Positions 1 through 64,000 of a DNA stretch of 64,000 nucleotides are shown here, in pieces. Location of the stretch: positions 62,001-126,000 of the forward strand of contig NZ_JAUSZL010000004.1 of the NCBI RefSeq assembly GCF_030817535.1. The letters are read 5' to 3'. A model generated the notes under the pieces. That model was not told the origin of the DNA. It ran no database searches and was given only the letters and a program-made list of their open reading frames with translations. The DNA comes from Streptomyces sp. V3I8. GTDB lineage: Bacteria > Actinomycetota > Actinomycetes > Streptomycetales > Streptomycetaceae. The position numbers were made by a program, and so were the translations under genes. Position 1 is the first letter of the stretch; every line of letters starts with the position of its first letter.

Positions 1-1037
1 GCCCTCAGCATCTCGCCGAGCCGCTCCCGGACCGATTCCCTCGTCCATTCCGTCGCGGGGATCACCGCAGCGGCCCCGGTCTCGGCGAGCCGCCCGGCGT
101 GCCGGATGTGATCGGGCAGGCGCGGCAGGAGAAGTTGCGGGAGGTCGTAGCGCAGGGCCGTGAGCAGCGATCCCGCGCCGCCGTGGGCAATCATCAGGTC
201 GCATTCCGGGAGCAGCAGGTGCAGGGGGGTGTCCACCATGACGCGTACGTCCCTCGGGACCCGGCCCAGTGTGTCCCGCTGCCGCGCGCTCACCGCGGCG
301 ACCGGCTCCACGTCCAGGTCCGCGATGGTGCGGACGATCTCGCCGGTGAGGTCGTAGCCGGGGTCGAGGCGGCCCATGGTGTGGCCCCAGGTGACGCACA
401 CCCGCGGGGACTGCGAGCGGGGCGGCAGGGCGGGCAGCACCCCGGGACCGTTGTAGGGGACGGAGCCCATCGGCAGGCGCGGGGAGCCGGTAGCGCCCTG
501 CAGGGCGCCGGGGCACGGATCCAGCGTCGCGACGCCGAAGGGGTTCACCCCGCTCACACCGGCCCTGCGGCAGAGCGGGGCCAGTGCCTCGCTCAGGAGG
601 TCGCCGGCGGCACCGAGCAGGTCGGTCCCGTACAGGTGGCGAACGGCGGGGATGCCGGATGCGGCGGCAGCGAGCGGGCCGGCGAAGGTGGTCGGCTCGA
701 ACACGATCGCGTCGGCGTGCCAGCGGGCGGTCAGTTCGGTCAGGTCGTCGACCATGGCCTCCGCGAGGGAGGTGAACAGACCCAGCACCCGGGGCCCCCT
801 GCCCGTACCGGAGGCCCGGGTGCCACCGGCCGTTCCCGCGATCTCGCGGAAGACCGCCACCGCGTCGACGTCGTGGCCGACCGGTGCCGCGTTCAGGCCG
901 GTCCGCAGCGTGAGGTCGGTGAGCCGCGGTTGGCTCGCGACGAGCACGTCATGGCCGGAGGCACGACATGCCCAGGCGAGCGGGACCATCGCGTAGAGGT
1001 GGGAGGGCCAGGCCCAGGTGGTGAACAGGATCCGCAT
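1..1037 (-). CDS. Family 1 glycosyltransferase, C-terminus off window
   Basis: The minus strand reads open from an ATG at 1037 to the window edge, about 345 residues. The N-terminus MRILFTTWAWPSHLYAMVPL is typical of the nucleotide-binding fold of antibiotic glycosyltransferases of the MGT/EryCIII class. A HGGAGSLLTALRYDLPQLLLP block, the donor-binding signature of the family, lies near position 130. These enzymes move an activated deoxysugar onto an aglycone. The end of the gene is missing, and no deoxysugar biosynthesis genes are visible in this window, so the sugar and acceptor are unknown. Its position beside the SARP gene suggests it decorates the aromatic polyketide, which is inference. 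Confidence 0.85.
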   Translation of the reverse strand, partial: MRILFTTWAWPSHLYAMVPLAWACRASGHDVLVASQPRLTDLTLRTGLNAAPVGHDVDAVAVFREIAGTAGGTRASGTGRGPRVLGLFTSLAEAMVDDLTELTARWHADAIVFEPTTFAGPLAAAASGIPAVRHLYGTDLLGAAGDLLSEALAPLCRRAGVSGVNPFGVATLDPCPGALQGATGSPRLPMGSVPYNGPGVLPALPPRSQSPRVCVTWGHTMGRLDPGYDLTGEIVRTIADLDVEPVAAVSARQRDTLGRVPRDVRVMVDTPLHLLLPECDLMIAHGGAGSLLTALRYDLPQLLLPRLPDHIRHAGRLAETGAAAVIPATEWTRESVRERLGEMLR

Positions 1038-1099
1038 GCGCGGCACCCCATCATGGGGCGCTGCACGCATGCTCCACGACCGCTCGACGTCCCGGGGCG

Positions 1100-1131
1100 T
1101 TGACCGGAATTCGAGCGGTCACCCCAACAGT
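1100..1131 (+). promoter_or_regulatory. Candidate SARP operator (two 11-bp-spaced heptamers)
   Basis: TTGACCG at 1100-1106 and TCGAGCG at 1111-1117 start 11 bp apart. Eight bases after the second heptamer lies AACAGT (1126-1131), which keeps the A2 and T6 of a -10 box. This is the layout known for SARP-bound promoters. It faces the decayed oxygenase reading frame that starts at 1138. It also lies upstream of the minus-strand glycosyltransferase. Confidence 0.4.
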
Positions 1132-1137
1132 GACACC

Positions 1138-1302
1138 ATGTCGTTCCATGTGATCGTTACCGGGGCGGGTACGGGTGGCGGATTTCCGGCCCCTTGGCTG
1201 AAACGGGCCGGGGTCCAGGCGACTGCCCACCCACATGACCGGATTCGTTCCGGCAGCTTCCACGGACACCGCACCGGTACCGGGAAGGTGAGGAACAGCG
1301 TC
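1138..1302 (+). pseudogene. Decayed N-terminus of an FAD-dependent monooxygenase
   Basis: A frame starting at ATG 1138 reads MSFHVIVTGAGTGGG..., then WLKRAGVQATAHPHDRIRS. This resembles the FAD-binding start of the group A monooxygenases at 31817 and 33082 here (VLIIGGGVGGL..., LRAGVPVEVHERD). The dinucleotide-binding glycine run is damaged (GGGFPAPWL where GGLCLAHGL is expected). The similarity fades after about 55 residues, and no catalytic GD motif follows. I read it as a remnant of a third monooxygenase of this subfamily. The match is by eye and may be coincidental. Confidence 0.45.
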
Positions 1303-1793
1303 ACGGCAGGTGCGCAATTCGCCGATGATGTCGGCTTCCGGGTGCGGCGACCGCGCCTTCCTGCTGCAGGTATCACCGATTTCGGTCTCCTTTCCATGAC
1401 CGTGAGAGTTCCGGTCACCCCGGGGTGCGCGGACTGCGCCCGTGCGAGGCCTTGCATGGGATATCGATCCTCTTCGCCCTCGGGGGAGCTTTGGGAATTT
1501 TGCCGGGAATCCGGCATGTGGAGGAGTTCACGCGGCCGCAAGACGCCACGGTCGAGTACAGCACCGGCAACAGCACGGGGCCGGCCGGGAATGGGACCGG
1601 CTTGTTCCAGGGCAGCGCGCGCGACCGCGTCAACCGGAATCCCAGTGGCCGATTTCCGCCGGGCGCCGCGCAGCCGCGCGGCGCGGCGCGGGCGAAGTCC
1701 GTCGGCGTCCTCCCCACCCGTCGGGGAGCCGAGGATGCCGCGCTTTCTGCCGTCGCGCCGGGCGACCTGCCGCGGTGCGGAGGGGAGGGCGAA
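1303..1793. other. Gene-poor spacer
   Basis: Open frames here on both strands lack family motifs and have irregular third-position use, so I call no gene. A GC-rich inverted repeat (GCGCCGCGC ... GCGCGGCGC) lies near 1660-1685. The stretch is likely decayed DNA continuing from the oxygenase remnant, plus the leader of the gene at 1794. Confidence 0.4.
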
Positions 1794-2087
1794 ATGCGTC
1801 AGCGGCTCAGCCGGTGGTTGACAGCTCTTGCCAAGACGCTGCAGCAGGGCCTCATCGCCCTCGCGGAGTGGAACGGGTGCACACCGGCGTTCCGGCATCT
1901 GCTCGAGCAGGACACGAGCCAAGAGGAGCAGCTGCCGGATCCGGCCGCCACTCCCCCGGGGCATCCGGAGCGGCTGCTGCCGCACGTGCCGCCCACCGCG
2001 AAGGAAAGGCTGCTCTGGGAGGGGCTGGAACTCGATATCGGTCGCACCGAACAGGCACGCAATCAAGTGGAAGATCCCGGTCAGTGA
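1794..2087 (+). CDS. DUF6059 family small protein
   Basis: This 97-residue protein starts at ATG 1794 behind a purine-rich AGGGGAGGG site. An amphipathic N-terminal third (QRLSRWLTALAKTLQQGLIAL) is followed by an acidic linker and the motif GHPERLLPHVPPTAKERLLWEGL. The pattern GHPE(R/H)..P..P.T..E..L is what I associate with the DUF6059 family, small actinobacterial proteins of unknown function often seen near SARP regulators. A second member of exactly the same length lies at 44887-45180 on the other strand, at the far end of the biosynthetic region. No function can be assigned. Confidence 0.65.
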   Translation: MRQRLSRWLTALAKTLQQGLIALAEWNGCTPAFRHLLEQDTSQEEQLPDPAATPPGHPERLLPHVPPTAKERLLWEGLELDIGRTEQARNQVEDPGQ

Positions 2088-2534
2088 TCCGGGGGCGGTG
2101 AAATCCCTGGATCCTCCGGGCCGACCACGGACCCGCCCGGAGTAGTTGACATGTTCAAGTAATACACATGCGTAGCAAAAATCGAGTCCATATCGAGCCA
2201 TGAGCTGTTGAATCGATCACATCTGATCAGCCAAGGTATACACGGGGGTGTTGCTGGTGCGTGGGACAGGTGCGCATCAGAAAAGCGTCAATTCCGGACC
2301 GAATCGATGGCCCCCACGAGCGCGGCCGTCGAGTGAACGTCCGTTGAAGGTCGTCGCCGACTCGAAGATTCCACCCTAGGGCGCCGACGGCGCGTGGGAT
2401 CACTCATGTCCGGGGACAGCGGTGGTGAATCGCTGTGCGTGGTCTCGCGGCACCTTTTCGTGTGCCGCGCCGCCAGACAAGACGCTGCATGTCGCAGTGA
2501 CGTAGTTGACCAGCCTGCACCCTAGGGGGAGGCT
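2088..2534. other. Intergenic leader of the SARP gene
   Basis: No gene is visible in this 447-bp stretch. It is less GC-rich than its surroundings and carries the SARP-type repeats described separately. The 3' part lacks motifs apart from the AGGGGGAGG ribosome site just before 2535. Confidence 0.6.
2146..2213 (+). promoter_or_regulatory. Candidate SARP operator and promoter before the activator gene
   Basis: TCGAGTC (2182-2188) and TCGAGCC (2193-2199) are direct heptamer repeats exactly 11 bp apart. Eight bases further is TTGAAT (2208-2213), a possible though weak -10 box. A TTGACA element lies upstream at 2146-2151. The SARP gene begins at 2535 on the same strand, so the arrangement suggests autoregulation or control by another SARP. 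The repeat match is directly visible; the function is inferred. Confidence 0.55.
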
Positions 2535-4589
2535 ATGTTGGTATTCTCGATTCTTGGACCGTTGATGATTCGCAGCTGTGGGCGCGAAATCACCCCCACG
2601 GCGCCGAAGGTCCGGCAAATGATCTCATTACTCCTGGTAAGACGGAACCAGGTCGTGCAAGTGAGTGAGATCATCGACGAGTTATGGGCGAACAACCCAC
2701 CGCCCAGTGCCATGACCACTCTGCAGACCTACATCTACAAACTCCGCAAGGACGTGCTGGAGCCGTCCGGGCTGGCCCAGCTAATCACCCAGCCCTCCGG
2801 ATACCTGCTGGAGGTGGCGGACGACACCGTCGACGCCAGCTCCTTCGAACGCCTGACGGCGGAGGGCCGACAGGCGCTGGGGCGCAATGACTTCCGGCAC
2901 GCCGCCGACCTGCTCAGCCGCGCCCTGGCGCACTGGCGGGGCCAGGCGCTGACCGGCGTCAGGGCGGGTGAGATCCTGTCCGGGCACGTCATCCGGCTGG
3001 AGGAGATCCGGCTGCGCGCACTGGAGATGCGCATCGACGCCGAAATGCGGCTCGGCCGCCACCAGGACCTGATCGGCGAACTCAAGCAGTTGGCACTCAC
3101 CTACCCGCTGCACGAGGGCTTCCACCGGGACCTCATGACGGCCCTCGAACTGTCCGGCCGGCGCTTCGACGCCCTGGACGTCTTCCGCCAGCTGCGCACG
3201 ACCCTCATCAACGAGCTGGGCCTTGAGCCCTCCGTCCAGCTCCAGGAGCTCCACCAGGGCCTGCTCAGCACGGGCGCGAGCGCGGCGGGACAGGGTGCGG
3301 GGCCGGGTGCGGGGCCGGGCTCCGCACCGGTGTTGGACCGTTCCGCGGGTCCGCAGCCGAGAGCTCTTGTCCGGCAGTTGGCGACCGCCCCCGGCACTCC
3401 CCGTCACGCGCCGCAGCCGGTCCCGCGCAAGGTGAACCGGGCCGACCAGCCCCTGGGGGGATGGCATACGCCCGAGCCGGTGCCCGCTCAACTCCCCGCC
3501 GACATCCCCGACTTCGTCGGCCGAGTCGAACTGGTGTTCCAGATCCGGCGTTGGCTTGCCATGGCGGTCGACAACTCCCACGGCCGGCCGGTCGCCCGCG
3601 CGCTCGCGGTCCTGGGGGCGGCCGGCCTCGGCAAGACGACGCTGACCGTCCACGCCGCGCACCTGGAGAAGTCCCGCTTCCCGGACGGGCAGTTCTTCGG
3701 CGACCTGCGCGGCAGTTCCCCGAAACCCGCCGATCCCGGTGAAGTGCTGCACGGTTTCCTCAACGCGGCCCGGATCCGCCCGCAGGACATCCCGCAGCGC
3801 ATCGAGGACCGTTCGCGGCTGTTCCGCACCTGGTGCCGCGGGCGCAGGGTGCTCATCGTCCTGGACGACGCGCGCTCGTACGCGCAGGCCGCCCAGCTCA
3901 TCCCGGCGACTCCGCACTCCGTGGTCCTCATCAGCAGCAGAGGGACGGCCGACGGTCATTCCGGTGTCATGGTCTCCGAGCTGAGACCGATGACCCCGGA
4001 CGAGGGGCTGGCCCTGCTCAGCCAGGTGGTGGGCGCCGACCGGGTCGCTGCCGAGCCGGCGGCGGCACGGGCCGTTGTCGAGCTGTGCGGCCGTCTCCCG
4101 CTGGCGATCCGGTCGGTGGGCGCGAACCTGGCATCGATTCCCGGGTGCAGCATACGGAAGGTCGCGGCCCAGCTCGAAGCCGACGCCGTGCCGCTCGCCG
4201 AGTTCCAGCATGACGGACATGACCTCCGGGATCGCTACGAGGGCAGTTACCAGAGCCTCGAACCGAACGACCGCAGCACCCTGCGGCTGCTCAGCCTGCT
4301 GCCGCCCGGTCCCTTCTCCGGCGGCACGGCGGCGGACCTCCTGGGAGTCTCGCCGAACGACGTGACGCGCCGGCTGAACCGGCTGGTCGACTGTCGTCTC
4401 CTGAAGAGCACCACCGCGACCGGCGCGACCAGCGACGCCTGCTACGAGCTCGACCGGCTGTGCCGGCTCTACGCCCAGGAACGGCTGAGCACGGAGTACC
4501 TCCAGCCGCAGGTCCAGCGGGGTGGATCCGGCGCACGCACGCCGTTGCAGAACAGCGGCGGCCGCACTCCCTCGGCGGCGTCGGGATAG
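2535..4589 (+). CDS. SARP-family transcriptional activator with NB-ARC domain
   Basis: This 684-residue protein has an OmpR-like winged helix (about 1-95, FSILGPLMIRS... QTYIYKLRKDVL) and a bacterial transcriptional activation domain (about 100-245, ending ELGLEPSVQLQELHQGLL). After a proline/glycine linker, an NB-ARC/AAA-like ATPase follows from about residue 325, with Walker A GAAGLGKTT near 361-369 and Walker B VLIVLDDA. This is the AfsR-like large SARP layout without the TPR tail. Such proteins bind heptamer direct repeats and recruit RNA polymerase to cluster promoters. Candidate sites lie at 2182, 8899 and 21316. ATG 2535 follows AGGGGGAGG. It is the likely pathway activator. Confidence 0.9.
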   Translation: MLVFSILGPLMIRSCGREITPTAPKVRQMISLLLVRRNQVVQVSEIIDELWANNPPPSAMTTLQTYIYKLRKDVLEPSGLAQLITQPSGYLLEVADDTVDASSFERLTAEGRQALGRNDFRHAADLLSRALAHWRGQALTGVRAGEILSGHVIRLEEIRLRALEMRIDAEMRLGRHQDLIGELKQLALTYPLHEGFHRDLMTALELSGRRFDALDVFRQLRTTLINELGLEPSVQLQELHQGLLSTGASAAGQGAGPGAGPGSAPVLDRSAGPQPRALVRQLATAPGTPRHAPQPVPRKVNRADQPLGGWHTPEPVPAQLPADIPDFVGRVELVFQIRRWLAMAVDNSHGRPVARALAVLGAAGLGKTTLTVHAAHLEKSRFPDGQFFGDLRGSSPKPADPGEVLHGFLNAARIRPQDIPQRIEDRSRLFRTWCRGRRVLIVLDDARSYAQAAQLIPATPHSVVLISSRGTADGHSGVMVSELRPMTPDEGLALLSQVVGADRVAAEPAAARAVVELCGRLPLAIRSVGANLASIPGCSIRKVAAQLEADAVPLAEFQHDGHDLRDRYEGSYQSLEPNDRSTLRLLSLLPPGPFSGGTAADLLGVSPNDVTRRLNRLVDCRLLKSTTATGATSDACYELDRLCRLYAQERLSTEYLQPQVQRGGSGARTPLQNSGGRTPSAASG

Positions 4590-5018
4590 GCACAGACAGC
4601 CGGGGAGAAGGACCGTGGCTGCCACGGCCCGGACCACCGGCGTCGTCACGAGGCAGGAGGCCGAGCAGCCGGGCAGCGCGTGGGCGTGGTCAGGGCCGGT
4701 ACAGCGGCGGCCGTGTGATCCGCCGTCGCAGGCCGGGGTCCGTGTCCTGGCGGCGATGTGCCTGTTCCCCGGGGCCGGCCGTCGTCTCGTCCGGGACGGG
4801 CCGGCCGCCGGGCCGTCCGGGCTGCCGGCCCGGCCGACGGCACCAGGGACGCGGTCCGGCCCCGGGCGGAGGGCGTCGTTCGACGGCAGCGGTTCGCCGG
4901 CAGGGCCCGGCTCCGGACGGAACCGGGCCCTGCCGGACAGGACTTCGCGTCACGGCTGTCCGACACCGAACCGCGGAACGCAATCGGCCCGGGCCCGGGC
5001 CCGGGCCCGGCGCCGGGG
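4590..5018. other. Convergent intergenic region
   Basis: This stretch separates the convergent SARP and SDR genes. Frames crossing it are arginine/proline-rich with no motifs. It contains the CCCGGG repeat listed next, whose self-complementary nature could help terminate transcription from both sides. Confidence 0.5.
4988..5010. repeat. CCCGGG hexamer repeat
   Basis: The hexamer CCCGGG is repeated nearly four times in tandem, ending 8 bp before the stop codon of the SDR gene. It is fully self-complementary and can fold on either strand. It may act as a terminator or may simply be slippage-prone sequence. Confidence 0.7.
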
Positions 5019-5852
5019 TCAGTCGTGCGCGGTGGCCAGCGACCGGTCCCGCCAGGGAGCGAGGGCAGCCGGGTCGTCGACGGCACGCCGTTCGATCACC
5101 TCGACGGCGTCCCGGCCCATCGGCAGCCGCGGCGGCATGGTGTCCGCGGTGGCGACCTCGTAGATGAGCCGGGCGCCCTTGACCGGATCGCCGAGCTGGG
5201 CGTGGTTGTTCTGCTCGATCCGTTCGCGGTAGGCGCGGCCGGCCGGGCCGTCCTCGTAGTCGGTGATCGTCTCGCGGGTCAGTTCCAGGGAGGACGGGTC
5301 GAGGAAGTCGGTGCGGAAGACGCCGGGTTCGACGATGGTGACCTGGATGCCGAGCGGGGCGACTTCGAGGGCGAGCGCCCCGGTGAGTCCTTCGAGCGCG
5401 TGCTTGGTCGCGTCGTAGACGGAGGACCCGGCATTGGGGCCGAGCCCTGTGCGGGAGCCGATGTTGACGATCCGGCCGGAGCGCTGGGCCCGCATGACGG
5501 GCAGGACCGCGCGGGTGAGGTTGACCACGGCCAGGACGTTGAGGTCGAACAGGGCGCGGACCTGTTCCTCGGTGGTCTCCTCCATGGGTCCGAGCAGCCC
5601 GCGGCCGGCGTTGTTGACCAACACGTCGATGGTGCCGAAGCGCTGTACCGCCGCGTCGACGGCGGGCTGGATCCTCGTGGTGTCGGTGACGTCGAGCGGC
5701 TGGGCGAGCAGCCGCGGGGACGTGCCGAGGCCGGCGGCGATCCGCTCGGGGTCGCGGGCGGTCGCCACGACATTGTGGCCCTCTTCCAGCGCGACCCCGG
5801 CGATCTGCGCGCCGAAGCCACGGGACGTTCCGGTGATGAACCAGGTGGACAT
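5019..5852 (-). CDS. Short-chain dehydrogenase/reductase
   Basis: The 277-residue protein starts at ATG 5852 behind AAGGACG. The cofactor motif TGTSRGFG is at residues 8-15, NNAG follows at about 92, and the catalytic pair YDATK lies near 158-162. Length and the C-terminal LAPWRDRSLATAHD extension fit a classical SDR, similar to oxidoreductases annotated next to antibiotic clusters. It is the most downstream gene of the minus-strand block running from the thioesterase. It could be a tailoring ketoreductase or an unrelated flanking oxidoreductase. It is less similar to the FabG-like cluster SDRs at 13450, 14853 and 20473 than those are to one another. Confidence 0.85.
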   Translation of the reverse strand: MSTWFITGTSRGFGAQIAGVALEEGHNVVATARDPERIAAGLGTSPRLLAQPLDVTDTTRIQPAVDAAVQRFGTIDVLVNNAGRGLLGPMEETTEEQVRALFDLNVLAVVNLTRAVLPVMRAQRSGRIVNIGSRTGLGPNAGSSVYDATKHALEGLTGALALEVAPLGIQVTIVEPGVFRTDFLDPSSLELTRETITDYEDGPAGRAYRERIEQNNHAQLGDPVKGARLIYEVATADTMPPRLPMGRDAVEVIERRAVDDPAALAPWRDRSLATAHD

Positions 5853-5956
5853 GCGTCCTTGCCTTTCTCGGACTGCGGGAGGAACGCCGCTGCGGCCCCG
5901 GCGGGAAGCTGCGCGGTACCCGCGCGCGGTCGGTGGGTGCCCGGAGCACCGGATCG

Positions 5957-6421
5957 TCAATGCACGGTGGCGGCACCGGCGTTCACCAGCAGGGCGGCCA
6001 CGGCCAGCGTGGTGCGCAGCAGGTGCCAGCGCCGCCACAGCGGCCGGGGGTCCATCCAGTCGGCAGGCAGCCGGCCGGGGTCCCTGATCGCCTTCACCTG
6101 CCGGTTCAGCGGCACGTTGCACAGGTGCGAGATGCCCGAGACACCCAGGAGCACCGCTGCCGCCGCCACGTACCAGCCACGGACGCCGGCCGGTCCGAGG
6201 CCGGCCAGCAGCGCGTCGGTGGCGGTGGTGGAGAGCACGATGATCGGCATCAGCGGGTCCCAGTAGCGCCCGAGCAGCTGGTGGGCGTAGACGTAGGTGC
6301 CGGGCTCCATGGCGACGAGGGCCGGCAGCGTGCTCACCGCCACCGCGAACAACACGCCGGCGGTCAGACCGCTGCCGAGGAGACTCAGCACGCGCAGCAG
6401 GTCGACAGCCACCGCGGTCAC
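5957..6421 (-). CDS. DUF1772 anthrone-oxygenase-like membrane protein
   Basis: This 154-residue protein has four hydrophobic segments (about 5-30, 55-75, 80-100 and 135-152) and the family features YVYAHQLLGRYWDPLMP and LCNVPLNRQVK. DUF1772 includes fungal anthrone oxygenases, cofactor-free enzymes that oxidise anthrones to anthraquinones. In bacterial aromatic clusters these proteins are assumed to do similar work, with little direct proof. The GTG start at 6421 overlaps the stop of the SchA/CurD gene as GTGA, so the two are translationally coupled. A paralog lies at 12956. Confidence 0.8.
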   Translation of the reverse strand: MTAVAVDLLRVLSLLGSGLTAGVLFAVAVSTLPALVAMEPGTYVYAHQLLGRYWDPLMPIIVLSTTATDALLAGLGPAGVRGWYVAAAAVLLGVSGISHLCNVPLNRQVKAIRDPGRLPADWMDPRPLWRRWHLLRTTLAVAALLVNAGAATVH

Positions 6422-6807
6422 TCCTTGAGGGCGGCGGGGTGCGTGTCCACGGTCAGCTCGGCGATACAGCGCATCGTGGCGTCCTTGAAGTAGGCCGCGA
6501 AGCTCTCCGGTGCCGAGGTGTCACGCTCCTCGGCGAGGTAGGGCTGCAGCTTCTCCTCCAGCAGGTGGACACCCTTCTGGGCACCGATGTGCCGTCCGAC
6601 GGCGGCGAAGTCGCCCTCGTAGTGGATGACGCGTACCAGCACGTCGTCCTTGATGAACACGGCGGTGCCCAGCAGGCGGCCCGTGCTCTCCCCCGGCGCG
6701 TCGCCGGGCAGGTCGGGTGTGTCCACTCGGCGGAAGTGCGCGAACAGCCCGGCGATCTCCTCCTGGTGTCCGGGTTTGATGCGGTAGGTGACGGCGGCAT
6801 AGGGCAT
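6418..6807 (-). CDS. SchA/CurD-like polyketide cyclase-associated protein
   Basis: The 129-residue product starts at ATG 6807 behind GAGGAGG. It begins MPYAAVTYRIKPGHQEEIAG and carries VRVIHYEGDFAAVGRHIGAQ, characteristic of the SchA/CurD family (PF04486) named after spore-pigment cluster proteins. These ferredoxin-fold dimers occur in pentangular polyphenol and spore-pigment clusters and are thought to assist cyclisation or oxidation. It lies between the acyl carrier protein and DUF1772 genes and has a paralog at 8426. Confidence 0.85.
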   Translation of the reverse strand: MPYAAVTYRIKPGHQEEIAGLFAHFRRVDTPDLPGDAPGESTGRLLGTAVFIKDDVLVRVIHYEGDFAAVGRHIGAQKGVHLLEEKLQPYLAEERDTSAPESFAAYFKDATMRCIAELTVDTHPAALKE

Positions 6808-6818
6808 GAGTTGCCTCC

Positions 6819-7076
6819 TCAATCGCTCTGGCGGGGAACGGAGTTGATGACTTTCAGCAGCATCCGGGGGGTCTGTGCCTCGATCGCCGCGTCGTCGTCG
6901 ATGACGATCGACCGTTCCCTGCTGATCACAGCGGTGACCTGGAGCAGGGCGAGGGAGTCGTAGCCCAGTTCGACGAAGGGGGTGTCCAGGGTGTCGCCGT
7001 CCAGGTCCGCTCCGTCGATGTCGCCCGCGCATTCGCGCAGCCTGGCCCGCAAGTCTTCGATGGTGAAGTCGGTCAT
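6819..7076 (-). CDS. Type II PKS acyl carrier protein
   Basis: The 85-residue protein carries LGYDSLALLQ, with Ser41 as the expected phosphopantetheine site. Length, the acidic helix II region and the absence of other domains fit a discrete ACP that shuttles the growing poly-beta-keto chain between KS-alpha/KS-beta and the cyclases. It is unusual in lying on the minus strand, away from the ketosynthase genes at 9759-12415, which face the other way. No phosphopantetheinyl transferase is in the window. Confidence 0.92.
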   Translation of the reverse strand: MTDFTIEDLRARLRECAGDIDGADLDGDTLDTPFVELGYDSLALLQVTAVISRERSIVIDDDAAIEAQTPRMLLKVINSVPRQSD

Positions 7077-7119
7077 GGCTGTTCCCTATCCGTTGGGTCC
7101 GAGTGGGGTGGCGAGCAGG

Positions 7120-7277
7120 TCAGCTCGCTTGGAGCAGGTCGAGGACGCGGATCCGGCCGCCGCAGCCGGCCGCGGCGCAGGACGAGCGGCGCCGGGCCCG
7201 GCGCCGCTCGATCGCGGCCGGCACCACCAGGACGCCCGGCCCGGGTCACGCACAAGGCCCAGCACCTCGATGTCCAT
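7120..7277 (-). pseudogene. Small gene apparently broken by a frameshift
   Basis: ATG 7277 follows a GGAGAGGG site and reads MDIEVLGLVRDPG. Around 7235-7245 the likely coding frame changes. From there VLVVPAAIERRRARRR continues, then CAAAGCGGRIRVLDLLQAS and TGA at 7120-7122, with almost every codon ending in G or C. The starting frame loses this bias. The total of 158 nt is one short of 53 codons, so a single lost base in the GGGCCGGG run would explain it. The intact product would be a 52-residue cysteine-containing protein I do not recognise. Either a real mutation or a sequencing error is possible. Confidence 0.6.
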
Positions 7278-7297
7278 CGTTCCCTCTCCGTTTCGTG

Positions 7298-8071
7298 TCA
7301 GGGAGCGGCCACCGGGTTCAGCCCCGCCAGCGTGCTGCGCAGCAGCCGCGGGAGGTCGGAGCCGCGGACGAAGAAATGGTCGCCGTCGATCTCGGCCGTC
7401 GCGAATTCCCCGTGGGTGTAGCGGCGCCATGCCTCCACCGCCCTCCGGGGGGCGATGGTGTCCTGCCTGCCGGCCACCGCGAATATCGGGCAGGGCAGGG
7501 TGCCGTGCGGGCCGGTCCGCAGGGCACGGGCCAGCGCCAGGTCGCCGCGGATCACTTCGAGGAGGGAGCGGAGCCACAGCGGGCGCCCGGCCACGCGGGC
7601 GTCGAGGCCCCCGGTGTGGCGCAGGAAGCGCATGATGTCCGCGTCACCGGGGCCGACGGTGTCGATGAGGGAGGTGCGCACGTGTGGCGCGCCGCAGCCG
7701 CCCACGGCGACCAGTTGCGGGGCGTCGCCGCCCCGTTGGAGGTGGTGGACGGCGAAGGCGTGGGCGACGAGCGCCCCGAGGCTGTGGCCGTAGAAGGCGT
7801 AGGGAGCGTCGAGGAACGGCGCGAGTTCGTCGTGGAGGTCCTCCAGCAGGCGGCCGGGGTCGGTGACGCACGGTTGGCGCAGCCGGCTCTCGCGGCCCGG
7901 GAGCCGCACCGGCACGACACTGATGTCGGGCGCGAACCCGTAGGCCCGCAGCCAGCCTGCGTAGGCGAGCGCGCCCGCCCCCGCGTGGGGGAAGCAGAAC
8001 AGCCTCACTCTCGCCCGGCTCGCCGGCGTCACCGCGAGGTAGCCGAGGGCCTTGCGGGCCGCTGGCGCCAT
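7298..8071 (-). CDS. Type II thioesterase
   Basis: This alpha/beta hydrolase of 257 residues has the nucleophile motif GHSLGAL, an early FCFPHAGAG oxyanion region and a C-terminal GDHFF histidine. These are hallmarks of GrsT/RifR-like external thioesterases, which remove misprimed acyl groups from carrier proteins. ATG 8071 is preceded by AAGGAGA. It could edit the PKS acyl carrier protein two genes downstream or the NRPS carrier domains at 36447. External thioesterases are more usual for NRPS and type I PKS systems, so its partner is open. Confidence 0.88.
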   Translation of the reverse strand: MAPAARKALGYLAVTPASRARVRLFCFPHAGAGALAYAGWLRAYGFAPDISVVPVRLPGRESRLRQPCVTDPGRLLEDLHDELAPFLDAPYAFYGHSLGALVAHAFAVHHLQRGGDAPQLVAVGGCGAPHVRTSLIDTVGPGDADIMRFLRHTGGLDARVAGRPLWLRSLLEVIRGDLALARALRTGPHGTLPCPIFAVAGRQDTIAPRRAVEAWRRYTHGEFATAEIDGDHFFVRGSDLPRLLRSTLAGLNPVAAP

Positions 8072-8425
8072 GTCTGTCTCCTTCCCCCGAACGCGCGCAC
8101 AGGCGTCGCTCATGCCGCGTGACGTGATTCCCGTCAGATCGCGGAGCCGCGCCGACCGCATCGAAAAGATGCTCCACAGAGCTGCTGGAATCCAGCTCAA
8201 CGCCGGATGGAGAGGGCGAGCGCGCCGGAACCGGAGGCGTCCGCCTCCGTCCGGGCCCGGACCTGCCGAGGTCGGCGGCCGGCCGTCGGACGCATCCCCT
8301 GGAGCCGCTGTGCAGCAACCGCCCGGCGAGGAAGCCGGCCTCGCAGGTCTTTTCCTTCAGCCGCTGAACAGGTCCGACGGCGCCGGCTCGTGCGTTCGAA
8401 GCAGCCGGTCCCGACACCGGCCGGC
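8072..8425. other. Intergenic region inside the minus-strand block
   Basis: No convincing gene is seen in this 354-bp stretch. It holds the promoter region of the thioesterase-ACP block and a possible SARP repeat pair at 8183-8200, listed separately. Confidence 0.5.
8169..8200 (-). promoter_or_regulatory. Weak candidate SARP repeats for the minus-strand operon
   Basis: On the minus strand TTGAGCT (8200-8194) and TCCAGCA (8189-8183) start 11 bp apart. GAGCAT (8174-8169) follows after 8 bp in the -10 position. The second heptamer is a poor match, so this is tentative. Confidence 0.25.
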
Positions 8426-8797
8426 TCAGGCGCGGTCGTGTGTCGACATCTGGGCGATGCACGGCAGCAGGCTCCGGGTGAAGGTCGCCACGAAGCCCTC
8501 CGGGGTATCGGTGTCCCGCGGGCGCGTCAGATACGGCTTCAGCCTGCGTTCCACGTCCCGCACGCCCGGCTGTGCGGCCATGTGGCGGGCCACCGCCTCC
8601 AGATCTCCCTCGTACTCGATCACCCGCACCAGTGCGGCGCCGCGCAGGAAGACCGCGGTGGCGAGGATGCGGGTCGTCTCCTTCCCGTCCGGGTCGGGCA
8701 CGGACGCCGAGGGGACGCGTCGGAAGGAGCCGAAGATCTCCTTGAGCTCCTCCTCGCAGCCGTCCTTGATGTCGTAGGTGAGGGCGGCGAGCGGCAT
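8426..8797 (-). CDS. SchA/CurD-like protein, second copy
   Basis: The 123-residue product starts at ATG 8797 behind TGGAGG. It shares the family skeleton with the copy at 6418: MPLAALTYDIKDGCEEELKEIF, then LVRVIEYEGDLEAVARHMAAQ and a C-terminal RSLLPCIAQM. Pentangular polyphenol clusters may carry more than one such gene. The divergent TcmI-like cyclase gene starts 196 bp away. The region between them carries the best SARP repeats of the window, so both directions may be controlled together. Confidence 0.85.
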   Translation of the reverse strand: MPLAALTYDIKDGCEEELKEIFGSFRRVPSASVPDPDGKETTRILATAVFLRGAALVRVIEYEGDLEAVARHMAAQPGVRDVERRLKPYLTRPRDTDTPEGFVATFTRSLLPCIAQMSTHDRA

Positions 8798-8861
8798 GGC
8801 GGCCTCCAGGCTTCGTGGACCGGAACGGACCGCAGGATCCCACCGGGGCGTTGTGCCGTCC

Positions 8862-8930
8862 TCGAGTCCCGCTGAGCGCGGCCGCGGTACAGCTTGTTTC
8901 GAGGGGGGATCGAGCCTGCTGCCCAACCCT
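8862..8930 (+). promoter_or_regulatory. SARP operator repeats before the PKS core operon
   Basis: Two pairs of direct heptamers are present. TCGAGTC (8862-8868) and TGAGCGC (8873-8879) are 11 bp apart, and TCGAGGG (8899-8905) and TCGAGCC (8910-8916) are 11 bp apart. Eight bases after the last heptamer is AACCCT (8925-8930) in the -10 position. The same 11-bp/8-bp geometry ending in NACCCT recurs before the amidotransferase gene at 21353. The operon starting at 8993 is the likely target. Confidence 0.65.
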
Positions 8931-8992
8931 GCTGTCCTGCACCGCCGGTGACGCCGGCCGTGCTCCCACCCGTGCAGTCAAGGAGGTAGCCG

Positions 8993-9328
8993 GTGCATCG
9001 GACGCTCATCGTGGCTCGGATGGACCCGAAGGACTCCGAGTCCGTCGCCACGGTCTTCGAGGAGTCGGATTCCACCGATCTGCCGCACGTGATCGGTGTG
9101 GCGCGGCGGACCCTGTTCTCCTTCCACGATCTCTACTTCCACCTCGTCGAGGCGGACCAGGACATCTCACCCAATCTCTACCGGGCCCGCAGCCATCCCC
9201 TCTACCGGCGCATCAACACCGGCCTGGGGGAATGGATCTCGCCCTACGACCCGAACTGGCAGGAGCCCAAGGACGCCATGGCCTCGCCGTTCTACGTGTG
9301 GACCCCGGAGGGGGGACGGATCCGATGA
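8993..9328 (+). CDS. TcmI-like polyketide cyclase
   Basis: This 111-residue protein starts at GTG 8993 behind a perfect AAGGAGG. RTLFSFHDLYFHLVE and DISPNLYRARSHPLYRRIN mark it as a member of the TcmI/WhiE-type cyclase family (PF04673), ferredoxin-fold enzymes that close a later ring of tetracenomycin and pentangular polyphenols. It is the first gene of a long plus-strand operon. Its stop overlaps the cupin start as ATGA. Confidence 0.9.
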   Translation: MHRTLIVARMDPKDSESVATVFEESDSTDLPHVIGVARRTLFSFHDLYFHLVEADQDISPNLYRARSHPLYRRINTGLGEWISPYDPNWQEPKDAMASPFYVWTPEGGRIR

Positions 9329-9762
9329 CGGCGCCCACCGACGCCCGGCGGCTGCGCGTCAACGAGGCCGACGCCAGGCCCAACCGCCGGCGCGGCGGGG
9401 ACATCCGGGTCACCCTCTCCCCGGTGACGGTCGGTTCGACCTCCGGGTTCGGCGGCATCCTCAGCCTGGAGCCGGGCGAGTTCGTGACCGAGCACTACCA
9501 CCCCTACTCCGAGGAGTTCCTGCACGTCGTCACCGGGGCCCTGGAGATCGCGGTGGACGGCACGAAGGTGTCCCTGGGGCCCGGTGACTCGCTGCTGGTC
9601 CCGATCGGCGCGCGGCACCGGCTGGTCAACACCGGTGCCGGCCGGGCGCGCTGTGTCTTCCATCTGTCCCCGCTGGCGCCACGGCCCGAGCTGGGCCATG
9701 TGGACACCGAGGACCCCGTGGACCGGACGGCGCCGCAGCCGCAGGTCGGGGGGACACCGTGA
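9325..9762 (+). CDS. TcmJ-like cupin protein
   Basis: This 145-residue single-domain cupin has the metal-site motif [16 protein letters not shown] (near 55-70) and a second half [21 protein letters not shown]. Small cupins of this kind (TcmJ, WhiE ORF II) accompany TcmI and TcmN type cyclases and help them give the correct ring pattern. Overlaps at both ends (ATGA with the cyclase, GTGA with KS-alpha) show tight translational coupling. Confidence 0.87.
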
Positions 9763-11042
9763 CCGCTCAGGGCGCCGGCGGCGGGCGGGCGGTGATCACC
9801 GGGATCGGGATGGTCGCCCCCGGCGGCATCGGCCGCAAGGCCGCCTGGGAGTTGCTGGCGGCGGGCCGCACCGCCACCCGCCGGATCACCCTCTTCGACC
9901 CTGCCCCCTTCCGCTCCCAGGTCGCCGCCGAGGTCGACTTCGACCCGGTGGCGAACGGCCTGACGGTCCGCGAAGCGCGCCGCATGGACCGGGCCGCGCA
10001 GTTCGCCGTGGTCTGCGCCCGTGAGGCGCTGTCCGACAGCGGCGTCGACCTGCCCGGCACGGAGCCGGACCGCGTCGCCGTGTCCCTGGGCAGCGCGGTG
10101 GGCTGCACCATGGGCCTGGAGGAGGAGTACGCCGTGCTCAGCGACGGCGGCCGGCAGTGGCTGGTGGACCACCGCTACGGCGTCCCCCAGTTGTACGGCT
10201 ACATGGCGCCCAGCACGCTGGCCGTCGAGGTGGCCCGCGAGGTCGGCGCCGAGGGTCCCGTCGCCCTGATCTCCACCGGCTGCACGTCCGGCCTGGACGC
10301 CATCGGCCACGGCGCGCGGCTCATCGAGGAGGGCGGCGCGGATGTCGTCGTCGCGGGCGCCACCGAGGCTCCGCTCTCCCCCATCACCTCCGCCTGTTTC
10401 GACGCCATCCGTGCCACGACCTCCAACAACGCCGACCCCGAGCACGCCTCCCGCCCTTTCGACCGGGAGCGGGACGGCTTCGTGCTCGGTGAGGGCGCCG
10501 CCGTGCTGGTGCTGGAGGACAAGAGGGCCGCCGAACGGCGCGGCGCCCATGTCTACGCCGAGATCGTCGGCTTCGCGGCCCGCAGCAACGCCTTCCACAT
10601 GACCGGGCTGCGCCCGGACGGCCGCGAGATGGCCGAGGCCATCACCCGCGCACTGGAGCGTGCCCGGCTGGACGCGACCGCCGTGGACTACATCAACGCC
10701 CACGGCTCGGGGACCAAGCAGAACGACCGGCACGAGACCGCCGCCTTCAAACGGAGCCTCGGCGAGCACGCCCGGGCCGTCCCGGTCAGCTCCATCAAGT
10801 CGATGATCGGGCACTCGCTGGGCGCCATCGGCTCGCTGGAGGTCGCGGCGTGCGCCCTGGCCCTGGAACACCAGGTCGTGCCGCCGACCGCGAACCTGCT
10901 CACCCCCGACCCGCAGTGCGACCTGGACTACGTGCCCCGGGTCGCCCGGGAGCACCGGATGGACGTGGTGCTCAGCGTCGGCAGCGGCTTCGGCGGCTTC
11001 CAGAGCGCGATGGTGCTGGCCGGTCCCGGCGCCGTGCGGTGA
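9759..11042 (+). CDS. Type II PKS ketosynthase alpha subunit
   Basis: This 427-residue beta-ketoacyl synthase condenses malonyl units on the acyl carrier protein. The active-site cysteine is in [14 protein letters not shown] (Cys175). The two histidines are in [10 protein letters not shown] and [12 protein letters not shown], so the catalytic triad is complete. GTG 9759 overlaps the cupin stop. It works as a heterodimer with the next gene. The cyclase set around it suggests a long pentangular-type chain, but chain length cannot be read from the sequence by eye. Confidence 0.96.
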
Positions 11043-11185
11043 AAGACGTCCCCCCTGTCCTGGGAGGCCGAGCCCGCGGGGATGCGTCCGGCGCCCGCGC
11101 GGCCACGGCCGGCCCCGCCGCACCCGTCCGGGAACCCCCGGCGTGGTTGTCCTGAAACCGCCTACCCACTTGTTAGGAGCGCGCG

Positions 11186-12415
11186 TTGAGCAGCGCCGCC
11201 ACCGCACCGTTGATCACGGGGATCGGGATCACCGCGCCGACCGGCCTGGGGGCCGGCCGGCACTGGGAGTCGGTGCTCGCCGGTAAGTCCGGCATCGCCC
11301 GGATCAGCCACTTCGATCCGTCCGGCTACCCGGTTCGCTTCGCCGGGGAGGTGGACGCCTTCGAGACCGCCGGGAAGGTGCCCGGCCGGGTCGCGAAGGA
11401 GACCGACCGGTGGACCCACCTCGCCCTGGTCGCCGCCGACGAAGCCCTGGCCGACGCCGGCGCCGACCCGGCGGCGTTTCCCGAGTACGGCATGGCGGTG
11501 GTGACCTCGTCCTCCTCCGGCGGTACCGCGTTCGGCCAGCACGAGATGGAGAACCTCTACCTGCACGACTCCGGCTGGGTGAGCGCCTACCAGTCGATCG
11601 CCTGGTTCTACGCCGCCACCAGCGGGCAGATCTCCATCCGGCACGGTATGCGCGGCTCCTCCGGGGTGCTCTGCTGCGAGCAGGCCGGCGGGCTGGACGC
11701 CCTCGCCCAGGCGCGGCGCCTGCTGCGGGACGGCGCGGCCCTGGTGGTCAGCGGCGGCACCGACGCGTCGCTGTGCCCGTACGGCCTGACCGCGCAGCTG
11801 AGCACCGGCCTGCTGTCCACAGTGGCCGATCCCTACCGCGCCTACCTGCCCTTCGACGCGGCCGCCTGTGGCTTCCTGCCCGGCGAGGGCGGGGCGATCC
11901 TGACCCTGGAGGATCCGCGGGACGCCGCGGCCCGCGGGCACCGCGGTGGCTACGCCCAGGTGCTCGGTCACGCCGCGGGGTTCGATCCCGTGCCGGGGAC
12001 CGGCCGTCCGCCCGCGCTGCGCCGCACCATCGAACGTGCCCTGACGGACGCCGGTCTGGCACCGCGGGACATCGACGCCGTGTTCGCCGACGCCGCCGGT
12101 GTACCCGAGCTGGACGCGATCGAGGCCCGGGCGCTGGGCGAGGTCTTCCGTCCGTACGGTGTGCCCGTGACCGCGCCCAAGGTCCTGACCGGGCGGCTGT
12201 ACGGCGGTGGCGCGCCGTTGGACGTGGCCACCGCCGCGATCTCGCTGCGCGAACAGGTCCTGCCGCACACCCCGGCCCCGATCACCCCCGACCCCGCCCA
12301 CCGCCTCGACCTGGTGCGGGACGAGCCGCGCCGGATCGCGCTGGGTGCCGTGCTCGTGCTCGCCCGTGGGCACGGCGGCTTCAACTCCGCGCTGGTGCTG
12401 GGCCGCTGGACGTGA
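11186..12415 (+). CDS. Type II PKS chain length factor (KS-beta)
   Basis: The 409-residue protein is homologous to KS-alpha but has glutamine in place of the active-site cysteine (CCEQAGGLDAL, Gln166), the hallmark of chain length factors. It starts with the rare codon TTG at 11186, 7 bases after TAGGAG, leaving 143 bp after KS-alpha. Most type II PKS pairs overlap or nearly touch at this junction, so the gap and weak start are unusual and could alter the balance of the two subunits. No better in-frame start is visible upstream. Confidence 0.93.
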   Translation: MSSAATAPLITGIGITAPTGLGAGRHWESVLAGKSGIARISHFDPSGYPVRFAGEVDAFETAGKVPGRVAKETDRWTHLALVAADEALADAGADPAAFPEYGMAVVTSSSSGGTAFGQHEMENLYLHDSGWVSAYQSIAWFYAATSGQISIRHGMRGSSGVLCCEQAGGLDALAQARRLLRDGAALVVSGGTDASLCPYGLTAQLSTGLLSTVADPYRAYLPFDAAACGFLPGEGGAILTLEDPRDAAARGHRGGYAQVLGHAAGFDPVPGTGRPPALRRTIERALTDAGLAPRDIDAVFADAAGVPELDAIEARALGEVFRPYGVPVTAPKVLTGRLYGGGAPLDVATAAISLREQVLPHTPAPITPDPAHRLDLVRDEPRRIALGAVLVLARGHGGFNSALVLGRWT

Positions 12416-12952
<537 letters not shown>

Positions 12953-12955
12953 GTC

Positions 12956-13417
12956 GTGGTCAGCTGGCTGCTGCCGCTGGTCCTGCTGCTCAACGGGCTG
13001 TCGGCCGGCGTGCTGCTCGGCACGCTGCTCGGCGGGTTCCCGCTGCTGGCATCGCTGCCGGAGGACCAGTACGTGCAGGCCCATGCCTTCTTCGCCGGGC
13101 GCTACGACCCCTGGATGCCGGCCTGTCTGATGGGTGCGCTGGCCGGCGACGTCCTGCTGGCCACCGATGTGCGCCGCGGCGTCGCCGCCGGGCTGCTGGC
13201 ACTGGCCGCGCTGCTCTGCACCGCCACCCTGGTGATCTCGCTCACCCAGAACGTGCCCACCAACAGGTGGGTGCGCAGCGTCGACCCCGCCGACCTGCCG
13301 CACGACGTGGACATCCCCGCCCTGCGGGAGCGCTGGGGGCGATGGAACCGGCTGCGCGGAACCCTGACCATCCTCGCGCTGGCCGCCAACTGTACGGCCC
13401 TGGCCACCTTGCTGTGA
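12956..13417 (+). CDS. DUF1772 anthrone-oxygenase-like protein, second copy
   Basis: This 153-residue integral membrane protein starts at GTG 12956. It has hydrophobic segments at about 3-30, 55-70, 73-93 and 135-153, and the family signatures [18 protein letters not shown] and [11 protein letters not shown]. It resembles the protein at 5957. By family analogy it may oxidise an anthrone-like ring without a cofactor. Confidence 0.8.
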
Positions 13418-13449
13418 CCATCGCCCGGACCCCATTCGAGGAGCGACCC

Positions 13450-14211
13450 ATGCAACCGAACGACCTTGGCCTGTCCGGTAAGAAAGCCGTCGTCACCGGG
13501 GGCGTGCGCGGCATCGGCCGCGGCATCGTCCTCGCCCTGGCCCGGGCGGGGGTGTCCGTGGCCACCAACCACCGCCAGGACAGCGCCTTCGCGGACAGCC
13601 TCCAGCACGAGCTGAAGGAGATCGGCGGTGACCACCTGCTGCGGCGGGCCGACCTGGCCGACGCGGACCAGGCCACCGCGTTCGTCCGGGAGGCCGGGGA
13701 GCACTACGGCCGCATCGACCTGATCGTCAACAACGCCGGTGCCATCAGCCACATCCCGTACGGCGACCTGCCGGTGGAGGAGTGGAAACGCATCATCGAC
13801 ATCAACCTCACCGGCCCTCATCTGATCATCCAGGGTGCGCTGGACCATCTCGGCGAGGGTTCCTCGGTGGTCAACATCGGTTCCAAGGCCGCCGAGGCCG
13901 GCGTGCCCAACCGCGCCCACTACACCGCCACCAAGTCCGCGCAACTGGGCCTGACGCGCTCGTTGTGCAAGGAACTGGGCCCGCGCGGCATCCGCGTCAA
14001 CACCCTGCTCCTCGGCGTCATCCAGACCGAGGCCTTCGACGACAAGCCGGCCGAGCAGCGCGAGCAGGCCCTGGCGATGTACAGCCGCAAGACGGCGCTG
14101 GGCCGGCTGGGCCGGCCGGACGAGGTGGCCGGGGCCGTGCTGTGGCTGGCCAGTGACCTCTCCAGCTATGTCACCGGCGCCGCCATCGGCGTGGACGGGG
14201 GCATCTCCTGA
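13450..14211 (+). CDS. FabG-like SDR ketoreductase
   Basis: This 253-residue SDR starts at ATG 13450 behind GAGGAGCG. The cofactor motif is TGGVRGIG (about 18-25), NNAG lies near 98, and the catalytic YTATK is present. The ending [19 protein letters not shown] is typical of FabG enzymes. Its stop overlaps the ABM gene as TGATG. In aromatic clusters such enzymes reduce a keto group of the polyketide or a quinone intermediate. Confidence 0.88.
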
Positions 14212-14528
14212 TGACCTTCCGGGTGATGCTGCGCATGGAGATCAGACCAGGCACGGAGGACGCCTTCGAACGGGAGTGGCACGAGGGCACCGCGGCCGTC
14301 ACCGGTCATCCCGCCAACCTGGGTCAGTGGCTGGCGCGGAGCACCGCGGCGCCCTGCGCCTACTACATCGTCAGCGACTGGGTGGACGAGAGCGGCTTCC
14401 GCGCCTTCGAGTCCGGCACGGCGCATGTCGCGCACCGCGAGCGGCTGCACGTCTTCCGGGCCGGTGCCACCTTCGACACCATGCGCGTGGTGTCGCACAT
14501 CCCGGGGAGGGCGTCCGATGCCGGGTGA
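14211..14528 (+). CDS. ABM-family monooxygenase-like protein
   Basis: This 105-residue ferredoxin-fold protein reads FRVMLRMEIRPGTEDAFEREW, with YYIVSDWVDESGFRAFE and a histidine-rich HVAHRERLHVF. It belongs to the antibiotic biosynthesis monooxygenase superfamily (TcmH/ActVA-Orf6 relatives), cofactor-free oxygenases that turn naphthacenones or anthrones into quinones. The protein at 31324 is a close paralog with the same motifs. The stop lies inside the next ABM gene, giving an 11-bp overlap. Confidence 0.82.
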   Translation: MTFRVMLRMEIRPGTEDAFEREWHEGTAAVTGHPANLGQWLARSTAAPCAYYIVSDWVDESGFRAFESGTAHVAHRERLHVFRAGATFDTMRVVSHIPGRASDAG

Positions 14529-14832
14529 GGTGCTGGTGATCATCCATCACCAGGCCCGCGACGAGGACGAATGGGCGGCCATCCAGCAGGCGTATCGGCA
14601 AGTCAGCAGTCGGCTGGCGGGCGTGCCCGGACTGCTCGGCAACGAGCTGATGCGCTCTGCCGCCGACCCCAGCTCCGTGGCCGTGGTCAGCCGCTGGCGT
14701 GATCTGGCGGCGTTCCAGGAGTGGGAGCAGGGCGGTGCGCACCGCGAGACCACCGCCTCCCTGCGGCCCTACCGGGACAGCCGGCTGCCGGTGCCGTTCG
14801 GCGTCTACCGAATCGAGGCCGCTTACCACTAG
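14518..14832 (+). CDS. ABM-family monooxygenase-like protein
   Basis: This 104-residue protein starts at ATG 14518 behind GGGGAGG. EVLVIIHHQARDEDEWAAIQ, VVSRWRDLAAFQEWEQ and a C-terminal PFGVYRIEAA fit the ABM ferredoxin-like fold. It is divergent from its neighbour at 14211, so the two may form a heterodimer or act on different rings. It overlaps the preceding gene and is followed 20 bp later by an SDR. Confidence 0.78.
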   Translation: MPGEVLVIIHHQARDEDEWAAIQQAYRQVSSRLAGVPGLLGNELMRSAADPSSVAVVSRWRDLAAFQEWEQGGAHRETTASLRPYRDSRLPVPFGVYRIEAAYH

Positions 14833-14852
14833 CGGCGAAGGAGGACCACATC

Positions 14853-15590
14853 ATGGAACAGGGACTGGCGGGCAAACGGGTCCTGGTCACCGGCGGCACC
14901 CGCGGCATCGGCAGGGCCACCGTGCTCGGCTTCGCCCGGGCCGGCGCGCGGCTGGCGGTGGTGGCGCGCGGGACCGGCGAGGACGCCGAGCGCCTGGAAC
15001 GCGAGTTGAAGGAGATCGGCGCGCACCACACGCTGCTGCGTGCCGACGTGACCGACTCCGCGCAGGTCGCCGCGGCGCTTGCGCAGTGCCGCGAGCAGTT
15101 GGGCGGGCTGGACGTGCTGGTCAACAATGTCGGGGTGGACGGCGCGGTGTGGTTCGCCGACCTGGACGAGAACGAGTGGCACCGGGTGCTGGACCACAAC
15201 CTCACCAGCGCCTACCTGGTCACCCAGGCGGCGCTGGAGCTCCTGGCCGACGGCTCGTCGATCATCAACATCGGTTCCTCGGTGGCGATGCGCGGGCGGG
15301 TGCGCGGTGTGCACTACACCGCCGCCAAGGCCGCCCTGGTGGGTCTGACACGCGCGCTGTGCAAGGAGCTGGGTCCGCGCGCCATCCGCGTCAACACGGT
15401 GGCCCCCGGGCTGACCGAGACGGAACCGGGCGCCGGGCTGCCCCCCGAGGCGGTGGAACACATCGTCGGCATGACCGCGCTCGGCCGGATCTGCCAGCCC
15501 CAGGACGTGGCCGGGGCCGTGCTGTTCCTGGCCGGCGACACCTCCCGCTACATCAGCGGGGTGACCTTGAACGTCGACGGCGGGGTGTGA
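14853..15590 (+). CDS. FabG-like SDR, partner of the downstream LLM enzyme
   Basis: This 245-residue protein has TGGTRGIG, NNVG in place of the usual NNAG, a YTAAK catalytic pair and a C-terminal SGVTLNVDGG. ATG 14853 follows GAAGGAGG. Only 6 bp separate it from the LLM oxidoreductase gene. The same SDR plus LLM pair occurs in inverted form at 20473/19567, suggesting an ancestral cassette duplication. A quinone or ketone reduction step is likely. Confidence 0.87.
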   Translation: MEQGLAGKRVLVTGGTRGIGRATVLGFARAGARLAVVARGTGEDAERLERELKEIGAHHTLLRADVTDSAQVAAALAQCREQLGGLDVLVNNVGVDGAVWFADLDENEWHRVLDHNLTSAYLVTQAALELLADGSSIINIGSSVAMRGRVRGVHYTAAKAALVGLTRALCKELGPRAIRVNTVAPGLTETEPGAGLPPEAVEHIVGMTALGRICQPQDVAGAVLFLAGDTSRYISGVTLNVDGGV

Positions 15591-15596
15591 GCGGCG

Positions 15597-16463
15597 GTGG
15601 CAGGGATCGAGATCGGGGTGGCGCTGCCCACCACCGTCCCCGACAAGGACGCGCCCGCGCTGCCGCAGTGGGCGCGGCGGGCCGAGGAACTCGGCTTCGC
15701 GAGCCTCGGCGTGCTGGACCGGCTGGTGTACGACAACTTCGAGCCGCTGACCGCGCTCGCCGCGGCGGCGGCGGTCACCAGCCGTATCCGGCTGGCCAGC
15801 ACCATCCTGATCGCGGCCTGCCGCGGTGCCGCCGCGCCGCTGGCCAAGCAGGCGGCCACCGTGGACGCGCTCAGCGGCGGACGGCTGGTGCTCGGCCTGG
15901 CGGCCGGGGGCAGGGAGGACGACTACCGGGCGGCCGGTGTCGCCTACGGCGGTCGAGGTGCCCGGCTGGACGCCCTGGTCGGCGAGATGCGGGAGATCTG
16001 GGCGGGACACGGACCCGAACCCGGGATCGGCCCGCGCCCCCACCGGGGCACGATCCCGCTGCTGTTCGGAGGGCACGCGCCCACCGCGATGCGGCGCGCC
16101 GCCCGTTACGGCACCGGCTGGATCGCCGGCGGCAGCTCCGTCACCGCGTACGCCGACCTGGTGGGGCGGGTCCGTCAGGAGTGGGCGCTGCAGGGCCGGA
16201 CCGACCGGCCGCGGATGGTCGCGCTGGTGTACGCCTGTCTGGGGCAGGATGCCGAGCGGCGTGCGGCGGACTATCTGCGCGGCTACTACTCGTTCATCGG
16301 GGCCAAGGCGGACCGGGCGGCTTCCGGCGTGCTGGTGGACGCCGGGGCGCTGGGCGAGGCCATCGCCGGCTACGCCGAGAGCGGCTGCGACGAGTTGATC
16401 GTGCTGCCGTGCACCGCGGATCCGCTTCAGCTGGACCTGCTGGCGAAGGCCGCGCTGGGCTGA
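15597..16463 (+). CDS. LLM-class flavin/F420-dependent oxidoreductase
   Basis: This 288-residue TIM-barrel protein begins IGVALPTTVPDKDAPALPQWARRAEELGF. SGGRLVLGLAAGGREDDYRAAG and a glycine-rich GGHAPTAMRRAARYGTGWIAGGS segment follow. These are signatures of the luciferase-like superfamily, whose cluster members use FMN or F420 in hydride transfer or Baeyer-Villiger chemistry. Its paralog at 19567 shares the frame of motifs. It ends the plus-strand operon, before a strong hairpin. Confidence 0.88.
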   Translation: MAGIEIGVALPTTVPDKDAPALPQWARRAEELGFASLGVLDRLVYDNFEPLTALAAAAAVTSRIRLASTILIAACRGAAAPLAKQAATVDALSGGRLVLGLAAGGREDDYRAAGVAYGGRGARLDALVGEMREIWAGHGPEPGIGPRPHRGTIPLLFGGHAPTAMRRAARYGTGWIAGGSSVTAYADLVGRVRQEWALQGRTDRPRMVALVYACLGQDAERRAADYLRGYYSFIGAKADRAASGVLVDAGALGEAIAGYAESGCDELIVLPCTADPLQLDLLAKAALG

Positions 16464-16506
16464 GGGGGGGTGGGGTCGGGGCGGCAGCACCACGGAAAGG
16501 GCGGGG

Positions 16507-16549
16507 CGTGAGGGGGGGCGGGACCTGAAGGTCCCGCCCCCCCCTCACG
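16507..16549. terminator. Bidirectional hairpin terminator
   Basis: CGTGAGGGGGGG...GGGACC pairs with GGTCCC...CCCTCACG across a TGAA loop, with one unpaired C. It lies between the convergent LLM and FAD monooxygenase genes. Confidence 0.85.
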
Positions 16550-16588
16550 TGTGTGCGGCGGTGCCGGCGGTCCGCTGCGGGCGCGGTG

Positions 16589-18226
16589 TCACCGGCCGGC
16601 GGGGGCAGGGGCGTGACCCGCGGCGCGCGCCAGTGACGTGCGGATCCGCGCCAGGGCCTGCGCCAGGTCGCCGGCCGGATGCGGGGACCGCCAGGCGACC
16701 ATGGCGTCCGGACGCACCAGGACCGCGCCGCCCTCGTGGACGCCGAAGGCCTGTGCCCAGTCGCGGTCCTGCGGCACCAGTTCCCCGTCGGGGCCCAGCA
16801 CATGGGTGCGCAGCGACAGGCCCAGCTCGTCGGCCACCGACCGCGCGGCCTGCGCCCAGTGCCGGGCCGCCGGTGAGGAGTCCGTCAGCAGCACGTGGTC
16901 GTCCCAGAACAGGTCGATGGTCGAGATCCGCTCGCCGTCGCGTTCCAGCCACACATGCGGGGCCCGGGTCCCCGGCTCGCCCTCCAGCCGCAACTCGGGG
17001 GTGAGCACCGGGCGGTCGGCCGGCGCCGAGACGGACGAGGAGGAGTACCGGTAGCCGAGGGTGACGATGATGTCGTCCACCATCGACCGCTTGTCCTCGT
17101 CGGTGGCGTAGCCGTGCCGGATGCGGTTGCGCACCAGGGCCTGTGCGGCCATGGCGCTGCCCACCGCGTGCCGCTCCTCGTGGTAGGTGTCCAGCAGGGC
17201 CGCGCCGCCCCGGCCCTGCAGCACGGCGGCCAGCTTCCAGGACAGGTTGTGCGCGTCGTGGATGCCGGTGTTGGCTCCGAAGCCGCCGGCCGGCGGGTGC
17301 ACGTGCGCGGCGTCCCCGGCCAGGAAGACCCGGTCGACGCGAAAGCGCTCGGCCACCAGCTGGGCCCCCTCCCAGGGGATCTTCGCGACGATCTCCACGT
17401 CCAGGTCCGCCCTGCCCGCTGCGGTGCGGATGATCTGCGCACACCGTTCGTCGGTGAAGTCCTCGGGCTTCTCCCCCTGGTGCGGGTGGTACAGCGGTGC
17501 GGCGAGCCAGGGGCTGCACCCGTGCAGCCGGGACAGGCCCGTCAGCGTCCCGGAGGCCGAGGCGTAGAACAGGATGAACCGGTGGTCCTTCAGGAGCATC
17601 TCCAGGTCGTTCGAGTGGAAGTAGATGCTCAGTGCGTCGAACACCGTGCCGCGGCCGTGGCGGGGAACGCCGAGCAGAGCGCGCACGGTGCTGTTGGTGC
17701 CGTCCGCCGCGACCACGTAGTCGGCGCGCACGGTGATCCGCCTGCCGCTGTGCTGTTCCTCGGCGACGGCCGTGACCCCGTCCGGGTCCTGGCGCAGTTC
17801 CACCAGCTTCGTTCCGAAGCGGATGTCCGCGCCCAGGGCGCCGGCCTTCTCGGCGAGCACCCGCTCGTAGCGGTCCTGGCCGCAGCCCATCACCCGCTCC
17901 GGGCTGATGGAGGGTCCGTCGAGGGAGGGCCGTTCCACCGTGACCGCCTCAGCGACCTGGGCGAAGGTCTCCGCCTGGATGATGCCGCCCTCGAAGTCGG
18001 GGTGCGAGTCCCCGATCTCCAGGGCGCGGATGTCCGGTCCCAGGCCGGCGGAGCGGAACATCTCCAGGGTCCGCGCCTGCAGACCCGGGGCACGCGGCAG
18101 CGTCGACGTACCGTCCCGCTTCTCCACAAGCATCGTGCCGACCCCGTGTCGTTGGCTGAACAGTGCGGTGGACAGCCCCACGGGGCCGCCTCCCACGATC
18201 AGCACCGGGACTCTCACGTCGTGCAT
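16589..18226 (-). CDS. FAD-dependent aromatic hydroxylase (PgaE/RdmE class)
   Basis: This 545-residue enzyme starts at ATG 18226 behind GAGGGG. It has the FAD fingerprint VLIVGGGPVGLSTAL near the N-terminus, a central DYVVAADGTNSTVR and the GD motif FLAGDAAHVHPPAGGFGANTGI. A thioredoxin-like C-terminal domain (about 400-540) ends with DGELVPQDRDWAQAFGVHEGGAVLVRPD. This matches group A hydroxylases of angucycline and anthracycline clusters that hydroxylate or Baeyer-Villiger-oxidise polycyclic quinones using NADPH and O2. The upstream in-frame extension to 18292 looks non-coding. Confidence 0.9.
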   Translation of the reverse strand: MHDVRVPVLIVGGGPVGLSTALFSQRHGVGTMLVEKRDGTSTLPRAPGLQARTLEMFRSAGLGPDIRALEIGDSHPDFEGGIIQAETFAQVAEAVTVERPSLDGPSISPERVMGCGQDRYERVLAEKAGALGADIRFGTKLVELRQDPDGVTAVAEEQHSGRRITVRADYVVAADGTNSTVRALLGVPRHGRGTVFDALSIYFHSNDLEMLLKDHRFILFYASASGTLTGLSRLHGCSPWLAAPLYHPHQGEKPEDFTDERCAQIIRTAAGRADLDVEIVAKIPWEGAQLVAERFRVDRVFLAGDAAHVHPPAGGFGANTGIHDAHNLSWKLAAVLQGRGGAALLDTYHEERHAVGSAMAAQALVRNRIRHGYATDEDKRSMVDDIIVTLGYRYSSSSVSAPADRPVLTPELRLEGEPGTRAPHVWLERDGERISTIDLFWDDHVLLTDSSPAARHWAQAARSVADELGLSLRTHVLGPDGELVPQDRDWAQAFGVHEGGAVLVRPDAMVAWRSPHPAGDLAQALARIRTSLARAAGHAPAPAGR

Positions 18227-18318
18227 CCGTATCCCCTCGTCGCCGATTCCGTCGATGAAGTGCGTGGAGCCGTGCCAGGTGGGCCGCGGCACTACATGAC
18301 AGGGGTAGGAGGGCGGAC

Positions 18319-18347
18319 TCGAGCGATCGTGGCGCAGGGCTCGGGGC
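18319..18347. promoter_or_regulatory. Possible SARP heptamers between divergent genes
   Basis: TCGAGCG (18319), TGGCGCA (18330) and TCGGGGC (18341) repeat with 11-bp spacing between the FAD hydroxylase and the methyltransferase. Only the first and third match well. No clear -10 is at the expected distance. Confidence 0.3.
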
Positions 18348-18447
18348 CCGGCGCGGCCGGTGCCCGGCCGGGCCGCTCCAGCGCTTTGCGAGCCCTGCTC
18401 GAAGGGAGGTTGGGAGGTTCGGGCGACCGATGCGGAAAGGAGCTCCC

Positions 18448-19461
18448 ATGGCCAGCACGGCCCCGGATGCCAGTACCTCAGCCGGCATCCTCCGGCTCGG
18501 CAATGCGTTCTGCGATGCCAGGGCGGTACAGACCGCCGTTGAGCTGGATCTGTTCACCACCCTGCACGACTTCCCGGGCGGGGCCCAGGCGCAGGACGTC
18601 CGCCGCGTCCTGAAGCTGCACGGCCGGGGGCTGACGGATTTCCTCGACCTGCTGGCCGCGCTCGGGCTGCTGGTGCGCGAGGACGGACGCTACCGCAACG
18701 CCCCGGGCGCCGAACGGCACCTGGTGCGCGGCGCCAAGGAGTACGTGGGCGGTTTCGTCTTCCGCTCCAGCCGCAACCTCTACCCGGCGTGGGGCCGGCT
18801 GGAGGAGGCGCTGCGGACGGGGAAACAGCAGTCCGGCAGCGACTTCGACGCCGTTGTGAAGAACCCCGGGATCCTGCGTCAGTTCATCGGCAGCATGGAC
18901 GCCCTGACCAATGTGCTGGGCGATCAGCTGACCGGGGCGTTCGACTTCGCCGCCCACGGCCTCGTCGCCGACATCGGCGGGGCCCGCGGCAACCTGGCCG
19001 CCCAGATCCTCGGCGCGGCGGGGCACCTCAAGGGCATCGTCTTCGACCTGCCGGAGATGGAGCCGTTCGCCAAGGAGCTGATCGCCGAACGCGGTCTGGA
19101 GGGCCGCCTCGCCTTCCACGGCGGCAGCTTCTTCACCGACCCGCTGCCGGAGGCGGACGTGCTCGTCCTCGGCCATGTGCTGCACGACTGGGCGCCGGAC
19201 ATCCGCCGCACCCTCACCCTGAAGGCGTGGGAGGCCGTCCGTCCCGGCGGGGCGCTGCTGGTCTACGACCGGATGCTGGACGACGCTGCGGACCATGTGG
19301 AGAACCTCGTCATCAGCCTGGACATGCTCCTGGTGACCGACGGCGGCTCGGAGTACCCGGCGTCGGAAATCACCGGCTACGCCGCGGAGGTCGGCGCCTC
19401 GGCGGAGGTCCGGCCGCTCGGCGACTACGACACCCTGGTCGTCGTACGCAAGCCGAGGTAG
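18448..19461 (+). CDS. SAM-dependent O-methyltransferase
   Basis: ATG 18448 follows AAAGGAG, giving 337 residues. An N-terminal winged-helix dimerisation domain (about 10-100) precedes a class I methyltransferase fold with the SAM motif VADIGGARGNLAAQIL (about 172-187) and VLGHVLHDWAPDIRR. This is the PF00891 family of TcmN-C/TcmO, DnrK and many polyketide O-methyltransferases. It acts on a phenolic hydroxyl. The enzyme at 24554 is a paralog. Confidence 0.92.
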   Translation: MASTAPDASTSAGILRLGNAFCDARAVQTAVELDLFTTLHDFPGGAQAQDVRRVLKLHGRGLTDFLDLLAALGLLVREDGRYRNAPGAERHLVRGAKEYVGGFVFRSSRNLYPAWGRLEEALRTGKQQSGSDFDAVVKNPGILRQFIGSMDALTNVLGDQLTGAFDFAAHGLVADIGGARGNLAAQILGAAGHLKGIVFDLPEMEPFAKELIAERGLEGRLAFHGGSFFTDPLPEADVLVLGHVLHDWAPDIRRTLTLKAWEAVRPGGALLVYDRMLDDAADHVENLVISLDMLLVTDGGSEYPASEITGYAAEVGASAEVRPLGDYDTLVVVRKPR

Positions 19462-19473
19462 CGCGGCCACGCG

Positions 19474-19545
19474 CCCGGACGGCGTGCCAGGGGCCCGCGG
19501 GAGGAATGGAATCCTCTCCCGCGGGCCCCTGGCACGCCGTCCGGG
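19474..19545. terminator. Long hairpin terminator between convergent genes
   Basis: CCCGGACGGCGTGCCAGGGG and further bases pair with their complement ending CCGTCCGGG across a short A/T-rich loop. The stem is about 30 bp. It separates the methyltransferase from the LLM gene. Confidence 0.9.
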
Positions 19546-19566
19546 CCGCGTCGGTGCGGTGGCCTG

Positions 19567-20424
19567 TCAGTGCAGCACGGCCTTCGCGATCAGATCGAGC
19601 TGCTCCGGGTCGGCGGTCACCGGCAGGACGAACAACTCGTCGCAGCCGGCCGCGTCGTACGCCTCGGCCGCCGCGCGCAGTGCCTTCGGTTCGGTGATGG
19701 CCCCGGACGCCAGGCGTCCGGCGAGGGGACCCATGTAGGCGTAGTAGTCGAGCAGGTAGGGCTCGGCCTGCTCGGCGGCGTGCGGGCCGAGTGCCGCGTA
19801 GCAGTTCAGGCCGATCCGTGGAGTGCCGCTGCGGCCCTGTTCGGCCCACAGCTCACGGAACGCGCAGACCTGTCCGGCGACTCTCTGCGGCGGCCCGCCC
19901 GGGGAGATCCAGCCGATGGTGTGTGCTGCGGCGCGCCGCAGCGCGGCCGGGGAGTGCCCGCCTCCCCACAGGGGGATGTCGTCGGCGACCGGTCGCGGGC
20001 CGATCCCGGGGACCGGTCCGTCACCGCGCCAGATGGCGCGCATCTCCTCGATCATCGCGTCCAGCCGGCGGCCTCGGTCGCCGAACCCGGCGCCGGTCGC
20101 GGTGTAGTCGTCCTCACGCATTCCGGAGCCCAGACCGACCACCAGGCGGCCGTGGCTGAGCCGGTCGAGGCTGGCGAGCTGCTTGGCCAGGACTGCGGTG
20201 CCCGGGCGGGCGGCGGGCAGCAGGATGGCGGTGACCAGTCTGACGCGGGTGGTGGCCGCCGCCGCGGCGGCGAGTGCGACGATGCTGTCGTAGCAGTCGT
20301 AGACGACCCGGTCGGTGACGGTCAGGCTGCTGAAGCCGAGCTGGTCGGCGCGGCGGGCGTACTCGACGAGCTGGCCTCCGTCGGCGCCGGGGACGCCGGC
20401 CGGCAGGCAGACTCCGATCTCCAC
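19567..20424 (-). CDS. LLM-class flavin/F420-dependent oxidoreductase, second copy
   Basis: The 285-residue protein begins MEIGVCLPAGVPGADGGQLV. It shares with the copy at 15597 the blocks SHGRLVVGLGSGMREDDYTATG, RGRRLDAMIEEMRAIWRGDG, GIGPRP and the ending CDELFVLPVTADPEQLDLIAKA. The two are clear paralogs. It follows an SDR gene on the same strand, mirroring the arrangement at 14853-16463. Likely role: a second hydride-transfer or oxygenation step on the polycyclic core. Confidence 0.88.
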   Translation of the reverse strand: MEIGVCLPAGVPGADGGQLVEYARRADQLGFSSLTVTDRVVYDCYDSIVALAAAAAATTRVRLVTAILLPAARPGTAVLAKQLASLDRLSHGRLVVGLGSGMREDDYTATGAGFGDRGRRLDAMIEEMRAIWRGDGPVPGIGPRPVADDIPLWGGGHSPAALRRAAAHTIGWISPGGPPQRVAGQVCAFRELWAEQGRSGTPRIGLNCYAALGPHAAEQAEPYLLDYYAYMGPLAGRLASGAITEPKALRAAAEAYDAAGCDELFVLPVTADPEQLDLIAKAVLH

Positions 20425-20472
20425 GGGTTCCTCCTGGCTTGGTTGTCACTGGGTGGATGTTCCGGCTGCCCC

Positions 20473-21228
20473 TCACGCCGCGATGCCGCCGTCGACCGGG
20501 ATCACGGCCCCGGTCACATAGCGGGAGAGGTCGCTGGCCAGCCACAGCACGGCGCCGGCGACGTCGTCCGGGGTGCCGAGCCTGGCCAGCGGGCTCATCG
20601 CCCGGTAGCGCTCGATCGTCGCCTCGCGCTCCCCGTCGGGCAGCGCGTCCATCGCCTCGGTGTGGACCATGCCGAGGGACAGGACGTTGCAGCGGATACC
20701 GCGTGGGCCCAGTTCTCGGGCGAGCGAGCGGTGCAGGCCGTGCAGCGCTGCCTTCGTGGCGGTGTAGTGGACCCGCCGGGGCACGCCGGTCTCGATGGAC
20801 TTGGAGCTCAGGGCGACGAGCGAACTGCCCTGGCCGAGCAGCGGCAGGGCGCCCTGGACGATCAGGTGGACGGCGGTGAGGTTGACCGCGAGGGTGTGCC
20901 GCCAGTGTTCCGGTGCCAGTTCGGCGTACGGGACGGCGTCGATGACGGCGGCGTTGTTGACCACCAGGTCCAGGCGGTCGAACCGGCGGGCGCATTCCCG
21001 GTGCAGGCGGGCGATCCCGGCCGGATCGGCGAGGTCGGCCCGCAGCACGCGGTGGGTGCCGCCGGTCTCCCCCAGCGCGCGCTCCAGCGAGGCGGCGGCC
21101 TCACGGTCCTGGCGGTGGCAGGTGATCACGTCGACGCCGCTGCGTGCCAGCGCGAGCGCGATGCCGCGGCCCACGCCCCGCGTGCCCCCTGTCACGAGTG
21201 CCTTCTTGCCCGCCAGCCCGAGATCCAC
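20473..21228 (-). CDS. FabG-like SDR, second cassette
   Basis: This 251-residue protein starts at GTG 21228 behind GGAGG. Motifs are [12 protein letters not shown] and YTATK, with the ending [19 protein letters not shown]. It resembles the SDRs at 13450 and 14853 (shared [18 protein letters not shown] and [17 protein letters not shown] segments). The longer open frame upstream of 21228 crosses the regulatory region and is not coding. It precedes the LLM gene by 48 bp. Confidence 0.86.
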
Positions 21229-21287
21229 CGCTGTCCTCCGTCGTCCGTGTCGGCTCCCGACCCTGGACCCGGCGACTCGGTGCCTGC

Positions 21288-21358
21288 TCGAGCGCCGATC
21301 GGGTGGCCTGGGCTGTCGAGAGGGCGTCAAGACGCGTTTGAGGCAGCGCCGCGACCCT
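21288..21358 (+). promoter_or_regulatory. SARP operator repeats before the amidotransferase
   Basis: TCGAGAG (21316), TCAAGAC (21327) and TTGAGGC (21338) form three direct heptamers at exact 11-bp steps. GACCCT (21353-21358) follows 8 bp after the third. A further pair, TCGAGCG (21288) and TCGGGTG (21299), lies upstream. The spacing and the ACCCT hexamer match the site at 8899-8930. The target is the gene at 21392, or possibly also the divergent SDR. Confidence 0.6.
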
Positions 21359-21391
21359 CGGTCCCAGACCGACAACCAGAGGAGACCGAAC

Positions 21392-23251
21392 ATGTGCGGA
21401 ATCGCCGGGTGGGTGGACTTCGCGGCTGATCTTTCCGGGGAGCACACGACGATCGGTGCGATGAACGAGGCCCAGCAGCATCGCGGCGTGGACTCGCAGG
21501 GTGTCTGGTGCGACCGCCACGTGGCCCTGGGGCATGTGAGGACGTCGGTGATCGACCTGGCCGGCGGAGCCCAGCCCATGAAGGCGGAGGAGGACGGCCG
21601 CACGCTGGCCGTGCTCAGCTTCAACGGCGAGGTGTTCAACTTCCGTGAGCTGCGCACCGAACTCGAGGCGTACGGCCACCGTTTCCGCACCCGCAGCGAC
21701 ACGGAGGTGCTGCTGCGCTCCTACCTGCAGTGGGGTGCGGACTGCCTCGGCCGTCTGGAGGGCATGTTCGCCTTCGCCGTGTGGGACCTGCGCACCCAGA
21801 GCCTGCTGCTGGCGCGCGACCGGTTCGGGCTCAAACCGCTGTACTACCGCCGGCTCCCGAACGGGGTGGTGTTCGCCTCCGAGCCCAAGGCGCTGCTGAC
21901 CCACCCGCTCCTGCGTGCCGCGGTGGACATCGACGGCCTCCGGGAGGTCTTCTCCACGGCCAAGGTCCCGGGCCGGGCGGTCTTCCGCGACCAGCAGACG
22001 CTGCTGCCCGGCCGCACCCTGACACTCAGCCGGGGCGGAACCGTCGAGCGTGAATACTGGTCGCTGCGGGCGCAGCCGCACACCGAGGACCTGCCGGGCA
22101 CCATCAAGCACGTACGGGCGCTGCTGGAGGACATCGTGCCCGGGCAGCTCACCGCGGACGTGCCGCTGTGCACCCTGCTGTCCGGCGGCGTCGACTCCAG
22201 TGCGATCACCGCGCTGGCCGCGCGGTGGATGCGCCGCAACACCGGGCAGCGCCTGCGCACCGTCACCACGACGTACGACGGCTACAGCGAGAACTTCCAG
22301 CCGGACGACACCCGTGACACCGCCGACCTGCCGTTCGCCGATGCCATGGCGGAGCATGTCGGCTCCGACCACACCCGCATCGTCCTGGACACCGGCGATC
22401 TGATGGATCCCGGGATCCGGATGGCCGCGCTCATGGCCCAGGACCAGCCGTCCTACGCCGGCGACATGGACGCCTCGCAGTTCCTGATGCTCAAGGCCAC
22501 CAAGAGCCACTCCACGGTGGCGCTCACCGGCGAGGTCGGCGACGAGCTCTTCGGCGGCTTCCGGTGGATGCACGACGAAGAGCTGGTGCGTTCGGGCACC
22601 TTCCCGTGGATCGCCAACGAGAAACGGGTGCCCGGCTGCCGCAAGGGCCAGGGGCGCGGCCTGCTGAGCGACGAGCTGCAGGCCAAGCTGGACATGGACA
22701 GCTATTACGCCGACAACTTCTCCCAGGCCCGCAAGGAGACGCCGCACCAGCCGGGCGAGAGCGAGTACGAGAGCCTGATGCGCACGGTCCGCTACGTCAA
22801 GCTCACCCGGTGGCTGCCGATGCTGCTGGAGCGCGGCGACCGGCTCGCGGCCGCCTGGGCGCTGGAGACGCGGCTGCCGTTCATGGACCACCGGCTGGTG
22901 GAGTACGCCTACAACATCCCGTGGGAGTTCCACACCTTCGACGGACGGGACAAGAGTCTGCTGCGGGCCGCGGTGGAGGATCTGCTGCCGGCCTCGGTCC
23001 TCGAACGGCGCAAGAGCCCCTACCCGGTCACCCAGGACCCGTCCTACACCGAGGCCCTGCACGCGGAGCTGGCCGCGACCTTCGCGGACCCGGACGCCCC
23101 CGTGCTGCCCCTGCTGGACCCGGCCGCCGTCAAGGAGGTCCTCGCCCACCCCAAGGGGGTCTCCCAGGACTGGCCGAGCCGGATGAACGTGGAGATGGCG
23201 CTGGGGCTCAACGCCTGGCTCAAGCACTACAGCATCAGCCTCGAGTTCTAG
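21392..23251 (+). CDS. Asparagine-synthase-like glutamine amidotransferase
   Basis: The 619-residue protein starts [10 protein letters not shown], so Cys2 is the expected class II glutaminase nucleophile; ATG 21392 follows AGAGGAGA. The glutaminase domain spans about 2-210. The ATP-pyrophosphatase domain follows, with SGGVDSS at about 264-270 and a ligand loop [11 protein letters not shown]. Homologues in fredericamycin, lysolipin and xantholipin clusters amidate a polyketide carboxyl group and lead to the nitrogen heterocycle; the sequence here is full length. Its location inside the PKS cluster argues for that role over amino acid metabolism. It shares a transcript with the P450 10 bp downstream. 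Confidence 0.9.
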
Positions 23252-23261
23252 GAGAGACACG

Positions 23262-24473
23262 ATGCCCCAGACCCAACCGCAGCCCCTGGACCTGGCGCGC
23301 GGCTGCCCGCTGGCGCAACCGGAGCCGTACGCCCGGTTGCGTTCCGAGGCGCCGGTCAGCCCGGTCAGGCTGCCGGACGGCGGCACCGGCTGGCTGGTGA
23401 CGAGTTTCAGGGACGTCACCGCCGCCCTGGCACACCCCCAGGTGAGCGCGCAGCGGCACTTCCAGACCTCGGTCAACTCGGTCACCCTCACCCCCGAGGA
23501 GTATCTCGCCTCCGGATTCGGCACCTCCTTCATCGGGATGGACCCGCCGGAGCACACCCGTTACCGACGGCTGCTGACCGGGCAGTTCACGGTCCGCAGG
23601 CTCAAGTCGCTGGCTCCGAGCATCGAACGGATCGTGGACGAGTGCCTGGACGCCCTGGAGGCCGCGGGTCCGCCGGCGGACCTGGTGACGGACTTCGCGC
23701 AGCCCGTCCCCTCCCAGGTGATCTGCGCGCTGTTCGGCATGCCCTACCGGGACAGCGCGCTGTTCCAGGAGCGCTCTCACGTGATCTTTCGGATGGAGCG
23801 GGGCAAGGAGGAGCTGCTGGACGCGATGACCGGCATGGCGGACGACATGCGCGCCCTGGTGCGAAAGAAGCGCGAGAGTCCGGACACGAGTCTGCTGAGC
23901 GGCCTCATCGAGGCGGTGCCCGAGGACGGGACGCCGCTGACGGACGACGAGCTGGTGGCCGTCGGCAATCTGATGATGATCGCGGGCTACGAGACCACCG
24001 CCAATGTGATCGGGCTGGGCGTACTGGCCCTGATGTCCTTCCGGTCGCAGTGGGAGACGTTGCGGGAGCAGCCGGAGCTGGTCGACCGTGCGGTGGAGGA
24101 GATCCTGCGCTACACCACGGTCGGTCCCTTCTGCCTGCCGCGCACGGCAAAGGCCGATCTCGAGCTCGGCGGGCAGCAGATCAGGGCGGGCGATCCGCTC
24201 CTGCTGGCGACCGAGTCGGCCAACTGGGACCCCGCGCAGTTCCCCCGCCCGGAAGAGTTCGACGTGACCCGCCGCCCCAAGCGGCATGTGGCCTTCGCCT
24301 ACGGCCTGCACCAGTGCCTGGGGCAGGAGCTGGCCCGTATGGAGATGCGGATCGCGTTCGGCAAGCTGGTGCGGCGGTTCCCGGAGCTGAGCCTGACCGT
24401 CCCGGCCGACCAGGTGCCGATGCGCACCGACATGCAGATCTACGGCGCGCACACGCTGCCGGTCACCTGGTGA
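23262..24473 (+). CDS. Cytochrome P450
   Basis: The 403-residue enzyme has the oxygen-binding helix AGYETTANV, the EEILRYT (ExxR-region) segment, and the haem loop FAYGLHQCLGQELAR with Cys352 as haem ligand. Length is standard for soluble actinobacterial P450s. It may hydroxylate, couple or rearrange the polyketide, and xanthone- or methylenedioxy-forming steps in related pathways use P450s. Electrons must come from ferredoxins outside the window, as none is encoded beside it. Confidence 0.93.
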   Translation: MPQTQPQPLDLARGCPLAQPEPYARLRSEAPVSPVRLPDGGTGWLVTSFRDVTAALAHPQVSAQRHFQTSVNSVTLTPEEYLASGFGTSFIGMDPPEHTRYRRLLTGQFTVRRLKSLAPSIERIVDECLDALEAAGPPADLVTDFAQPVPSQVICALFGMPYRDSALFQERSHVIFRMERGKEELLDAMTGMADDMRALVRKKRESPDTSLLSGLIEAVPEDGTPLTDDELVAVGNLMMIAGYETTANVIGLGVLALMSFRSQWETLREQPELVDRAVEEILRYTTVGPFCLPRTAKADLELGGQQIRAGDPLLLATESANWDPAQFPRPEEFDVTRRPKRHVAFAYGLHQCLGQELARMEMRIAFGKLVRRFPELSLTVPADQVPMRTDMQIYGAHTLPVTW

Positions 24474-24493
24474 CGCCGGTCGCCCGGTGACGT

Positions 24494-24543
24494 GCGAAAG
24501 CCCGGGCCGGAAGGGTCGAAACCCTTCCGGCCCGGGCTTTCGC
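24494..24543. terminator. Perfect 23-bp hairpin terminator
   Basis: GCGAAAGCCCGGGCCGGAAG and three further bases pair perfectly with the second arm across a CGAA loop. The hairpin lies between the convergent P450 and methyltransferase genes and should stop transcripts from both sides. Confidence 0.93.
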
Positions 24544-24553
24544 CCGCCGGGGT

Positions 24554-25597
24554 TCAGCCGGCCTTGTGCGCGATGACCGCCGTCTCCAAGCCGTCGAACA
24601 GGGGCAGCGTCGACGTCGAGGCGAAACCGGCGTCCGCGGCGTAGCGGCGGCAGTCGGCGACGGTGTACTCCGAGCCGCCCGGCGTCACGACCAGCAGGTT
24701 CAGGCAGCCCAGCAGGCCGGTCGCGTGGTGCCTGCGGTCGTCGTCGATCATCCGGTCGTAGAAGATCGCGACACCACCGGGCTCGACCGCTTCGAAGGCC
24801 CGGCGGACCAGGGTCTCCCGCTGGCCGTCGTCCCAGTCGTGCAGGATGTGACCGAAGATCAGCACATCGGCCGGCGGGATCGGTTCGTTGAAGAAGTCGC
24901 CGGTCGTGAAGCCGATGCGGCCGGTGGTACCGCGGCGCCGCATGTGCTCCTCGAACAGCTCGGCGAGTTCCGGCCGGTCCAGGACCGTGCCCTGCAGGTG
25001 CGGCTGTGCCTTGAGCAACGTGGCCGCCAGGTTGCCCCGGGCGCCGCCGACGTCGACGAACGTCCCGTGCCGGGTCCAGTCCAGGCCGGCCGCCAGCTCG
25101 GCGGCGATGTGGGTGTTCCAGGCGTCCATCGCGGCGATGAAGCTGCGCCGCTCGTCGATGTCCTCGTAGAGCCGCTCGAAGAAGTCCTCGCTGTCCCAGC
25201 CGATGTACGGCTTGCCGGTGCGCAGGCTCTCGGTGAGCCCTTCCCAGGCCCTGAACAGGTGTTTGCTGGCCTGCCGCATCCAGCCGCCGATGTAGCTCTC
25301 GCGGTTCTCGTCCAGGAAGTACGCGGTCGTCGGAGTGTTGCGGTACCTCCCGTCCTCCCGCTCCAGTACCCCGAGCGCCACCAGGGCGTCCAGGAAGTCC
25401 CGCGAGGAGCGGGGGTGCAGGTCCAGCGTCGCGCGCAGCTGTTCCTCGCCCGCCTCGCCGTCGCCCAGCACGGTGAACAGGCCGATCTCGACGGCCGTCA
25501 GCAGGGTCTTGGCACCCCAGAAACCGGTGCCCAGTTCGATGAGCGGCCGGGCGTTGAACGGGACGGCGGGGCTGTGGTCGTCAGTGGAGGCGGTCAT
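24554..25597 (-). CDS. SAM-dependent O-methyltransferase, second copy
   Basis: The 347-residue protein has a dimerisation domain (about 20-110), the SAM motif FVDVGGARGNLAATLLKAQP and VLIFGHILHDWDDGQRETLV. It resembles the enzyme at 18448 (shared VGGARGNLAA-like and GGSEYTVADCRRYAADAG segments). PF00891-type enzymes methylate phenols on polyketides. It lies 60 bp downstream of a P450 gene on the same strand, so hydroxylation followed by methylation is a reasonable guess. Confidence 0.91.
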   Translation of the reverse strand: MTASTDDHSPAVPFNARPLIELGTGFWGAKTLLTAVEIGLFTVLGDGEAGEEQLRATLDLHPRSSRDFLDALVALGVLEREDGRYRNTPTTAYFLDENRESYIGGWMRQASKHLFRAWEGLTESLRTGKPYIGWDSEDFFERLYEDIDERRSFIAAMDAWNTHIAAELAAGLDWTRHGTFVDVGGARGNLAATLLKAQPHLQGTVLDRPELAELFEEHMRRRGTTGRIGFTTGDFFNEPIPPADVLIFGHILHDWDDGQRETLVRRAFEAVEPGGVAIFYDRMIDDDRRHHATGLLGCLNLLVVTPGGSEYTVADCRRYAADAGFASTSTLPLFDGLETAVIAHKAG

Positions 25598-25657
25598 CTT
25601 GGAGGGATCCTTCCCTGGGTGCGAGGACGGTGGTGGCCGGGGCAGGGCGCATGGGGC

Positions 25658-26857
25658 TCACCAGGTGAGCGGGAGGGTGTCCGGGCGGGTGAACGCGCGG
25701 TTCGCGCTCCAGCTCAGTTCGTCGTGGGCCACGGCGAGCCGGAAGGCACCGAGCTGGGTGAACAGCTCGTCCAGTACGACGGTGAGTTCGATCCGGCCCA
25801 GGTGCGCGCCGAGGCAGTGGTGTATGCCGTGCCCGAAGGCCAGATGCGGGTTGTGTGTCCGGGTCAGGTCCAGCTCCGCGGCGTCGGTGAAGACCTGTTC
25901 GTCGCGGTTGGCGGAGTTGATGCAGGGCAGCACCGCTTCGCCCGCCCTGACCTGCACCCCGCCGATCTCCATGTCCTCCAACGCGATCCGGATCGGGCCG
26001 ACACCGCCGCCGGCCTGCGAGAAGCGGAGCAGCTCGTCGACGGCGGCGGGCAGTTCGCCACGCCGCTCGAGCAGTCTGCGCACGGTCTGTGGCCGTTCGG
26101 TCAGGGTGAGCACGCCGTGCGCGATCTCGGAGGTGGTGGCGTGGTAGCCCGCCATCAGCATGGTTTCCGCGAACGCCACCAGTTCCTCGGTGCTCAGCGA
26201 GTCGTTCTCGTCCCGGGCGGCGATCAGGACGGTCAGCAGGTCGTCCGCGGACTCGCGCTGCTTGGCGGCGATGAGCTCACCCAGGTAGCGGCGCAGTTCG
26301 GCGGCGGCGGCGCCGACCTCGGCCATGGAGTGGGCGCTGACGCTGAGCATCACGTCCGTCCAGCCCTGGAAGAGCGTGTGGTCCTGCGGCGGCACGCCCA
26401 GCATCTCGCAGATCACCGTGAGGGGCAGCGGCTGCGCGAGGTGCTCGACGAGATCCGCCGGCGGGCCGAGCTCGACCATCCGGCCCACCATCTGCCGGGT
26501 CAGTTCCGTCACCCGCGGCCGGAGCGTCTCGACCTGACGGGTCGTGAACACCCGGCCCACCAGGGCGCGCAGCCGGGTGTGCTCCGGCGGGTCCATCACG
26601 AAGATCGACTTGGAGCCGGAGGCCACCGGAAGGAGCCTGGGCGCGTCCGGCCGGGTGATCGCCTCGCGGCTGAACCGTGGATCGGACAGCACCTTGCGCA
26701 CCTCCGCGTGCCGGGTCACCAGCCACACCTGGTGGCCGTTGGCCAAGGTGGCCCGGGCGACCGGGCATTCGGCGCGCAGCCGGCCGAACTCGTCCGGCGG
26801 AAGCATCGGATGCTTGCTGGTGAACGGGAAGCGGAGCGGTTCGTCGGTTCGTGTCAT
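25658..26857 (-). CDS. Cytochrome P450, second copy
   Basis: This 399-residue enzyme has AGYHATTSEI where the usual helix has AGxETT (histidine replaces the acidic residue before the threonines), DELLRFSQ, and the haem loop FGHGIHHCLGAHLGR with Cys348. It starts at ATG 26857 behind GGCGAGGA. The I-helix substitution is seen in some biosynthetic P450s with unusual proton delivery. It is distinct from the P450 at 23262. Confidence 0.92.
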   Translation of the reverse strand: MTRTDEPLRFPFTSKHPMLPPDEFGRLRAECPVARATLANGHQVWLVTRHAEVRKVLSDPRFSREAITRPDAPRLLPVASGSKSIFVMDPPEHTRLRALVGRVFTTRQVETLRPRVTELTRQMVGRMVELGPPADLVEHLAQPLPLTVICEMLGVPPQDHTLFQGWTDVMLSVSAHSMAEVGAAAAELRRYLGELIAAKQRESADDLLTVLIAARDENDSLSTEELVAFAETMLMAGYHATTSEIAHGVLTLTERPQTVRRLLERRGELPAAVDELLRFSQAGGGVGPIRIALEDMEIGGVQVRAGEAVLPCINSANRDEQVFTDAAELDLTRTHNPHLAFGHGIHHCLGAHLGRIELTVVLDELFTQLGAFRLAVAHDELSWSANRAFTRPDTLPLTW

Positions 26858-27220
26858 CGGTCCTCGCCTTTCTCCGGGGGCCCGGCCCGGGTCCCGCGCG
26901 CGAAACGGGGGGTCCGGGGGTACCGGGGGCTGACAGGTGGCGGACGGCCCGGAGCGGGCCGCGGACCGCGGCGGCCCGGGGACGGCCGTCCCGCGCCGGC
27001 AGCATCACCGGGAATCCTCCCGGGCTCGGTGATCCCGGGTGGAGGCTCACACCCGGGGCTCGGAGCCGGCTCGACCTCGGCTGGACACGCCGCCGCCGGA
27101 GGGCGGGCGCGCACCGGGGGCGGGGCGGGCGGTGGGGACTCCATCGCGACGCGAGCACGGCTCGGGCGCGGAGCTGGAGCATCACACGTCATCCACCGTT
27201 CGGGAGCCCTGGGGGACGTC
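26858..27220. other. Divergent intergenic region
   Basis: This 363-bp spacer separates the divergent P450 and SDR genes. No gene is seen. It contains possible SARP heptamers at 27060-27088. Confidence 0.5.
27060..27088 (+). promoter_or_regulatory. Possible SARP heptamers
   Basis: TCGGAGC (27060), TCGACCT (27071) and TGGACAC (27082) are spaced 11 bp apart. The heptamers are degenerate, and no clear -10 box follows at 8 bp, so this is weaker than the sites at 8899 and 21316. Confidence 0.3.
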
Positions 27221-27904
27221 GTGGCCGAACACCGTACCGCCCTGATCACGGGGGCCAACCGAGGCCTTGGCCGGGCCGTCGCCGCCGAACTCGCCGATCG
27301 TGGCCTGCGCGTCCTTGCGACCGCGCGCGACGGCCGGGCCGCCGTGCGCACGGCCGAGGAGCTGGGGCCGCGGGTCAGCGGCCACGAACTGGACGTGAGC
27401 GACCCGCGCAGCGTGCGCCGGGCGGCCGGGCGGCTGCCCGCGGTGGATGTGCTCGTCTGCAACGCCGGAGTGCTGCTCGACGGCGGCCGGGACGTGCTCA
27501 CCGAGCCCCTGGAGCTCGTGCGGGACACCTTGGAGGTGAACCTGCTGGGCGGCTGGCGCGTCGTGCAGGCGTTCGTTCCGGGGATGGTCCGGCGCGGCTG
27601 GGGCCGCGTGGTGTTCGTCTCCAGCGGCACCGGCTCCTTCCGGCTGGGCCTGTGGGCCGGCGCACCCGCCTATTCGCTGTCCAAGGCCGCCGTGAACGCG
27701 CTCACCACGATGCTGGCCGACCGGACGGCGGACACCGGAGTGCTGGTGAACGCGGTCAACCCCGGCCGGGTGCGGACGCGGATGGTGCCCGATGCCGAAC
27801 GCACGGCCCAGGAGGCGGCGGTGGACATCGCGGATGCCGCCACGCTGCCGGACGGCGGCCCCACCGGGGCCTTCCTGCGCGACGGGGAGCACCTCGGATG
27901 GTGA
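27221..27904 (+). CDS. Short-chain dehydrogenase/reductase
   Basis: The 227-residue protein starts at GTG 27221 behind GGGGGA. It has TGANRGLG (about 9-16), CNAG, a catalytic serine in VFVSSGTGS, and YSLSKAAVNALT. The C-terminus is shortened compared with FabG and lacks the dimer tail, resembling carbonyl-reductase-like SDRs. It is divergent from the P450 at 25658. A tailoring ketone or quinone reduction is possible. The substrate is unknown. Confidence 0.83.
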   Translation: MAEHRTALITGANRGLGRAVAAELADRGLRVLATARDGRAAVRTAEELGPRVSGHELDVSDPRSVRRAAGRLPAVDVLVCNAGVLLDGGRDVLTEPLELVRDTLEVNLLGGWRVVQAFVPGMVRRGWGRVVFVSSGTGSFRLGLWAGAPAYSLSKAAVNALTTMLADRTADTGVLVNAVNPGRVRTRMVPDAERTAQEAAVDIADAATLPDGGPTGAFLRDGEHLGW

Positions 27905-27997
27905 CGGGCGCGTGCGGCGGCCGGGCGGAGCGATCCGGCCGGGTCGGTTCCGTGTCCCCTGCGGCCGGCTTGATCGGCCGGACCCGGCCCCGGGGCG

Positions 27998-28149
27998 TTT
28001 CTTTCGGATCGGGTCGGATCGGGCCGCGGTGTCCGGTGCGGTGCGTCGCGAGGCGGAGCGTGATCCGCGTACCGGGCGTACCCGGGTCGTGCGACGACGC
28101 CGTGAGGCGCCGTGCCGGGCGCCGCGGACCCGGGTCGGTCCGAAAGAAA
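27998..28149. repeat. Inverted repeat flanking a spacer
   Basis: TTTCTTTCGGA (27998-28008) is exactly repeated in inverted form as TCCGAAAGAAA (28139-28149). The second arm ends four bases before the TetR stop codon. The spacer is GC-rich with no gene. It may be a long-range terminator stem or the mark of a lost element. Confidence 0.55.
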
Positions 28150-28153
28150 GGCC

Positions 28154-28786
28154 CTAGCCGGCGCCGAGTCCGAGCTGTCGGACCAGGAGGGCGAGTTGGT
28201 CGGCGAAGCGTTCGATGAATTCCGGGGATTGCGGGTCCTCCCCGCACACGCCCGCGATGACGTGCGGAAGGGTGACGGGGGCCATCGCCGCCGCCATCAG
28301 CATGACGGTCAGGCAGGCCGGGTCCATCTCCTTGGGCAGAGCCCCGGCCTTCTGCCGTTCACGGATGTCGGACACGGAATCCGCGAGGCGCTCGGTGCGG
28401 GGCGCGTGGTCCGGGTCCGCCTCGGGGCCGGTGTACTCCAGGCCGCCCCAGGCCAGCAGCCGCATGCCGTCCCGGTTCTCGAGCGCCTCCAGCACATAGC
28501 GGCGCAGTTGCTCGGGCAGCGAGGTGCCGGGTTCGACGAGTGTGCTCGCCCGCTCGCCCCAGCTGTCCGACATGGCCCGGAACAGGCCTTCCTTGCCGTC
28601 GAAGTAGTAGGAGATCAACTGCTGGTTGACGCCCGCCCGCTTGGCGATCGCCGCGATGCGGGCGCCCGCGTAGCCGTGTGCGGCGAACTCCGCCACCGCT
28701 GCGTCGAGCACAAGCCTGCGTGTGCGCTCCGGGTCACGTTGCCGCTCCGACGGCTTCGGGGATCGGCGGGGCTTCGACACAGTCAT
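28154..28786 (-). CDS. TetR-family repressor
   Basis: The 210-residue protein starts at ATG 28786; an upstream in-frame ATG at 28801 is less likely. An arginine-rich N-terminus is followed by a TetR helix-turn-helix (about 20-66: LDAAVAEFAAHGYAGARIAAIAKRAGVNQQLISYYFDGKEGLF). The C-terminal ligand domain is alpha-helical. It is divergent from an MFS exporter with 129 bp between, so it probably senses the cluster product or an intermediate and controls export. Confidence 0.92.
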   Translation of the reverse strand: MTVSKPRRSPKPSERQRDPERTRRLVLDAAVAEFAAHGYAGARIAAIAKRAGVNQQLISYYFDGKEGLFRAMSDSWGERASTLVEPGTSLPEQLRRYVLEALENRDGMRLLAWGGLEYTGPEADPDHAPRTERLADSVSDIRERQKAGALPKEMDPACLTVMLMAAAMAPVTLPHVIAGVCGEDPQSPEFIERFADQLALLVRQLGLGAG

Positions 28787-28812
28787 GTCCGAACGATACA
28801 CACAAGTAGCCG

Positions 28813-28876
28813 AATCAATCGACAGAACAGCTTAATCAAACAACTGGTTGACACAGTCGATTCGATCATTGATTGT
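28813..28876 (+). promoter_or_regulatory. Exporter promoter with candidate TetR operator
   Basis: TTGACA (28848-28853) is followed after 17 bp by GATTGT (28871-28876), a plausible promoter for the MFS gene. AATCAATCGAC (28813-28823) and GTCGATT (28856-28862) form an inverted pair, with ATTGATTG nearby. The A/T-rich content stands out from the surroundings. These are likely contact sites for the divergent TetR protein. Confidence 0.55.
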
Positions 28877-28915
28877 GAGTTGCGGGATTCCGCTGTCCGA
28901 GCGAAGGAGTAACTG

Positions 28916-30346
28916 ATGGAGAAGCACCCGCTGCGGTGGTGGGCGCTGGTGGTATGTGTCCTGGCCGTGCTGGTCGACATGATCGACAACCAGATCGTGG
29001 CCGTGGCGCTGCCCGCCATCCACCGTGACCTGGACGCGGGAGAGGCCGCGATGCAGTGGATCTCCGCCGGCTACGCCCTCGGGTTCGCCCTCACCCTGAT
29101 CCTCGGCGGCCGGCTGGGCGACCAGTACGGCGTCAAGAGGATGTTCCTGACCGGCATGAGCGTCTTCACCCTGGCCTCGCTGTCCGCCGGGCTGGCCCCG
29201 GAACCGGGCCTGCTGATCGCCTCCCGGGTGGTGCAGGGCATCGCCTCCGGGCTGATGGTGCCGCAGGTGCTGTCGTTCATCCACACCGAGTTCGACGAGA
29301 CCGAGCGCCCCAAGGCCATGGGCCTGTACGCCGGTGCCTTCCCGCTCGGCGGGCTCCTCGGGCCGCTCCTGGGCGGTGTCCTGACCGAGGCCGACCTGTT
29401 CGGGTCGGGCTGGCGCGCCATCTTCCTGGTCAACATCCCGATCGGGGTGGCGGGTCTGCTCGGCGCCCTGGTGACCATGCCGACCCGGCCGGGTTTCCTG
29501 CGCCACCGGCTGGACTTCGGCGGTCTGGCGCTGCTGACCGTCACCGGGTTCGCCGTGTTCTATCCGCTGGTGCAGGGCCGTGAGCTGGGCTGGCCACTGT
29601 GGTCGATCGCGCTGATGGTCGCGGCCGTGCCGCTGGCCGGCCTGTTCGTGCTGCACCAGCGCCGCCAGGAGGCGCGCGGCGGCGAGCCGATGGTCCCGCC
29701 GTCCATGATCCGGGTGCGCAGCCTGTCGTCCAGTCTGGTCGTGATGCTCACCACCCAGATGGCGATCGGGGTGTTCTTCATGCTGACCCTCTACCTGCAG
29801 CTCGGGCTCGACTTCTCACCGGTCCAGGCCGCGCTGTCCTTCGCCCCGGGGGTCATCGGCATCGTCCTCGGCAACGCCCTGTCCATGAATCTGGCCGCCA
29901 GGATCGGCCGCTCCTTCGTCACGGTCATGGTCGCGGTGCTGGCGGCGAGCCTGGCCTCCATCGCCCTGGTGATCCACGCCGCGGGGGACGGTCTGAACGT
30001 GTGGCACATGCTCGGCCCGATCATCTTCTTCAGCTTCGGCATCGGCGGCGTGCTCAACGCGCTGTTCGGCACGGCGTTCGCGCAGATCCAGCCGCAGCAG
30101 GCCGGTGCCGCCTCCGGTCTGGTCAACACCACCGCCCAGGTCGGCCAGGCCTCGGGCATCGCGCTGTTCGGCACGGTGTTCTTCTCCCTGCTGCCCGATC
30201 ACGGATACGAGACCGCCACCGTCAGGACGTTCATGGTGAGCATCGGGGTGACGCTGGTGGCCCTGGTGCTGACGGCGACGCTGCCCAGGCGGCAGCCGGC
30301 CGAGGACAAGGCGGCCGCACCCGATCCGTCGTCCGCCCCGGCCTGA
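28916..30346 (+). CDS. MFS drug exporter (DHA2, 14 TMS type)
   Basis: This 476-residue membrane protein starts at ATG 28916 behind AAGGAG. It has LVDMIDNQIVAVALPAI in the first helix, the loop GGRLGDQYGVKRMF (motif A) between helices 2 and 3, and the drug-antiporter segment GAFPLGGLLGPLLGG. Length and pattern fit proton-coupled DHA2 exporters found as self-resistance genes in antibiotic clusters. The divergent TetR gene supports product-responsive efflux. Confidence 0.92.
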   Translation: MEKHPLRWWALVVCVLAVLVDMIDNQIVAVALPAIHRDLDAGEAAMQWISAGYALGFALTLILGGRLGDQYGVKRMFLTGMSVFTLASLSAGLAPEPGLLIASRVVQGIASGLMVPQVLSFIHTEFDETERPKAMGLYAGAFPLGGLLGPLLGGVLTEADLFGSGWRAIFLVNIPIGVAGLLGALVTMPTRPGFLRHRLDFGGLALLTVTGFAVFYPLVQGRELGWPLWSIALMVAAVPLAGLFVLHQRRQEARGGEPMVPPSMIRVRSLSSSLVVMLTTQMAIGVFFMLTLYLQLGLDFSPVQAALSFAPGVIGIVLGNALSMNLAARIGRSFVTVMVAVLAASLASIALVIHAAGDGLNVWHMLGPIIFFSFGIGGVLNALFGTAFAQIQPQQAGAASGLVNTTAQVGQASGIALFGTVFFSLLPDHGYETATVRTFMVSIGVTLVALVLTATLPRRQPAEDKAAAPDPSSAPA

Positions 30347-30365
30347 CCGAAAGCCGTGGACACAC

Positions 30366-30400
30366 GCAGGCGGCCGCCCCGGACCGGGGCGGCCGCCTGC
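30366..30400. terminator. Perfect 15-bp hairpin terminator
   Basis: GCAGGCGGCCGCCCC pairs with GGGGCGGCCGCCTGC across a GGACC loop, between the convergent MFS and dehydrogenase genes. Confidence 0.93.
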
Positions 30401-30407
30401 GGCGCTG

Positions 30408-31331
30408 CTACGCCGTGCGGCGCCGCGGACCGGAAGGGACGGGGGAATCCGCTTCTCCGGTGGTGTCCGCGCCGACCGCGTGGTCGATCAGGACGGCCGC
30501 GTCCTTGTCCCCGTCGCCCGCCGCCACGACCGCCTCGAACCGCTCCCGCACCGCCTCGAGCACGGGGAGCCCGGCCCCGGCGTCCTGGGCCGTCGCCAGG
30601 GCGATCCGCAGGTCCTTCGCCATCAGGGCGGAGCGGAAGAAGGCCGGTTCGAAGGAGCCGGACCGCATCAGCCCGGCGCGAAAGCGCAGCACCGGGGAGC
30701 TGAAGCCGGTGCCGGCCACGATCTCCAGCAGCCGGTCGCGCTCCATCCCGTCCCGCACCCCGTAGGCCACGGCCTCGGAGAGCGCGGCGACCTGCGCGCC
30801 GAGCATCAGGTTGAGGATGAGCTTGAGGGTGGTGGCGGAGCCGGGGGCGCCCATGTGGACGACCTCGGAGCCGAGGTCGTCCAGAAGCGCGCCGACCCGC
30901 TGGACGGTGCTCTCCTCACCGGCGGTGTAGATGCGCAGTTCGCCGGCGCGAGCCTGGAGGGGGTTGCCGACCACGCATGCCTCCACCCGGTGCAGGCCGA
31001 GTGCGGCCAGCCGGGACGCCGCGGCGCGGGCATAGCCCGGGGACACGGTGGAGGTGTCGACCACCACCGTGCCCGGGTCCAGCTCCGGCACGAGCTGCCC
31101 GAACAGCACCTCCTCCACGGCCTGTTCGTCGGCCAGGCTGAGCAGGAGCAGTTCCGCGCCGCGCGCCGCCTCGGCGGGGGTGGCCTCGGCGCGCGCCCCG
31201 AGTGCGACGAGCGGGGCGGCCTTGTCCGCGGTGCGGTTGTGCACGGTCAGGGCGTGCCCGGTCTCCAGCAGGCGGCGGGCCATGCCACCGCCCATGTTGC
31301 CCAGGCCGATCACGGCGAGCCGGTCAGTCAT
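30408..31331 (-). CDS. Beta-hydroxyacid dehydrogenase-type NAD(P) oxidoreductase
   Basis: The 307-residue protein has GLGNMGGGMARRLL at the N-terminus (Rossmann fold), TSTVSPG after the cofactor domain and GSATTLKLILNLMLG, in which the lysine is the expected catalytic residue of 3-hydroxyisobutyrate dehydrogenase relatives. Imine reductases of the same fold usually lack this lysine. It overlaps the stop of the ABM gene by 8 bp, so the pair is co-translated. Its role in the pathway is unknown; reduction of a side-chain carbonyl is possible. Confidence 0.82.
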   Translation of the reverse strand: MTDRLAVIGLGNMGGGMARRLLETGHALTVHNRTADKAAPLVALGARAEATPAEAARGAELLLLSLADEQAVEEVLFGQLVPELDPGTVVVDTSTVSPGYARAAASRLAALGLHRVEACVVGNPLQARAGELRIYTAGEESTVQRVGALLDDLGSEVVHMGAPGSATTLKLILNLMLGAQVAALSEAVAYGVRDGMERDRLLEIVAGTGFSSPVLRFRAGLMRSGSFEPAFFRSALMAKDLRIALATAQDAGAGLPVLEAVRERFEAVVAAGDGDKDAAVLIDHAVGADTTGEADSPVPSGPRRRTA

Positions 31332-31674
31332 GATGCTCCTCGGTCGAAGGTGCGGCCTGCGCGGGCAGGTCGTGCACCACGCGCGTGACGGTCATGCCGC
31401 CGCCGGTGCGGAACGGGGCGAGGCGGCGGCGGTGGGTGACGTGGGCGTCGCTGCGCTCGAAGGCGCGGAAGCCCGCCTCGTCCTCCCAGTCGGTGATCAC
31501 GTAGTAGACGTCGTGCTCGTCCTGGCTGCGGACCAGGTTCTGGCCCCGGTTGGCCGGTTCCCCTGCGATGAGACGGCCGACCTCCAGCCAGGTGCGCTCG
31601 AAGGAGCCGGCGGCCTCGGGGCGGATCTCCATGCGCAGGATGACCCGGCAGCCGCCGGTCTGGGTCTGGGTCAT
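31324..31674 (-). CDS. ABM-family monooxygenase-like protein, third copy
   Basis: The 116-residue protein reads CRVILRMEIRPEAAGSFERTWLEV, then YYVITDWEDEAGFRAFERSDAHVTHRRRLAPF. It is clearly a paralog of the protein at 14211 (same VILRMEIRP, DW.DE.GFRAFE and HV.HR.RL blocks). A quinone-forming oxidation is the family expectation. It is coupled by overlap to the dehydrogenase at 30408 and is divergent from the FAD monooxygenase at 31817. Confidence 0.82.
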   Translation of the reverse strand: MTQTQTGGCRVILRMEIRPEAAGSFERTWLEVGRLIAGEPANRGQNLVRSQDEHDVYYVITDWEDEAGFRAFERSDAHVTHRRRLAPFRTGGGMTVTRVVHDLPAQAAPSTEEHHD

Positions 31675-31816
31675 GCCGGGCAGCCTTGCGGCACCGCTTC
31701 GAGACTCGCTCGGGCCCCGGCCAAGGGGGGCCGCCGCTCGACCGCGCCGCGAGGGGGAGGCCGCAGGGTGGACGGCGTCCACGGAAGCGTGACACGGCAT
31801 TCGAGTGGGGGCGGGC

Positions 31817-33016
31817 ATGAAGGTCCTGATCATCGGCGGGGGCGTCGGCGGTCTCTGCCTGGCGCACAGCCTGCTGCGTGCCGGCGTTCCGGTCGAGGTC
31901 CACGAACGGGACACGACCCCGGAGGGCCGCCGGCAGGGGTATCGGCTGCGGATCAGCCCGGAGGGAGAGCAGGGCCTGCGCGCCTGTCTGCCGCAGGAGC
32001 TGCAGGATCTGCTGGTGGCCACCGCCAACCGGCGGGAGCACGGCGGGCTGGCCGCCTACGACGAACGGCTCGAACCGCAGTGGGCACCGACGGTCCCGGA
32101 TTCGAGGGGCGAGGCCCCCGACAGGATCGACGCGGTGGACCGGGTGACGCTGCGCCGGATCCTGCTGACCGGGCTGGAGCGGGTGGTGCGTTTCGGCCGC
32201 GACTGCCGGGACGTGGAGTTCCTGCCCGACGGGCGGGTGCGCGCACATTTCGCACAGGGCGACCCGGCCGAGGGCGACCTGCTGGTCGCGGCGGACGGCG
32301 CCGGTTCGCGCATCCGCGCCCGGCTGCGGCCGCAGGACCGGCCGAAGGACCTGGGCGTGCGCACGGTCTTCTCCCGGATCCCGCGCGCCGCGGCGCACAG
32401 CGCAGGCCTTCCGGAGGTGCTGCGGGACCGGTTCTCCTATGTGATCGGCTCGGACGGACACCACCTGGGGCTGATGCCGATGGTGTTCCGCGAGGCCCCG
32501 ACCGCGGCGGCGCGGCGGCTGGCCCCGGCGGCGCGTCTGACGGACCCCGAGGACTACTACATGGCCGTGTTCAATGTGCATCGCGGCGATCTCGCCCTCC
32601 CGGACGAGGAGTTCTTCGCGCTGTCCGGGAAGCAGCTGAACGCGTTGGTGACGCAACGGACCGCGGGGTGGCACCCGGCGCTGCGCGGGGTGTTCGACCA
32701 CGCCGACACCGAGCAGTCCTTCGCCGTGGCGCTGCGGGCGACCGTCCCCGTCGAGCCCTGGGAGCCGGGGCCGGTGGTGCCGCTGGGGGACGCGGCGCAC
32801 ACCATGCCGCCGTCCGGCGGAGTGGGTGCGAACACGGCGCTGCGCGATGCCGCGGGGCTCGGCCGGGCACTGTCCGAGGCCGCGGCCGGCCGGGAGGATC
32901 TCGCCGCGGCGCTGGCGTCCTACCAGCAGGCCATGGCCGAGTACGCCGAAGAAGGGGTGCAGCTGTCGCTGCGGATCGCCAAGTGGTCGATCCCGGCGAC
33001 AGAGGTACCGGCCTGA
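31817..33016 (+). CDS. FAD-dependent monooxygenase (single-domain group A)
   Basis: ATG 31817 gives 399 residues; GTG 31805 in the same frame has no ribosome site. FAD motif VLIIGGGVGGLCLAHSL, middle DG motif LLVAADGAGSRIRA, and GDAAHTMPPSGGVGANTALRDA near residue 320 define a group A flavin hydroxylase lacking the C-terminal thioredoxin-like domain. It is a close relative of the enzyme at 33082, in convergent orientation with it. These enzymes hydroxylate aromatic rings or perform oxidative ring opening. Confidence 0.9.
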   Translation: MKVLIIGGGVGGLCLAHSLLRAGVPVEVHERDTTPEGRRQGYRLRISPEGEQGLRACLPQELQDLLVATANRREHGGLAAYDERLEPQWAPTVPDSRGEAPDRIDAVDRVTLRRILLTGLERVVRFGRDCRDVEFLPDGRVRAHFAQGDPAEGDLLVAADGAGSRIRARLRPQDRPKDLGVRTVFSRIPRAAAHSAGLPEVLRDRFSYVIGSDGHHLGLMPMVFREAPTAAARRLAPAARLTDPEDYYMAVFNVHRGDLALPDEEFFALSGKQLNALVTQRTAGWHPALRGVFDHADTEQSFAVALRATVPVEPWEPGPVVPLGDAAHTMPPSGGVGANTALRDAAGLGRALSEAAAGREDLAAALASYQQAMAEYAEEGVQLSLRIAKWSIPATEVPA

Positions 33017-33021
33017 GCCGG

Positions 33022-33070
33022 GCACACGCGAAGGGACCGCGCCGTGCCGGCGCGGTCCCTTCGCGTGTGC
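33022..33070. terminator. Hairpin terminator between paired monooxygenases
   Basis: GCACACGCGAAGGGACCGCG plus two bases pair with the complementary arm ending CGCGTGTGC across a GTGCC loop. It sits exactly between the convergent paralogs. Confidence 0.92.
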
Positions 33071-33081
33071 CACGGTGGTGC

Positions 33082-34284
33082 TCAGGGACTCCAGTCGATG
33101 TCCGTGGAGCCCTTCGCCATCTGCAGCGACATGGTCACCGCCGCCGCCGCGTACGAGGCCATGGCCGTGCCGTAGGCGCGGGCCGCCTCGGTGACGGTCT
33201 GCGCGCGGCGGTCCACCTTGCCCAGTTCGCGGCACAGCAGTGCGGCGTCCTGGACCGCGGTGTTCGCCCCGACCCCGCCGGAGGGCGGCATCGCGTGCAC
33301 CGCGTCGCCCAGCGGGATGACACGGCCCGGCTCCCAGGGGCGCACCGGCACCGCGGCGCGCAGGGCGATCGGGTGCGTGTCGGGGGCCGCCGCGTGGTCC
33401 AGCAGGGCACGCAGGTCCGGGTGCCAGCCGGCGGTGCGCGCCCGCAGCAGGGCGAGCAGCTGCTCGCCGGTCATGGCGAAGAACGCCTCGTCGGACACGT
33501 CCAGGGCATCGCGGTGCAGGTTCAGCACCGTCGTGTAGTAGTCCTCGGTGTCCACCGCCACGGGCGCCCCCGGGGGCCGCGAGGTGCGGAACGTCATCGG
33601 CAGCAGGCCGAAGCTCACACCGTCGCAGGCGGTGACGGCGCTGAACCGGTCCTGCAGGAAGTCCGGGAGACCGCTCTTGACCACGGCCTCCCTCGGGACG
33701 CGCGAGACGATCGACCGCACCTTCAGGTCCCGGGGGCGGTCCTCGTCCCCGGGCCGGCACCGGGCGCGCACCGCGGAGTCCACCCCGTCGGCGGCCACCA
33801 GCACGTCGCCGGTGTCGGTGGTGCCGTTGGCGAAGTAGGCCCGGACCCGGCCGTCCTGCGTCTGCTCGAGGCGTTCGAAGGAGCTGTCGAGGACGACCGT
33901 GTCCTCCAGGCCGGTGAAGAGGATCGCGCGCAGGGCGGCCCGGTCGACCGCGTCCACCCGGCGGTCCTCGGCGACGTCCGGCTCGTTCATCTCCCACACC
34001 GGGGACAGGTGCTCGTCGAAACCGGCGATGCCCTTGTCGTACGTCATCGAGGTGGCGACGAGCAGTTCGTGCAGGTGGTTCGGCAGGCACGCGCGCAAGG
34101 CCTCGTCGCCCTCCGGGGTGATGCGCAGCCGGTAGCGGTCGGCGGAGCCGGGGACGTGGGCGTCCCGCTCGTGCACGGCGACGTCGATCCCTTCCCGCCG
34201 CAGCCCCTGGGCGAGGCTCAACCCGCCGATACCGGCACCGATGACCAGCACCCGCAGGCGTTGGCCCGGGTCCCGTCGGGTCAT
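33082..34284 (-). CDS. FAD-dependent monooxygenase, paralog
   Basis: The 400-residue enzyme has VLVIGAGIGGLSLAQGLRREGI, VLVAADGVDSAVRA and GDAVHAMPPSGGVGANTAVQDA. It aligns along its full length with the protein at 31817 (shared RYRLRI.PEG, LRACLP and TAGWHP.LR.L.DHA segments). Two adjacent paralogs facing each other suggest an inverted duplication followed by specialisation. It lies 35 bp downstream of the beta-helix gene on the same strand. Confidence 0.9.
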   Translation of the reverse strand: MTRRDPGQRLRVLVIGAGIGGLSLAQGLRREGIDVAVHERDAHVPGSADRYRLRITPEGDEALRACLPNHLHELLVATSMTYDKGIAGFDEHLSPVWEMNEPDVAEDRRVDAVDRAALRAILFTGLEDTVVLDSSFERLEQTQDGRVRAYFANGTTDTGDVLVAADGVDSAVRARCRPGDEDRPRDLKVRSIVSRVPREAVVKSGLPDFLQDRFSAVTACDGVSFGLLPMTFRTSRPPGAPVAVDTEDYYTTVLNLHRDALDVSDEAFFAMTGEQLLALLRARTAGWHPDLRALLDHAAAPDTHPIALRAAVPVRPWEPGRVIPLGDAVHAMPPSGGVGANTAVQDAALLCRELGKVDRRAQTVTEAARAYGTAMASYAAAAVTMSLQMAKGSTDIDWSP

Positions 34285-34319
34285 GCTGTTCTCCCTTGTC
34301 TCGTCGGGGGTGTGTCCGG

Positions 34320-35918
34320 CTACCGGACCGGGGGTCCGGTGTAGGCGCCGATGTTGGGGGCGGTGTCGGGGATCGGGTTGCCGAAGAAGTCCCGGCCGCC
34401 GTCGCCGGCCACGGGGACCCCGGCGCGGAGCGCGGGCGAGCCGGCGCGGAGCCGGTATCCACGGGTGTCGGACAGGCCGGTCGCCGTGCCGGGCGCGACC
34501 AGGCGCGGGTCACCGGTGCGGGCCTGGGAGTCGCCGGAGGGCGGTGTGGTGATGTTCTGGTACAGGTTGTGGTCGTAGACGCCGTGGGGGTCGTTCCAGC
34601 CCGCGCCGGCGGACCGGCCGACGAAGATGTTGTCGGTGAAGTTCAGCTTGTTGTCCGTGTAGTTGGCCACCATGCGCTCGGCGACATCGCTGTAGACCGT
34701 GTTGCCGTAGAAGTCGACGCCGCCGGACTCCAGGCAGATGGTCGTGATGACGCCGACGTAGTCCCGGCCCCCTTCCTCGAAGAAGTCGGGGAACCAGCCG
34801 TTGGAGTTGTCGTTCTGGCTGATGTTGTAGCGGACCACGGTGTTGTCGCTGGGACGCCCGGCGTCGGAGCACACGACGAGCATGCCGCCCTGGTTGTTCG
34901 CGCTGAAGTTGTACTCGAAGACCGTGTCCGAGTTGGCGTGTTCGGTCATGAACGCGGCGGACGGCAGCGCGTCGTGGCCCGCGCCGTCGGTGACCACGTT
35001 GTGGCTGAAGACGGTGCCGTCGGAGTTGAACGCGCTCATGGCCGCGGTGTAGGACGGGGCCCGCTCGGCCCATCCCCTGACGGTGTTCCGGGCGACCAGT
35101 GCGTCCTTGCCGTTCTGCACGCCGACGGCGTCGCCACCCAGGTCGGACATGTGGTTGCCGACGATCCGGAGCCGGGTCATGGGCAGGTAGGTGGTGCCTC
35201 GGCCGTCCGGGTACCGGGCGCGGCGCTCCCAGTCGGAGTAGGTCATGACGCCCTGCCGGTCGACGTGCCTGACCGTGTTGCCGGTGATGGTGACGTCGTC
35301 GAAGGCCGTCGGGGTCCGCGTCCCGCCGGCCTTGAGGATGATTCCGCCGCTGACGTCGGGTGAGTGCGGACTGGCGCAGTCGCACCCGTTGACGTCGTGG
35401 ACGTGGTTGTCGGCGATGACGATGTGCCGTGCCGTGCCGAAGTCGGTCAGCCGGACGTAGATGCCGATCCGCAGCTCGTCCGCGGCCGGCGGGGTCGTAC
35501 CCCAGTTGGACACGTCGAGGTCGCGCACCTCCCAGTACTCGACGTTGTCCAGCAGGACCGCGGCGAGCGCCCCCTGCCCGGCGATCGCCGGCTTGGCCCC
35601 CTTGCCGTAGGCGTCCGTGGCGATGGGCCGGGCCGCGGTGCCCGAGCCGTGCGGGGCGAAGGTGCCCTCGCACCGGGTTCCGCGCTTGAACAGGATGCGG
35701 CTGCCGGGCGTGAAGGTCACCGAGTTGGCCTTCCGCAGGGTCCGCCAGGCCTGTGCGGGGCCGTGCCCCGAGGCCGAGTCGCTGCCGCCGGCGCAGTCGA
35801 GGTAGTACCGGTTCCCGGAACGCTCCGGCGCGGACGCCGTGGCCGCCGGAGCGCTGAGCGCCGTGACCGCGATCAGCGCTGCCGGCAGGCAGATCCTGCG
35901 TATCCAGCCGGATCTCAT
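34320..35918 (-). CDS. Secreted right-handed beta-helix repeat protein
   Basis: The 532-residue protein starts at ATG 35918 behind GGAGGAAGG. A signal peptide (positively charged RSGWIRR, hydrophobic core, likely cleavage near ATASA at about 28) precedes parallel beta-helix turns: repeated HIVIADNHVHDV, DVTITGNTVRHV, RLRIVGNHMSDL and VVRYNISQNDNS. The C-terminus NIGAYTGPPVR is typical of pectate-lyase-like or polysaccharide-acting proteins of the cell exterior. It has no obvious role in polyketide synthesis, and no catalytic residues can be assigned by eye. Confidence 0.83.
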   Translation of the reverse strand: MRSGWIRRICLPAALIAVTALSAPAATASAPERSGNRYYLDCAGGSDSASGHGPAQAWRTLRKANSVTFTPGSRILFKRGTRCEGTFAPHGSGTAARPIATDAYGKGAKPAIAGQGALAAVLLDNVEYWEVRDLDVSNWGTTPPAADELRIGIYVRLTDFGTARHIVIADNHVHDVNGCDCASPHSPDVSGGIILKAGGTRTPTAFDDVTITGNTVRHVDRQGVMTYSDWERRARYPDGRGTTYLPMTRLRIVGNHMSDLGGDAVGVQNGKDALVARNTVRGWAERAPSYTAAMSAFNSDGTVFSHNVVTDGAGHDALPSAAFMTEHANSDTVFEYNFSANNQGGMLVVCSDAGRPSDNTVVRYNISQNDNSNGWFPDFFEEGGRDYVGVITTICLESGGVDFYGNTVYSDVAERMVANYTDNKLNFTDNIFVGRSAGAGWNDPHGVYDHNLYQNITTPPSGDSQARTGDPRLVAPGTATGLSDTRGYRLRAGSPALRAGVPVAGDGGRDFFGNPIPDTAPNIGAYTGPPVR

Positions 35919-36446
35919 GGTGTGTTTCCTTCCTCCACGAGCTGGGGTGCAGCCCGCGGCACGGGCCGGGCAGGATGCTGGCAACGCCGGCTCGCACCGG
36001 ACTCGGGACACCCTCGAAGCCGCGGGCACGGCACTCCCGCGTTCCCCCTTGCGCGAGCCGCCCCGGCGTCCTGGTCCGCCCGCCCGGTGCCGGGGTGCGC
36101 CGTCCGCAACCGTCGCGGCCACGGCTCCAGGACGTTTTGAGCCCGGCGCGAGCGGGCGTTGCCAGCATCTGCCCGGGCCGTGCCACCGGCCGTGGCACGG
36201 CCCGCCGCGCGGGAGGAAGAACACCATGACAGCGGTGCACCCCATGCCGGCAGCCGCGTCCTGTGCGCCCCCGGCCCCCGGTGCACCGGCGTCTTCGGCC
36301 CCGACGGATCGAGGACCGCGGCCCGCGCCGGGCGGACCCCGGCCCCGGACGCGGGTGGTCGCGCCGCGGTTCCGGCCTCCGCCGCGCCGGCCTCGTACGA
36401 CGCCGCGTCCGTGCTGGAATCCCCGCCGAGAAAACCCGGAGTGAGC
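35919..36446. other. Divergent promoter region before the NRPS
   Basis: This 528-bp region separates the divergent beta-helix and NRPS genes and carries the long inverted repeat listed next. A proline/arginine-rich frame from ATG 36226 to 36444, with a good GGAGGAAG site, could be a 72-residue leader but its composition is not protein-like. The bases before it (AGGAAGAACACCATG) mirror those before the beta-helix start (AGGAAGGAAACACCATG), suggesting local duplication. Confidence 0.5.
35958..36184. repeat. Imperfect long inverted repeat
   Basis: The arms at about 35958-35994 and 36147-36184 are about 38 bp each, with a few mismatches. The first includes GGATGCTGGCAACGCCGG; the second includes CGGGCGTTGCCAGCATC. 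The loop is about 150 bp. It lies between two divergent genes. It could be a regulatory structure, paired binding sites or the footprint of a mobile element. Confidence 0.6.
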
Positions 36447-39400
36447 ATGACTGCGAGTCCCGCATCACCCACCATCGGCCACGTCTTCGCCACGGTGGCC
36501 AAGGAGCGCGCCGACCATGCCGCGGTGGTCGCCGACGGCGTCCGGCTGAGCTACCGTCACCTGGCCGACTGGGCCGGCTCGGTCGCCGCCCGGCTGTCGG
36601 ACCGGCTCGCGCCCGAGGAACTGGTCGCGATCTGCGCCCCGCGCTCGGCGGCGACGGTGGCCACGATGCTCGGCGTGGCGCTCGCCGGGGGCGCCTGCCT
36701 GCCGCTGGACCCCAACGCCCCGGAGCACCGGCTGCGCGCGCTGGTCGAGCAGAGCGGCACCCGCACGCTCTTCGCCGCACCGCAGGCGGCGGCCCGGTTA
36801 CGCGCCGTCCTCCCCGCGGACGTGAGAGTGCTGGAGACGGACGCGGCGCCCCCCGCGCCGGTGGCCGCGTGGACGCCCCGCGACCGCCCCGACGGCCTGG
36901 CCTACGTCGTCTACACCTCGGGCAGCACCGGGCGGCCCAAGGGTGTGATGGTCGAGCACCGCTCGCTGCTGCATCTGGTGCGCGGCGCCACTGTGCGGCT
37001 GTCCCCCGACGATGTGGTGCTGCAGCTGGCGCCGCTGTACGTCGACCCGTCGATGCTGGAGGTCTGGGGCGCCCTGCTCAACGGGGCGACCCTGGTCCTG
37101 CCCGAGCAGGCGCAACCCAGTGTGCACGAGATCGGCCACGCGGTACGCGTGCACAAGGTGACCGTGCTCCGGCTGGCCGCACCGCTGTTCCGGCTGGCCG
37201 TCGAGCATGTCCTGGACGATCTGCGCGGACTGCGCCTGCTCATCTCCGGCGGTGACCGCGCCCACGTGCAGGCGGTGCGCACCGCGCTGCGCGCCCTGCC
37301 CGGCTGCCGCGTCGTCAACGGCTACGGGCCGACCGAGACCACGGTCTACGCCTGCTGGCTCGAACTGGACTCCGCGCTCCAGTACGACCGGAGCTGGCCG
37401 TCGGTGCCCATCGGCCGTCCGGTGGCCGGCGCCGTCGCCCATGTCCTCGGCCCCGACCGGCGGCCGGTGGCGCCGGGGCAGGACGGCGAGTTGTGCATCG
37501 GCGGGCCCGGGGTGGCCCGCGGCTACCTGGGCCGGCCGGAGCTGACGGCCCGGCAGTTCATCCCCGAGCCCGGACATCCGCAGCGCAGGGCGTACCTGAC
37601 CGGGGACCGGGTGAAACTGCTGCCGGACGGCAACCTCGCCTTCCTGGGGCGTCTGGACGACCAGGTCAAGATCCGCGGCCACCGGGTGGAACCGGGCGAG
37701 ACCGAACACGTCCTCCTGCTGCACCCGGCCGTGCGCGGGGCGGCCGTGGTCGCGCACGGCGACGAGCAGGCCCGGCAGCTCACCGCGTACGCCTGCCTGG
37801 CCGACGACGCCCGCATCACCCCCGACGACCTGCGCGCCCACCTTGCCGCACGGCTGCCCGACCCGCTGGTCCCCGCCACGGTCGAGGTCCTGGCCGCCCT
37901 GCCGACCACCCCCAACGGCAAGGTGGACCGCAAGCTGCTGGCCGAGCGCGGCGCACGGCAGCAGGCGCCCGCCGCACGGTCCGGACCGCGGCCGCCCGCC
38001 CCGGACACCACCGCCACCGAGCGGTTCGCGGCGGCACTGTGGCACGACGTGCTCGGCGTGCCCGTCGACGCCGACACCGACTACTTCGCCGCGGGCGGCG
38101 ACTCGCTGGCCGCGATGACCCTCCTGGCCCGCCTGGAGCGCGAACGCGGCGTGCGCATGTCGGTGGCGGAGTTCTTCGACGCCGCCACCGTGCGCGCCTT
38201 CGCCGCCCGTGTCGACGCGGCCCGCCCGGCCGGCCCGGCCGCCCCCCGCACCGGCCGCCGGCGTCTCCCCCTGCTGCCGGGCCAGCAGGGCATCTGGTTC
38301 GAACAGCAGGCCGTCCCGGGCGGGCGGTACACCATCTCCCGCACCTTGCTGGTCCGCGGCCCGATCGACGTTCCCGCGCTGCGGACCGCGCTGACCCGGC
38401 TGGGCGAGCGGCAGCAGGCCCTGCAGATGACGGTCGAGGAGGACGTGGACGGCTGGTGGCAGTGCGCGACCGCCGACCCGGGCTCCGGGGTGCGCCACGT
38501 GGACCTCGGCGCACTTCACGAGGCCGGCCGCGACGACCGGGCCCGCGAGCTGATCGCCCGGTCCGCGGGCGCCGACGCCGTCCTCGGCGCGCCCCTGCTG
38601 CGCACCCTGGTCGTCACGCTCGCCCCCTCGCGCACGCTCCTGCACTTCGACCTCCACCACGTCATCTCCGACGACTGGTCGCTGGACGTCTTCCTCTGCG
38701 AGCTGTCCGCCCTGTACACCGCGCAGCTCACCGGCCGGTCCTGCGGACTCGCCCCGTTGTGGCTGCCGTACGCCGACTACGTGCTGAGCGCGCTGGAACC
38801 GCAGCCGCGGCGGCTTGCCGAGGCCTGCCGGTTCTGGAAGGAGTCCCTGGCCGACGGTGCCGCCTCGATCGACCTGGTCGCCGACCGGACCCGGCCCGCC
38901 GTGCTCAGCGGCGAGGGCGACCGGGTGCGGGTGCGGATCGGCGAGCGGCAGGCCGCCCGGCACGCGGCGACCGCCCGGCGGCACGGCATGAGCCGCTACA
39001 TGTTCTGCCTGGCCGGGGTGTACGCCGTGCTGCTGGCGTACACCGAACGTGACGAACTGTGCCTGGGCAGCCTGGCCACCGTGCGCGGCCAGGCGGGCAC
39101 CGAGCAACTCCTCGGTTACTTCGTCAATCTGCTTCCGGTGCGTGTCGACGCCGGCGGCGACGTCACGGTGGACGAACTGTTCCAGCGGGTCAAGGACGCC
39201 TGCCTCGCGGCCCACCGGCACCAGGAGGTGCCGTTCCAGGACGTCTGCCGGACGCTGGGGCTGCCGGGAGCCGCACGTGGCTCGACGCCCTTCCAGGCCG
39301 TGGTCAACTACCAGCAGCGGCAGCCCGACGCGCTGGACCTGGCGGGCAGCCCGGTCGAGCCCTGGCCCGTGGACACGCCCGGCACGGCCAAGTTCGAGCT

Positions 39401-42400
39401 CTCCTTCGCCTTCCGCGAGTCGGGCGCCGGTGTCGATCTGGAGCTGGAGTTCAGCACCGACCTGTTCGGCCGCTCCCGGATCAGCCACCTCGCCGACCAG
39501 CTCGCCACCGTGCTCGACCGGCTCTGCGAGGACGACGGGCCGCTGAGCGGGCTGGACATCGAGCCGCCCGCGGCGGTCCGGCCGCTGCCCCTGCCCCGGC
39601 GGCCGGCCGGCGGCACGCTGCACACCCTCTTCGCCCGGCAGGCCGCGGCCCACCCGGACAGGACGGCCGTGATCGGTGACGACATCACCCTCGACTACGC
39701 CGCGCTGGACCGGCTCAGCGACCGGGCCGCCACCCGGCTGACCGACCACGGGGTGCGGCCGGGAGACCGGGTGGCCATCCTGCTGGAACGCTCCCCGAAG
39801 CTGATCACGGCGATCCTCGGGGTGCTCAAGGCCGGCGCGACGTACGTCCCGCTCGACCCGTCCTACCCGGACGAGCGGCTCGCCCACACGGTGCGCGACG
39901 CCGAGGTGCGGGCCCTGGTCAGCAGCGGCAGGACCGGCGGGCGCGCCCTCACCGGCGTCCTGGCGCCGGTCCTCGACATCGACCGGCTCACCGCCGGTGA
40001 CGGCGAGGTCTCCCTGCCCGTGAGCGGCGCGCACGACCCGGCGTACATCATCTACACCTCGGGCAGCACCGGCCGGCCCAAGGGCGTCGTCGTCTCCCAC
40101 GGCGCGGTGGCCAACACCCTGCAGGCCTGCCTCGCCCGTCACCCCTTCCGCCAGGACGACGTATGGCTGCAGCTCACCTCTCCGGGGTTCGACGTGGCCG
40201 CCTTCGAACAGTTCATGCCGCTGATCTCCGGCGGCACCCTGGTCTACTGCGACGACGCGACCCGCGGCGACCGGAGCGCCCTGACCCGGATACTGCGCGA
40301 ACGCGGGGTGACCGTCATGGTCACCGTGCCCTCGCTGCTGCGCGCTCTGGACCGGCCCGACCTGGCGGGCGTGCGGATCCTGGTGGTGGCCGGGGAACCG
40401 GCCGACATCCACGACACCCGGCACTACGCCCACGACCGGATCGTGATCAACGGCTACGGCCCCACGGAGGCCGCGGTCCTGGCCACCACCTACCAGGCCG
40501 CGCCCGGCGACCGGCTGGCCCGGGTACCGATCGGCACCCCGCTGGCCGGCACCAGCGGGCACATCCTCGACCGGCACGGGCGGCCCGCCGCCGTCGGCGT
40601 GCCCGGAGAACTGTGGCTCGGCGGCGCCGGGCTGGCCCACGGTTACTGGAACCGCCCGCAGGAGACCCAAGAACGCTTCACCACCGTCCCCGCGTTGGCC
40701 GGCGGCGAACGGCTCTACCGCACCGGCGACCGGGTGCGCCGGCTCCCCGACGGCGGCATCGACTACCTGGGGCGGCTCGACGGACAGATCAAACTGCGCG
40801 GCTTCCGTATCGAACTCGGCGAGATCGAGGCCGTCCTGGCCACGGTGTCCGGGGTGAACGAGGCGGTCGCCGTGCTCCTGGGCGCCGCCGACGACGCCGA
40901 ACTGGCCGCCGCCTACGTCGGCACCGCCTCGCCCGAGCAGGCGCGTTCGCACCTGGCGCGGCTGCTGCCCGCCTACATGGTGCCCACGATCCTGACGCCC
41001 GTGCCCGTCCTGCCCACCAACAGCCACGGCAAGGCGGACCGCCGGGCACTCACCGCCCTGCTGGAACAGCACCGACACCTCGAGGCCGACGCGGCACACC
41101 CCGCCGAGACGGCCGACGACACCGAGCGCGGCGTCCTCGAACTGTGGACCCAGGTCGCCGGGGAACGGGTGCGCTCCCTGGACGACGACTTCTTCACGAC
41201 CGGAGGCGACTCCCTGCGCGCCGTCCGGTTGCTCGGCGCGATCGAGCGCCGGTACGGCCGGCGCGTCGCCCTCCGCGACTTCCTGGAGACGCCGACCGTG
41301 CGCGCCCTCGCCCGGCAGCTGTCCACACCCTCGGACACCGGACCGAGCGCCCCGGTGGGCCCGCAGGACGCCCGGCTCGCTCCGGCGATCGTCTTTCCCG
41401 TCCCCGCCCCCGCTCCCGCGCCGGGCGAACCGCTGCTGCTGACCGGGGCCACCGGATTCGTCGGCGCCCATGTGCTGTACGAACTGCTGCAGCGCACCGA
41501 CGCGCCGGTGCTGTGCCTGGTACGGCAGGACCCGTCCCGCATCGGCAAGGCCCTGGACCAGTACGGCCTGGACGTCACCTCCCACAGCCGGCGGATCATC
41601 CCGGTCCCGGGAGACCTGACCCTTCCGGGCCTGGGGCTCGACGGAACCCCCTGGGAGCGGGAGATACGCCAGGCCGCCGCGATCTTCCACCTCGGCGCCC
41701 GGGTCCACCACGTATCCGGCTACCACCACCTCGTGGCAGCCAATGTCAACGGGACCGCCGAACTGCTGCGCATCGCCGCCGAGGGGCGGCCCTCGCGCTT
41801 CCACCACATCTCCACCCTGGGCGTCTTCCGTGACGACCGCGCGATCCGCACCATCGGCGAAACCACCTCGACCGCGGACGAGAACCATCCCCGCGGCCGC
41901 GGCTACGCGGCCAGCAAGTGGTCCGCCGAACGACTCGTCACCCAGGCCGTCGCCAAGGGCGCGCACGCCCGCCTCTACCGGCTCGGCCGGGCCCTGGGCA
42001 GCACCACGACCGGGATGTGGAACCAGGACGACATGCTCACCCGGCTGGCGATGACCTCCGCCGAACTGGGCTGCTATCCGGACGACACCCGTCTGTCCTC
42101 CGCCGCCCTGGCCGTGGACACCATGGCACGCGCGCTGGTCGCCCTCGCCCTCGCCGAGGACCATCCCGGCGCCGTCTACCACCTGCACCACCCGCGCCCC
42201 ACCGGACTCCGGCAGCTCCTCGCCCCCTACGAACGGCGCTCCGGCCGCCGTGTCCGCCCCGTCACCCTCCCCGCATGGGTGCACACCCTGGCCGACCACC
42301 CCGAACTGCCCGCCTACGTCTACCTCGAACACCTACGCGACCCGGGCTCCGGCACCCTCCACTACACCAACGACTCCACCGTCACGCACCTGAGCGGACT

Positions 42401-42479
42401 CGGCGTCACCCTGCCCGACCTGGACCCGGAACTCGTCGAACGGTGGTGGACGGGCGGGGGGACCGTCACGGGTTCATGA
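36447..42479 (+). CDS. Dimodular NRPS, A-T-C-A-T-R
   Basis: ATG 36447 follows GGAG, giving 2010 residues. Order: adenylation 1 (about 10-500, YTSGSTGRPKGVMVEH, NGYGPTETT), carrier 1 (Ser553), condensation (about 605-1040, HHVISDD from His737), adenylation 2 (about 1060-1535, YTSGSTGRPKGVVVSH, NGYGPTEAA), carrier 2 (Ser1589) and a thioester reductase (about 1661-2010, TGATGFVG, Tyr1820 and Lys1824 of YxxxK). This matches the AusA layout, which releases a dipeptide aldehyde that cyclises to a pyrazinone. The amino acids cannot be read reliably here. No MbtH gene is present. It may be independent of the PKS or supply an amino-acid-derived unit. Confidence 0.92.
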   Translation: MTASPASPTIGHVFATVAKERADHAAVVADGVRLSYRHLADWAGSVAARLSDRLAPEELVAICAPRSAATVATMLGVALAGGACLPLDPNAPEHRLRALVEQSGTRTLFAAPQAAARLRAVLPADVRVLETDAAPPAPVAAWTPRDRPDGLAYVVYTSGSTGRPKGVMVEHRSLLHLVRGATVRLSPDDVVLQLAPLYVDPSMLEVWGALLNGATLVLPEQAQPSVHEIGHAVRVHKVTVLRLAAPLFRLAVEHVLDDLRGLRLLISGGDRAHVQAVRTALRALPGCRVVNGYGPTETTVYACWLELDSALQYDRSWPSVPIGRPVAGAVAHVLGPDRRPVAPGQDGELCIGGPGVARGYLGRPELTARQFIPEPGHPQRRAYLTGDRVKLLPDGNLAFLGRLDDQVKIRGHRVEPGETEHVLLLHPAVRGAAVVAHGDEQARQLTAYACLADDARITPDDLRAHLAARLPDPLVPATVEVLAALPTTPNGKVDRKLLAERGARQQAPAARSGPRPPAPDTTATERFAAALWHDVLGVPVDADTDYFAAGGDSLAAMTLLARLERERGVRMSVAEFFDAATVRAFAARVDAARPAGPAAPRTGRRRLPLLPGQQGIWFEQQAVPGGRYTISRTLLVRGPIDVPALRTALTRLGERQQALQMTVEEDVDGWWQCATADPGSGVRHVDLGALHEAGRDDRARELIARSAGADAVLGAPLLRTLVVTLAPSRTLLHFDLHHVISDDWSLDVFLCELSALYTAQLTGRSCGLAPLWLPYADYVLSALEPQPRRLAEACRFWKESLADGAASIDLVADRTRPAVLSGEGDRVRVRIGERQAARHAATARRHGMSRYMFCLAGVYAVLLAYTERDELCLGSLATVRGQAGTEQLLGYFVNLLPVRVDAGGDVTVDELFQRVKDACLAAHRHQEVPFQDVCRTLGLPGAARGSTPFQAVVNYQQRQPDALDLAGSPVEPWPVDTPGTAKFELSFAFRESGAGVDLELEFSTDLFGRSRISHLADQLATVLDRLCEDDGPLSGLDIEPPAAVRPLPLPRRPAGGTLHTLFARQAAAHPDRTAVIGDDITLDYAALDRLSDRAATRLTDHGVRPGDRVAILLERSPKLITAILGVLKAGATYVPLDPSYPDERLAHTVRDAEVRALVSSGRTGGRALTGVLAPVLDIDRLTAGDGEVSLPVSGAHDPAYIIYTSGSTGRPKGVVVSHGAVANTLQACLARHPFRQDDVWLQLTSPGFDVAAFEQFMPLISGGTLVYCDDATRGDRSALTRILRERGVTVMVTVPSLLRALDRPDLAGVRILVVAGEPADIHDTRHYAHDRIVINGYGPTEAAVLATTYQAAPGDRLARVPIGTPLAGTSGHILDRHGRPAAVGVPGELWLGGAGLAHGYWNRPQETQERFTTVPALAGGERLYRTGDRVRRLPDGGIDYLGRLDGQIKLRGFRIELGEIEAVLATVSGVNEAVAVLLGAADDAELAAAYVGTASPEQARSHLARLLPAYMVPTILTPVPVLPTNSHGKADRRALTALLEQHRHLEADAAHPAETADDTERGVLELWTQVAGERVRSLDDDFFTTGGDSLRAVRLLGAIERRYGRRVALRDFLETPTVRALARQLSTPSDTGPSAPVGPQDARLAPAIVFPVPAPAPAPGEPLLLTGATGFVGAHVLYELLQRTDAPVLCLVRQDPSRIGKALDQYGLDVTSHSRRIIPVPGDLTLPGLGLDGTPWEREIRQAAAIFHLGARVHHVSGYHHLVAANVNGTAELLRIAAEGRPSRFHHISTLGVFRDDRAIRTIGETTSTADENHPRGRGYAASKWSAERLVTQAVAKGAHARLYRLGRALGSTTTGMWNQDDMLTRLAMTSAELGCYPDDTRLSSAALAVDTMARALVALALAEDHPGAVYHLHHPRPTGLRQLLAPYERRSGRRVRPVTLPAWVHTLADHPELPAYVYLEHLRDPGSGTLHYTNDSTVTHLSGLGVTLPDLDPELVERWWTGGGTVTGS

Positions 42480-42888
42480 CACTCCCGGGTTTCGGCACTT
42501 CCCGCGTCCGCGGAGCCCGGCTCGGGCGGTTCATGGCTCAGCGCTCGGAGCAGGACGAGTCCACCGGACACAGCGGTGGCTCCCTGCGCTCCCCGAACAC
42601 CCAGGACGGCACCTGCCCGGTGGGCCCGCCCGATCCACGCTGTGCGCGCGGTGGCCACGTCCTGGGCCGATGTGCCGCCTGGCGCGCTTTCCGGCACCGA
42701 GCGGTAGTGGACCTGGCGTCGAGCGTTCTCGCGGACGCTCGGTCTCCTCAGCTTGATCGGCGCCGTCGACCTCTACGGTGCCGGCCGCAACGAGGAGCCG
42801 GTGGCGGGTCCTCGGGTTGCGGTGTGCCGCTGAGCCCCGCGGTGTGGTGCGCAAGTCCGTCGGCCGAGGCGAGAAGGAGCTCTGGACC
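42480..42888. other. Intergenic region, no gene seen
   Basis: This 409-bp stretch follows the NRPS and precedes the carboxylase. Frames crossing it lack motifs. A short inverted repeat GAGCGT...ACGCTC lies near 42720-42740 and might be an operator. Confidence 0.5.
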
Positions 42889-44445
42889 ATGGCGAACGAT
42901 GTCGTCGGCCGGGTGGTCGAACTGCGGGCGATCCGTGCGCAGGCCCTTCGCGGCCCCGGTGACAAGGCGACCGCGGCGCAGCACGCCAAGGGGAAGCTCT
43001 CGGTACGGGAGCGGATCGGGCTGCTGCTGGACGAGGGCTCGTTCAACGAGGTCGAGCAGTTGCGCCGGCACCGGGCGAGCGGCTTCGGTCTGGAGGCCAA
43101 GCGGCCGTACACCGACGGTGTCGTGACCGGCTGGGGCACGGTCGAGGGCCGCACGGTCTTCGTGTACGCGCACGACTTCCGGATCTTCGGCGGCGCGCTG
43201 GGCGAGGCCCACGCCACGAAGATCCACAAGATCATGGACATGGCCATCGCGGCCGGGGCGCCGCTGGTCTCCCTCAACGACGGCGCGGGCGCCCGCATCC
43301 AGGAGGGCGTCTGCGCGCTCGCCGGCTACGGCGGCATCTTCCGGCGCAACACCCGCGCCTCCGGCGTCATCCCGCAGATCAGCGTCATGCTCGGCCCGTG
43401 TGCGGGCGGCGCGGCCTACAGCCCCGCGCTGACCGACTTCGTCTTCATGGTCCGCGAGACCTCGCAGATGTTCATCACCGGCCCCGACGTCGTCAAGGCG
43501 GTCACCGGCGAGGAGATCACCCAGAACGGCCTCGGCGGCGCCGACGTCCACGCCGAGACGAGCGGCGTGGCGCACTTCGCGTACGACGACGAGGAGACCT
43601 GCATCGCGGAGGTCCGCTACCTGCTGTCGATGCTGCCGCAGAACAACCGCGAGAACCCGCCGCAGATACCGTGCACCGATCCGGCCGCACGCCGCGGCGA
43701 AGCCCTGCTGGACCTGGTCCCCGCGGACGGCAGCCGCCCCTACGACATGACCGAGGTCATCGAGGAGCTCGTCGACGACGGCGACCACCTGGAGATCCAC
43801 GAACGCTGGGCCCGCAACATCATCTGCGCCCTGGCACGGCTCGACGGCCAGGTCGTCGGCATCGTCGCCAACCAACCACAGGTGCTGGCCGGGGTCCTGG
43901 ACATCGAGGCCTCGGAGAAGGCCGCACGCTTCGTCCAGCTGTGCGACGCGTACAGCATCCCCCTCGTCACGCTGCTGGACGTCCCGGGCTTCCTGCCCGG
44001 CGTCGACCAGGAGCACGGCGGAATCATCCGCCACGGCGCCAAACTCCTCTACGCCTACTGCAACGCCACCGTGCCGCGCATCAGCGTCGTCCTGCGCAAG
44101 GCCTACGGCGGCGCGTACATCGTCATGGACTCCCACTCCATCGGCGCCGACCTCACCTACGCCTGGCCCACCAACGAGATCGCCGTGATGGGCGCCGAGG
44201 GCGCCGCCAACGTCATCTTCCGCCGCCGGATCGCCGCGGCACAGGACCCCGAGGCAATACGGACCCGCATGGTCAAGGAGTACAAGGCCGAACTGATGCA
44301 CCCCTACTACGCGGCCGAACGCGGCCTGATCGACGACGTCATCGACCCCGCCGACACCCGCGAGGTCCTGATCCGCTCGCTGGCGATGCTGCGGGCCAAG
44401 CACGCGAGCCTGCCGTCGCGCAAGCACGGCAACCCCCCGCAGTGA
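42889..44445 (+). CDS. Acyl-CoA carboxylase carboxyltransferase (beta) subunit
   Basis: ATG 42889 follows GAAGGAG and gives 518 residues. The crotonase-like carboxyltransferase fold shows GGALGEAHATKIHKIMDMA, SLNDGAGARIQEG, GPCAGGAAYSPALTDF and, in the second half, DVPGFLPGVDQEHGGIIRHGAK and KAYGGAYIVM. These are PccB/AccB features. With a biotinylated alpha subunit from elsewhere it makes malonyl- or methylmalonyl-CoA. Dedicated copies occur in aromatic PKS clusters to raise malonyl-CoA supply. The alpha subunit is not in the window. Confidence 0.95.
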   Translation: MANDVVGRVVELRAIRAQALRGPGDKATAAQHAKGKLSVRERIGLLLDEGSFNEVEQLRRHRASGFGLEAKRPYTDGVVTGWGTVEGRTVFVYAHDFRIFGGALGEAHATKIHKIMDMAIAAGAPLVSLNDGAGARIQEGVCALAGYGGIFRRNTRASGVIPQISVMLGPCAGGAAYSPALTDFVFMVRETSQMFITGPDVVKAVTGEEITQNGLGGADVHAETSGVAHFAYDDEETCIAEVRYLLSMLPQNNRENPPQIPCTDPAARRGEALLDLVPADGSRPYDMTEVIEELVDDGDHLEIHERWARNIICALARLDGQVVGIVANQPQVLAGVLDIEASEKAARFVQLCDAYSIPLVTLLDVPGFLPGVDQEHGGIIRHGAKLLYAYCNATVPRISVVLRKAYGGAYIVMDSHSIGADLTYAWPTNEIAVMGAEGAANVIFRRRIAAAQDPEAIRTRMVKEYKAELMHPYYAAERGLIDDVIDPADTREVLIRSLAMLRAKHASLPSRKHGNPPQ

Positions 44446-44457
44446 GGAGAGTCATCC

Positions 44458-44637
44458 GTGACCACCCTCGGCCTACGGATCGAGAAGGGCGAGGCCACCG
44501 ACGAGGACCTCGCCGCCCTCACGGTCCTGCTCCTGACCCGTGCCGCGCGTACCGCCCCCGGCGGCGCGTACCGCGCCCGGAGCACCACCAGTTGGCGCCC
44601 TCACCATTTCCGTGCTCCGAACTCCTGGCAGGGCTGA
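44458..44637 (+). CDS. Acyl-CoA carboxylase epsilon subunit
   Basis: A 59-residue protein begins at GTG 44458, 12 bp after the beta subunit and behind GAGGAGAG. It reads LGLRIEKGEATDEDLAALTVLL and ends with a basic SWRPHHFRAPNSWQG tail. This is the AccE-like epsilon family (PF13822), small actinobacterial proteins that stimulate the carboxyltransferase complex. The adjacency confirms that this is a Streptomyces-type carboxylase unit. Confidence 0.85.
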   Translation: MTTLGLRIEKGEATDEDLAALTVLLLTRAARTAPGGAYRARSTTSWRPHHFRAPNSWQG

Positions 44638-44820
44638 CGCACGACCACGCCGAAGGCGCTCGTACCGTGAGGAATTGCGCGAGGCCGTCGGCGACGGCTC
44701 CCGGCGTCGCGGAACTCGACGCGGAGGGCCAAGCGGCCGCCCTGAGGGAGAGCCCGCACCGGTGTCGACGTCACCCATCGGCCTCGGTTTCCGGCCGTCC
44801 CTGCGCGGACACAGCGGACA

Positions 44821-44867
44821 CAGCGGGACGGGGCAGCGGTGACGTCCACCGCTGCCCCGTCCCGCTG
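44821..44867. terminator. Perfect 20-bp hairpin terminator
   Basis: CAGCGGGACGGGGCAGCGGT pairs with ACCGCTGCCCCGTCCCGCTG across a GACGTCC loop, between the convergent accE and DUF6059 genes. Confidence 0.92.
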
Positions 44868-44886
44868 CGCCTGTGCAGGCCGGGCA

Positions 44887-45180
44887 TCACTCCCACTCGG
44901 TCTTCGGGAGGGCTGCCGGCGACGCCGCCAGATCGCTCAGCAGTCCGAGCTCGACCGCGGTCAACGGCAGATCCGTGCGCACGTGCTCCGGATGGCTCGG
45001 TCCGGGCCCGCTCAGCGGCCGTACCGACAGCCCGCTCGGCGCGCCCCGCCCCGTCGTCCTGGAGAGCAACTCCCGTACCTCCGGCACCGCGAGATACAGC
45101 GAGCCCGCCCCCACCAGAGCCCGTGCCACCCCCTTCGAGAGCCTTCGCGGAATCCGCCACCACGAGCCGAATTCGGGCAT
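44887..45180 (-). CDS. DUF6059 family small protein, second copy
   Basis: This 97-residue protein has the amphipathic start RIPRRLSKGVARALVGAGSL and the motif GPGPSHPEHVRTDLPLTAVELGLLSDL, parallel to GHPERLLPHVPPTAKERLLWEGL in the protein at 1794. ATG 45180 is chosen because the family starts a few residues before the arginine/tryptophan-rich helix; an upstream extension lacks family features. No function is known. The two copies bracket the PKS, NRPS and carboxylase genes. Confidence 0.6.
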   Translation of the reverse strand: MPEFGSWWRIPRRLSKGVARALVGAGSLYLAVPEVRELLSRTTGRGAPSGLSVRPLSGPGPSHPEHVRTDLPLTAVELGLLSDLAASPAALPKTEWE

Positions 45181-46025
45181 CCCCTGCCTCCCGGCGACCG
45201 GTGAACCGATACGGCCCAGCGTGGACAGCGGCGCTCGGCGAACGCTGGACGCCCGCATGTGGATGGATTGAGGCGGCCGGCCGGCGCACAGCCGCCGAGC
45301 CGGCGGTCTTCTCGGCGGTGCTGGGCGACGAGCCACGGCTGCGGCTGCCGAAAGCCGTCCGTGAGCAGCTTCTCACCCTGACCCGCGGCCGGTACGAGAC
45401 GGGCGCGGCCGAGCAGTTGCGGCGGCGGACCGGGACGTCGGGTCCTGCCGTCACCGCTCCTGCACAGGACGGCGCATACGCCTGGGAGTCGGCTCGGGTC
45501 CTTCGAGTTCGGCCTGCCGGACCCTCCAGCCTTCGGAGTCGGCCTCGAAGTGGAACCAGGTGTCTTCCTTTTCCTGGTGCTGGTCGCCGGTGCTCACAGC
45601 TCGATGCTGCGGCTGGAGGGCAGGAGGGTGACTTCGACGCCGGGCGCCCGCGACGGCCACGACGCGGACCCCGATCCCGGCCGTCAGGAAGCCGTGGAGC
45701 CCGGGGCTTTCGTGCACGACACCCGGACGTGCCCGCTGTCGGCCGTGGCCCATGTGAGGAAGATCCGCAGGATCTTGCCGGGCAGCGGACGGCCCGGCAT
45801 GCCCGGTGCCGGTGCGTCGCCGCCCTGATGGGCGTCGCGTTGTTCTTCGGTGGGCGGGGTGCCGTCGGGCAGGCCGGAGGGGAAGGGGAGGCGGAGGCGG
45901 GCGCACCGGACGTCGATGCCGAGAGGTGAGGCGAGGCCGGCTCCTGTCTCCGGGTGAGGCACGTGGCGCGATGACGCCTGCTGAACACCACCTGGGGACG
46001 CGCGCTGCGTTGACCGCTCCGTGGA
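45181..46025. other. Region of apparent gene decay
   Basis: No intact gene was found. On the plus strand around 45255-45480 a frame reads AVFSAVLGDEPRLRLPKAV followed by REQLLTLTRGRYETGAAEQL, protein-like but with no clear start or family. On the minus strand, coding-like fragments in different frames (ILRIFLTWATADSGHVRV; VEVTLLPSSRSIEL) follow one another, as expected of a frameshifted relic. I do not recognise either. The stretch separates the carboxylase region from the lasso peptide operon and may be an old junction. Confidence 0.45.
45451..45597 (-). CDS. Possible 48-residue ORF, relic or small protein
   Basis: GTG 45597 overlaps a preceding frame's stop as GTGA and reads TWFHFEADSEGWRVRQAELEG before a basic tail RRMRRPVQER. 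The aromatic/acidic core looks protein-like, but no ribosome site or family is clear. It may be the last piece of the decayed minus-strand gene. Confidence 0.3.
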   Translation of the reverse strand: MSTGDQHQEKEDTWFHFEADSEGWRVRQAELEGPEPTPRRMRRPVQER

Positions 46026-47813
46026 TCAACGCTCGCCGTTCTCCGGGGCACGACTGAGCAGGACGTGTGTGGCGGCCAGTTCACGGTATGCCGGGCTGGT
46101 GGCGAGAAGTTGGTCGTGCCGTCCGGAGGCCACCGTGCGGCCGTCTTCGAGGACGACGATCCGGTCGGCGTGCTGAACGGTGGACAGGCGGTGTGCGATG
46201 ACGAGGACCGCGCAGTCGCGGGCGACGGCGCTGAGCGCCCGGGTCAGAGCCCTCTCGTTGACGGTGTCCAGATGCGAGGTGTGCTCGTCGAGCAGGAGCA
46301 GCCTCGGACGGGCGAGCAGGGCGCGGGCCAGGGCCACACGCTGGCGTTCTCCCGCGGAGAGAGTGCCGCCGCGATCGCCCAGCCTGCCGTCCAGACCCCC
46401 GGTCAATCGCTGCACCACGTGGTCGAGCCGGGTCAGTCGTACCACGCGGAGGATGTCGTCGTCCGTGGCGTCGGGGGCCGCGTAGGTGATGTTCTCCCGG
46501 AGCGTGCCCTCCAGTACGTGGGTGTTCTGATCCACGAGAGCGATACCCGCCCGGCACTGTTGGCGGCTCAGGCCCGTGGTCGGACGGCCGTCGAGCCGGA
46601 TGGTTCCGGTGTCGGGGTCGTAGAGGCGCGCGACCAGGGAGAAGAGTGTGCTTTTGCCGGCTCCTGAGCGGCCGACGAGAGCCACGAGTCCATGGCGCGG
46701 CACGGTGAAGGTCGCCCCGCGAAGGACTGGCCGGTCCGGGACGTAGGCGAAATGGATGTCGGTCAGTTCGAGCGCGGGGGTCGCGGAGAGCGGGGTGGTC
46801 GACGGTGCGCCGGGGCCCGCGTGGCCGGGCCGCTGCGCGGGTTCCTCGGGGAGGTCGAGGACCTCGTCGATCCTCAGGTACGCGCCCGCCCCACGCTGGA
46901 TCAGGCCGATGGCGCGGAACACCGACGACAGGGGCATGACCAGGTACGACGCGTACAGCAGGAAGGCGACCAGGTCTCCCAGCGAGTCCGCTCCACCACT
47001 CCCGACCCGCATGCCGCCGATGACCAGAACGAGCAGGAAGGAGCCCTGGACCGCGAGTTCGACGGCGCTGCTCATGACCGCGGCCAGTTTCGCCGTTTGT
47101 ACGCCGGACCGGTAGGCCGAGTCCACCCGCTCGCCGATGCGGTGCGCTTCGCGTTCCTCGGCCCGGTACACCCGGACCACCGGCAGGGCGCCGAGGGCGC
47201 GTTCCAGTTCCGCGGCGACGGCGCCCAGGGAAGTCTGCACGTGCTCCGAGGCCACTCGCATGCCTTTCAGGAGCGTGGTGACGACGGCTGCGGCCAGGGC
47301 CACCGTCGCCACGACGAGGAGCAGCAGCAGCGGGTCCAGCCACAGCATCAGCAGCAGTGCCCCGGCCGAGACGAGGCAGCCGGTGAGGAGATCGACCAGG
47401 GCCTGGGAGACGACGTCCCGCAGCAGAGTGGTGTCGGCGGTGACGCGGGAGACGAGGTCGCCGCGGCGGTGCCGGTCCACTTCCCGCATCTCCAACCGCA
47501 GCAGCCGCGAGACGAGTCCGTGGCGCACCGTGCGGATCACGCCCTCGCCCATGCGGTCCAGCAGGAACCGGCCGGTCGCTCCGGCGGCGGCCTCCGCGGC
47601 GAAGAGCACGGACAGGAGCAGCAGGAAGGGCCACAGCGCCTCGCCGCGGGCGCTGGAATTCACGACGTGCTTGGCGACGAGCGGCTGGGCGAGTCCGAGG
47701 GCCGACGCGGCCAGGGTCAGCCCGGTCGCTGTGGCGATACTGGAGCGGTGCCCGGACGTCAGACGGAACAGGGCGGCGACGGAACCTCCCGTCGTCTGCG
47801 ACGGCCGTGTCAT
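46026..47813 (-). CDS. Lasso peptide ABC exporter (fused membrane and ATPase)
   Basis: The 595-residue protein has an ABC transporter membrane domain (about 20-310, six predicted helices) and an ATPase domain (about 345-590) with Walker A GRSGAGKST, signature [16 protein letters not shown] and Walker B LLLDEHTSHLD. The usual LSGGQ is LSAGE and the Walker B glutamate is conserved. It begins immediately after the B2 stop (TGAATG). LarD/McjD-like exporters secrete the mature lasso peptide and give immunity. Confidence 0.93.
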   Translation of the reverse strand: MTRPSQTTGGSVAALFRLTSGHRSSIATATGLTLAASALGLAQPLVAKHVVNSSARGEALWPFLLLLSVLFAAEAAAGATGRFLLDRMGEGVIRTVRHGLVSRLLRLEMREVDRHRRGDLVSRVTADTTLLRDVVSQALVDLLTGCLVSAGALLLMLWLDPLLLLLVVATVALAAAVVTTLLKGMRVASEHVQTSLGAVAAELERALGALPVVRVYRAEEREAHRIGERVDSAYRSGVQTAKLAAVMSSAVELAVQGSFLLVLVIGGMRVGSGGADSLGDLVAFLLYASYLVMPLSSVFRAIGLIQRGAGAYLRIDEVLDLPEEPAQRPGHAGPGAPSTTPLSATPALELTDIHFAYVPDRPVLRGATFTVPRHGLVALVGRSGAGKSTLFSLVARLYDPDTGTIRLDGRPTTGLSRQQCRAGIALVDQNTHVLEGTLRENITYAAPDATDDDILRVVRLTRLDHVVQRLTGGLDGRLGDRGGTLSAGERQRVALARALLARPRLLLLDEHTSHLDTVNERALTRALSAVARDCAVLVIAHRLSTVQHADRIVVLEDGRTVASGRHDQLLATSPAYRELAATHVLLSRAPENGER

Positions 47814-48248
47814 TCACGTCCCCGCACGCCGCACCGGAGCCACGGTCACCAGTCGTGCGAAGTAGTCGTCCGGGACCCCCTCGCCGATGGGGCGGCCGTC
47901 GGCCTCGATCCAGGCGTGGGCGCTGAACGGCGGCACCTTGCGCACTCCGGTGCACCAGGTGGGCCAGGCGCCGTGGATCCGGCACAGCAGGGCCGCCCCG
48001 AGCGACCGGGGGAGGCAGCCGCGTGGCCCCGCGCAGCGCAGGCTCACCGCGCACAGCGCCTCACGGGCCGCCGCGGCCTGCGCGAGGGTGGCGGGCCGCG
48101 CGCCACGACGGACCCGCTCCAGTACGGCGCGGATATGACGCGGCGGCAGGAAGGACAGCATCAACGCGGGGACCAGGACGAGGCGAGCGGCCAGTCGCCG
48201 GGCGAGGGGGACTCCGGTGGGCCGGTCCAGGGCGCTGGGAGTGGTCAT
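47814..48248 (-). CDS. Lasso peptide leader peptidase (B2)
   Basis: The 144-residue transglutaminase-like cysteine protease has the catalytic cysteine in RGCLPRSLGAALL (about Cys78), the histidine in FSAHAWIEADG (about His111) and an aspartate six residues later. This is the B2 half of split B proteins. It cuts the precursor after the leader, two residues past the conserved threonine. It overlaps the B1 gene as ATGA and directly precedes the exporter. Confidence 0.93.
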   Translation of the reverse strand: MTTPSALDRPTGVPLARRLAARLVLVPALMLSFLPPRHIRAVLERVRRGARPATLAQAAAAREALCAVSLRCAGPRGCLPRSLGAALLCRIHGAWPTWCTGVRKVPPFSAHAWIEADGRPIGEGVPDDYFARLVTVAPVRRAGT

Positions 48249-48499
48249 GAGACCAGCCCCGCGGACCGGAGGTCGCGTACCAGTGCCGACACGTCCTGCT
48301 CCGCGTGATCGCGGTCGATGTCGAACCGGGCGACGAGCGCCGTGACGGCGGCCGCCTCGTCGCCCTCGGTCATGAGCATCCTCACCACCAGTGCGCCCGT
48401 GGGGTTGAGTTCCCAGTACTCACCGGTGCGCTGGTCGAGGAGCACCGTTCCGTACTCGGTCTCCGCGGTGGAGACGTCGGTGCCGAATCGGAGCGTCAC
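48245..48499 (-). CDS. Lasso peptide RRE/PqqD-like protein (B1)
   Basis: The 84-residue protein FGTDVSTAETEYGTVLLDQ, then TGEYWELNPTGALVVRMLM, is a stand-alone RiPP recognition element. It binds the leader through its winged-helix beta strand and delivers the precursor to the peptidase and cyclase. Such split B1/B2 proteins are the rule in actinobacteria. It sits between the cyclase and B2 genes. Confidence 0.93.
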   Translation of the reverse strand: MTLRFGTDVSTAETEYGTVLLDQRTGEYWELNPTGALVVRMLMTEGDEAAAVTALVARFDIDRDHAEQDVSALVRDLRSAGLVS

Positions 48500-48527
48500 G
48501 GGATCGGTCCCTTTCTGCTGTCTTCCG

Positions 48528-50384
48528 TCATCCGACGGCGGATCCGGGACGCGGGGCGCGGTCCCGGGAGCGCAGCCACACCTCGCACGCGACGGTCGAG
48601 TAGAGGATCGCGTCGCGCAGACCAGGCGCGGAGGGCCGCTGCGCGAGCCGGCGCAGTTCCCCGCCGTCCACCAGGCCGAGGCTTTCCAGCCTGGAGTCGG
48701 TCCACAGAGTCATCAGGTCGCCCCGGTGGCGGCGCAGTCCGTCCGACGCGTCCATCGAGGCCTCCGCCTTGTTGGCACGCCGCAGGCACTCCTCCGGAAC
48801 GACACCGCGCATCGCCTCGCTGAGCAGCGGTTTGTACCGCCATGGCGTGACGCGTTCGTCCGGCCGTACCGCCAGGCACGCCTCGATCACGCGGTCGTCC
48901 AGGTACGGCGACGCCATCGGAAGTCCCGCTCGGGTCGCCATCCGCTCCCACTGGCGGAGGATGCGCGTGCAGGTGCGGATCAGCTCCAGGTCAGTGTGCA
49001 TGCCGCGGTCCGCGTGCAGCGGCTCGGCCTGTGCGGCCGAGTCCAGCAGGGCTCGGCGGGCGAGCCGTTCCGTCTCGGAGGTCATCCAGGGAAACAAGCG
49101 GGGTGACATCCCCCAACCGAGGCTTGCGGTCACCGAGGACTGCGGCATCGGAGCGCGTAGCCGACGGACGGAGTCGGCCAGCCAGCCGGAGTACGTGCGG
49201 GAGTCGGCGAGGGCACGCGCCGTCCCACCGAGCGGCCAGTTCCACAGGGCGCGAAAGCCGCGCAACTGGCGCAGCGCGAACAGCGGGCGGGTGCGCAGCA
49301 GTCCGTGGTAGTACGCCTCCGAGCACCAGGCGACGTGGTCGCCGCCGATGCCGGTGAGGTGCACCCGGCTGCGGCGTGCGGCCAGCCACGGCAGGTGCTG
49401 CAGGACGCGCGAGCGGTCCATCACGCCGATGGTCGGCTCGTCGAGCAGGTCGTCGATGCCCAGCAGGTCCGAGTAGACCAGGGCCGAGGCGTCCGGGTCC
49501 CAGACGGCGTGGTCCACCTTCGGCAGGTGCTGTGCCGCCTGCCGGGCCCACGCCAGGTCGGTGTCCGCGGGATCCCGGCCGGGCCAGGTCGCCGCCACCA
49601 CGGAGGCGGTGGAGCGGGCGGCCAGGAAGCAGACGGAGGTGGAGTCCAGTCCGCCGGACAGGTCGCAGCTGACCACACCGCCCGGCCGGGTCCGGACGTC
49701 CACGGCCTCGGCCAGCGCCGTGCGGACGGCCGGCGCGCCCTGTGCGAGGGTGCGGGTCGGCTCCGGTGGCCGCCACCAGCGTGAACTGCGGACCCGGTGT
49801 CCGTCCGCGGAGATGAACAGGGCCTCCTCCGGGGAGACCGCGTCGACCCCCTGCCAGACCGAGGTCTCGTACAGCGGATGCGGCACGGGCCACAGGAGCC
49901 GGGCGGCCAGTCGGCCGGTGTCCGGCCTGCTCCCCAAGGCCTCGGCGAGCAGGTCCGCGCTCGTCGCCGCCACGCGGACGCCACCGATCCGGGCGTGGAA
50001 GACCAGCCGCAGCCCGGAGGCCGTGCCCTGCATCCTGAGCTGCCCGTCGTGGGTGGCCACCAGATGGAAACTGCCCGGCACGGACCGGGCCAGGGCGTCG
50101 AGTTCAGTGAGGTCGCGCATGCGTGCGGCCTGGCGTTCGAGCTGTTGCCGGTCGGCTGCACACCAGCCGACGGCGGCCAGGGCCGTTGTGCCGGCCCGGG
50201 CCGAGATGATCTCCGTGCCGGACCAGCGGCCGATCAGCCAGGGCCGGCCCGAGGCATGGGTGAGGACACACGTACCGGGGTGGCGGAAGAACCGGACCGC
50301 GGCGGCCGCCTCCTCGCAGTCGGGAAAGACAGCGAAGTGGGCGTCGCCGCGCTCCGGTTCCGCACTCTCATGCATGGGGGACAT
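48528..50384 (-). CDS. Lasso peptide macrolactam synthetase (C)
   Basis: This 618-residue asparagine-synthetase homologue activates the side-chain carboxyl of the ring acid as an AMP ester and closes the ring onto the core N-terminus. The ATP-binding motif SCDLSGGLDSTSV is near residue 240, followed by LTGIGGDHVAW. The N-terminal glutaminase-like part lacks the catalytic Cys2 (it begins MSPMHES), as normal for lasso cyclases. It starts at 50384 or at the second ATG 50375, with little ribosome site, 26 bp after the precursor stop. Confidence 0.94.
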   Translation of the reverse strand: MSPMHESAEPERGDAHFAVFPDCEEAAAAVRFFRHPGTCVLTHASGRPWLIGRWSGTEIISARAGTTALAAVGWCAADRQQLERQAARMRDLTELDALARSVPGSFHLVATHDGQLRMQGTASGLRLVFHARIGGVRVAATSADLLAEALGSRPDTGRLAARLLWPVPHPLYETSVWQGVDAVSPEEALFISADGHRVRSSRWWRPPEPTRTLAQGAPAVRTALAEAVDVRTRPGGVVSCDLSGGLDSTSVCFLAARSTASVVAATWPGRDPADTDLAWARQAAQHLPKVDHAVWDPDASALVYSDLLGIDDLLDEPTIGVMDRSRVLQHLPWLAARRSRVHLTGIGGDHVAWCSEAYYHGLLRTRPLFALRQLRGFRALWNWPLGGTARALADSRTYSGWLADSVRRLRAPMPQSSVTASLGWGMSPRLFPWMTSETERLARRALLDSAAQAEPLHADRGMHTDLELIRTCTRILRQWERMATRAGLPMASPYLDDRVIEACLAVRPDERVTPWRYKPLLSEAMRGVVPEECLRRANKAEASMDASDGLRRHRGDLMTLWTDSRLESLGLVDGGELRRLAQRPSAPGLRDAILYSTVACEVWLRSRDRAPRPGSAVG

Positions 50385-50410
50385 GGAGTTGCTTTACGTA
50401 CCGGCCGCCG

Positions 50411-50521
50411 TCAGTTCTTGCTGAGGATCAGGCGGTCGTTGCCGCTGCGCTGCAGCAGCCCGGTCTTGCGGCGGAACGACCCCAGCCGGACGAGCGTGGG
50501 GGCCTCGTAGGCCTTCTTCAT
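50411..50521 (-). CDS. Lasso peptide precursor, citrulassin type
   Basis: The 36-residue precursor starts at ATG 50521 behind GAGGTGA. Its leader holds the RRE-recognition pattern YEAPTLVRLGSF (Tyr5, Pro8, Leu10, Gly14, Phe16) and the conserved Thr20 at position -2. The predicted 15-residue core is LLQRSGNDRLILSKN, ring from Leu1 to Asp8. From memory, citrulassin A is LLGLAGNDRLVLSKN, so GNDRL and LSKN are conserved. Arg9 is the residue turned into citrulline in that family. The extra Arg4 inside the ring is unusual for it. Identity is by family knowledge, not by a search. Confidence 0.95.
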   Translation of the reverse strand: MKKAYEAPTLVRLGSFRRKTGLLQRSGNDRLILSKN

Positions 50522-50623
50522 GTCATCACCTCGGTGTGAGCGGTGCCGTCGGCCTTCCTCGCGTCCAACGGCGGTGTCATCAGCTAGCGGGGCGGCACGA
50601 GGCACACACAAGACGCGCGATAT

Positions 50624-50642
50624 AAGTCGTATTAGACGACTT
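50624..50642. promoter_or_regulatory. Inverted repeat upstream of the lasso operon
   Basis: AAGTCGT-ATTAG-ACGACTT is a perfect inverted repeat about 100 bp upstream of the precursor. It is embedded in an A/T-rich patch with TATA next to it, the only one nearby, so it probably marks the promoter and an operator. No regulator gene is in the operon. Confidence 0.6.
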
Positions 50643-51181
50643 GAGATGTTTGATCTGCGCCCCGTTCACCCCCGCCGGTCGGCTCCCTCGGATTCAAAGG
50701 GGGTGGCGCAGGGAGGCGATCGCACAGCAGATACTTCATCACCTGCACGAACGGCCGGAGCGCCGGCCAGGAGGGACGACCGGACGGTGTACGCGAGGGG
50801 CCAGGGCGCCGCCTGGCGCACTGCACGCCGCCAACGCAACCACCCGTACCGGTCGCGGGTGCGGTGTGCCGGCCCCGCCGAACGACTTCCTTACCTGCAG
50901 TTCGTCAAGACCGTGTCCTGCACGGTCTGAAGAGGCAGGCGGCAGGCGCCTCGGAACTTGCTCCACGAGGTCCTGCCAGGAGGAAATTCCTGTTCCGTCA
51001 GCCCCTCCGGATTGCCCGGCGGCCGCCCCATGCGCTCCCCCGCGGATCGCGCAGAGCAGGACGCAGACGCGCCGGACCCGTCGCGGACAGGTCCCGCGGT
51101 CCGGGGCGCGCCTGCACCCGCCCCTTCCCGTCTCCGTTCTTTTCTCCGACCTGGTGGGGTGTGGGGGTGTGCAGGGGGATG
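50643..51181. other. Intergenic region, no gene seen
   Basis: This is a 539-bp stretch between the lasso promoter and the stop codon of the membrane protein. All frames are irregular in codon use and carry no motif. It may hold the end of transcription of the neighbouring gene. Confidence 0.5.
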
Positions 51182-51847
51182 TCAGCCCTCGTGGTGTGCT
51201 CCTCCCCGGGGTGCGTGCCGTGTGGCGCTGCGGTAGGTGCAGATGCCCAGGGCGAGCATCCAGTAGCTGAAGACGGCGCCCATGAGGGCGGTCGTGCCCC
51301 AGCCGTTCGCCGCGTAGAAGTGCGCGGGGGTGTTGCCGAAGAACAGGGACGGTACGAAGAGCAGGTTGGCCCCCGCCAGGACGAAGGCGGAGCGGCCGGT
51401 CCAGGGCGGCAGCAGCTTCGTACGGGTGATTCCGTAGCCCACGGCGGTCAGGAGGAGCGCGAGCACGAGGCGGCCGATCGTCCCGTAGAGGAGGTAGGTG
51501 CCGCTGACCGTGATGGTCGGGTCGACCGGGTGGTCGGCGACGATGACCGCGCCGGCTTCGAGCCCGCTGGAGACCAGGGTGATCGTCGCGTAGACCAGTC
51601 CGGCGGCAAGGGCCAGCGTGCCGGCCCATTCGTGGTCGGGGGCCGCCTGTCCGAGCAGTTCGCGGAAGACCGTCACCCACACGATCAGGAAAACCAGCGC
51701 GAAGATTCCGATCAGCAGTCTGGCCAGGACGTTGGAGTCCGGTGGCGGGCCGGAGTGGACGAAGTACAGGGGTACCTCGACGATGAAGGCGGTCGCGGTG
51801 GCGATGCCGGCAAGGCCCGTCAGGCGCCTGGCGGTGGTTTCGTTCAT
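51182..51847 (-). CDS. Integral membrane protein, unknown function
   Basis: The 221-residue protein starts at ATG 51847 behind GGGGGACAG. Six or seven hydrophobic segments are visible (about 10-30, 45-65, 78-98, 110-132, 140-160, 180-205). The sequence NETTARRLTGLAGIATATAF and a terminal THRSATRHAPR-like basic tail suggest a DUF4386-like or related family common in actinobacteria. No enzymatic motif is seen. It is unlikely to belong to the lasso operon, which lies upstream on the same strand with a 539-bp gap. Confidence 0.6.
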   Translation of the reverse strand: MNETTARRLTGLAGIATATAFIVEVPLYFVHSGPPPDSNVLARLLIGIFALVFLIVWVTVFRELLGQAAPDHEWAGTLALAAGLVYATITLVSSGLEAGAVIVADHPVDPTITVSGTYLLYGTIGRLVLALLLTAVGYGITRTKLLPPWTGRSAFVLAGANLLFVPSLFFGNTPAHFYAANGWGTTALMGAVFSYWMLALGICTYRSATRHAPRGGAHHEG

Positions 51848-52062
51848 GGCTGTCCCCCTGGGGTGTCCGTGCGGTGGGTGCCTCGTTGGTTCGAGGGCGA
51901 CGGCGACGGCGTGCGCTCCTGCTGCCGTCGTCCCTGTGATCACCCGAAGGTGTTCGGAACGTGCCGGGGCGGCGGGCCTGCGCCGTGCGGGCGGGGGCAT
52001 GTGGTCCGGCGCCGGGGACAGGGCCGTGTGTGCGTGGTCGTCGTCTCCCCGTTCGCGTGCGG

Positions 52063-52701
52063 TCAGCCGCCGCCCATGCCGCCCTGCGCGGCGATCATGG
52101 TCGTCGGCAGCGCGCGTACGGCTGTCTCCAGGCCGGGCGCGAGGGTGGCGAGGCATCCCGTGCAGGCGTCGATACGGGCCCGGAAGGTCCTGTGGTCCTG
52201 CCGTGACACGACCGAGCGGATGCCGCCCGCCGCGGCCAGCGCCAGCAGCGCGGCGTCGGCGGCGGGGATCTCCCGCACGGGACCGTCCGCGTGCAGCACC
52301 GCGGACACGCGGGCGCGGAGCGCGGCGGGCACCGCGCGGTCCCGCACGACCGGCCGCCGTGCGCCGAAACGGGTGCGGGGCGCCTTCACCGTGAGGACCC
52401 CCGCCGCGGCGAGCCGGTCCTCCACCTGTGTCAGGGTCCGCTTCCGGTGGCGGCGCACGAGGTACTTCCAGCCGTGCCCGGCGGCGGCGTCGCGCAGAAC
52501 GCCGTCCAGCACGGGGTCGCCGACGGGTTGCGTGCCGGACACGGTGACCGTGCCGTCCACCTCCCCCAGCCGTCCGCGCAGGGCGAGGTCGACCAGGGCC
52601 GCGGCACGGACCAGCAACTGCGTGCGGGAACGGTCGTAAGGGCCTTCGGCCCTGTCGTCGTGGGCGAGCAGATACATGAGGCAGGCCAGGTCGTCGATCA
52701 C
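52063..52701 (-). CDS. GPP34 (GOLPH3-like) domain protein
   Basis: The 212-residue protein starts at GTG 52701. It reads DLACLMYLLAHDD, then LLVRAAALVDLALRGRLGEV and VEDRLAAAGVLT, the pattern of the GPP34 family (PF05719). Eukaryotic GOLPH3 binds phosphoinositides. Bacterial members are common in Streptomyces and of unknown function. It lies between the two-component system and the membrane protein, all on the minus strand. Confidence 0.8.
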   Translation of the reverse strand: MIDDLACLMYLLAHDDRAEGPYDRSRTQLLVRAAALVDLALRGRLGEVDGTVTVSGTQPVGDPVLDGVLRDAAAGHGWKYLVRRHRKRTLTQVEDRLAAAGVLTVKAPRTRFGARRPVVRDRAVPAALRARVSAVLHADGPVREIPAADAALLALAAAGGIRSVVSRQDHRTFRARIDACTGCLATLAPGLETAVRALPTTMIAAQGGMGGG

Positions 52702-52779
52702 ACCTCGACGTTATGGCCGGCCACCCCGGCCGCGGATCGGCCCGGGGAAGGGGCCGGCACTGGGAACACGGGAGGACGG

Positions 52780-52815
52780 CGGCCCGGCCTCCTCCTTGAG
52801 GAGGAGAGCGGGCCG
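52780..52815 (-). terminator. Hairpin terminator after the response regulator
   Basis: CGGCCCG and TCCTCC pair with GGAGGA and CGGGCCG around a short TTGA loop, immediately after the response regulator stop. Confidence 0.8.
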
Positions 52816-53475
52816 TCAGGGCCGGCGCACCCGCACGAGGCCGTGGTCGTAGGCGGCGACGACGGCCTGCACGCGGTCGCGCAGGCCCAGTTTGCGCAGC
52901 ACCGCGGTGACATGGTTCTTGACGGTGGCCTCCGACAGGCGTAGCCGTCCGGCGATCTCCGCGTTCGACAGCGCCTGCCCGATCAGGGTGAGCACCTCCC
53001 GCTCGCGGCCGGACAGGTCCCGCAGGGAGGGCGGCGGCGCCGGGTCGGGCGTGGTGCGCAGGAACCGGTCCAGGACGCGGCTGAGCACGGTCGGCGCCAG
53101 CAGCGCGTCGCCGCGCGCGGTCAGGCGGATCGCGTCGACGAGTTCGCCCGGGCGGATGTCCTTGAGCAGGAAGCCGCTCGCCCCGGCCCGCAGGGCGGCG
53201 ACCACATGCGCGTCCACGTCCCAGGTGGTCAGCACGAGCACCCGGGCCCGGGCGCCCGACTCCGCGATCCGCCGGGTCGCCTCGATGCCGTCCAGGACGG
53301 GCATGCGTACGTCCATCAGCACCACGTCGGGCGCCAGTTCCCGCGTCAGCCGCACCGCCTCCTGCCCGTCGGACGCCTCGCCCACCACCTCGAGGTCGTC
53401 CCGGGCGTCGATGATCATGCGGAATCCGGTACGGACCAGGGCCTGGTCGTCGGCCACCACCACGCGCAGCGTCAT
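52816..53475 (-). CDS. NarL/LuxR-type response regulator
   Basis: The 219-residue protein has a receiver domain (about 1-125) with Asp55 in VVLMDVRMP as the phosphorylation site and an acidic pair DD at 9-10. A LuxR helix-turn-helix (about 150-215, LSGREREVLTLIGQALSNAEI then AGRLRLSEATVKNHVTAVLRK) follows. ATG 53475 overlaps the kinase stop as ATGA, so the two are made together. Confidence 0.94.
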   Translation of the reverse strand: MTLRVVVADDQALVRTGFRMIIDARDDLEVVGEASDGQEAVRLTRELAPDVVLMDVRMPVLDGIEATRRIAESGARARVLVLTTWDVDAHVVAALRAGASGFLLKDIRPGELVDAIRLTARGDALLAPTVLSRVLDRFLRTTPDPAPPPSLRDLSGREREVLTLIGQALSNAEIAGRLRLSEATVKNHVTAVLRKLGLRDRVQAVVAAYDHGLVRVRRP

Positions 53476-54638
53476 GACGCGCCCCGCGCCGGCAGGTGCG
53501 CCGCCACCTCGAACCCGCCTCCGGGCAGCGGACCGGCGCGCAGGCTGCCGCCCACCAGCCGTGCGCGTTCCTTCATCCCCACAAGGCCGCGTTCCGCTCC
53601 GGCCGCGGCCGGAGCGCCGTGCGGTGTACGGCCGTTGTCGGCCACCGTGATCTTCACGCACTCCCCGTGGGCCGTGACGCGCACGCTCACCTCGTCCGCG
53701 CCGGCCGCGTGGCGCAGCGTGTTGGTGAGGGCCTCCTGGACGATCCGGTACGCCGCCAGATCCACCGCGGCCGGCAGTCCGTCCGCGGCGCCCTCCCGGT
53801 GCACGTGCACCGTCATCCCGGTCGCGCGCACCGTGTCGGCCAGCTCGTCCAGACGCGTGAGCGAGGGCCCCGGCTCCCGCTGCTCCCCGGCTCCCTGCGT
53901 CCCCGCCTCGGGTGCGAACGCGCGCAGCAGCAGGCGTAGTTCACCGAGCGCCGAGCGGGCGCCCGTCTCGATGGCCCGCAGCGCCCGACGGGCCTGCTCG
54001 GGCCGTTCGGCGAACACGTCGTCGGCCGCGCCCGCCTGAACGACCATCACCGACAGGGTGTGCGCCACGACGTCGTGCACCTCACGCGCGATCCGCGCAC
54101 GCTCCTCCACCACGGCCCGGCGCATCTCCGCCCTGATCCGTTCCTGCTGCGCCCTGCGCCACTGTCCCGCGGTCCAGGCCAGGAGCACCGTCAGCAGGAG
54201 GACCGCCGCACCCGCAGGGCCGCCCGCCCCGAACGCCAGCGGCGCCGGCAGGCACATCGCGGCGAGCGCCCGCACCGAGACCCGCCGCGGCCTGGTGGCC
54301 GACAGCACGCACAACGCGACCTGCGCCGCCAGCAGTGCCCCCGTCAAGGTCACCGCGGGCAGCAGCGCCCACACCGCGAGCCCCGCCGCCGCGGTCACGG
54401 CCAGTACGACGGCCGGGGCGCGCGTCTGCCACCTCAGGGCCCAGGCCTGCGCGAGGACCAGGGCCAGGGCCACGGGCAGTCGCCGGCCGTGGTCCGTGCC
54501 GGCAACGAGCACCGAGGTGCCCAGGACGGTGAGCACCAGGCCGGCCGACCCCCACCACAGCGCCCGGGCCGTCCGGGGCGGCAGCGCGCCCTGCGCCTGC
54601 CCTGCGAACGCGTCGTGGGGCTGTCTGCTGCGGTCCAC
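53472..54638 (-). CDS. Sensor histidine kinase (HisKA_3 type)
   Basis: The 388-residue protein has four or five N-terminal membrane helices (about 25-165), then the DHp motif EERARIAREVHDVVAHTLSV with the phosphoacceptor His in EVHD. The ATPase domain follows with NTLRHAAGADEVSV and VADNGRTPHGAP. It lacks a large extracellular sensing domain, so it is likely an intramembrane sensor. The signal is unknown. Confidence 0.92.
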   Translation of the reverse strand: MDRSRQPHDAFAGQAQGALPPRTARALWWGSAGLVLTVLGTSVLVAGTDHGRRLPVALALVLAQAWALRWQTRAPAVVLAVTAAAGLAVWALLPAVTLTGALLAAQVALCVLSATRPRRVSVRALAAMCLPAPLAFGAGGPAGAAVLLLTVLLAWTAGQWRRAQQERIRAEMRRAVVEERARIAREVHDVVAHTLSVMVVQAGAADDVFAERPEQARRALRAIETGARSALGELRLLLRAFAPEAGTQGAGEQREPGPSLTRLDELADTVRATGMTVHVHREGAADGLPAAVDLAAYRIVQEALTNTLRHAAGADEVSVRVTAHGECVKITVADNGRTPHGAPAAAGAERGLVGMKERARLVGGSLRAGPLPGGGFEVAAHLPARGAS

Positions 54639-54841
54639 GCCCCGATCCTATCGGCGCGGAGCGGGCCGGGCCGTGGGAGGAAGCGGCCGCCCGCGGGTTC
54701 GAGGGAGTCGTCAGGGTGTGCGGGCGACCACGGGTGCGGGCCGCTCTCGCGGTGCCGGGCGTACAGCCGCGTGCGGCGGACGGTGCCGGATCACGCGGGC
54801 GGTGGCTCGGATGCGGCCCGGGCGGCGGCTTCGCGCGCCGT

Positions 54842-55726
54842 TCACCGTTCGGCGGCCACCGGTGCGGGCGCCGGTGTCGGGCGGCCGCAGCCGAAGGCCG
54901 CCTCCACGAAGCACTGGTCGTACGCCGCCTGCGCACCGTGCCGCAGGGCGCCGTCCAGAGCCGCCCGGGCCGGCGGGAGCCCCCGGGCCCAGCCCTCGCG
55001 CAGGAGCGAGACGACGAACCCGGCGAGGAAGGCGTCGCCGCAGCCCATCGTGTCGGACATGGAGGCGGGGTCCGCGGGGCGGGAGGGCGCGGTGGCCGTG
55101 ACCGCACCGTCGTAGGCGATCGCCCCCTCGAGGCCGCGCGTGGCCAGCGCCATGCCCGCCCCCCGCCGCACGGCTTCGGTGAGCAGCGCACGCGTGGCGG
55201 TCTCGTCCAGGCCGGAGCACGACAGCAGCGCCAGGTCGACGTGGGGGCAGACGCGGTCCAGGTAGGCGGGGGTGCGGTACTCCTCCTCGTCGGAGAAGTC
55301 GAAGCTGACCAGCGGACCGGCCGCGGCCAGCCCGGGGAGCTGGGCCTCGGTGCGGGAGTAGACGCTGGAGTGCACGAGCGCGAACGACGCCGCGTACGCC
55401 GTCAGGCCGTCGTCCAGGGCGGGCCGCTCGCGGACGGTGCCGTCGTCGTAGCCGAGGAACAGCCGGTCGCCGTCGCGTACGTGCAGGGTGGAGACCGAGG
55501 TCCGGCCGGGGCGCACCGTGCTGCGGTCCACGGCGACGCCCTGCGCCGCCACGGACGTGCGCACGAAGGTGCCGAGGTCGTCGTCGCCGAACACTCCCAG
55601 GTAGGCGGCGTCCAGGCCCAGCCGGTGGGCGTAGACGGCGACGTTGACGCAGTTGCCGCCGGGGTAGTCGGTGCCGCGGTCCACGAAGCGGTCGACGGTG
55701 TTGTCACCGAAGCCGAGGACGTTCAT
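54842..55726 (-). CDS. PfkB-family sugar kinase, FrlD-like
   Basis: The 294-residue protein begins NVLGFGDNTVDRFVDRG, with YPGGNCVNVAVYAHRLG and the C-terminal phosphotransfer motif DTMGCGDAFLAGF. This is the pattern of fructoselysine 6-kinase (FrlD) within the PfkB family. Next to an FrlB-like deglycase it would phosphorylate an Amadori compound at C6 before the deglycase splits it into glucose 6-phosphate and an amine or amino acid. It is the last gene of the import operon. Confidence 0.82.
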   Translation of the reverse strand: MNVLGFGDNTVDRFVDRGTDYPGGNCVNVAVYAHRLGLDAAYLGVFGDDDLGTFVRTSVAAQGVAVDRSTVRPGRTSVSTLHVRDGDRLFLGYDDGTVRERPALDDGLTAYAASFALVHSSVYSRTEAQLPGLAAAGPLVSFDFSDEEEYRTPAYLDRVCPHVDLALLSCSGLDETATRALLTEAVRRGAGMALATRGLEGAIAYDGAVTATAPSRPADPASMSDTMGCGDAFLAGFVVSLLREGWARGLPPARAALDGALRHGAQAAYDQCFVEAAFGCGRPTPAPAPVAAER

Positions 55727-55779
55727 CAGGGTCTCCCGAGGCGCGGGCGCGGCGTGCGGGGACGCCGCGCCCGCCGTGG

Positions 55780-55799
55780 GCGCGCCGGTACCGGCGCGC
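55780..55799. repeat. Perfect 20-bp palindrome
   Basis: GCGCGCCGGTACCGGCGCGC is fully self-complementary and lies between the kinase and the deglycase, next to another GC hairpin. It could reduce downstream transcript level within the operon. Confidence 0.7.
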
Positions 55800-55861
55800 A
55801 GGGGTGGGGCGGGGTGGGGTGGGGACAGGTGGGCTGGTCGGCCGGTGGAGGCGGTCCGGCC

Positions 55862-56872
55862 TCAGTAGTCCATGACGCGGTAGTAGCGGCGCAGGTCGAG
55901 CGAGTGGTCGCGGGCCCGCTCCAGGTGCTTGCTGACCCGGTCCATCACGGTGTCCAGCACCAGCGGCGCGAGCAGCCCGCGGAACTCGGCGCTGATGCCC
56001 TCCAGGGCGTAGTCGCGGGTGTCGAAGACGGTGACGTCCTTGGAGACGCGCTTGGCGAACGCCTCGGCCCGGTCGGTCAGGGCCCGCGTCTCGTCCTCCC
56101 CCTGGAAGACGATCACGCTGGTGTCCGCCTCCAGCAGTTCCAGCGAACCGTGGAAGAACTCCGCGCTGTGCACCCGGGTGGTGCGCAGCCACTGCATCTC
56201 CTCCAGGATGCACATGGAGTACAGGTAGGTGAATCCCCACAGGTTCCCGCCGCCGATGAGGAAGTGGTAGTCGTTGTCCTTGTGGGCGTCGGCGAAGGCC
56301 CGTGCCACCGGCTCGGCCTGGCGGGCGACGTCCACCAGGATGCGCGGCAGGCCCGCGAGTTCGCCGGCCAGGCGCTCGTAGCCCTCGAACTCGCCGCGGC
56401 GGGACAGCAGCCGGCCCAGGAACAGCAGCAACTGGACGTCGAACGGCCAGGCCTTGGGCTCGGAGAGCAGCGTGACGTCGGCGCTCTGGGCGATCGGGGA
56501 GTCGGCGATGCCGGTGAAGGCGATCGTGTGGGCGCCCCGGGACCTGCAGTACTCGATGGCGCTGAGGCTGTCCTCGGTGGTGCCGGAGACGGAGGTGAAG
56601 ACGGCGGCGGTGCGCTCACCGATGCGGGCGTCGCCGGAGACGACGAGTTCCGCGGCGACGGCGGCCCGGACGGGGAGCAGCGAGGTGCGCCGCGCGAGGT
56701 GCTCGTAGGGCCACATCTGCGCGTACGTCCCGCCCGCTCCCACCAGCAGGACGTTGTCGTACCCCTCGTCGACGAGCCGGTCGGCGACCTTCTCGATCTG
56801 GGGGCGCAGCGCCAGGAGGCTTTCCGTCTGGGAGACGAACTCGGCTTCGTTGAAGGACAGCAAAGAGTGCAC
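55862..56872 (-). CDS. SIS-domain fructosamine deglycase, FrlB-like
   Basis: The 336-residue protein has two SIS domains: VLLVGAGGTYAQMWPYEHLA (about 44-63), TSVSGTTEDSLSAIEYCRSRG and a second block NLWGFTYLYSMCILEEMQWL. The closest family I recognise is fructoselysine-6-phosphate deglycase (FrlB) and relatives such as FraB. They release glucose 6-phosphate from phosphorylated Amadori compounds by aldose-ketose isomerase chemistry. The kinase lies 135 bp downstream and the ABC genes upstream, on one strand. Confidence 0.82.
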   Translation of the reverse strand: MHSLLSFNEAEFVSQTESLLALRPQIEKVADRLVDEGYDNVLLVGAGGTYAQMWPYEHLARRTSLLPVRAAVAAELVVSGDARIGERTAAVFTSVSGTTEDSLSAIEYCRSRGAHTIAFTGIADSPIAQSADVTLLSEPKAWPFDVQLLLFLGRLLSRRGEFEGYERLAGELAGLPRILVDVARQAEPVARAFADAHKDNDYHFLIGGGNLWGFTYLYSMCILEEMQWLRTTRVHSAEFFHGSLELLEADTSVIVFQGEDETRALTDRAEAFAKRVSKDVTVFDTRDYALEGISAEFRGLLAPLVLDTVMDRVSKHLERARDHSLDLRRYYRVMDY

Positions 56873-56974
56873 GGTGATGATTTCCTTTGGGGGTTGTTCC
56901 GCACCGGCCGGCGTGTGCCGTGAGCCGGTGTCCGAGGGGCGCGGGGAACTCGGCCGGGTCGGGACCGGGCCGAA

Positions 56975-57811
56975 TCAGGCCGCGCGGCGCCGGGAGAACA
57001 GGACGTTCGCTCCGGCGATGAGGAGGCCGCCGACGAAGATCAGCGTCCCCATGACGTTGACCTGCGGGGGCACGCCGGTACGGCTGGCGCTGTAGACCCA
57101 CAGCGGGAAGGTGACCGTACGGCCGGCGTTGAAGCTGGTGATGACGTAGTCGTCGATGGACAGGGCGAAGCACAGCAGGGCGCCGGAGGCCACGCCGGGC
57201 AGCAGCATCGGCAGGGTGACCAGCCGGAACGCCGTCCAGGGACCCGCCCCCAGGTCGCGGGCGGCTTCCTCCAGCGTCGGGTCGTGCCCCGCCATGCGCG
57301 CCCGTACGGTGATGGCGACGTAGGGGATGCAGAACGCCACGTGCGCGATGACGACCGTCCAGTAGCCGCGGGGCACGCCCATGACGATGAACAGCGACAG
57401 CAGGGCGGCGCCGAGGGCGATCTCGGGGGCCGCGATGGCCGCGAACATCAGCAGGTCCACCGAACCGCGGCCGCGGAAGCGGTAGCGGCCCAGCGCCAGT
57501 CCGATCGGGGTGCCCAGCAAGGTGGCGACCACGGCGACGATCAGGGCGATGGTGAGGCTGTTGACCAGCGCGGAGGTCAGGTTGGGGATGGCGAACAGGT
57601 GCCGGTACCAGTTCAGGGTGAAGCCCTGCCAGGTGAAGTTCACCTTGCTGCCGGTGTCGTTGAAGCCGAACAGGACCATGACGGCGATCGGCAGCAGCAG
57701 CCAGGCCAGTACCAGGAACGTGTACACGCTCAGGGTGGGCCGGCGGCGGGCCCTGCGCGGCCGTGGTGCGGCGGGCGCTTCGGGCGCCGCGGGGACGGTG
57801 TGTGTGGTCAT
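56975..57811 (-). CDS. ABC permease, PotC-like
   Basis: The 278-residue protein starts at ATG 57811. A basic cytoplasmic start RPRRARRRPTL is followed by six hydrophobic segments. The coupling motif EEAARDLGAGPWTAFRLVTLPMLLPG (about 185-210) contacts the ATPase. It belongs to the spermidine/putrescine/opine class of permeases. It overlaps the upstream permease gene as ATGA. Confidence 0.92.
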   Translation of the reverse strand: MTTHTVPAAPEAPAAPRPRRARRRPTLSVYTFLVLAWLLLPIAVMVLFGFNDTGSKVNFTWQGFTLNWYRHLFAIPNLTSALVNSLTIALIVAVVATLLGTPIGLALGRYRFRGRGSVDLLMFAAIAAPEIALGAALLSLFIVMGVPRGYWTVVIAHVAFCIPYVAITVRARMAGHDPTLEEAARDLGAGPWTAFRLVTLPMLLPGVASGALLCFALSIDDYVITSFNAGRTVTFPLWVYSASRTGVPPQVNVMGTLIFVGGLLIAGANVLFSRRRAA

Positions 57812-58716
57812 CGCGCGGCCGCCTCCAGCACGTCGTCGGTGCCCAGGGCCCGGGCGTAGGTGAACACGGCCAGCAGCAGCGCGCCCATGAGGACGAACGA
57901 CAGGGCGGCGGCGCCGGGGTAGTCGAGGTTGGTGAAGTACTCGGTCTGGATGATGTTGCCGATCATCGTGGTGGAGGGGCCGCCGAGGATGCCGGCGTTG
58001 ACGTAGTCGGCCGAGGCGGGCACGAAGGTCAGCAGCACCCCGGCGAAGACGCCGGGCAGCGACAGCGGCAGCACCACACGCAGGAAGGTCCCCGTCCGGG
58101 AGGCGTACAGGTCGGTGGATGCCTCGACCACCTTGGGGTCCACCCGCTCCAGGGCGACGTACACGGGCAGCACCATGAACGGCAGGAAGTTGTAGGTCAG
58201 TCCGCCGATCACCGCGTAGGGCGTGGCCAGCAGGTGGAAGTCGGCGGAGAGCAGGCCCCAGTCCTTGAGCGGGCCGAGCAGGACGCCGTTGTCGGCCAGC
58301 ACGACGTTCCAGGACTGGGTGCGGATGACGAAGGAGACGAAGAACGGCAGCAGGAGCAGGAAGAGGAACACCGACTTGTGCCGGCCGGCCCGGAAGGCGA
58401 TCCAGTACGCCACCGGGTAGCCGATGAGCGCGCACGCGACGGTGGCGGCGGCGCCGTAGACCAGGGACCGCACGAGCTGCACATGGTAAGTGCGCACCAC
58501 GTCGGCGTAGGTGGAGAAGTGGAAGGTCTGGCGGAAGCCGTCGATGAAGTCGCCGGTCTGCAGGGACAGCGACACCATCACGATCACGGGGGTGACGAAG
58601 AAGGCGGCCAGCCACAGCCAGCCCGGCAGGATCATCCAGTAGGGGGCCAGCGCGGCACCGGGACGGCGCCGTCGCCGCTTCAGGCCTGGTAGATCGGTTC
58701 GAACAGCGCGTTCCAC
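57808..58716 (-). CDS. ABC permease, PotB-like
   Basis: GTG 58716 is preceded by GAGGAGGAGGAG, giving 302 residues and a 37-bp overlap with the end of the binding-protein gene. This start is chosen because no ATG precedes the basic LKRRRRRPG segment and the first helix. Six hydrophobic segments and the motif VVEASTDLYASRTGTFLRVV with LPLSLPG identify an inner-membrane permease. It works with the PotC-like partner and the ATPase. Confidence 0.9.
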   Translation of the reverse strand: MERAVRTDLPGLKRRRRRPGAALAPYWMILPGWLWLAAFFVTPVIVMVSLSLQTGDFIDGFRQTFHFSTYADVVRTYHVQLVRSLVYGAAATVACALIGYPVAYWIAFRAGRHKSVFLFLLLLPFFVSFVIRTQSWNVVLADNGVLLGPLKDWGLLSADFHLLATPYAVIGGLTYNFLPFMVLPVYVALERVDPKVVEASTDLYASRTGTFLRVVLPLSLPGVFAGVLLTFVPASADYVNAGILGGPSTTMIGNIIQTEYFTNLDYPGAAALSFVLMGALLLAVFTYARALGTDDVLEAAAR

Positions 58717-59951
58717 TGCTTCTCCTCCTCCTCGTCGAGCACCCGCAGGTGGCGCAGTTTCGATTCGTCGGCCTCGGTCGGGAAGACCAGGGGGCTGGTG
58801 CTCAGGGCGTCGAGCACGGTGTGCTGCTTGCCGGTGGCGGCGGCCGCGTCGCGTGCGACGACCTTCTGCGCGGCGGGGACGGGGCAGACGAACTGCACGG
58901 TCTCGCTGATCCGCGCGGCGACCTCGGGCCGGTAGACGTAGTCCATGTAGGTGAGCGCGTCGACGGGGTGGGCGGCCGTCGAGGGGATGCAGAGGTTGTC
59001 GGTCCACAGCAGACCGCCCTCGTCGGGGATGACGAACTCCAGCTGCGAACCGCTCTGGTTGGCCTGGAAGACGTCGCCCGAGTACACCAGCGACGCCGCC
59101 AGGTCGCCGCGCTGCAGGGAGGACTGGTAGGTGGCGGTGGAGTAGGAGCGGACCATGCCGGCGTCACGCTGCTTGCGCAGCCAGGCCGCCGCCTTGCGCC
59201 AGTCGGCGTGGGTGGAGGTCTCCGGGTCGACGCCGACGGCCAGCAGGGCGACGTTGCCCATCTGCACCGCGTCGTTCCACATGCCGACCTTGCCGTGCAG
59301 CTTGGGGTCGAGCAGGTCCTGCCAGCTGGTGATCTTCCGGCCGACCCTGGCCGGGTCGTAGCCGATGCCGGTCATGCCGGACTGCCAGGGCACGGTGTAG
59401 ACGTTGCCGGGGTCGAAGGAGGAGTTCTTGAACGCGGCGCCGCCGTACTGCGCGAAGGTGGGCAGCCGGCTGTGGTCGAGCGGGGCGAGGTAGCCGAGCT
59501 GGATGTACTTGGTCAGGTAGCTGTCGCCGCCGACGACCATCAGGTCGTAGCCGATGCCCTGGCCGGAGGCGAACTCGGGCTGGATCTTGCCGAACCAGGA
59601 GGCGCTGTCGTCGATCAGCTCGTCGTAGGCGACCTCGATGCCGCTCCGGCGGGTGAAGGCGTCGAGGGTGGGGTGCCTGCTCTGGTCGGTGGGGTCGACG
59701 TCGATGTACTGGGTGTAGTTGACGAAGTCCAGCTTTCCGGAGCCCTTCTTGCCGGTCCAGAAGTCGCTGACGGCCGCGGCGATCTCCGCCTTGCCGGTGG
59801 GGACGTGGACGCGGGCGCCGGGAACGCTGCACGCGGCGAGCGGGGCCAGCGCGGCGGCGCCGAGCGCGGCGCGCAGCAGACCGCGCCGGGTCAGGCGGCG
59901 CTCGGCCGGCCCGCGCAGCCGGGGCGCGGCGGGTGTGGAGTACTCGGACAT
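58680..59951 (-). CDS. ABC substrate-binding lipoprotein, PotD-like
   Basis: The 423-residue protein carries a twin-arginine-like signal (RRLTRRGLLRAAL) ending in the lipobox LAAC with Cys41, so it is probably exported and lipid-anchored. The mature part (NYTQYIDVDPTD, FTRRSGIEVAYDELI, YDLMVVGGDSYLTKYIQLGYL) is typical of spermidine/putrescine-type binding proteins. It would bind the amine or sugar-amine substrate. The operon suggests fructosamines. Confidence 0.92.
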   Translation of the reverse strand: MSEYSTPAAPRLRGPAERRLTRRGLLRAALGAAALAPLAACSVPGARVHVPTGKAEIAAAVSDFWTGKKGSGKLDFVNYTQYIDVDPTDQSRHPTLDAFTRRSGIEVAYDELIDDSASWFGKIQPEFASGQGIGYDLMVVGGDSYLTKYIQLGYLAPLDHSRLPTFAQYGGAAFKNSSFDPGNVYTVPWQSGMTGIGYDPARVGRKITSWQDLLDPKLHGKVGMWNDAVQMGNVALLAVGVDPETSTHADWRKAAAWLRKQRDAGMVRSYSTATYQSSLQRGDLAASLVYSGDVFQANQSGSQLEFVIPDEGGLLWTDNLCIPSTAAHPVDALTYMDYVYRPEVAARISETVQFVCPVPAAQKVVARDAAAATGKQHTVLDALSTSPLVFPTEADESKLRHLRVLDEEEEKQWNALFEPIYQA

Positions 59952-59967
59952 GGTGGTCTGCCTGTCG

Positions 59968-61140
59968 TCAGCGCGGGGCGGGGGATGCCGCGTCCGCGGC
60001 GGCCGCCGTGGGTGCGGGTGCGGTGGTGAGCAGGTAGGAGTGAGCGGTGGCCCAGGAGAGCCAGACGGTGTCGCCGCGGGCCGGATCGACCGCGGCGGTG
60101 CCGTCGTTGGGCTGGAAGACGGTCATCTGCGCGCCGGTGGCGGTGTCCACCGTGTAGCTGGTGGAGGTGCCGAGGTAGACCACCTCCCGGACGGTGCCGC
60201 GGAGACGGCTGGCGGTGTCGGCCGGCCCGGTGGTCAGCGTGATCTTCTCCGGGCGCACGGTGAGCTCGACGCCGGCTCCCACGCGGTGGGAGCCGTGCAG
60301 CGGGACGGTGACGCGCTGGCCGTCGCCGAGGTCGAGCACCCCGGTGCCGGCGTCGGCGGAGGTCAGGTGCCCGCTGATCAGGTTGGAGGTGCCGATGAAC
60401 CCGGCGACGAACGCGGTGGCGGGCCGTTCGTACACCTCCTGGGGCGGGGCGACCTGCTCGACCAGGCCGTTGTTCATCACCGCGATCCGGTCGGACATGG
60501 TCAGGGCCTCGGCCTGGTCGTGCGTGACGTAGATGAAGGTGATGCCGACCTCGCGCTGGATCCGCTTGAGTTCCAGCTGCATGGACTGGCGCAGCTTCAG
60601 GTCGAGGGCGCCGAGCGGTTCGTCGAGGAGCAGGGCGCGCGGGCGGTTGACCAGGGCGCGGGCGAGGGCGACGCGTTGCTGCTGGCCGCCGGAGAGTTCA
60701 CGGGGGCGGCGGTCGGCCTTGTCGGTGAGTTCGACGGTGCGCAGGATCTTCTCGACCCGGTCGCGGATCTCGTCCCTGGGTACGCGCTTGCGGCGCAGTC
60801 CGAACGCCACGTTGTCGGCGACGCTCAGGTGCGGGAAGAGGGCGTAGGACTGGAACACCATGTTGATGTCGCGTTTGTTGGCCGGTACGCCGACCATGTC
60901 GCGGCCGTGCAGCAGGATCTGTCCGCCGGTCGGCTCCTCGAACCCGGCGATCATCCGCAAGGTGGTGGTCTTGCCGCAGCCGGACGGGCCCAGCAGCGAG
61001 AAGAACTCGCCCTCGCCGATGGAGAGGTCGACGCCGCGGACCGCTGCCGCGTCCCGGGCGCCGCCGAAGTCCTTGACCACGTCGACGAGGGTGATGGCCG
61101 GGCCTGTGGCCGATGGCGGCGAGAGGGTGTCGGTTGCCAT
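59968..61140 (-). CDS. ABC ATPase, PotA-like
   Basis: The 390-residue protein starts at ATG 61140 behind GGAGGT. Walker [10 protein letters not shown], signature [15 protein letters not shown], Walker [13 protein letters not shown] and a switch histidine THD are intact. A C-terminal TOBE domain (about 290-370) fits the PotA/UgpC class. First gene of the operon; the LacI gene diverges from it with 314 bp between. Confidence 0.94.
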
Positions 61141-61163
61141 CCGTGGGACCTCCGGTGTTCGGG

Positions 61164-61227
61164 ACGGGAGCGCGGAGCGTGGGTTCGAAACGGGAGCTTC
61201 GAAACGGGAGCGCGGAGCATGGGTTCG
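61164..61227. repeat. 24-bp direct repeat upstream of the import operon
   Basis: ACGGGAGCGCGGAGCGTGGG and four further bases at 61164-61187 recur at 61204-61227 with one mismatch (GTG versus ATG), separated by a partial third copy TTCGAAACGGGAGC. A short GGGCAGGC tandem follows near 61270-61290. It lies in the 5' leader of the ABC operon and probably reflects slippage. Confidence 0.8.
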
Positions 61228-61324
61228 GGACGACCGTGCGGCTGGGCGTGCCGTGGTCGGCCCGGTAGAGGCAGGCGGGCAGGCGGGCAGGCAAGTGGGT
61301 GGATGCCGGTGCCGTCGGCAGATT

Positions 61325-61340
61325 TTGATAACGTTACCAA
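61325..61340. promoter_or_regulatory. LacI-family operator
   Basis: TTGATAACGTTACCAA is a 16-bp palindrome with one mismatched pair and the AACGTT centre usual for LacI-family operators. It lies between the divergent ABC operon and the LacI gene, so both are probably repressed until the substrate is present. Confidence 0.85.
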
Positions 61341-61454
61341 CGAGCTCGTACCTTACCCACCGCCAGCCGCTGTCCGTCAATGGTTGAATGGCGCCGGATT
61401 TCATCGACCCGTCCCTCGGTGTCCGCCGAGCCGTCACCCGTGAAGAGACCGCCC

Positions 61455-62552
61455 ATGCCGAACACGCCACGGCCGCCGCGTCGCGTCACCCTCCCCGACG
61501 TCGCCCGGCACGCCGGCGTGGGGCAGGCCACCGCCGCCCGGGTCCTGGGCGGGTACGGGTCGGCGAGCGCGGCCACCCGCGAACGCGTGCTGGCCGCCGC
61601 CGCCGAACTCGGCTACAGCACCAACGCGGTGGCCCGCAGCATGATCAGCGGACGCACCCACACCCTCGGCGTGGTCGTCGCCGACGTGGAGAACGCCTAC
61701 TTCGCCCGGGCGGTGCGCGGGGTCACCGACGTCGCGGCCAAGGCCGGCCTCCAGGTCGTCCTCGCCAACAGCGACGAGGACGGTGCCACGGAGCGGTCCG
61801 CGGTTCAGCTGTTCATCGAGCGGCGCGTGGACGGTCTGGTCGTGGCGCCCGCCGCCGCCGACCACGAGCATCTGGACCGGGCCGTGGCCTCGGGCGTTCC
61901 CGTGGTCCTGCTGGACCGGGCGCTGAGCGGTGCCGCGCTGGACACGGTCGTGGTGGACAACCGCGGTGCCGCCAAGGCCGCGGTGAGCAGGTTCACCGAC
62001 GAGGGACACACCCGCATCGCGGTCATCACCTCGGCCTCCCCCGACGAGAACACGGCCCTGCTGGCACCGGGCGCGGACATCTGGACCACCACCGAGCGGC
62101 TCACCGGCTACCGGCAGGCCCTGCGCGCCGCCGGTGTCCCGCGCGAGGCGGAGCTGATCCGGCACACCGGATACGACCGGGCCTGGGCCCGCTCCGCCGT
62201 CCTGGAACTGATGACCTGCGAGGGCCGGCCCACCGCGCTGTTCACCACCGACAACGTGGCCACGCTCGGCACCCTGGACGCCCTGCTCGACCTCGACGCC
62301 CGCATTCCCGCCGACGTCTCCGTCATCGGCTTCGACGACGCCGAGTGGGCCACGCTCGTGCGGCCCCGGCTGAGCGTGGTCGGCCAGCCGGTGCAGGAAC
62401 TGGGCGGGCTCGCGGCCGACATCCTGGTGCGCCGCATCAACGGCTCCACGGCCAGGCCGCGCCGCCACACCCTGCGCACCACCTACGTGCCGCGCGAGTC
62501 GACCGGTCCCGCCCCGGTGCGGGTACGGCGGCTGCGGGCGCCGGGAGAGTGA
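61455..62552 (+). CDS. LacI-family transcriptional regulator
   Basis: ATG 61455 follows GAAGAGA and gives 365 residues. The helix-turn-helix [21 protein letters not shown] and hinge region [22 protein letters not shown] precede a periplasmic-binding-protein-like sensor domain (about 65-340). DNA recognition residues after TLPDVA are the variable GQATAAR rather than the common S.TVSR. It is divergent from the import operon, and an operator sits between. Confidence 0.94.
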
Positions 62553-62624
62553 GGGCGTACCCCTCCCCCGCCCATGCCCCGGGGCCGGACCGTCGCGGGC
62601 GGGCGCGGATCACCGGCCGCGTGA

Positions 62625-63458
62625 TCACCGTGCGTACAACCGGTCCAGTGCCGACCGGCTCTCGTCGTCCGCGGCGCGGCAGATCATCAACCGCTGGTCC
62701 GGATCCTGGAGCGGCACGAGCACTTCGAAACGCACCGCGATCACACCGGCGCCGGGGTGCCGCATCACCTTGCTTCCGCGGCCGTTGGGCTTGATGTCCC
62801 GCTCGGCCCACAGTCGCGCGAACTCCTCGTCGTGCGTGGTGAATTCGGCGATGAGGTCGGTCAACGTCCGGTCCTCCGGATGCGCGGCCCACGCGGCGCG
62901 CAGGTGGGCGATCCCCTCCCGTACGACGCGTTCGCGGTCGACGTAGAACTCGCGTATCTGCGGATGCATCAGGCACAGCCACATCGCGTTGCGCTGCAGC
63001 GGCGGCAGGGTGTCGAAATCCACCAGCAGCCCCGCCATCTCGGCGTTCCAGGCCAGGATGTCGTAGCGGTGGTTCATCAGCATGGCAGGCAGCGGCGACA
63101 AATCGGCGACCAGCCCCGCCAGTGGTGGCGCCGCGGTGGTGACGGGCTTGTCGGCGTTGCGGGGACGCTGCCGGGTCAGGTCGAAGAGGTAGGTGCGTTC
63201 GTGGGGGGCCAGCCGCAGCGCCCGGGACAGCGCCTCCACCACGTCCGCCGAGGGCCGCAGCCCGCGGGCCTGCTCCAGCCGCACGATGTAGTCGACGCTG
63301 ACCCCGGCCAGTTCGGCGACCTCTTCGCGGCGCAGTCCCGGGGTCCGCCGGAACTGCCGGCGCGAGGGCAGGCCGACGTCGCGCGGGTCCAGGCGTTCGC
63401 GTCGGGTGCGCAGGAACGCGGCCAGCTCCTGTGTCGCGTTCACGGTGCGGGTCGTCAT
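62625..63458 (-). CDS. XRE-type regulator with MmyB-like sensor domain
   Basis: The 277-residue protein has an N-terminal helix-turn-helix (about 12-85, LRREEVAELAGVSVDYIVRLEQARG) and a C-terminal MmyB-like ligand domain containing HRYDILAWNAEMAGLLVDF and REFYVDRERVVREGIAHLRAA. Such regulators are frequent in Streptomyces and often control a divergent oxidoreductase. Here that is the aldo/keto reductase 117 bp away. Confidence 0.92.
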   Translation of the reverse strand: MTTRTVNATQELAAFLRTRRERLDPRDVGLPSRRQFRRTPGLRREEVAELAGVSVDYIVRLEQARGLRPSADVVEALSRALRLAPHERTYLFDLTRQRPRNADKPVTTAAPPLAGLVADLSPLPAMLMNHRYDILAWNAEMAGLLVDFDTLPPLQRNAMWLCLMHPQIREFYVDRERVVREGIAHLRAAWAAHPEDRTLTDLIAEFTTHDEEFARLWAERDIKPNGRGSKVMRHPGAGVIAVRFEVLVPLQDPDQRLMICRAADDESRSALDRLYAR

Positions 63459-63575
63459 GCTTGATCCAACAGACAGGGTAGGAGCGGTGTTCCCAGGAAC
63501 CTCTTTCCCTTACCCCTGGCCCGTGGCGGTCGCAGTCTTGCTCCCGACGACGGATCACAGGCACAGGAGGACACG

Positions 63576-64000
63576 ATGTCACTCACCCTTGACACCTACC
63601 GGCTGCTGGGCCGCTCCGGGCTGCGGGTCTCACCGCTGGCACTGGGCACGGCGACCTTCGGCACCGAATGGGGCTGGGGCGCCGAGCGGGACGAGGCGCG
63701 CAAGCTGCTCGACCTCTACCTCGAGCGCGGCGGCAATTTCGTCGACACCGCGAACACCTACACCAACGGCAGTTCCGAGCGGCTGCTGGGCGAATTCGTC
63801 CGCGACAGCCGCGAGAGCCTGGTGCTGGCGACGAAGTACTCGACGCTGCGCCGGCCCGGCGACCCGAATTCCGGGGGCCCTCACCGCAAGAACCTGTTCG
63901 CGTCGGTGGAATCCAGTCTGCGGCAGCTGGACACGGACTACATCGACCTGCTCTACCTGCACGTGTGGGATTTCAGCACACCGGTCGAGGAGATCCTGCG
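63576..64000 (+). CDS. Aldo/keto reductase, C-terminus off window
   Basis: ATG 63576 follows AGGAGGA. The 141 visible residues show the TIM-barrel start LGRSGLRVSPLALGTATFG, the catalytic tyrosine region GGNFVDTANTYTNGSSE and the lysine in LVLATKYS. They end in SSLRQLDTDYIDLLYLH with the conserved histidine. It is an NADPH-dependent carbonyl reductase of broad substrate type, probably regulated by the divergent XRE protein. Confidence 0.93.
   Translation, partial: MSLTLDTYRLLGRSGLRVSPLALGTATFGTEWGWGAERDEARKLLDLYLERGGNFVDTANTYTNGSSERLLGEFVRDSRESLVLATKYSTLRRPGDPNSGGPHRKNLFASVESSLRQLDTDYIDLLYLHVWDFSTPVEEIL

Follow-up and report, generated by a model that had tools for sequence, protein, structure and literature searches.

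Streptomyces sp. V3I8 carries a complete lasso peptide operon of the standard, already known citrulassin type, and its product is most likely a des-citrulassin with Arg4 and Arg9 unmodified, since searches of the genome gave no peptidylarginine deiminase (PAD); we assign this reading a probability of about 0.9. The operon runs on the minus strand from 50521 to 46026 of the 64,000-nucleotide stretch that was analysed (the window), and by itself it matters little. The missing deiminase holds at the genome level within the reach of our searches; it is the commoner state and has already been described in print. V3I8 is one more genome with no detectable PAD, as are over half of the carriers examined, and such strains offer natural backgrounds for studying the role of the unmodified peptide and the effect of the citrulline.

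The operon and its predicted product

The genes were assigned to families with Pfam and NCBIfam profiles (Table 1). All five open reading frames are intact and, as in lasso peptide clusters generally, a precursor, a PqqD-like B1, a transglutaminase-like B2 and an asparagine-synthase-like cyclase C occur together. The spacing of the genes (26 bases between A and C, 28 between C and B1, a 4-base overlap of B1 and B2 and 0 between B2 and D) gives a pattern as in a single transcription unit. The precursor has Thr at leader position -2, and a ribosome-binding-like stretch, GAGGTGA, stands immediately 5' of its ATG. The cyclase has the SGGLDS motif at residue 243, while its match to NF033561, 254.5 bits, is under that model's cut-off of 300. 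In B2, Cys78 and His111 are invariant across the 77 relatives aligned at both positions, and the Walker A, signature and Walker B motifs were all found in D. The full A-C-B1-B2-D operon described in the first-pass annotation is thus borne out by the reading frames and family matches, and the 15-residue core, LLQRSGNDRLILSKN, is exactly as given there.

Table 1. Genes of the lasso peptide operon, the core region and the neighbouring genes (positions in the window).
Feature	Position	Strand	Basis
A, lasso precursor, 36 aa	50411..50521	-	PF19397 (E 2.7e-17), NF033521; MKKAYEAPTLVRLGSFRRKTG / LLQRSGNDRLILSKN
Core region LLQRSGNDRLILSKN	50414..50458	-	homology to citrulassins A and N (predicted Leu1-Asp8 ring, Arg9)
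C, lasso macrolactam cyclase, asparagine-synthase type, 618 aa	48528..50384	-	PF00733 (2.1e-46)
B1, PqqD-family leader-binding protein, 84 aa	48245..48499	-	NF033530 (1.9e-33)
B2, transglutaminase-like leader peptidase, 144 aa	47814..48248	-	NF033537 (3.7e-33)
D, ABC exporter, 595 aa	46026..47813	-	ABC_membrane, ABC_tran
Neighbour, acyl-CoA carboxylase carboxyltransferase	42778-44445	+	
Neighbour, GPP34-domain protein	52063-52701	-	
Neighbour, LuxR-type response regulator	52816-53661	-	

We infer leader cleavage, ring closure, threading and export from homology to citrulassins A and N. B1 would bind the leader and, together with it, B2 would cleave after Gly(-1), removing the leader at the Gly/Leu1 junction; C would form the bond between the amine of Leu1 and the side chain of Asp8, enclosing the threaded tail, D would export the product, and both Arg4 and Arg9 would stay unmodified in a cell without PAD. 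The predicted mature product would therefore be a Leu1-Asp8 macrolactam with a threaded tail, with a calculated monoisotopic mass of 1707.974 Da ([M+2H]2+ 854.9945) when unmodified and of 1708.958 Da ([M+2H]2+ 855.4865) with one citrulline. The same arithmetic returns for citrulassin N the [M+2H]2+ of 820.9519 that is calculated in PMC12971885.

The genome has 9.32 Mb in 4 contigs, and the window sits on a contig of 258,682 bases, separate from the contig of 8.85 Mb. The plasmid records searched held no relative of the cyclase C at 60% identity or more.

Relation to described citrulassins

The assignment of the operon to the citrulassin type in the first-pass annotation is upheld by a core that fits the pattern LLxxxGNDRLxLSKN, in which Arg9 immediately follows Asp8, and by a cyclase 71% identical to that of strain B-3066 (L067), against the cut-off of >45% used for citC in PMC12971885; homology likewise supports the Leu1-Asp8 ring proposed in that annotation. 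The precursor is not new. It is identical in 36 of 36 residues to that of Lp1 from Streptomyces leeuwenhoekii C34T, printed in 2019 (PMC6856326), whose authors state that the Lp1 core is identical to the core of a known citrulassin-family member. The table of a 2026 paper (PMC12971885) lists LLQRSGNDRLILSKN as the citrulassin type of 5 of 34 strains, 2 with and 3 without PAD.

The Lp1 (cit) cluster has, according to PMC6856326, a single ABC transporter, as here, and lies on the chromosome, whereas our operon is on the 258,682-base contig. C34T also has the precursor of Lp2 (leepeptin), to which the best match in V3I8 reaches only E 0.5, so V3I8 and C34T are distinct genomes. S. leeuwenhoekii DSM 42122 is scored N for PAD in PMC12971885, and V3I8 is likewise without a PAD match.

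The 2019 study detected no Lp1 product in C34T by MALDI-ToF, nor after heterologous expression of the cluster in S. coelicolor (PMC6856326), so the operon of V3I8 may be silent or its product hard to detect. It is possible, if rather unlikely, that V3I8 makes no stable product or leaves the operon unexpressed. The genes are intact, and strains lacking pad were found to make des-citrulassins according to PMC9266682. Moreover, the search for Lp1 began from a mass one glycine heavier, 1764.9959 Da, a value that we reproduce here; its authors report that allowing one residue in either direction likewise yielded nothing (PMC6856326).

Of the named members, citrulassin N (core LLQSSGNDRLILSKN) has the ring size, tail and Arg9 position seen here and 14 of 15 core residues in common, but Ser4 in place of Arg4; it is citrullinated at residue 9, and the strain that makes it has PAD (PMC12971885). 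The operon of citrulassin A (core LLGLAGNDRLVLSKN, strain B-3066) encodes C, B1 and B2 proteins 71%, 67% and 79% identical to ours. The B-3066 genome has PAD, unlike V3I8, and D was not found at its locus, whereas the operon here has D. Des-citrulassin D of S. katrae NRRL B-16271 (L041) has a different core, LLGRSGNDRLVLSKN, with C 71% and D 67% identical to ours; as in V3I8, no PAD was found in its genome.

Search for a deiminase in the V3I8 genome

A profile search of the whole 9.32-Mb, 4-contig genome with PF03068 (peptidylarginine deiminase) gave no match. A 649-aa PAD encoded in the L010 genome, L010 being among the closest cyclase relatives, likewise found nothing in V3I8 at E up to 10, as a query without a control of its own. 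PF04371 had no match in V3I8 either, and the controls for that search worked. The first-pass annotation had seen no deiminase in the window and proposed to look for one of the citrulassin type across the genome; this search has now been run, and neither PF03068 nor the close PAD query found one anywhere in the genome.

The PF03068 search was controlled with a sample of the genus and with named strains. Matches were obtained in 65 of 392 Streptomyces genomes (V3I8 being one of the 392). PAD was found in B-3066, a strain of the citrulassin A producer, at E 3e-113, and S. katrae B-16271, the native producer of des-citrulassin D according to the review PMC9266682, had no PF03068 match, which is the outcome predicted from that account. 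Our calls also agree with Table 1 of PMC12971885 for S. aureocirculatus (PAD present) and for S. calvus, S. cinerochromogenes and NRRL S-337 (PAD absent), although the deposits may differ. B-3066 is named S. noursei in its sequence record and S. albulus in PMC9266682.

The arginine-deiminase family (ADI) profile PF02274 matched one full-length protein of V3I8 (C2:2310986-2312101, 407.8 bits) and two further short, low-scoring stretches. The full-length protein is taken as a free-arginine deiminase, free arginine being the substrate of ADI-family enzymes. This protein is one reason to consider that Arg9 (or Arg4) might still be citrullinated by some enzyme encoded elsewhere in the genome, either unrelated or highly diverged, which we nevertheless regard as very unlikely given the substrate of its family and the negative searches described above. 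Another reason is the single exception to pad presence among citrulassin producers given in the review PMC9266682, which makes pad absence an imperfect predictor; in the same account, however, des-citrulassin accompanied the lack of pad, and the product was converted when pad was added, co-expression of a citrulassin PAD being reported there for S. katrae. That a strain without PAD deiminates Arg9 or Arg4 by a novel, unrelated enzyme we would call extremely unlikely. An unmodified des-citrulassin accordingly remains our preferred reading.

PAD among citrulassin carriers

Relatives were retrieved with the cyclase C, and the best 80 of 107 confirmed loci were compared. Each of these 80 has one citrulassin-type core, which places the operon far beyond chance. 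PAD, searched with PF03068, is present in 23 of 76 genomes (19/47 plus 4/29) and absent from 53, the 23 including two (G433, G463) that score lower over most of the model, at 222-227 bits, and one (G464) that matches only in pieces, at most 47.6 bits. The 76 genomes are those of the 80 loci less L009, L054, L058 and L039, the last being a second locus in the L014 assembly. Even the closest cyclase relatives are divided, with PAD in L010 and L012 and none in L011. In PMC12971885, too, 19 of 34 tabulated strains have no PAD, so that carriers without it outnumber those with it in both sets.

Across the genus, PF19397 matches occur in at least 78 of 392 genomes and a citrulassin core in at least 45 of them, V3I8 included; the PF19397 counts are lower bounds, with at most 20 candidates scored per genome. 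Inspection covered 90 of 96 PF19397 matches (30 loci and 60 stretches), the other 6 being in genomes already counted. PAD is found in 16 of 45 citrulassin genomes against 49 of 347 others (Fisher odds ratio 3.4, p 0.0009, kinship ignored and carrier counts being lower bounds); with matches of at least 290 bits only, the figures are 13/45 and 42/347 (p 0.005). PAD and citrulassin are thus associated in the genus, yet 29 of the 45 carriers are without a PAD match.

A PhoD-like phosphatase accompanies PAD in five of seven PAD stretches (L147, at 8892-13255, and L148-L150 and L152), with 92-96% identity to the L147 copy, and in four of the seven (L147, L149, L150, L152) the two are separated by a gene of 192-206 aa, 86-93% identical; the phosphatase was not seen near PAD in L151 and L153. 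The PhoD-like proteins of V3I8 reach at best 42% identity to the PAD-linked phosphatase, and the PAD neighbourhood was not found in this genome. A small deletion of PAD in V3I8 was therefore set aside, as there is no shared site to inspect for it.

Core residues among relatives

Arg9 is present in all 80 cores of the best 80 of 107 loci, in keeping with the retention of this residue remarked on in the first-pass annotation. The same annotation had singled out Arg4 and Gln3 as additions within the ring, and neither is distinctive: among the same 80 cores Arg4 occurs in 48 and Gln3 in 37, and Table 1 of PMC12971885 has Arg4 in 20 of 34 cores. The exact core LLQRSGNDRLILSKN occurs at 10 of the 80 loci (L010, L012, L021, L028, L058, L062, L069, L071, L081, L082). 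Arg4 had also been proposed as a second site of deimination, for which we find no support given the missing PAD and an inconsistent relation between Arg4 and PAD. In our set (n=72, strong PAD matches only, four Phe1 loci omitted) PAD accompanies 9 of 42 Arg4 genomes and 10 of 30 others (Fisher p 0.29), while in Table 1 of PMC12971885 it accompanies 12 of 20 Arg4 strains and 3 of the 14 without Arg4 (p 0.04 by Fisher's test, kinship ignored). As the two trends run in opposite directions we draw nothing from them on a link between Arg4 and PAD, and the idea that Arg4 marks a second place of deimination was rejected.

The first core residue is Leu in 76 of the best 80 of 107 loci and Phe in 4, namely FLQKNGNDRLLLSKN, FLQRSGNDRLILSKN, FLMRAGNDRLILSKN and FLQRNGNDRLILSKN at L018, L023, L037 and L038. 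At 14 of these 80 loci, the citrulassin A locus L067 included, there is no clear D exporter directly 3' of B2; the exporter of L057 overlaps B2 and failed the test, and the sequences of L038, L055 and L058 stop too soon for a call. G006 and G251 each have a pair of citrulassin-type loci whose cores differ, as does the assembly of L014 and L039. Other PF19397 precursors (L095, L114, L162, L198, L207, L216, L217) start with MRxYxRPTL, and their cores, for example LAGRSAPDLLGGKNLA and LGTHRGPERVLPARFSL, do not resemble citrulassin.
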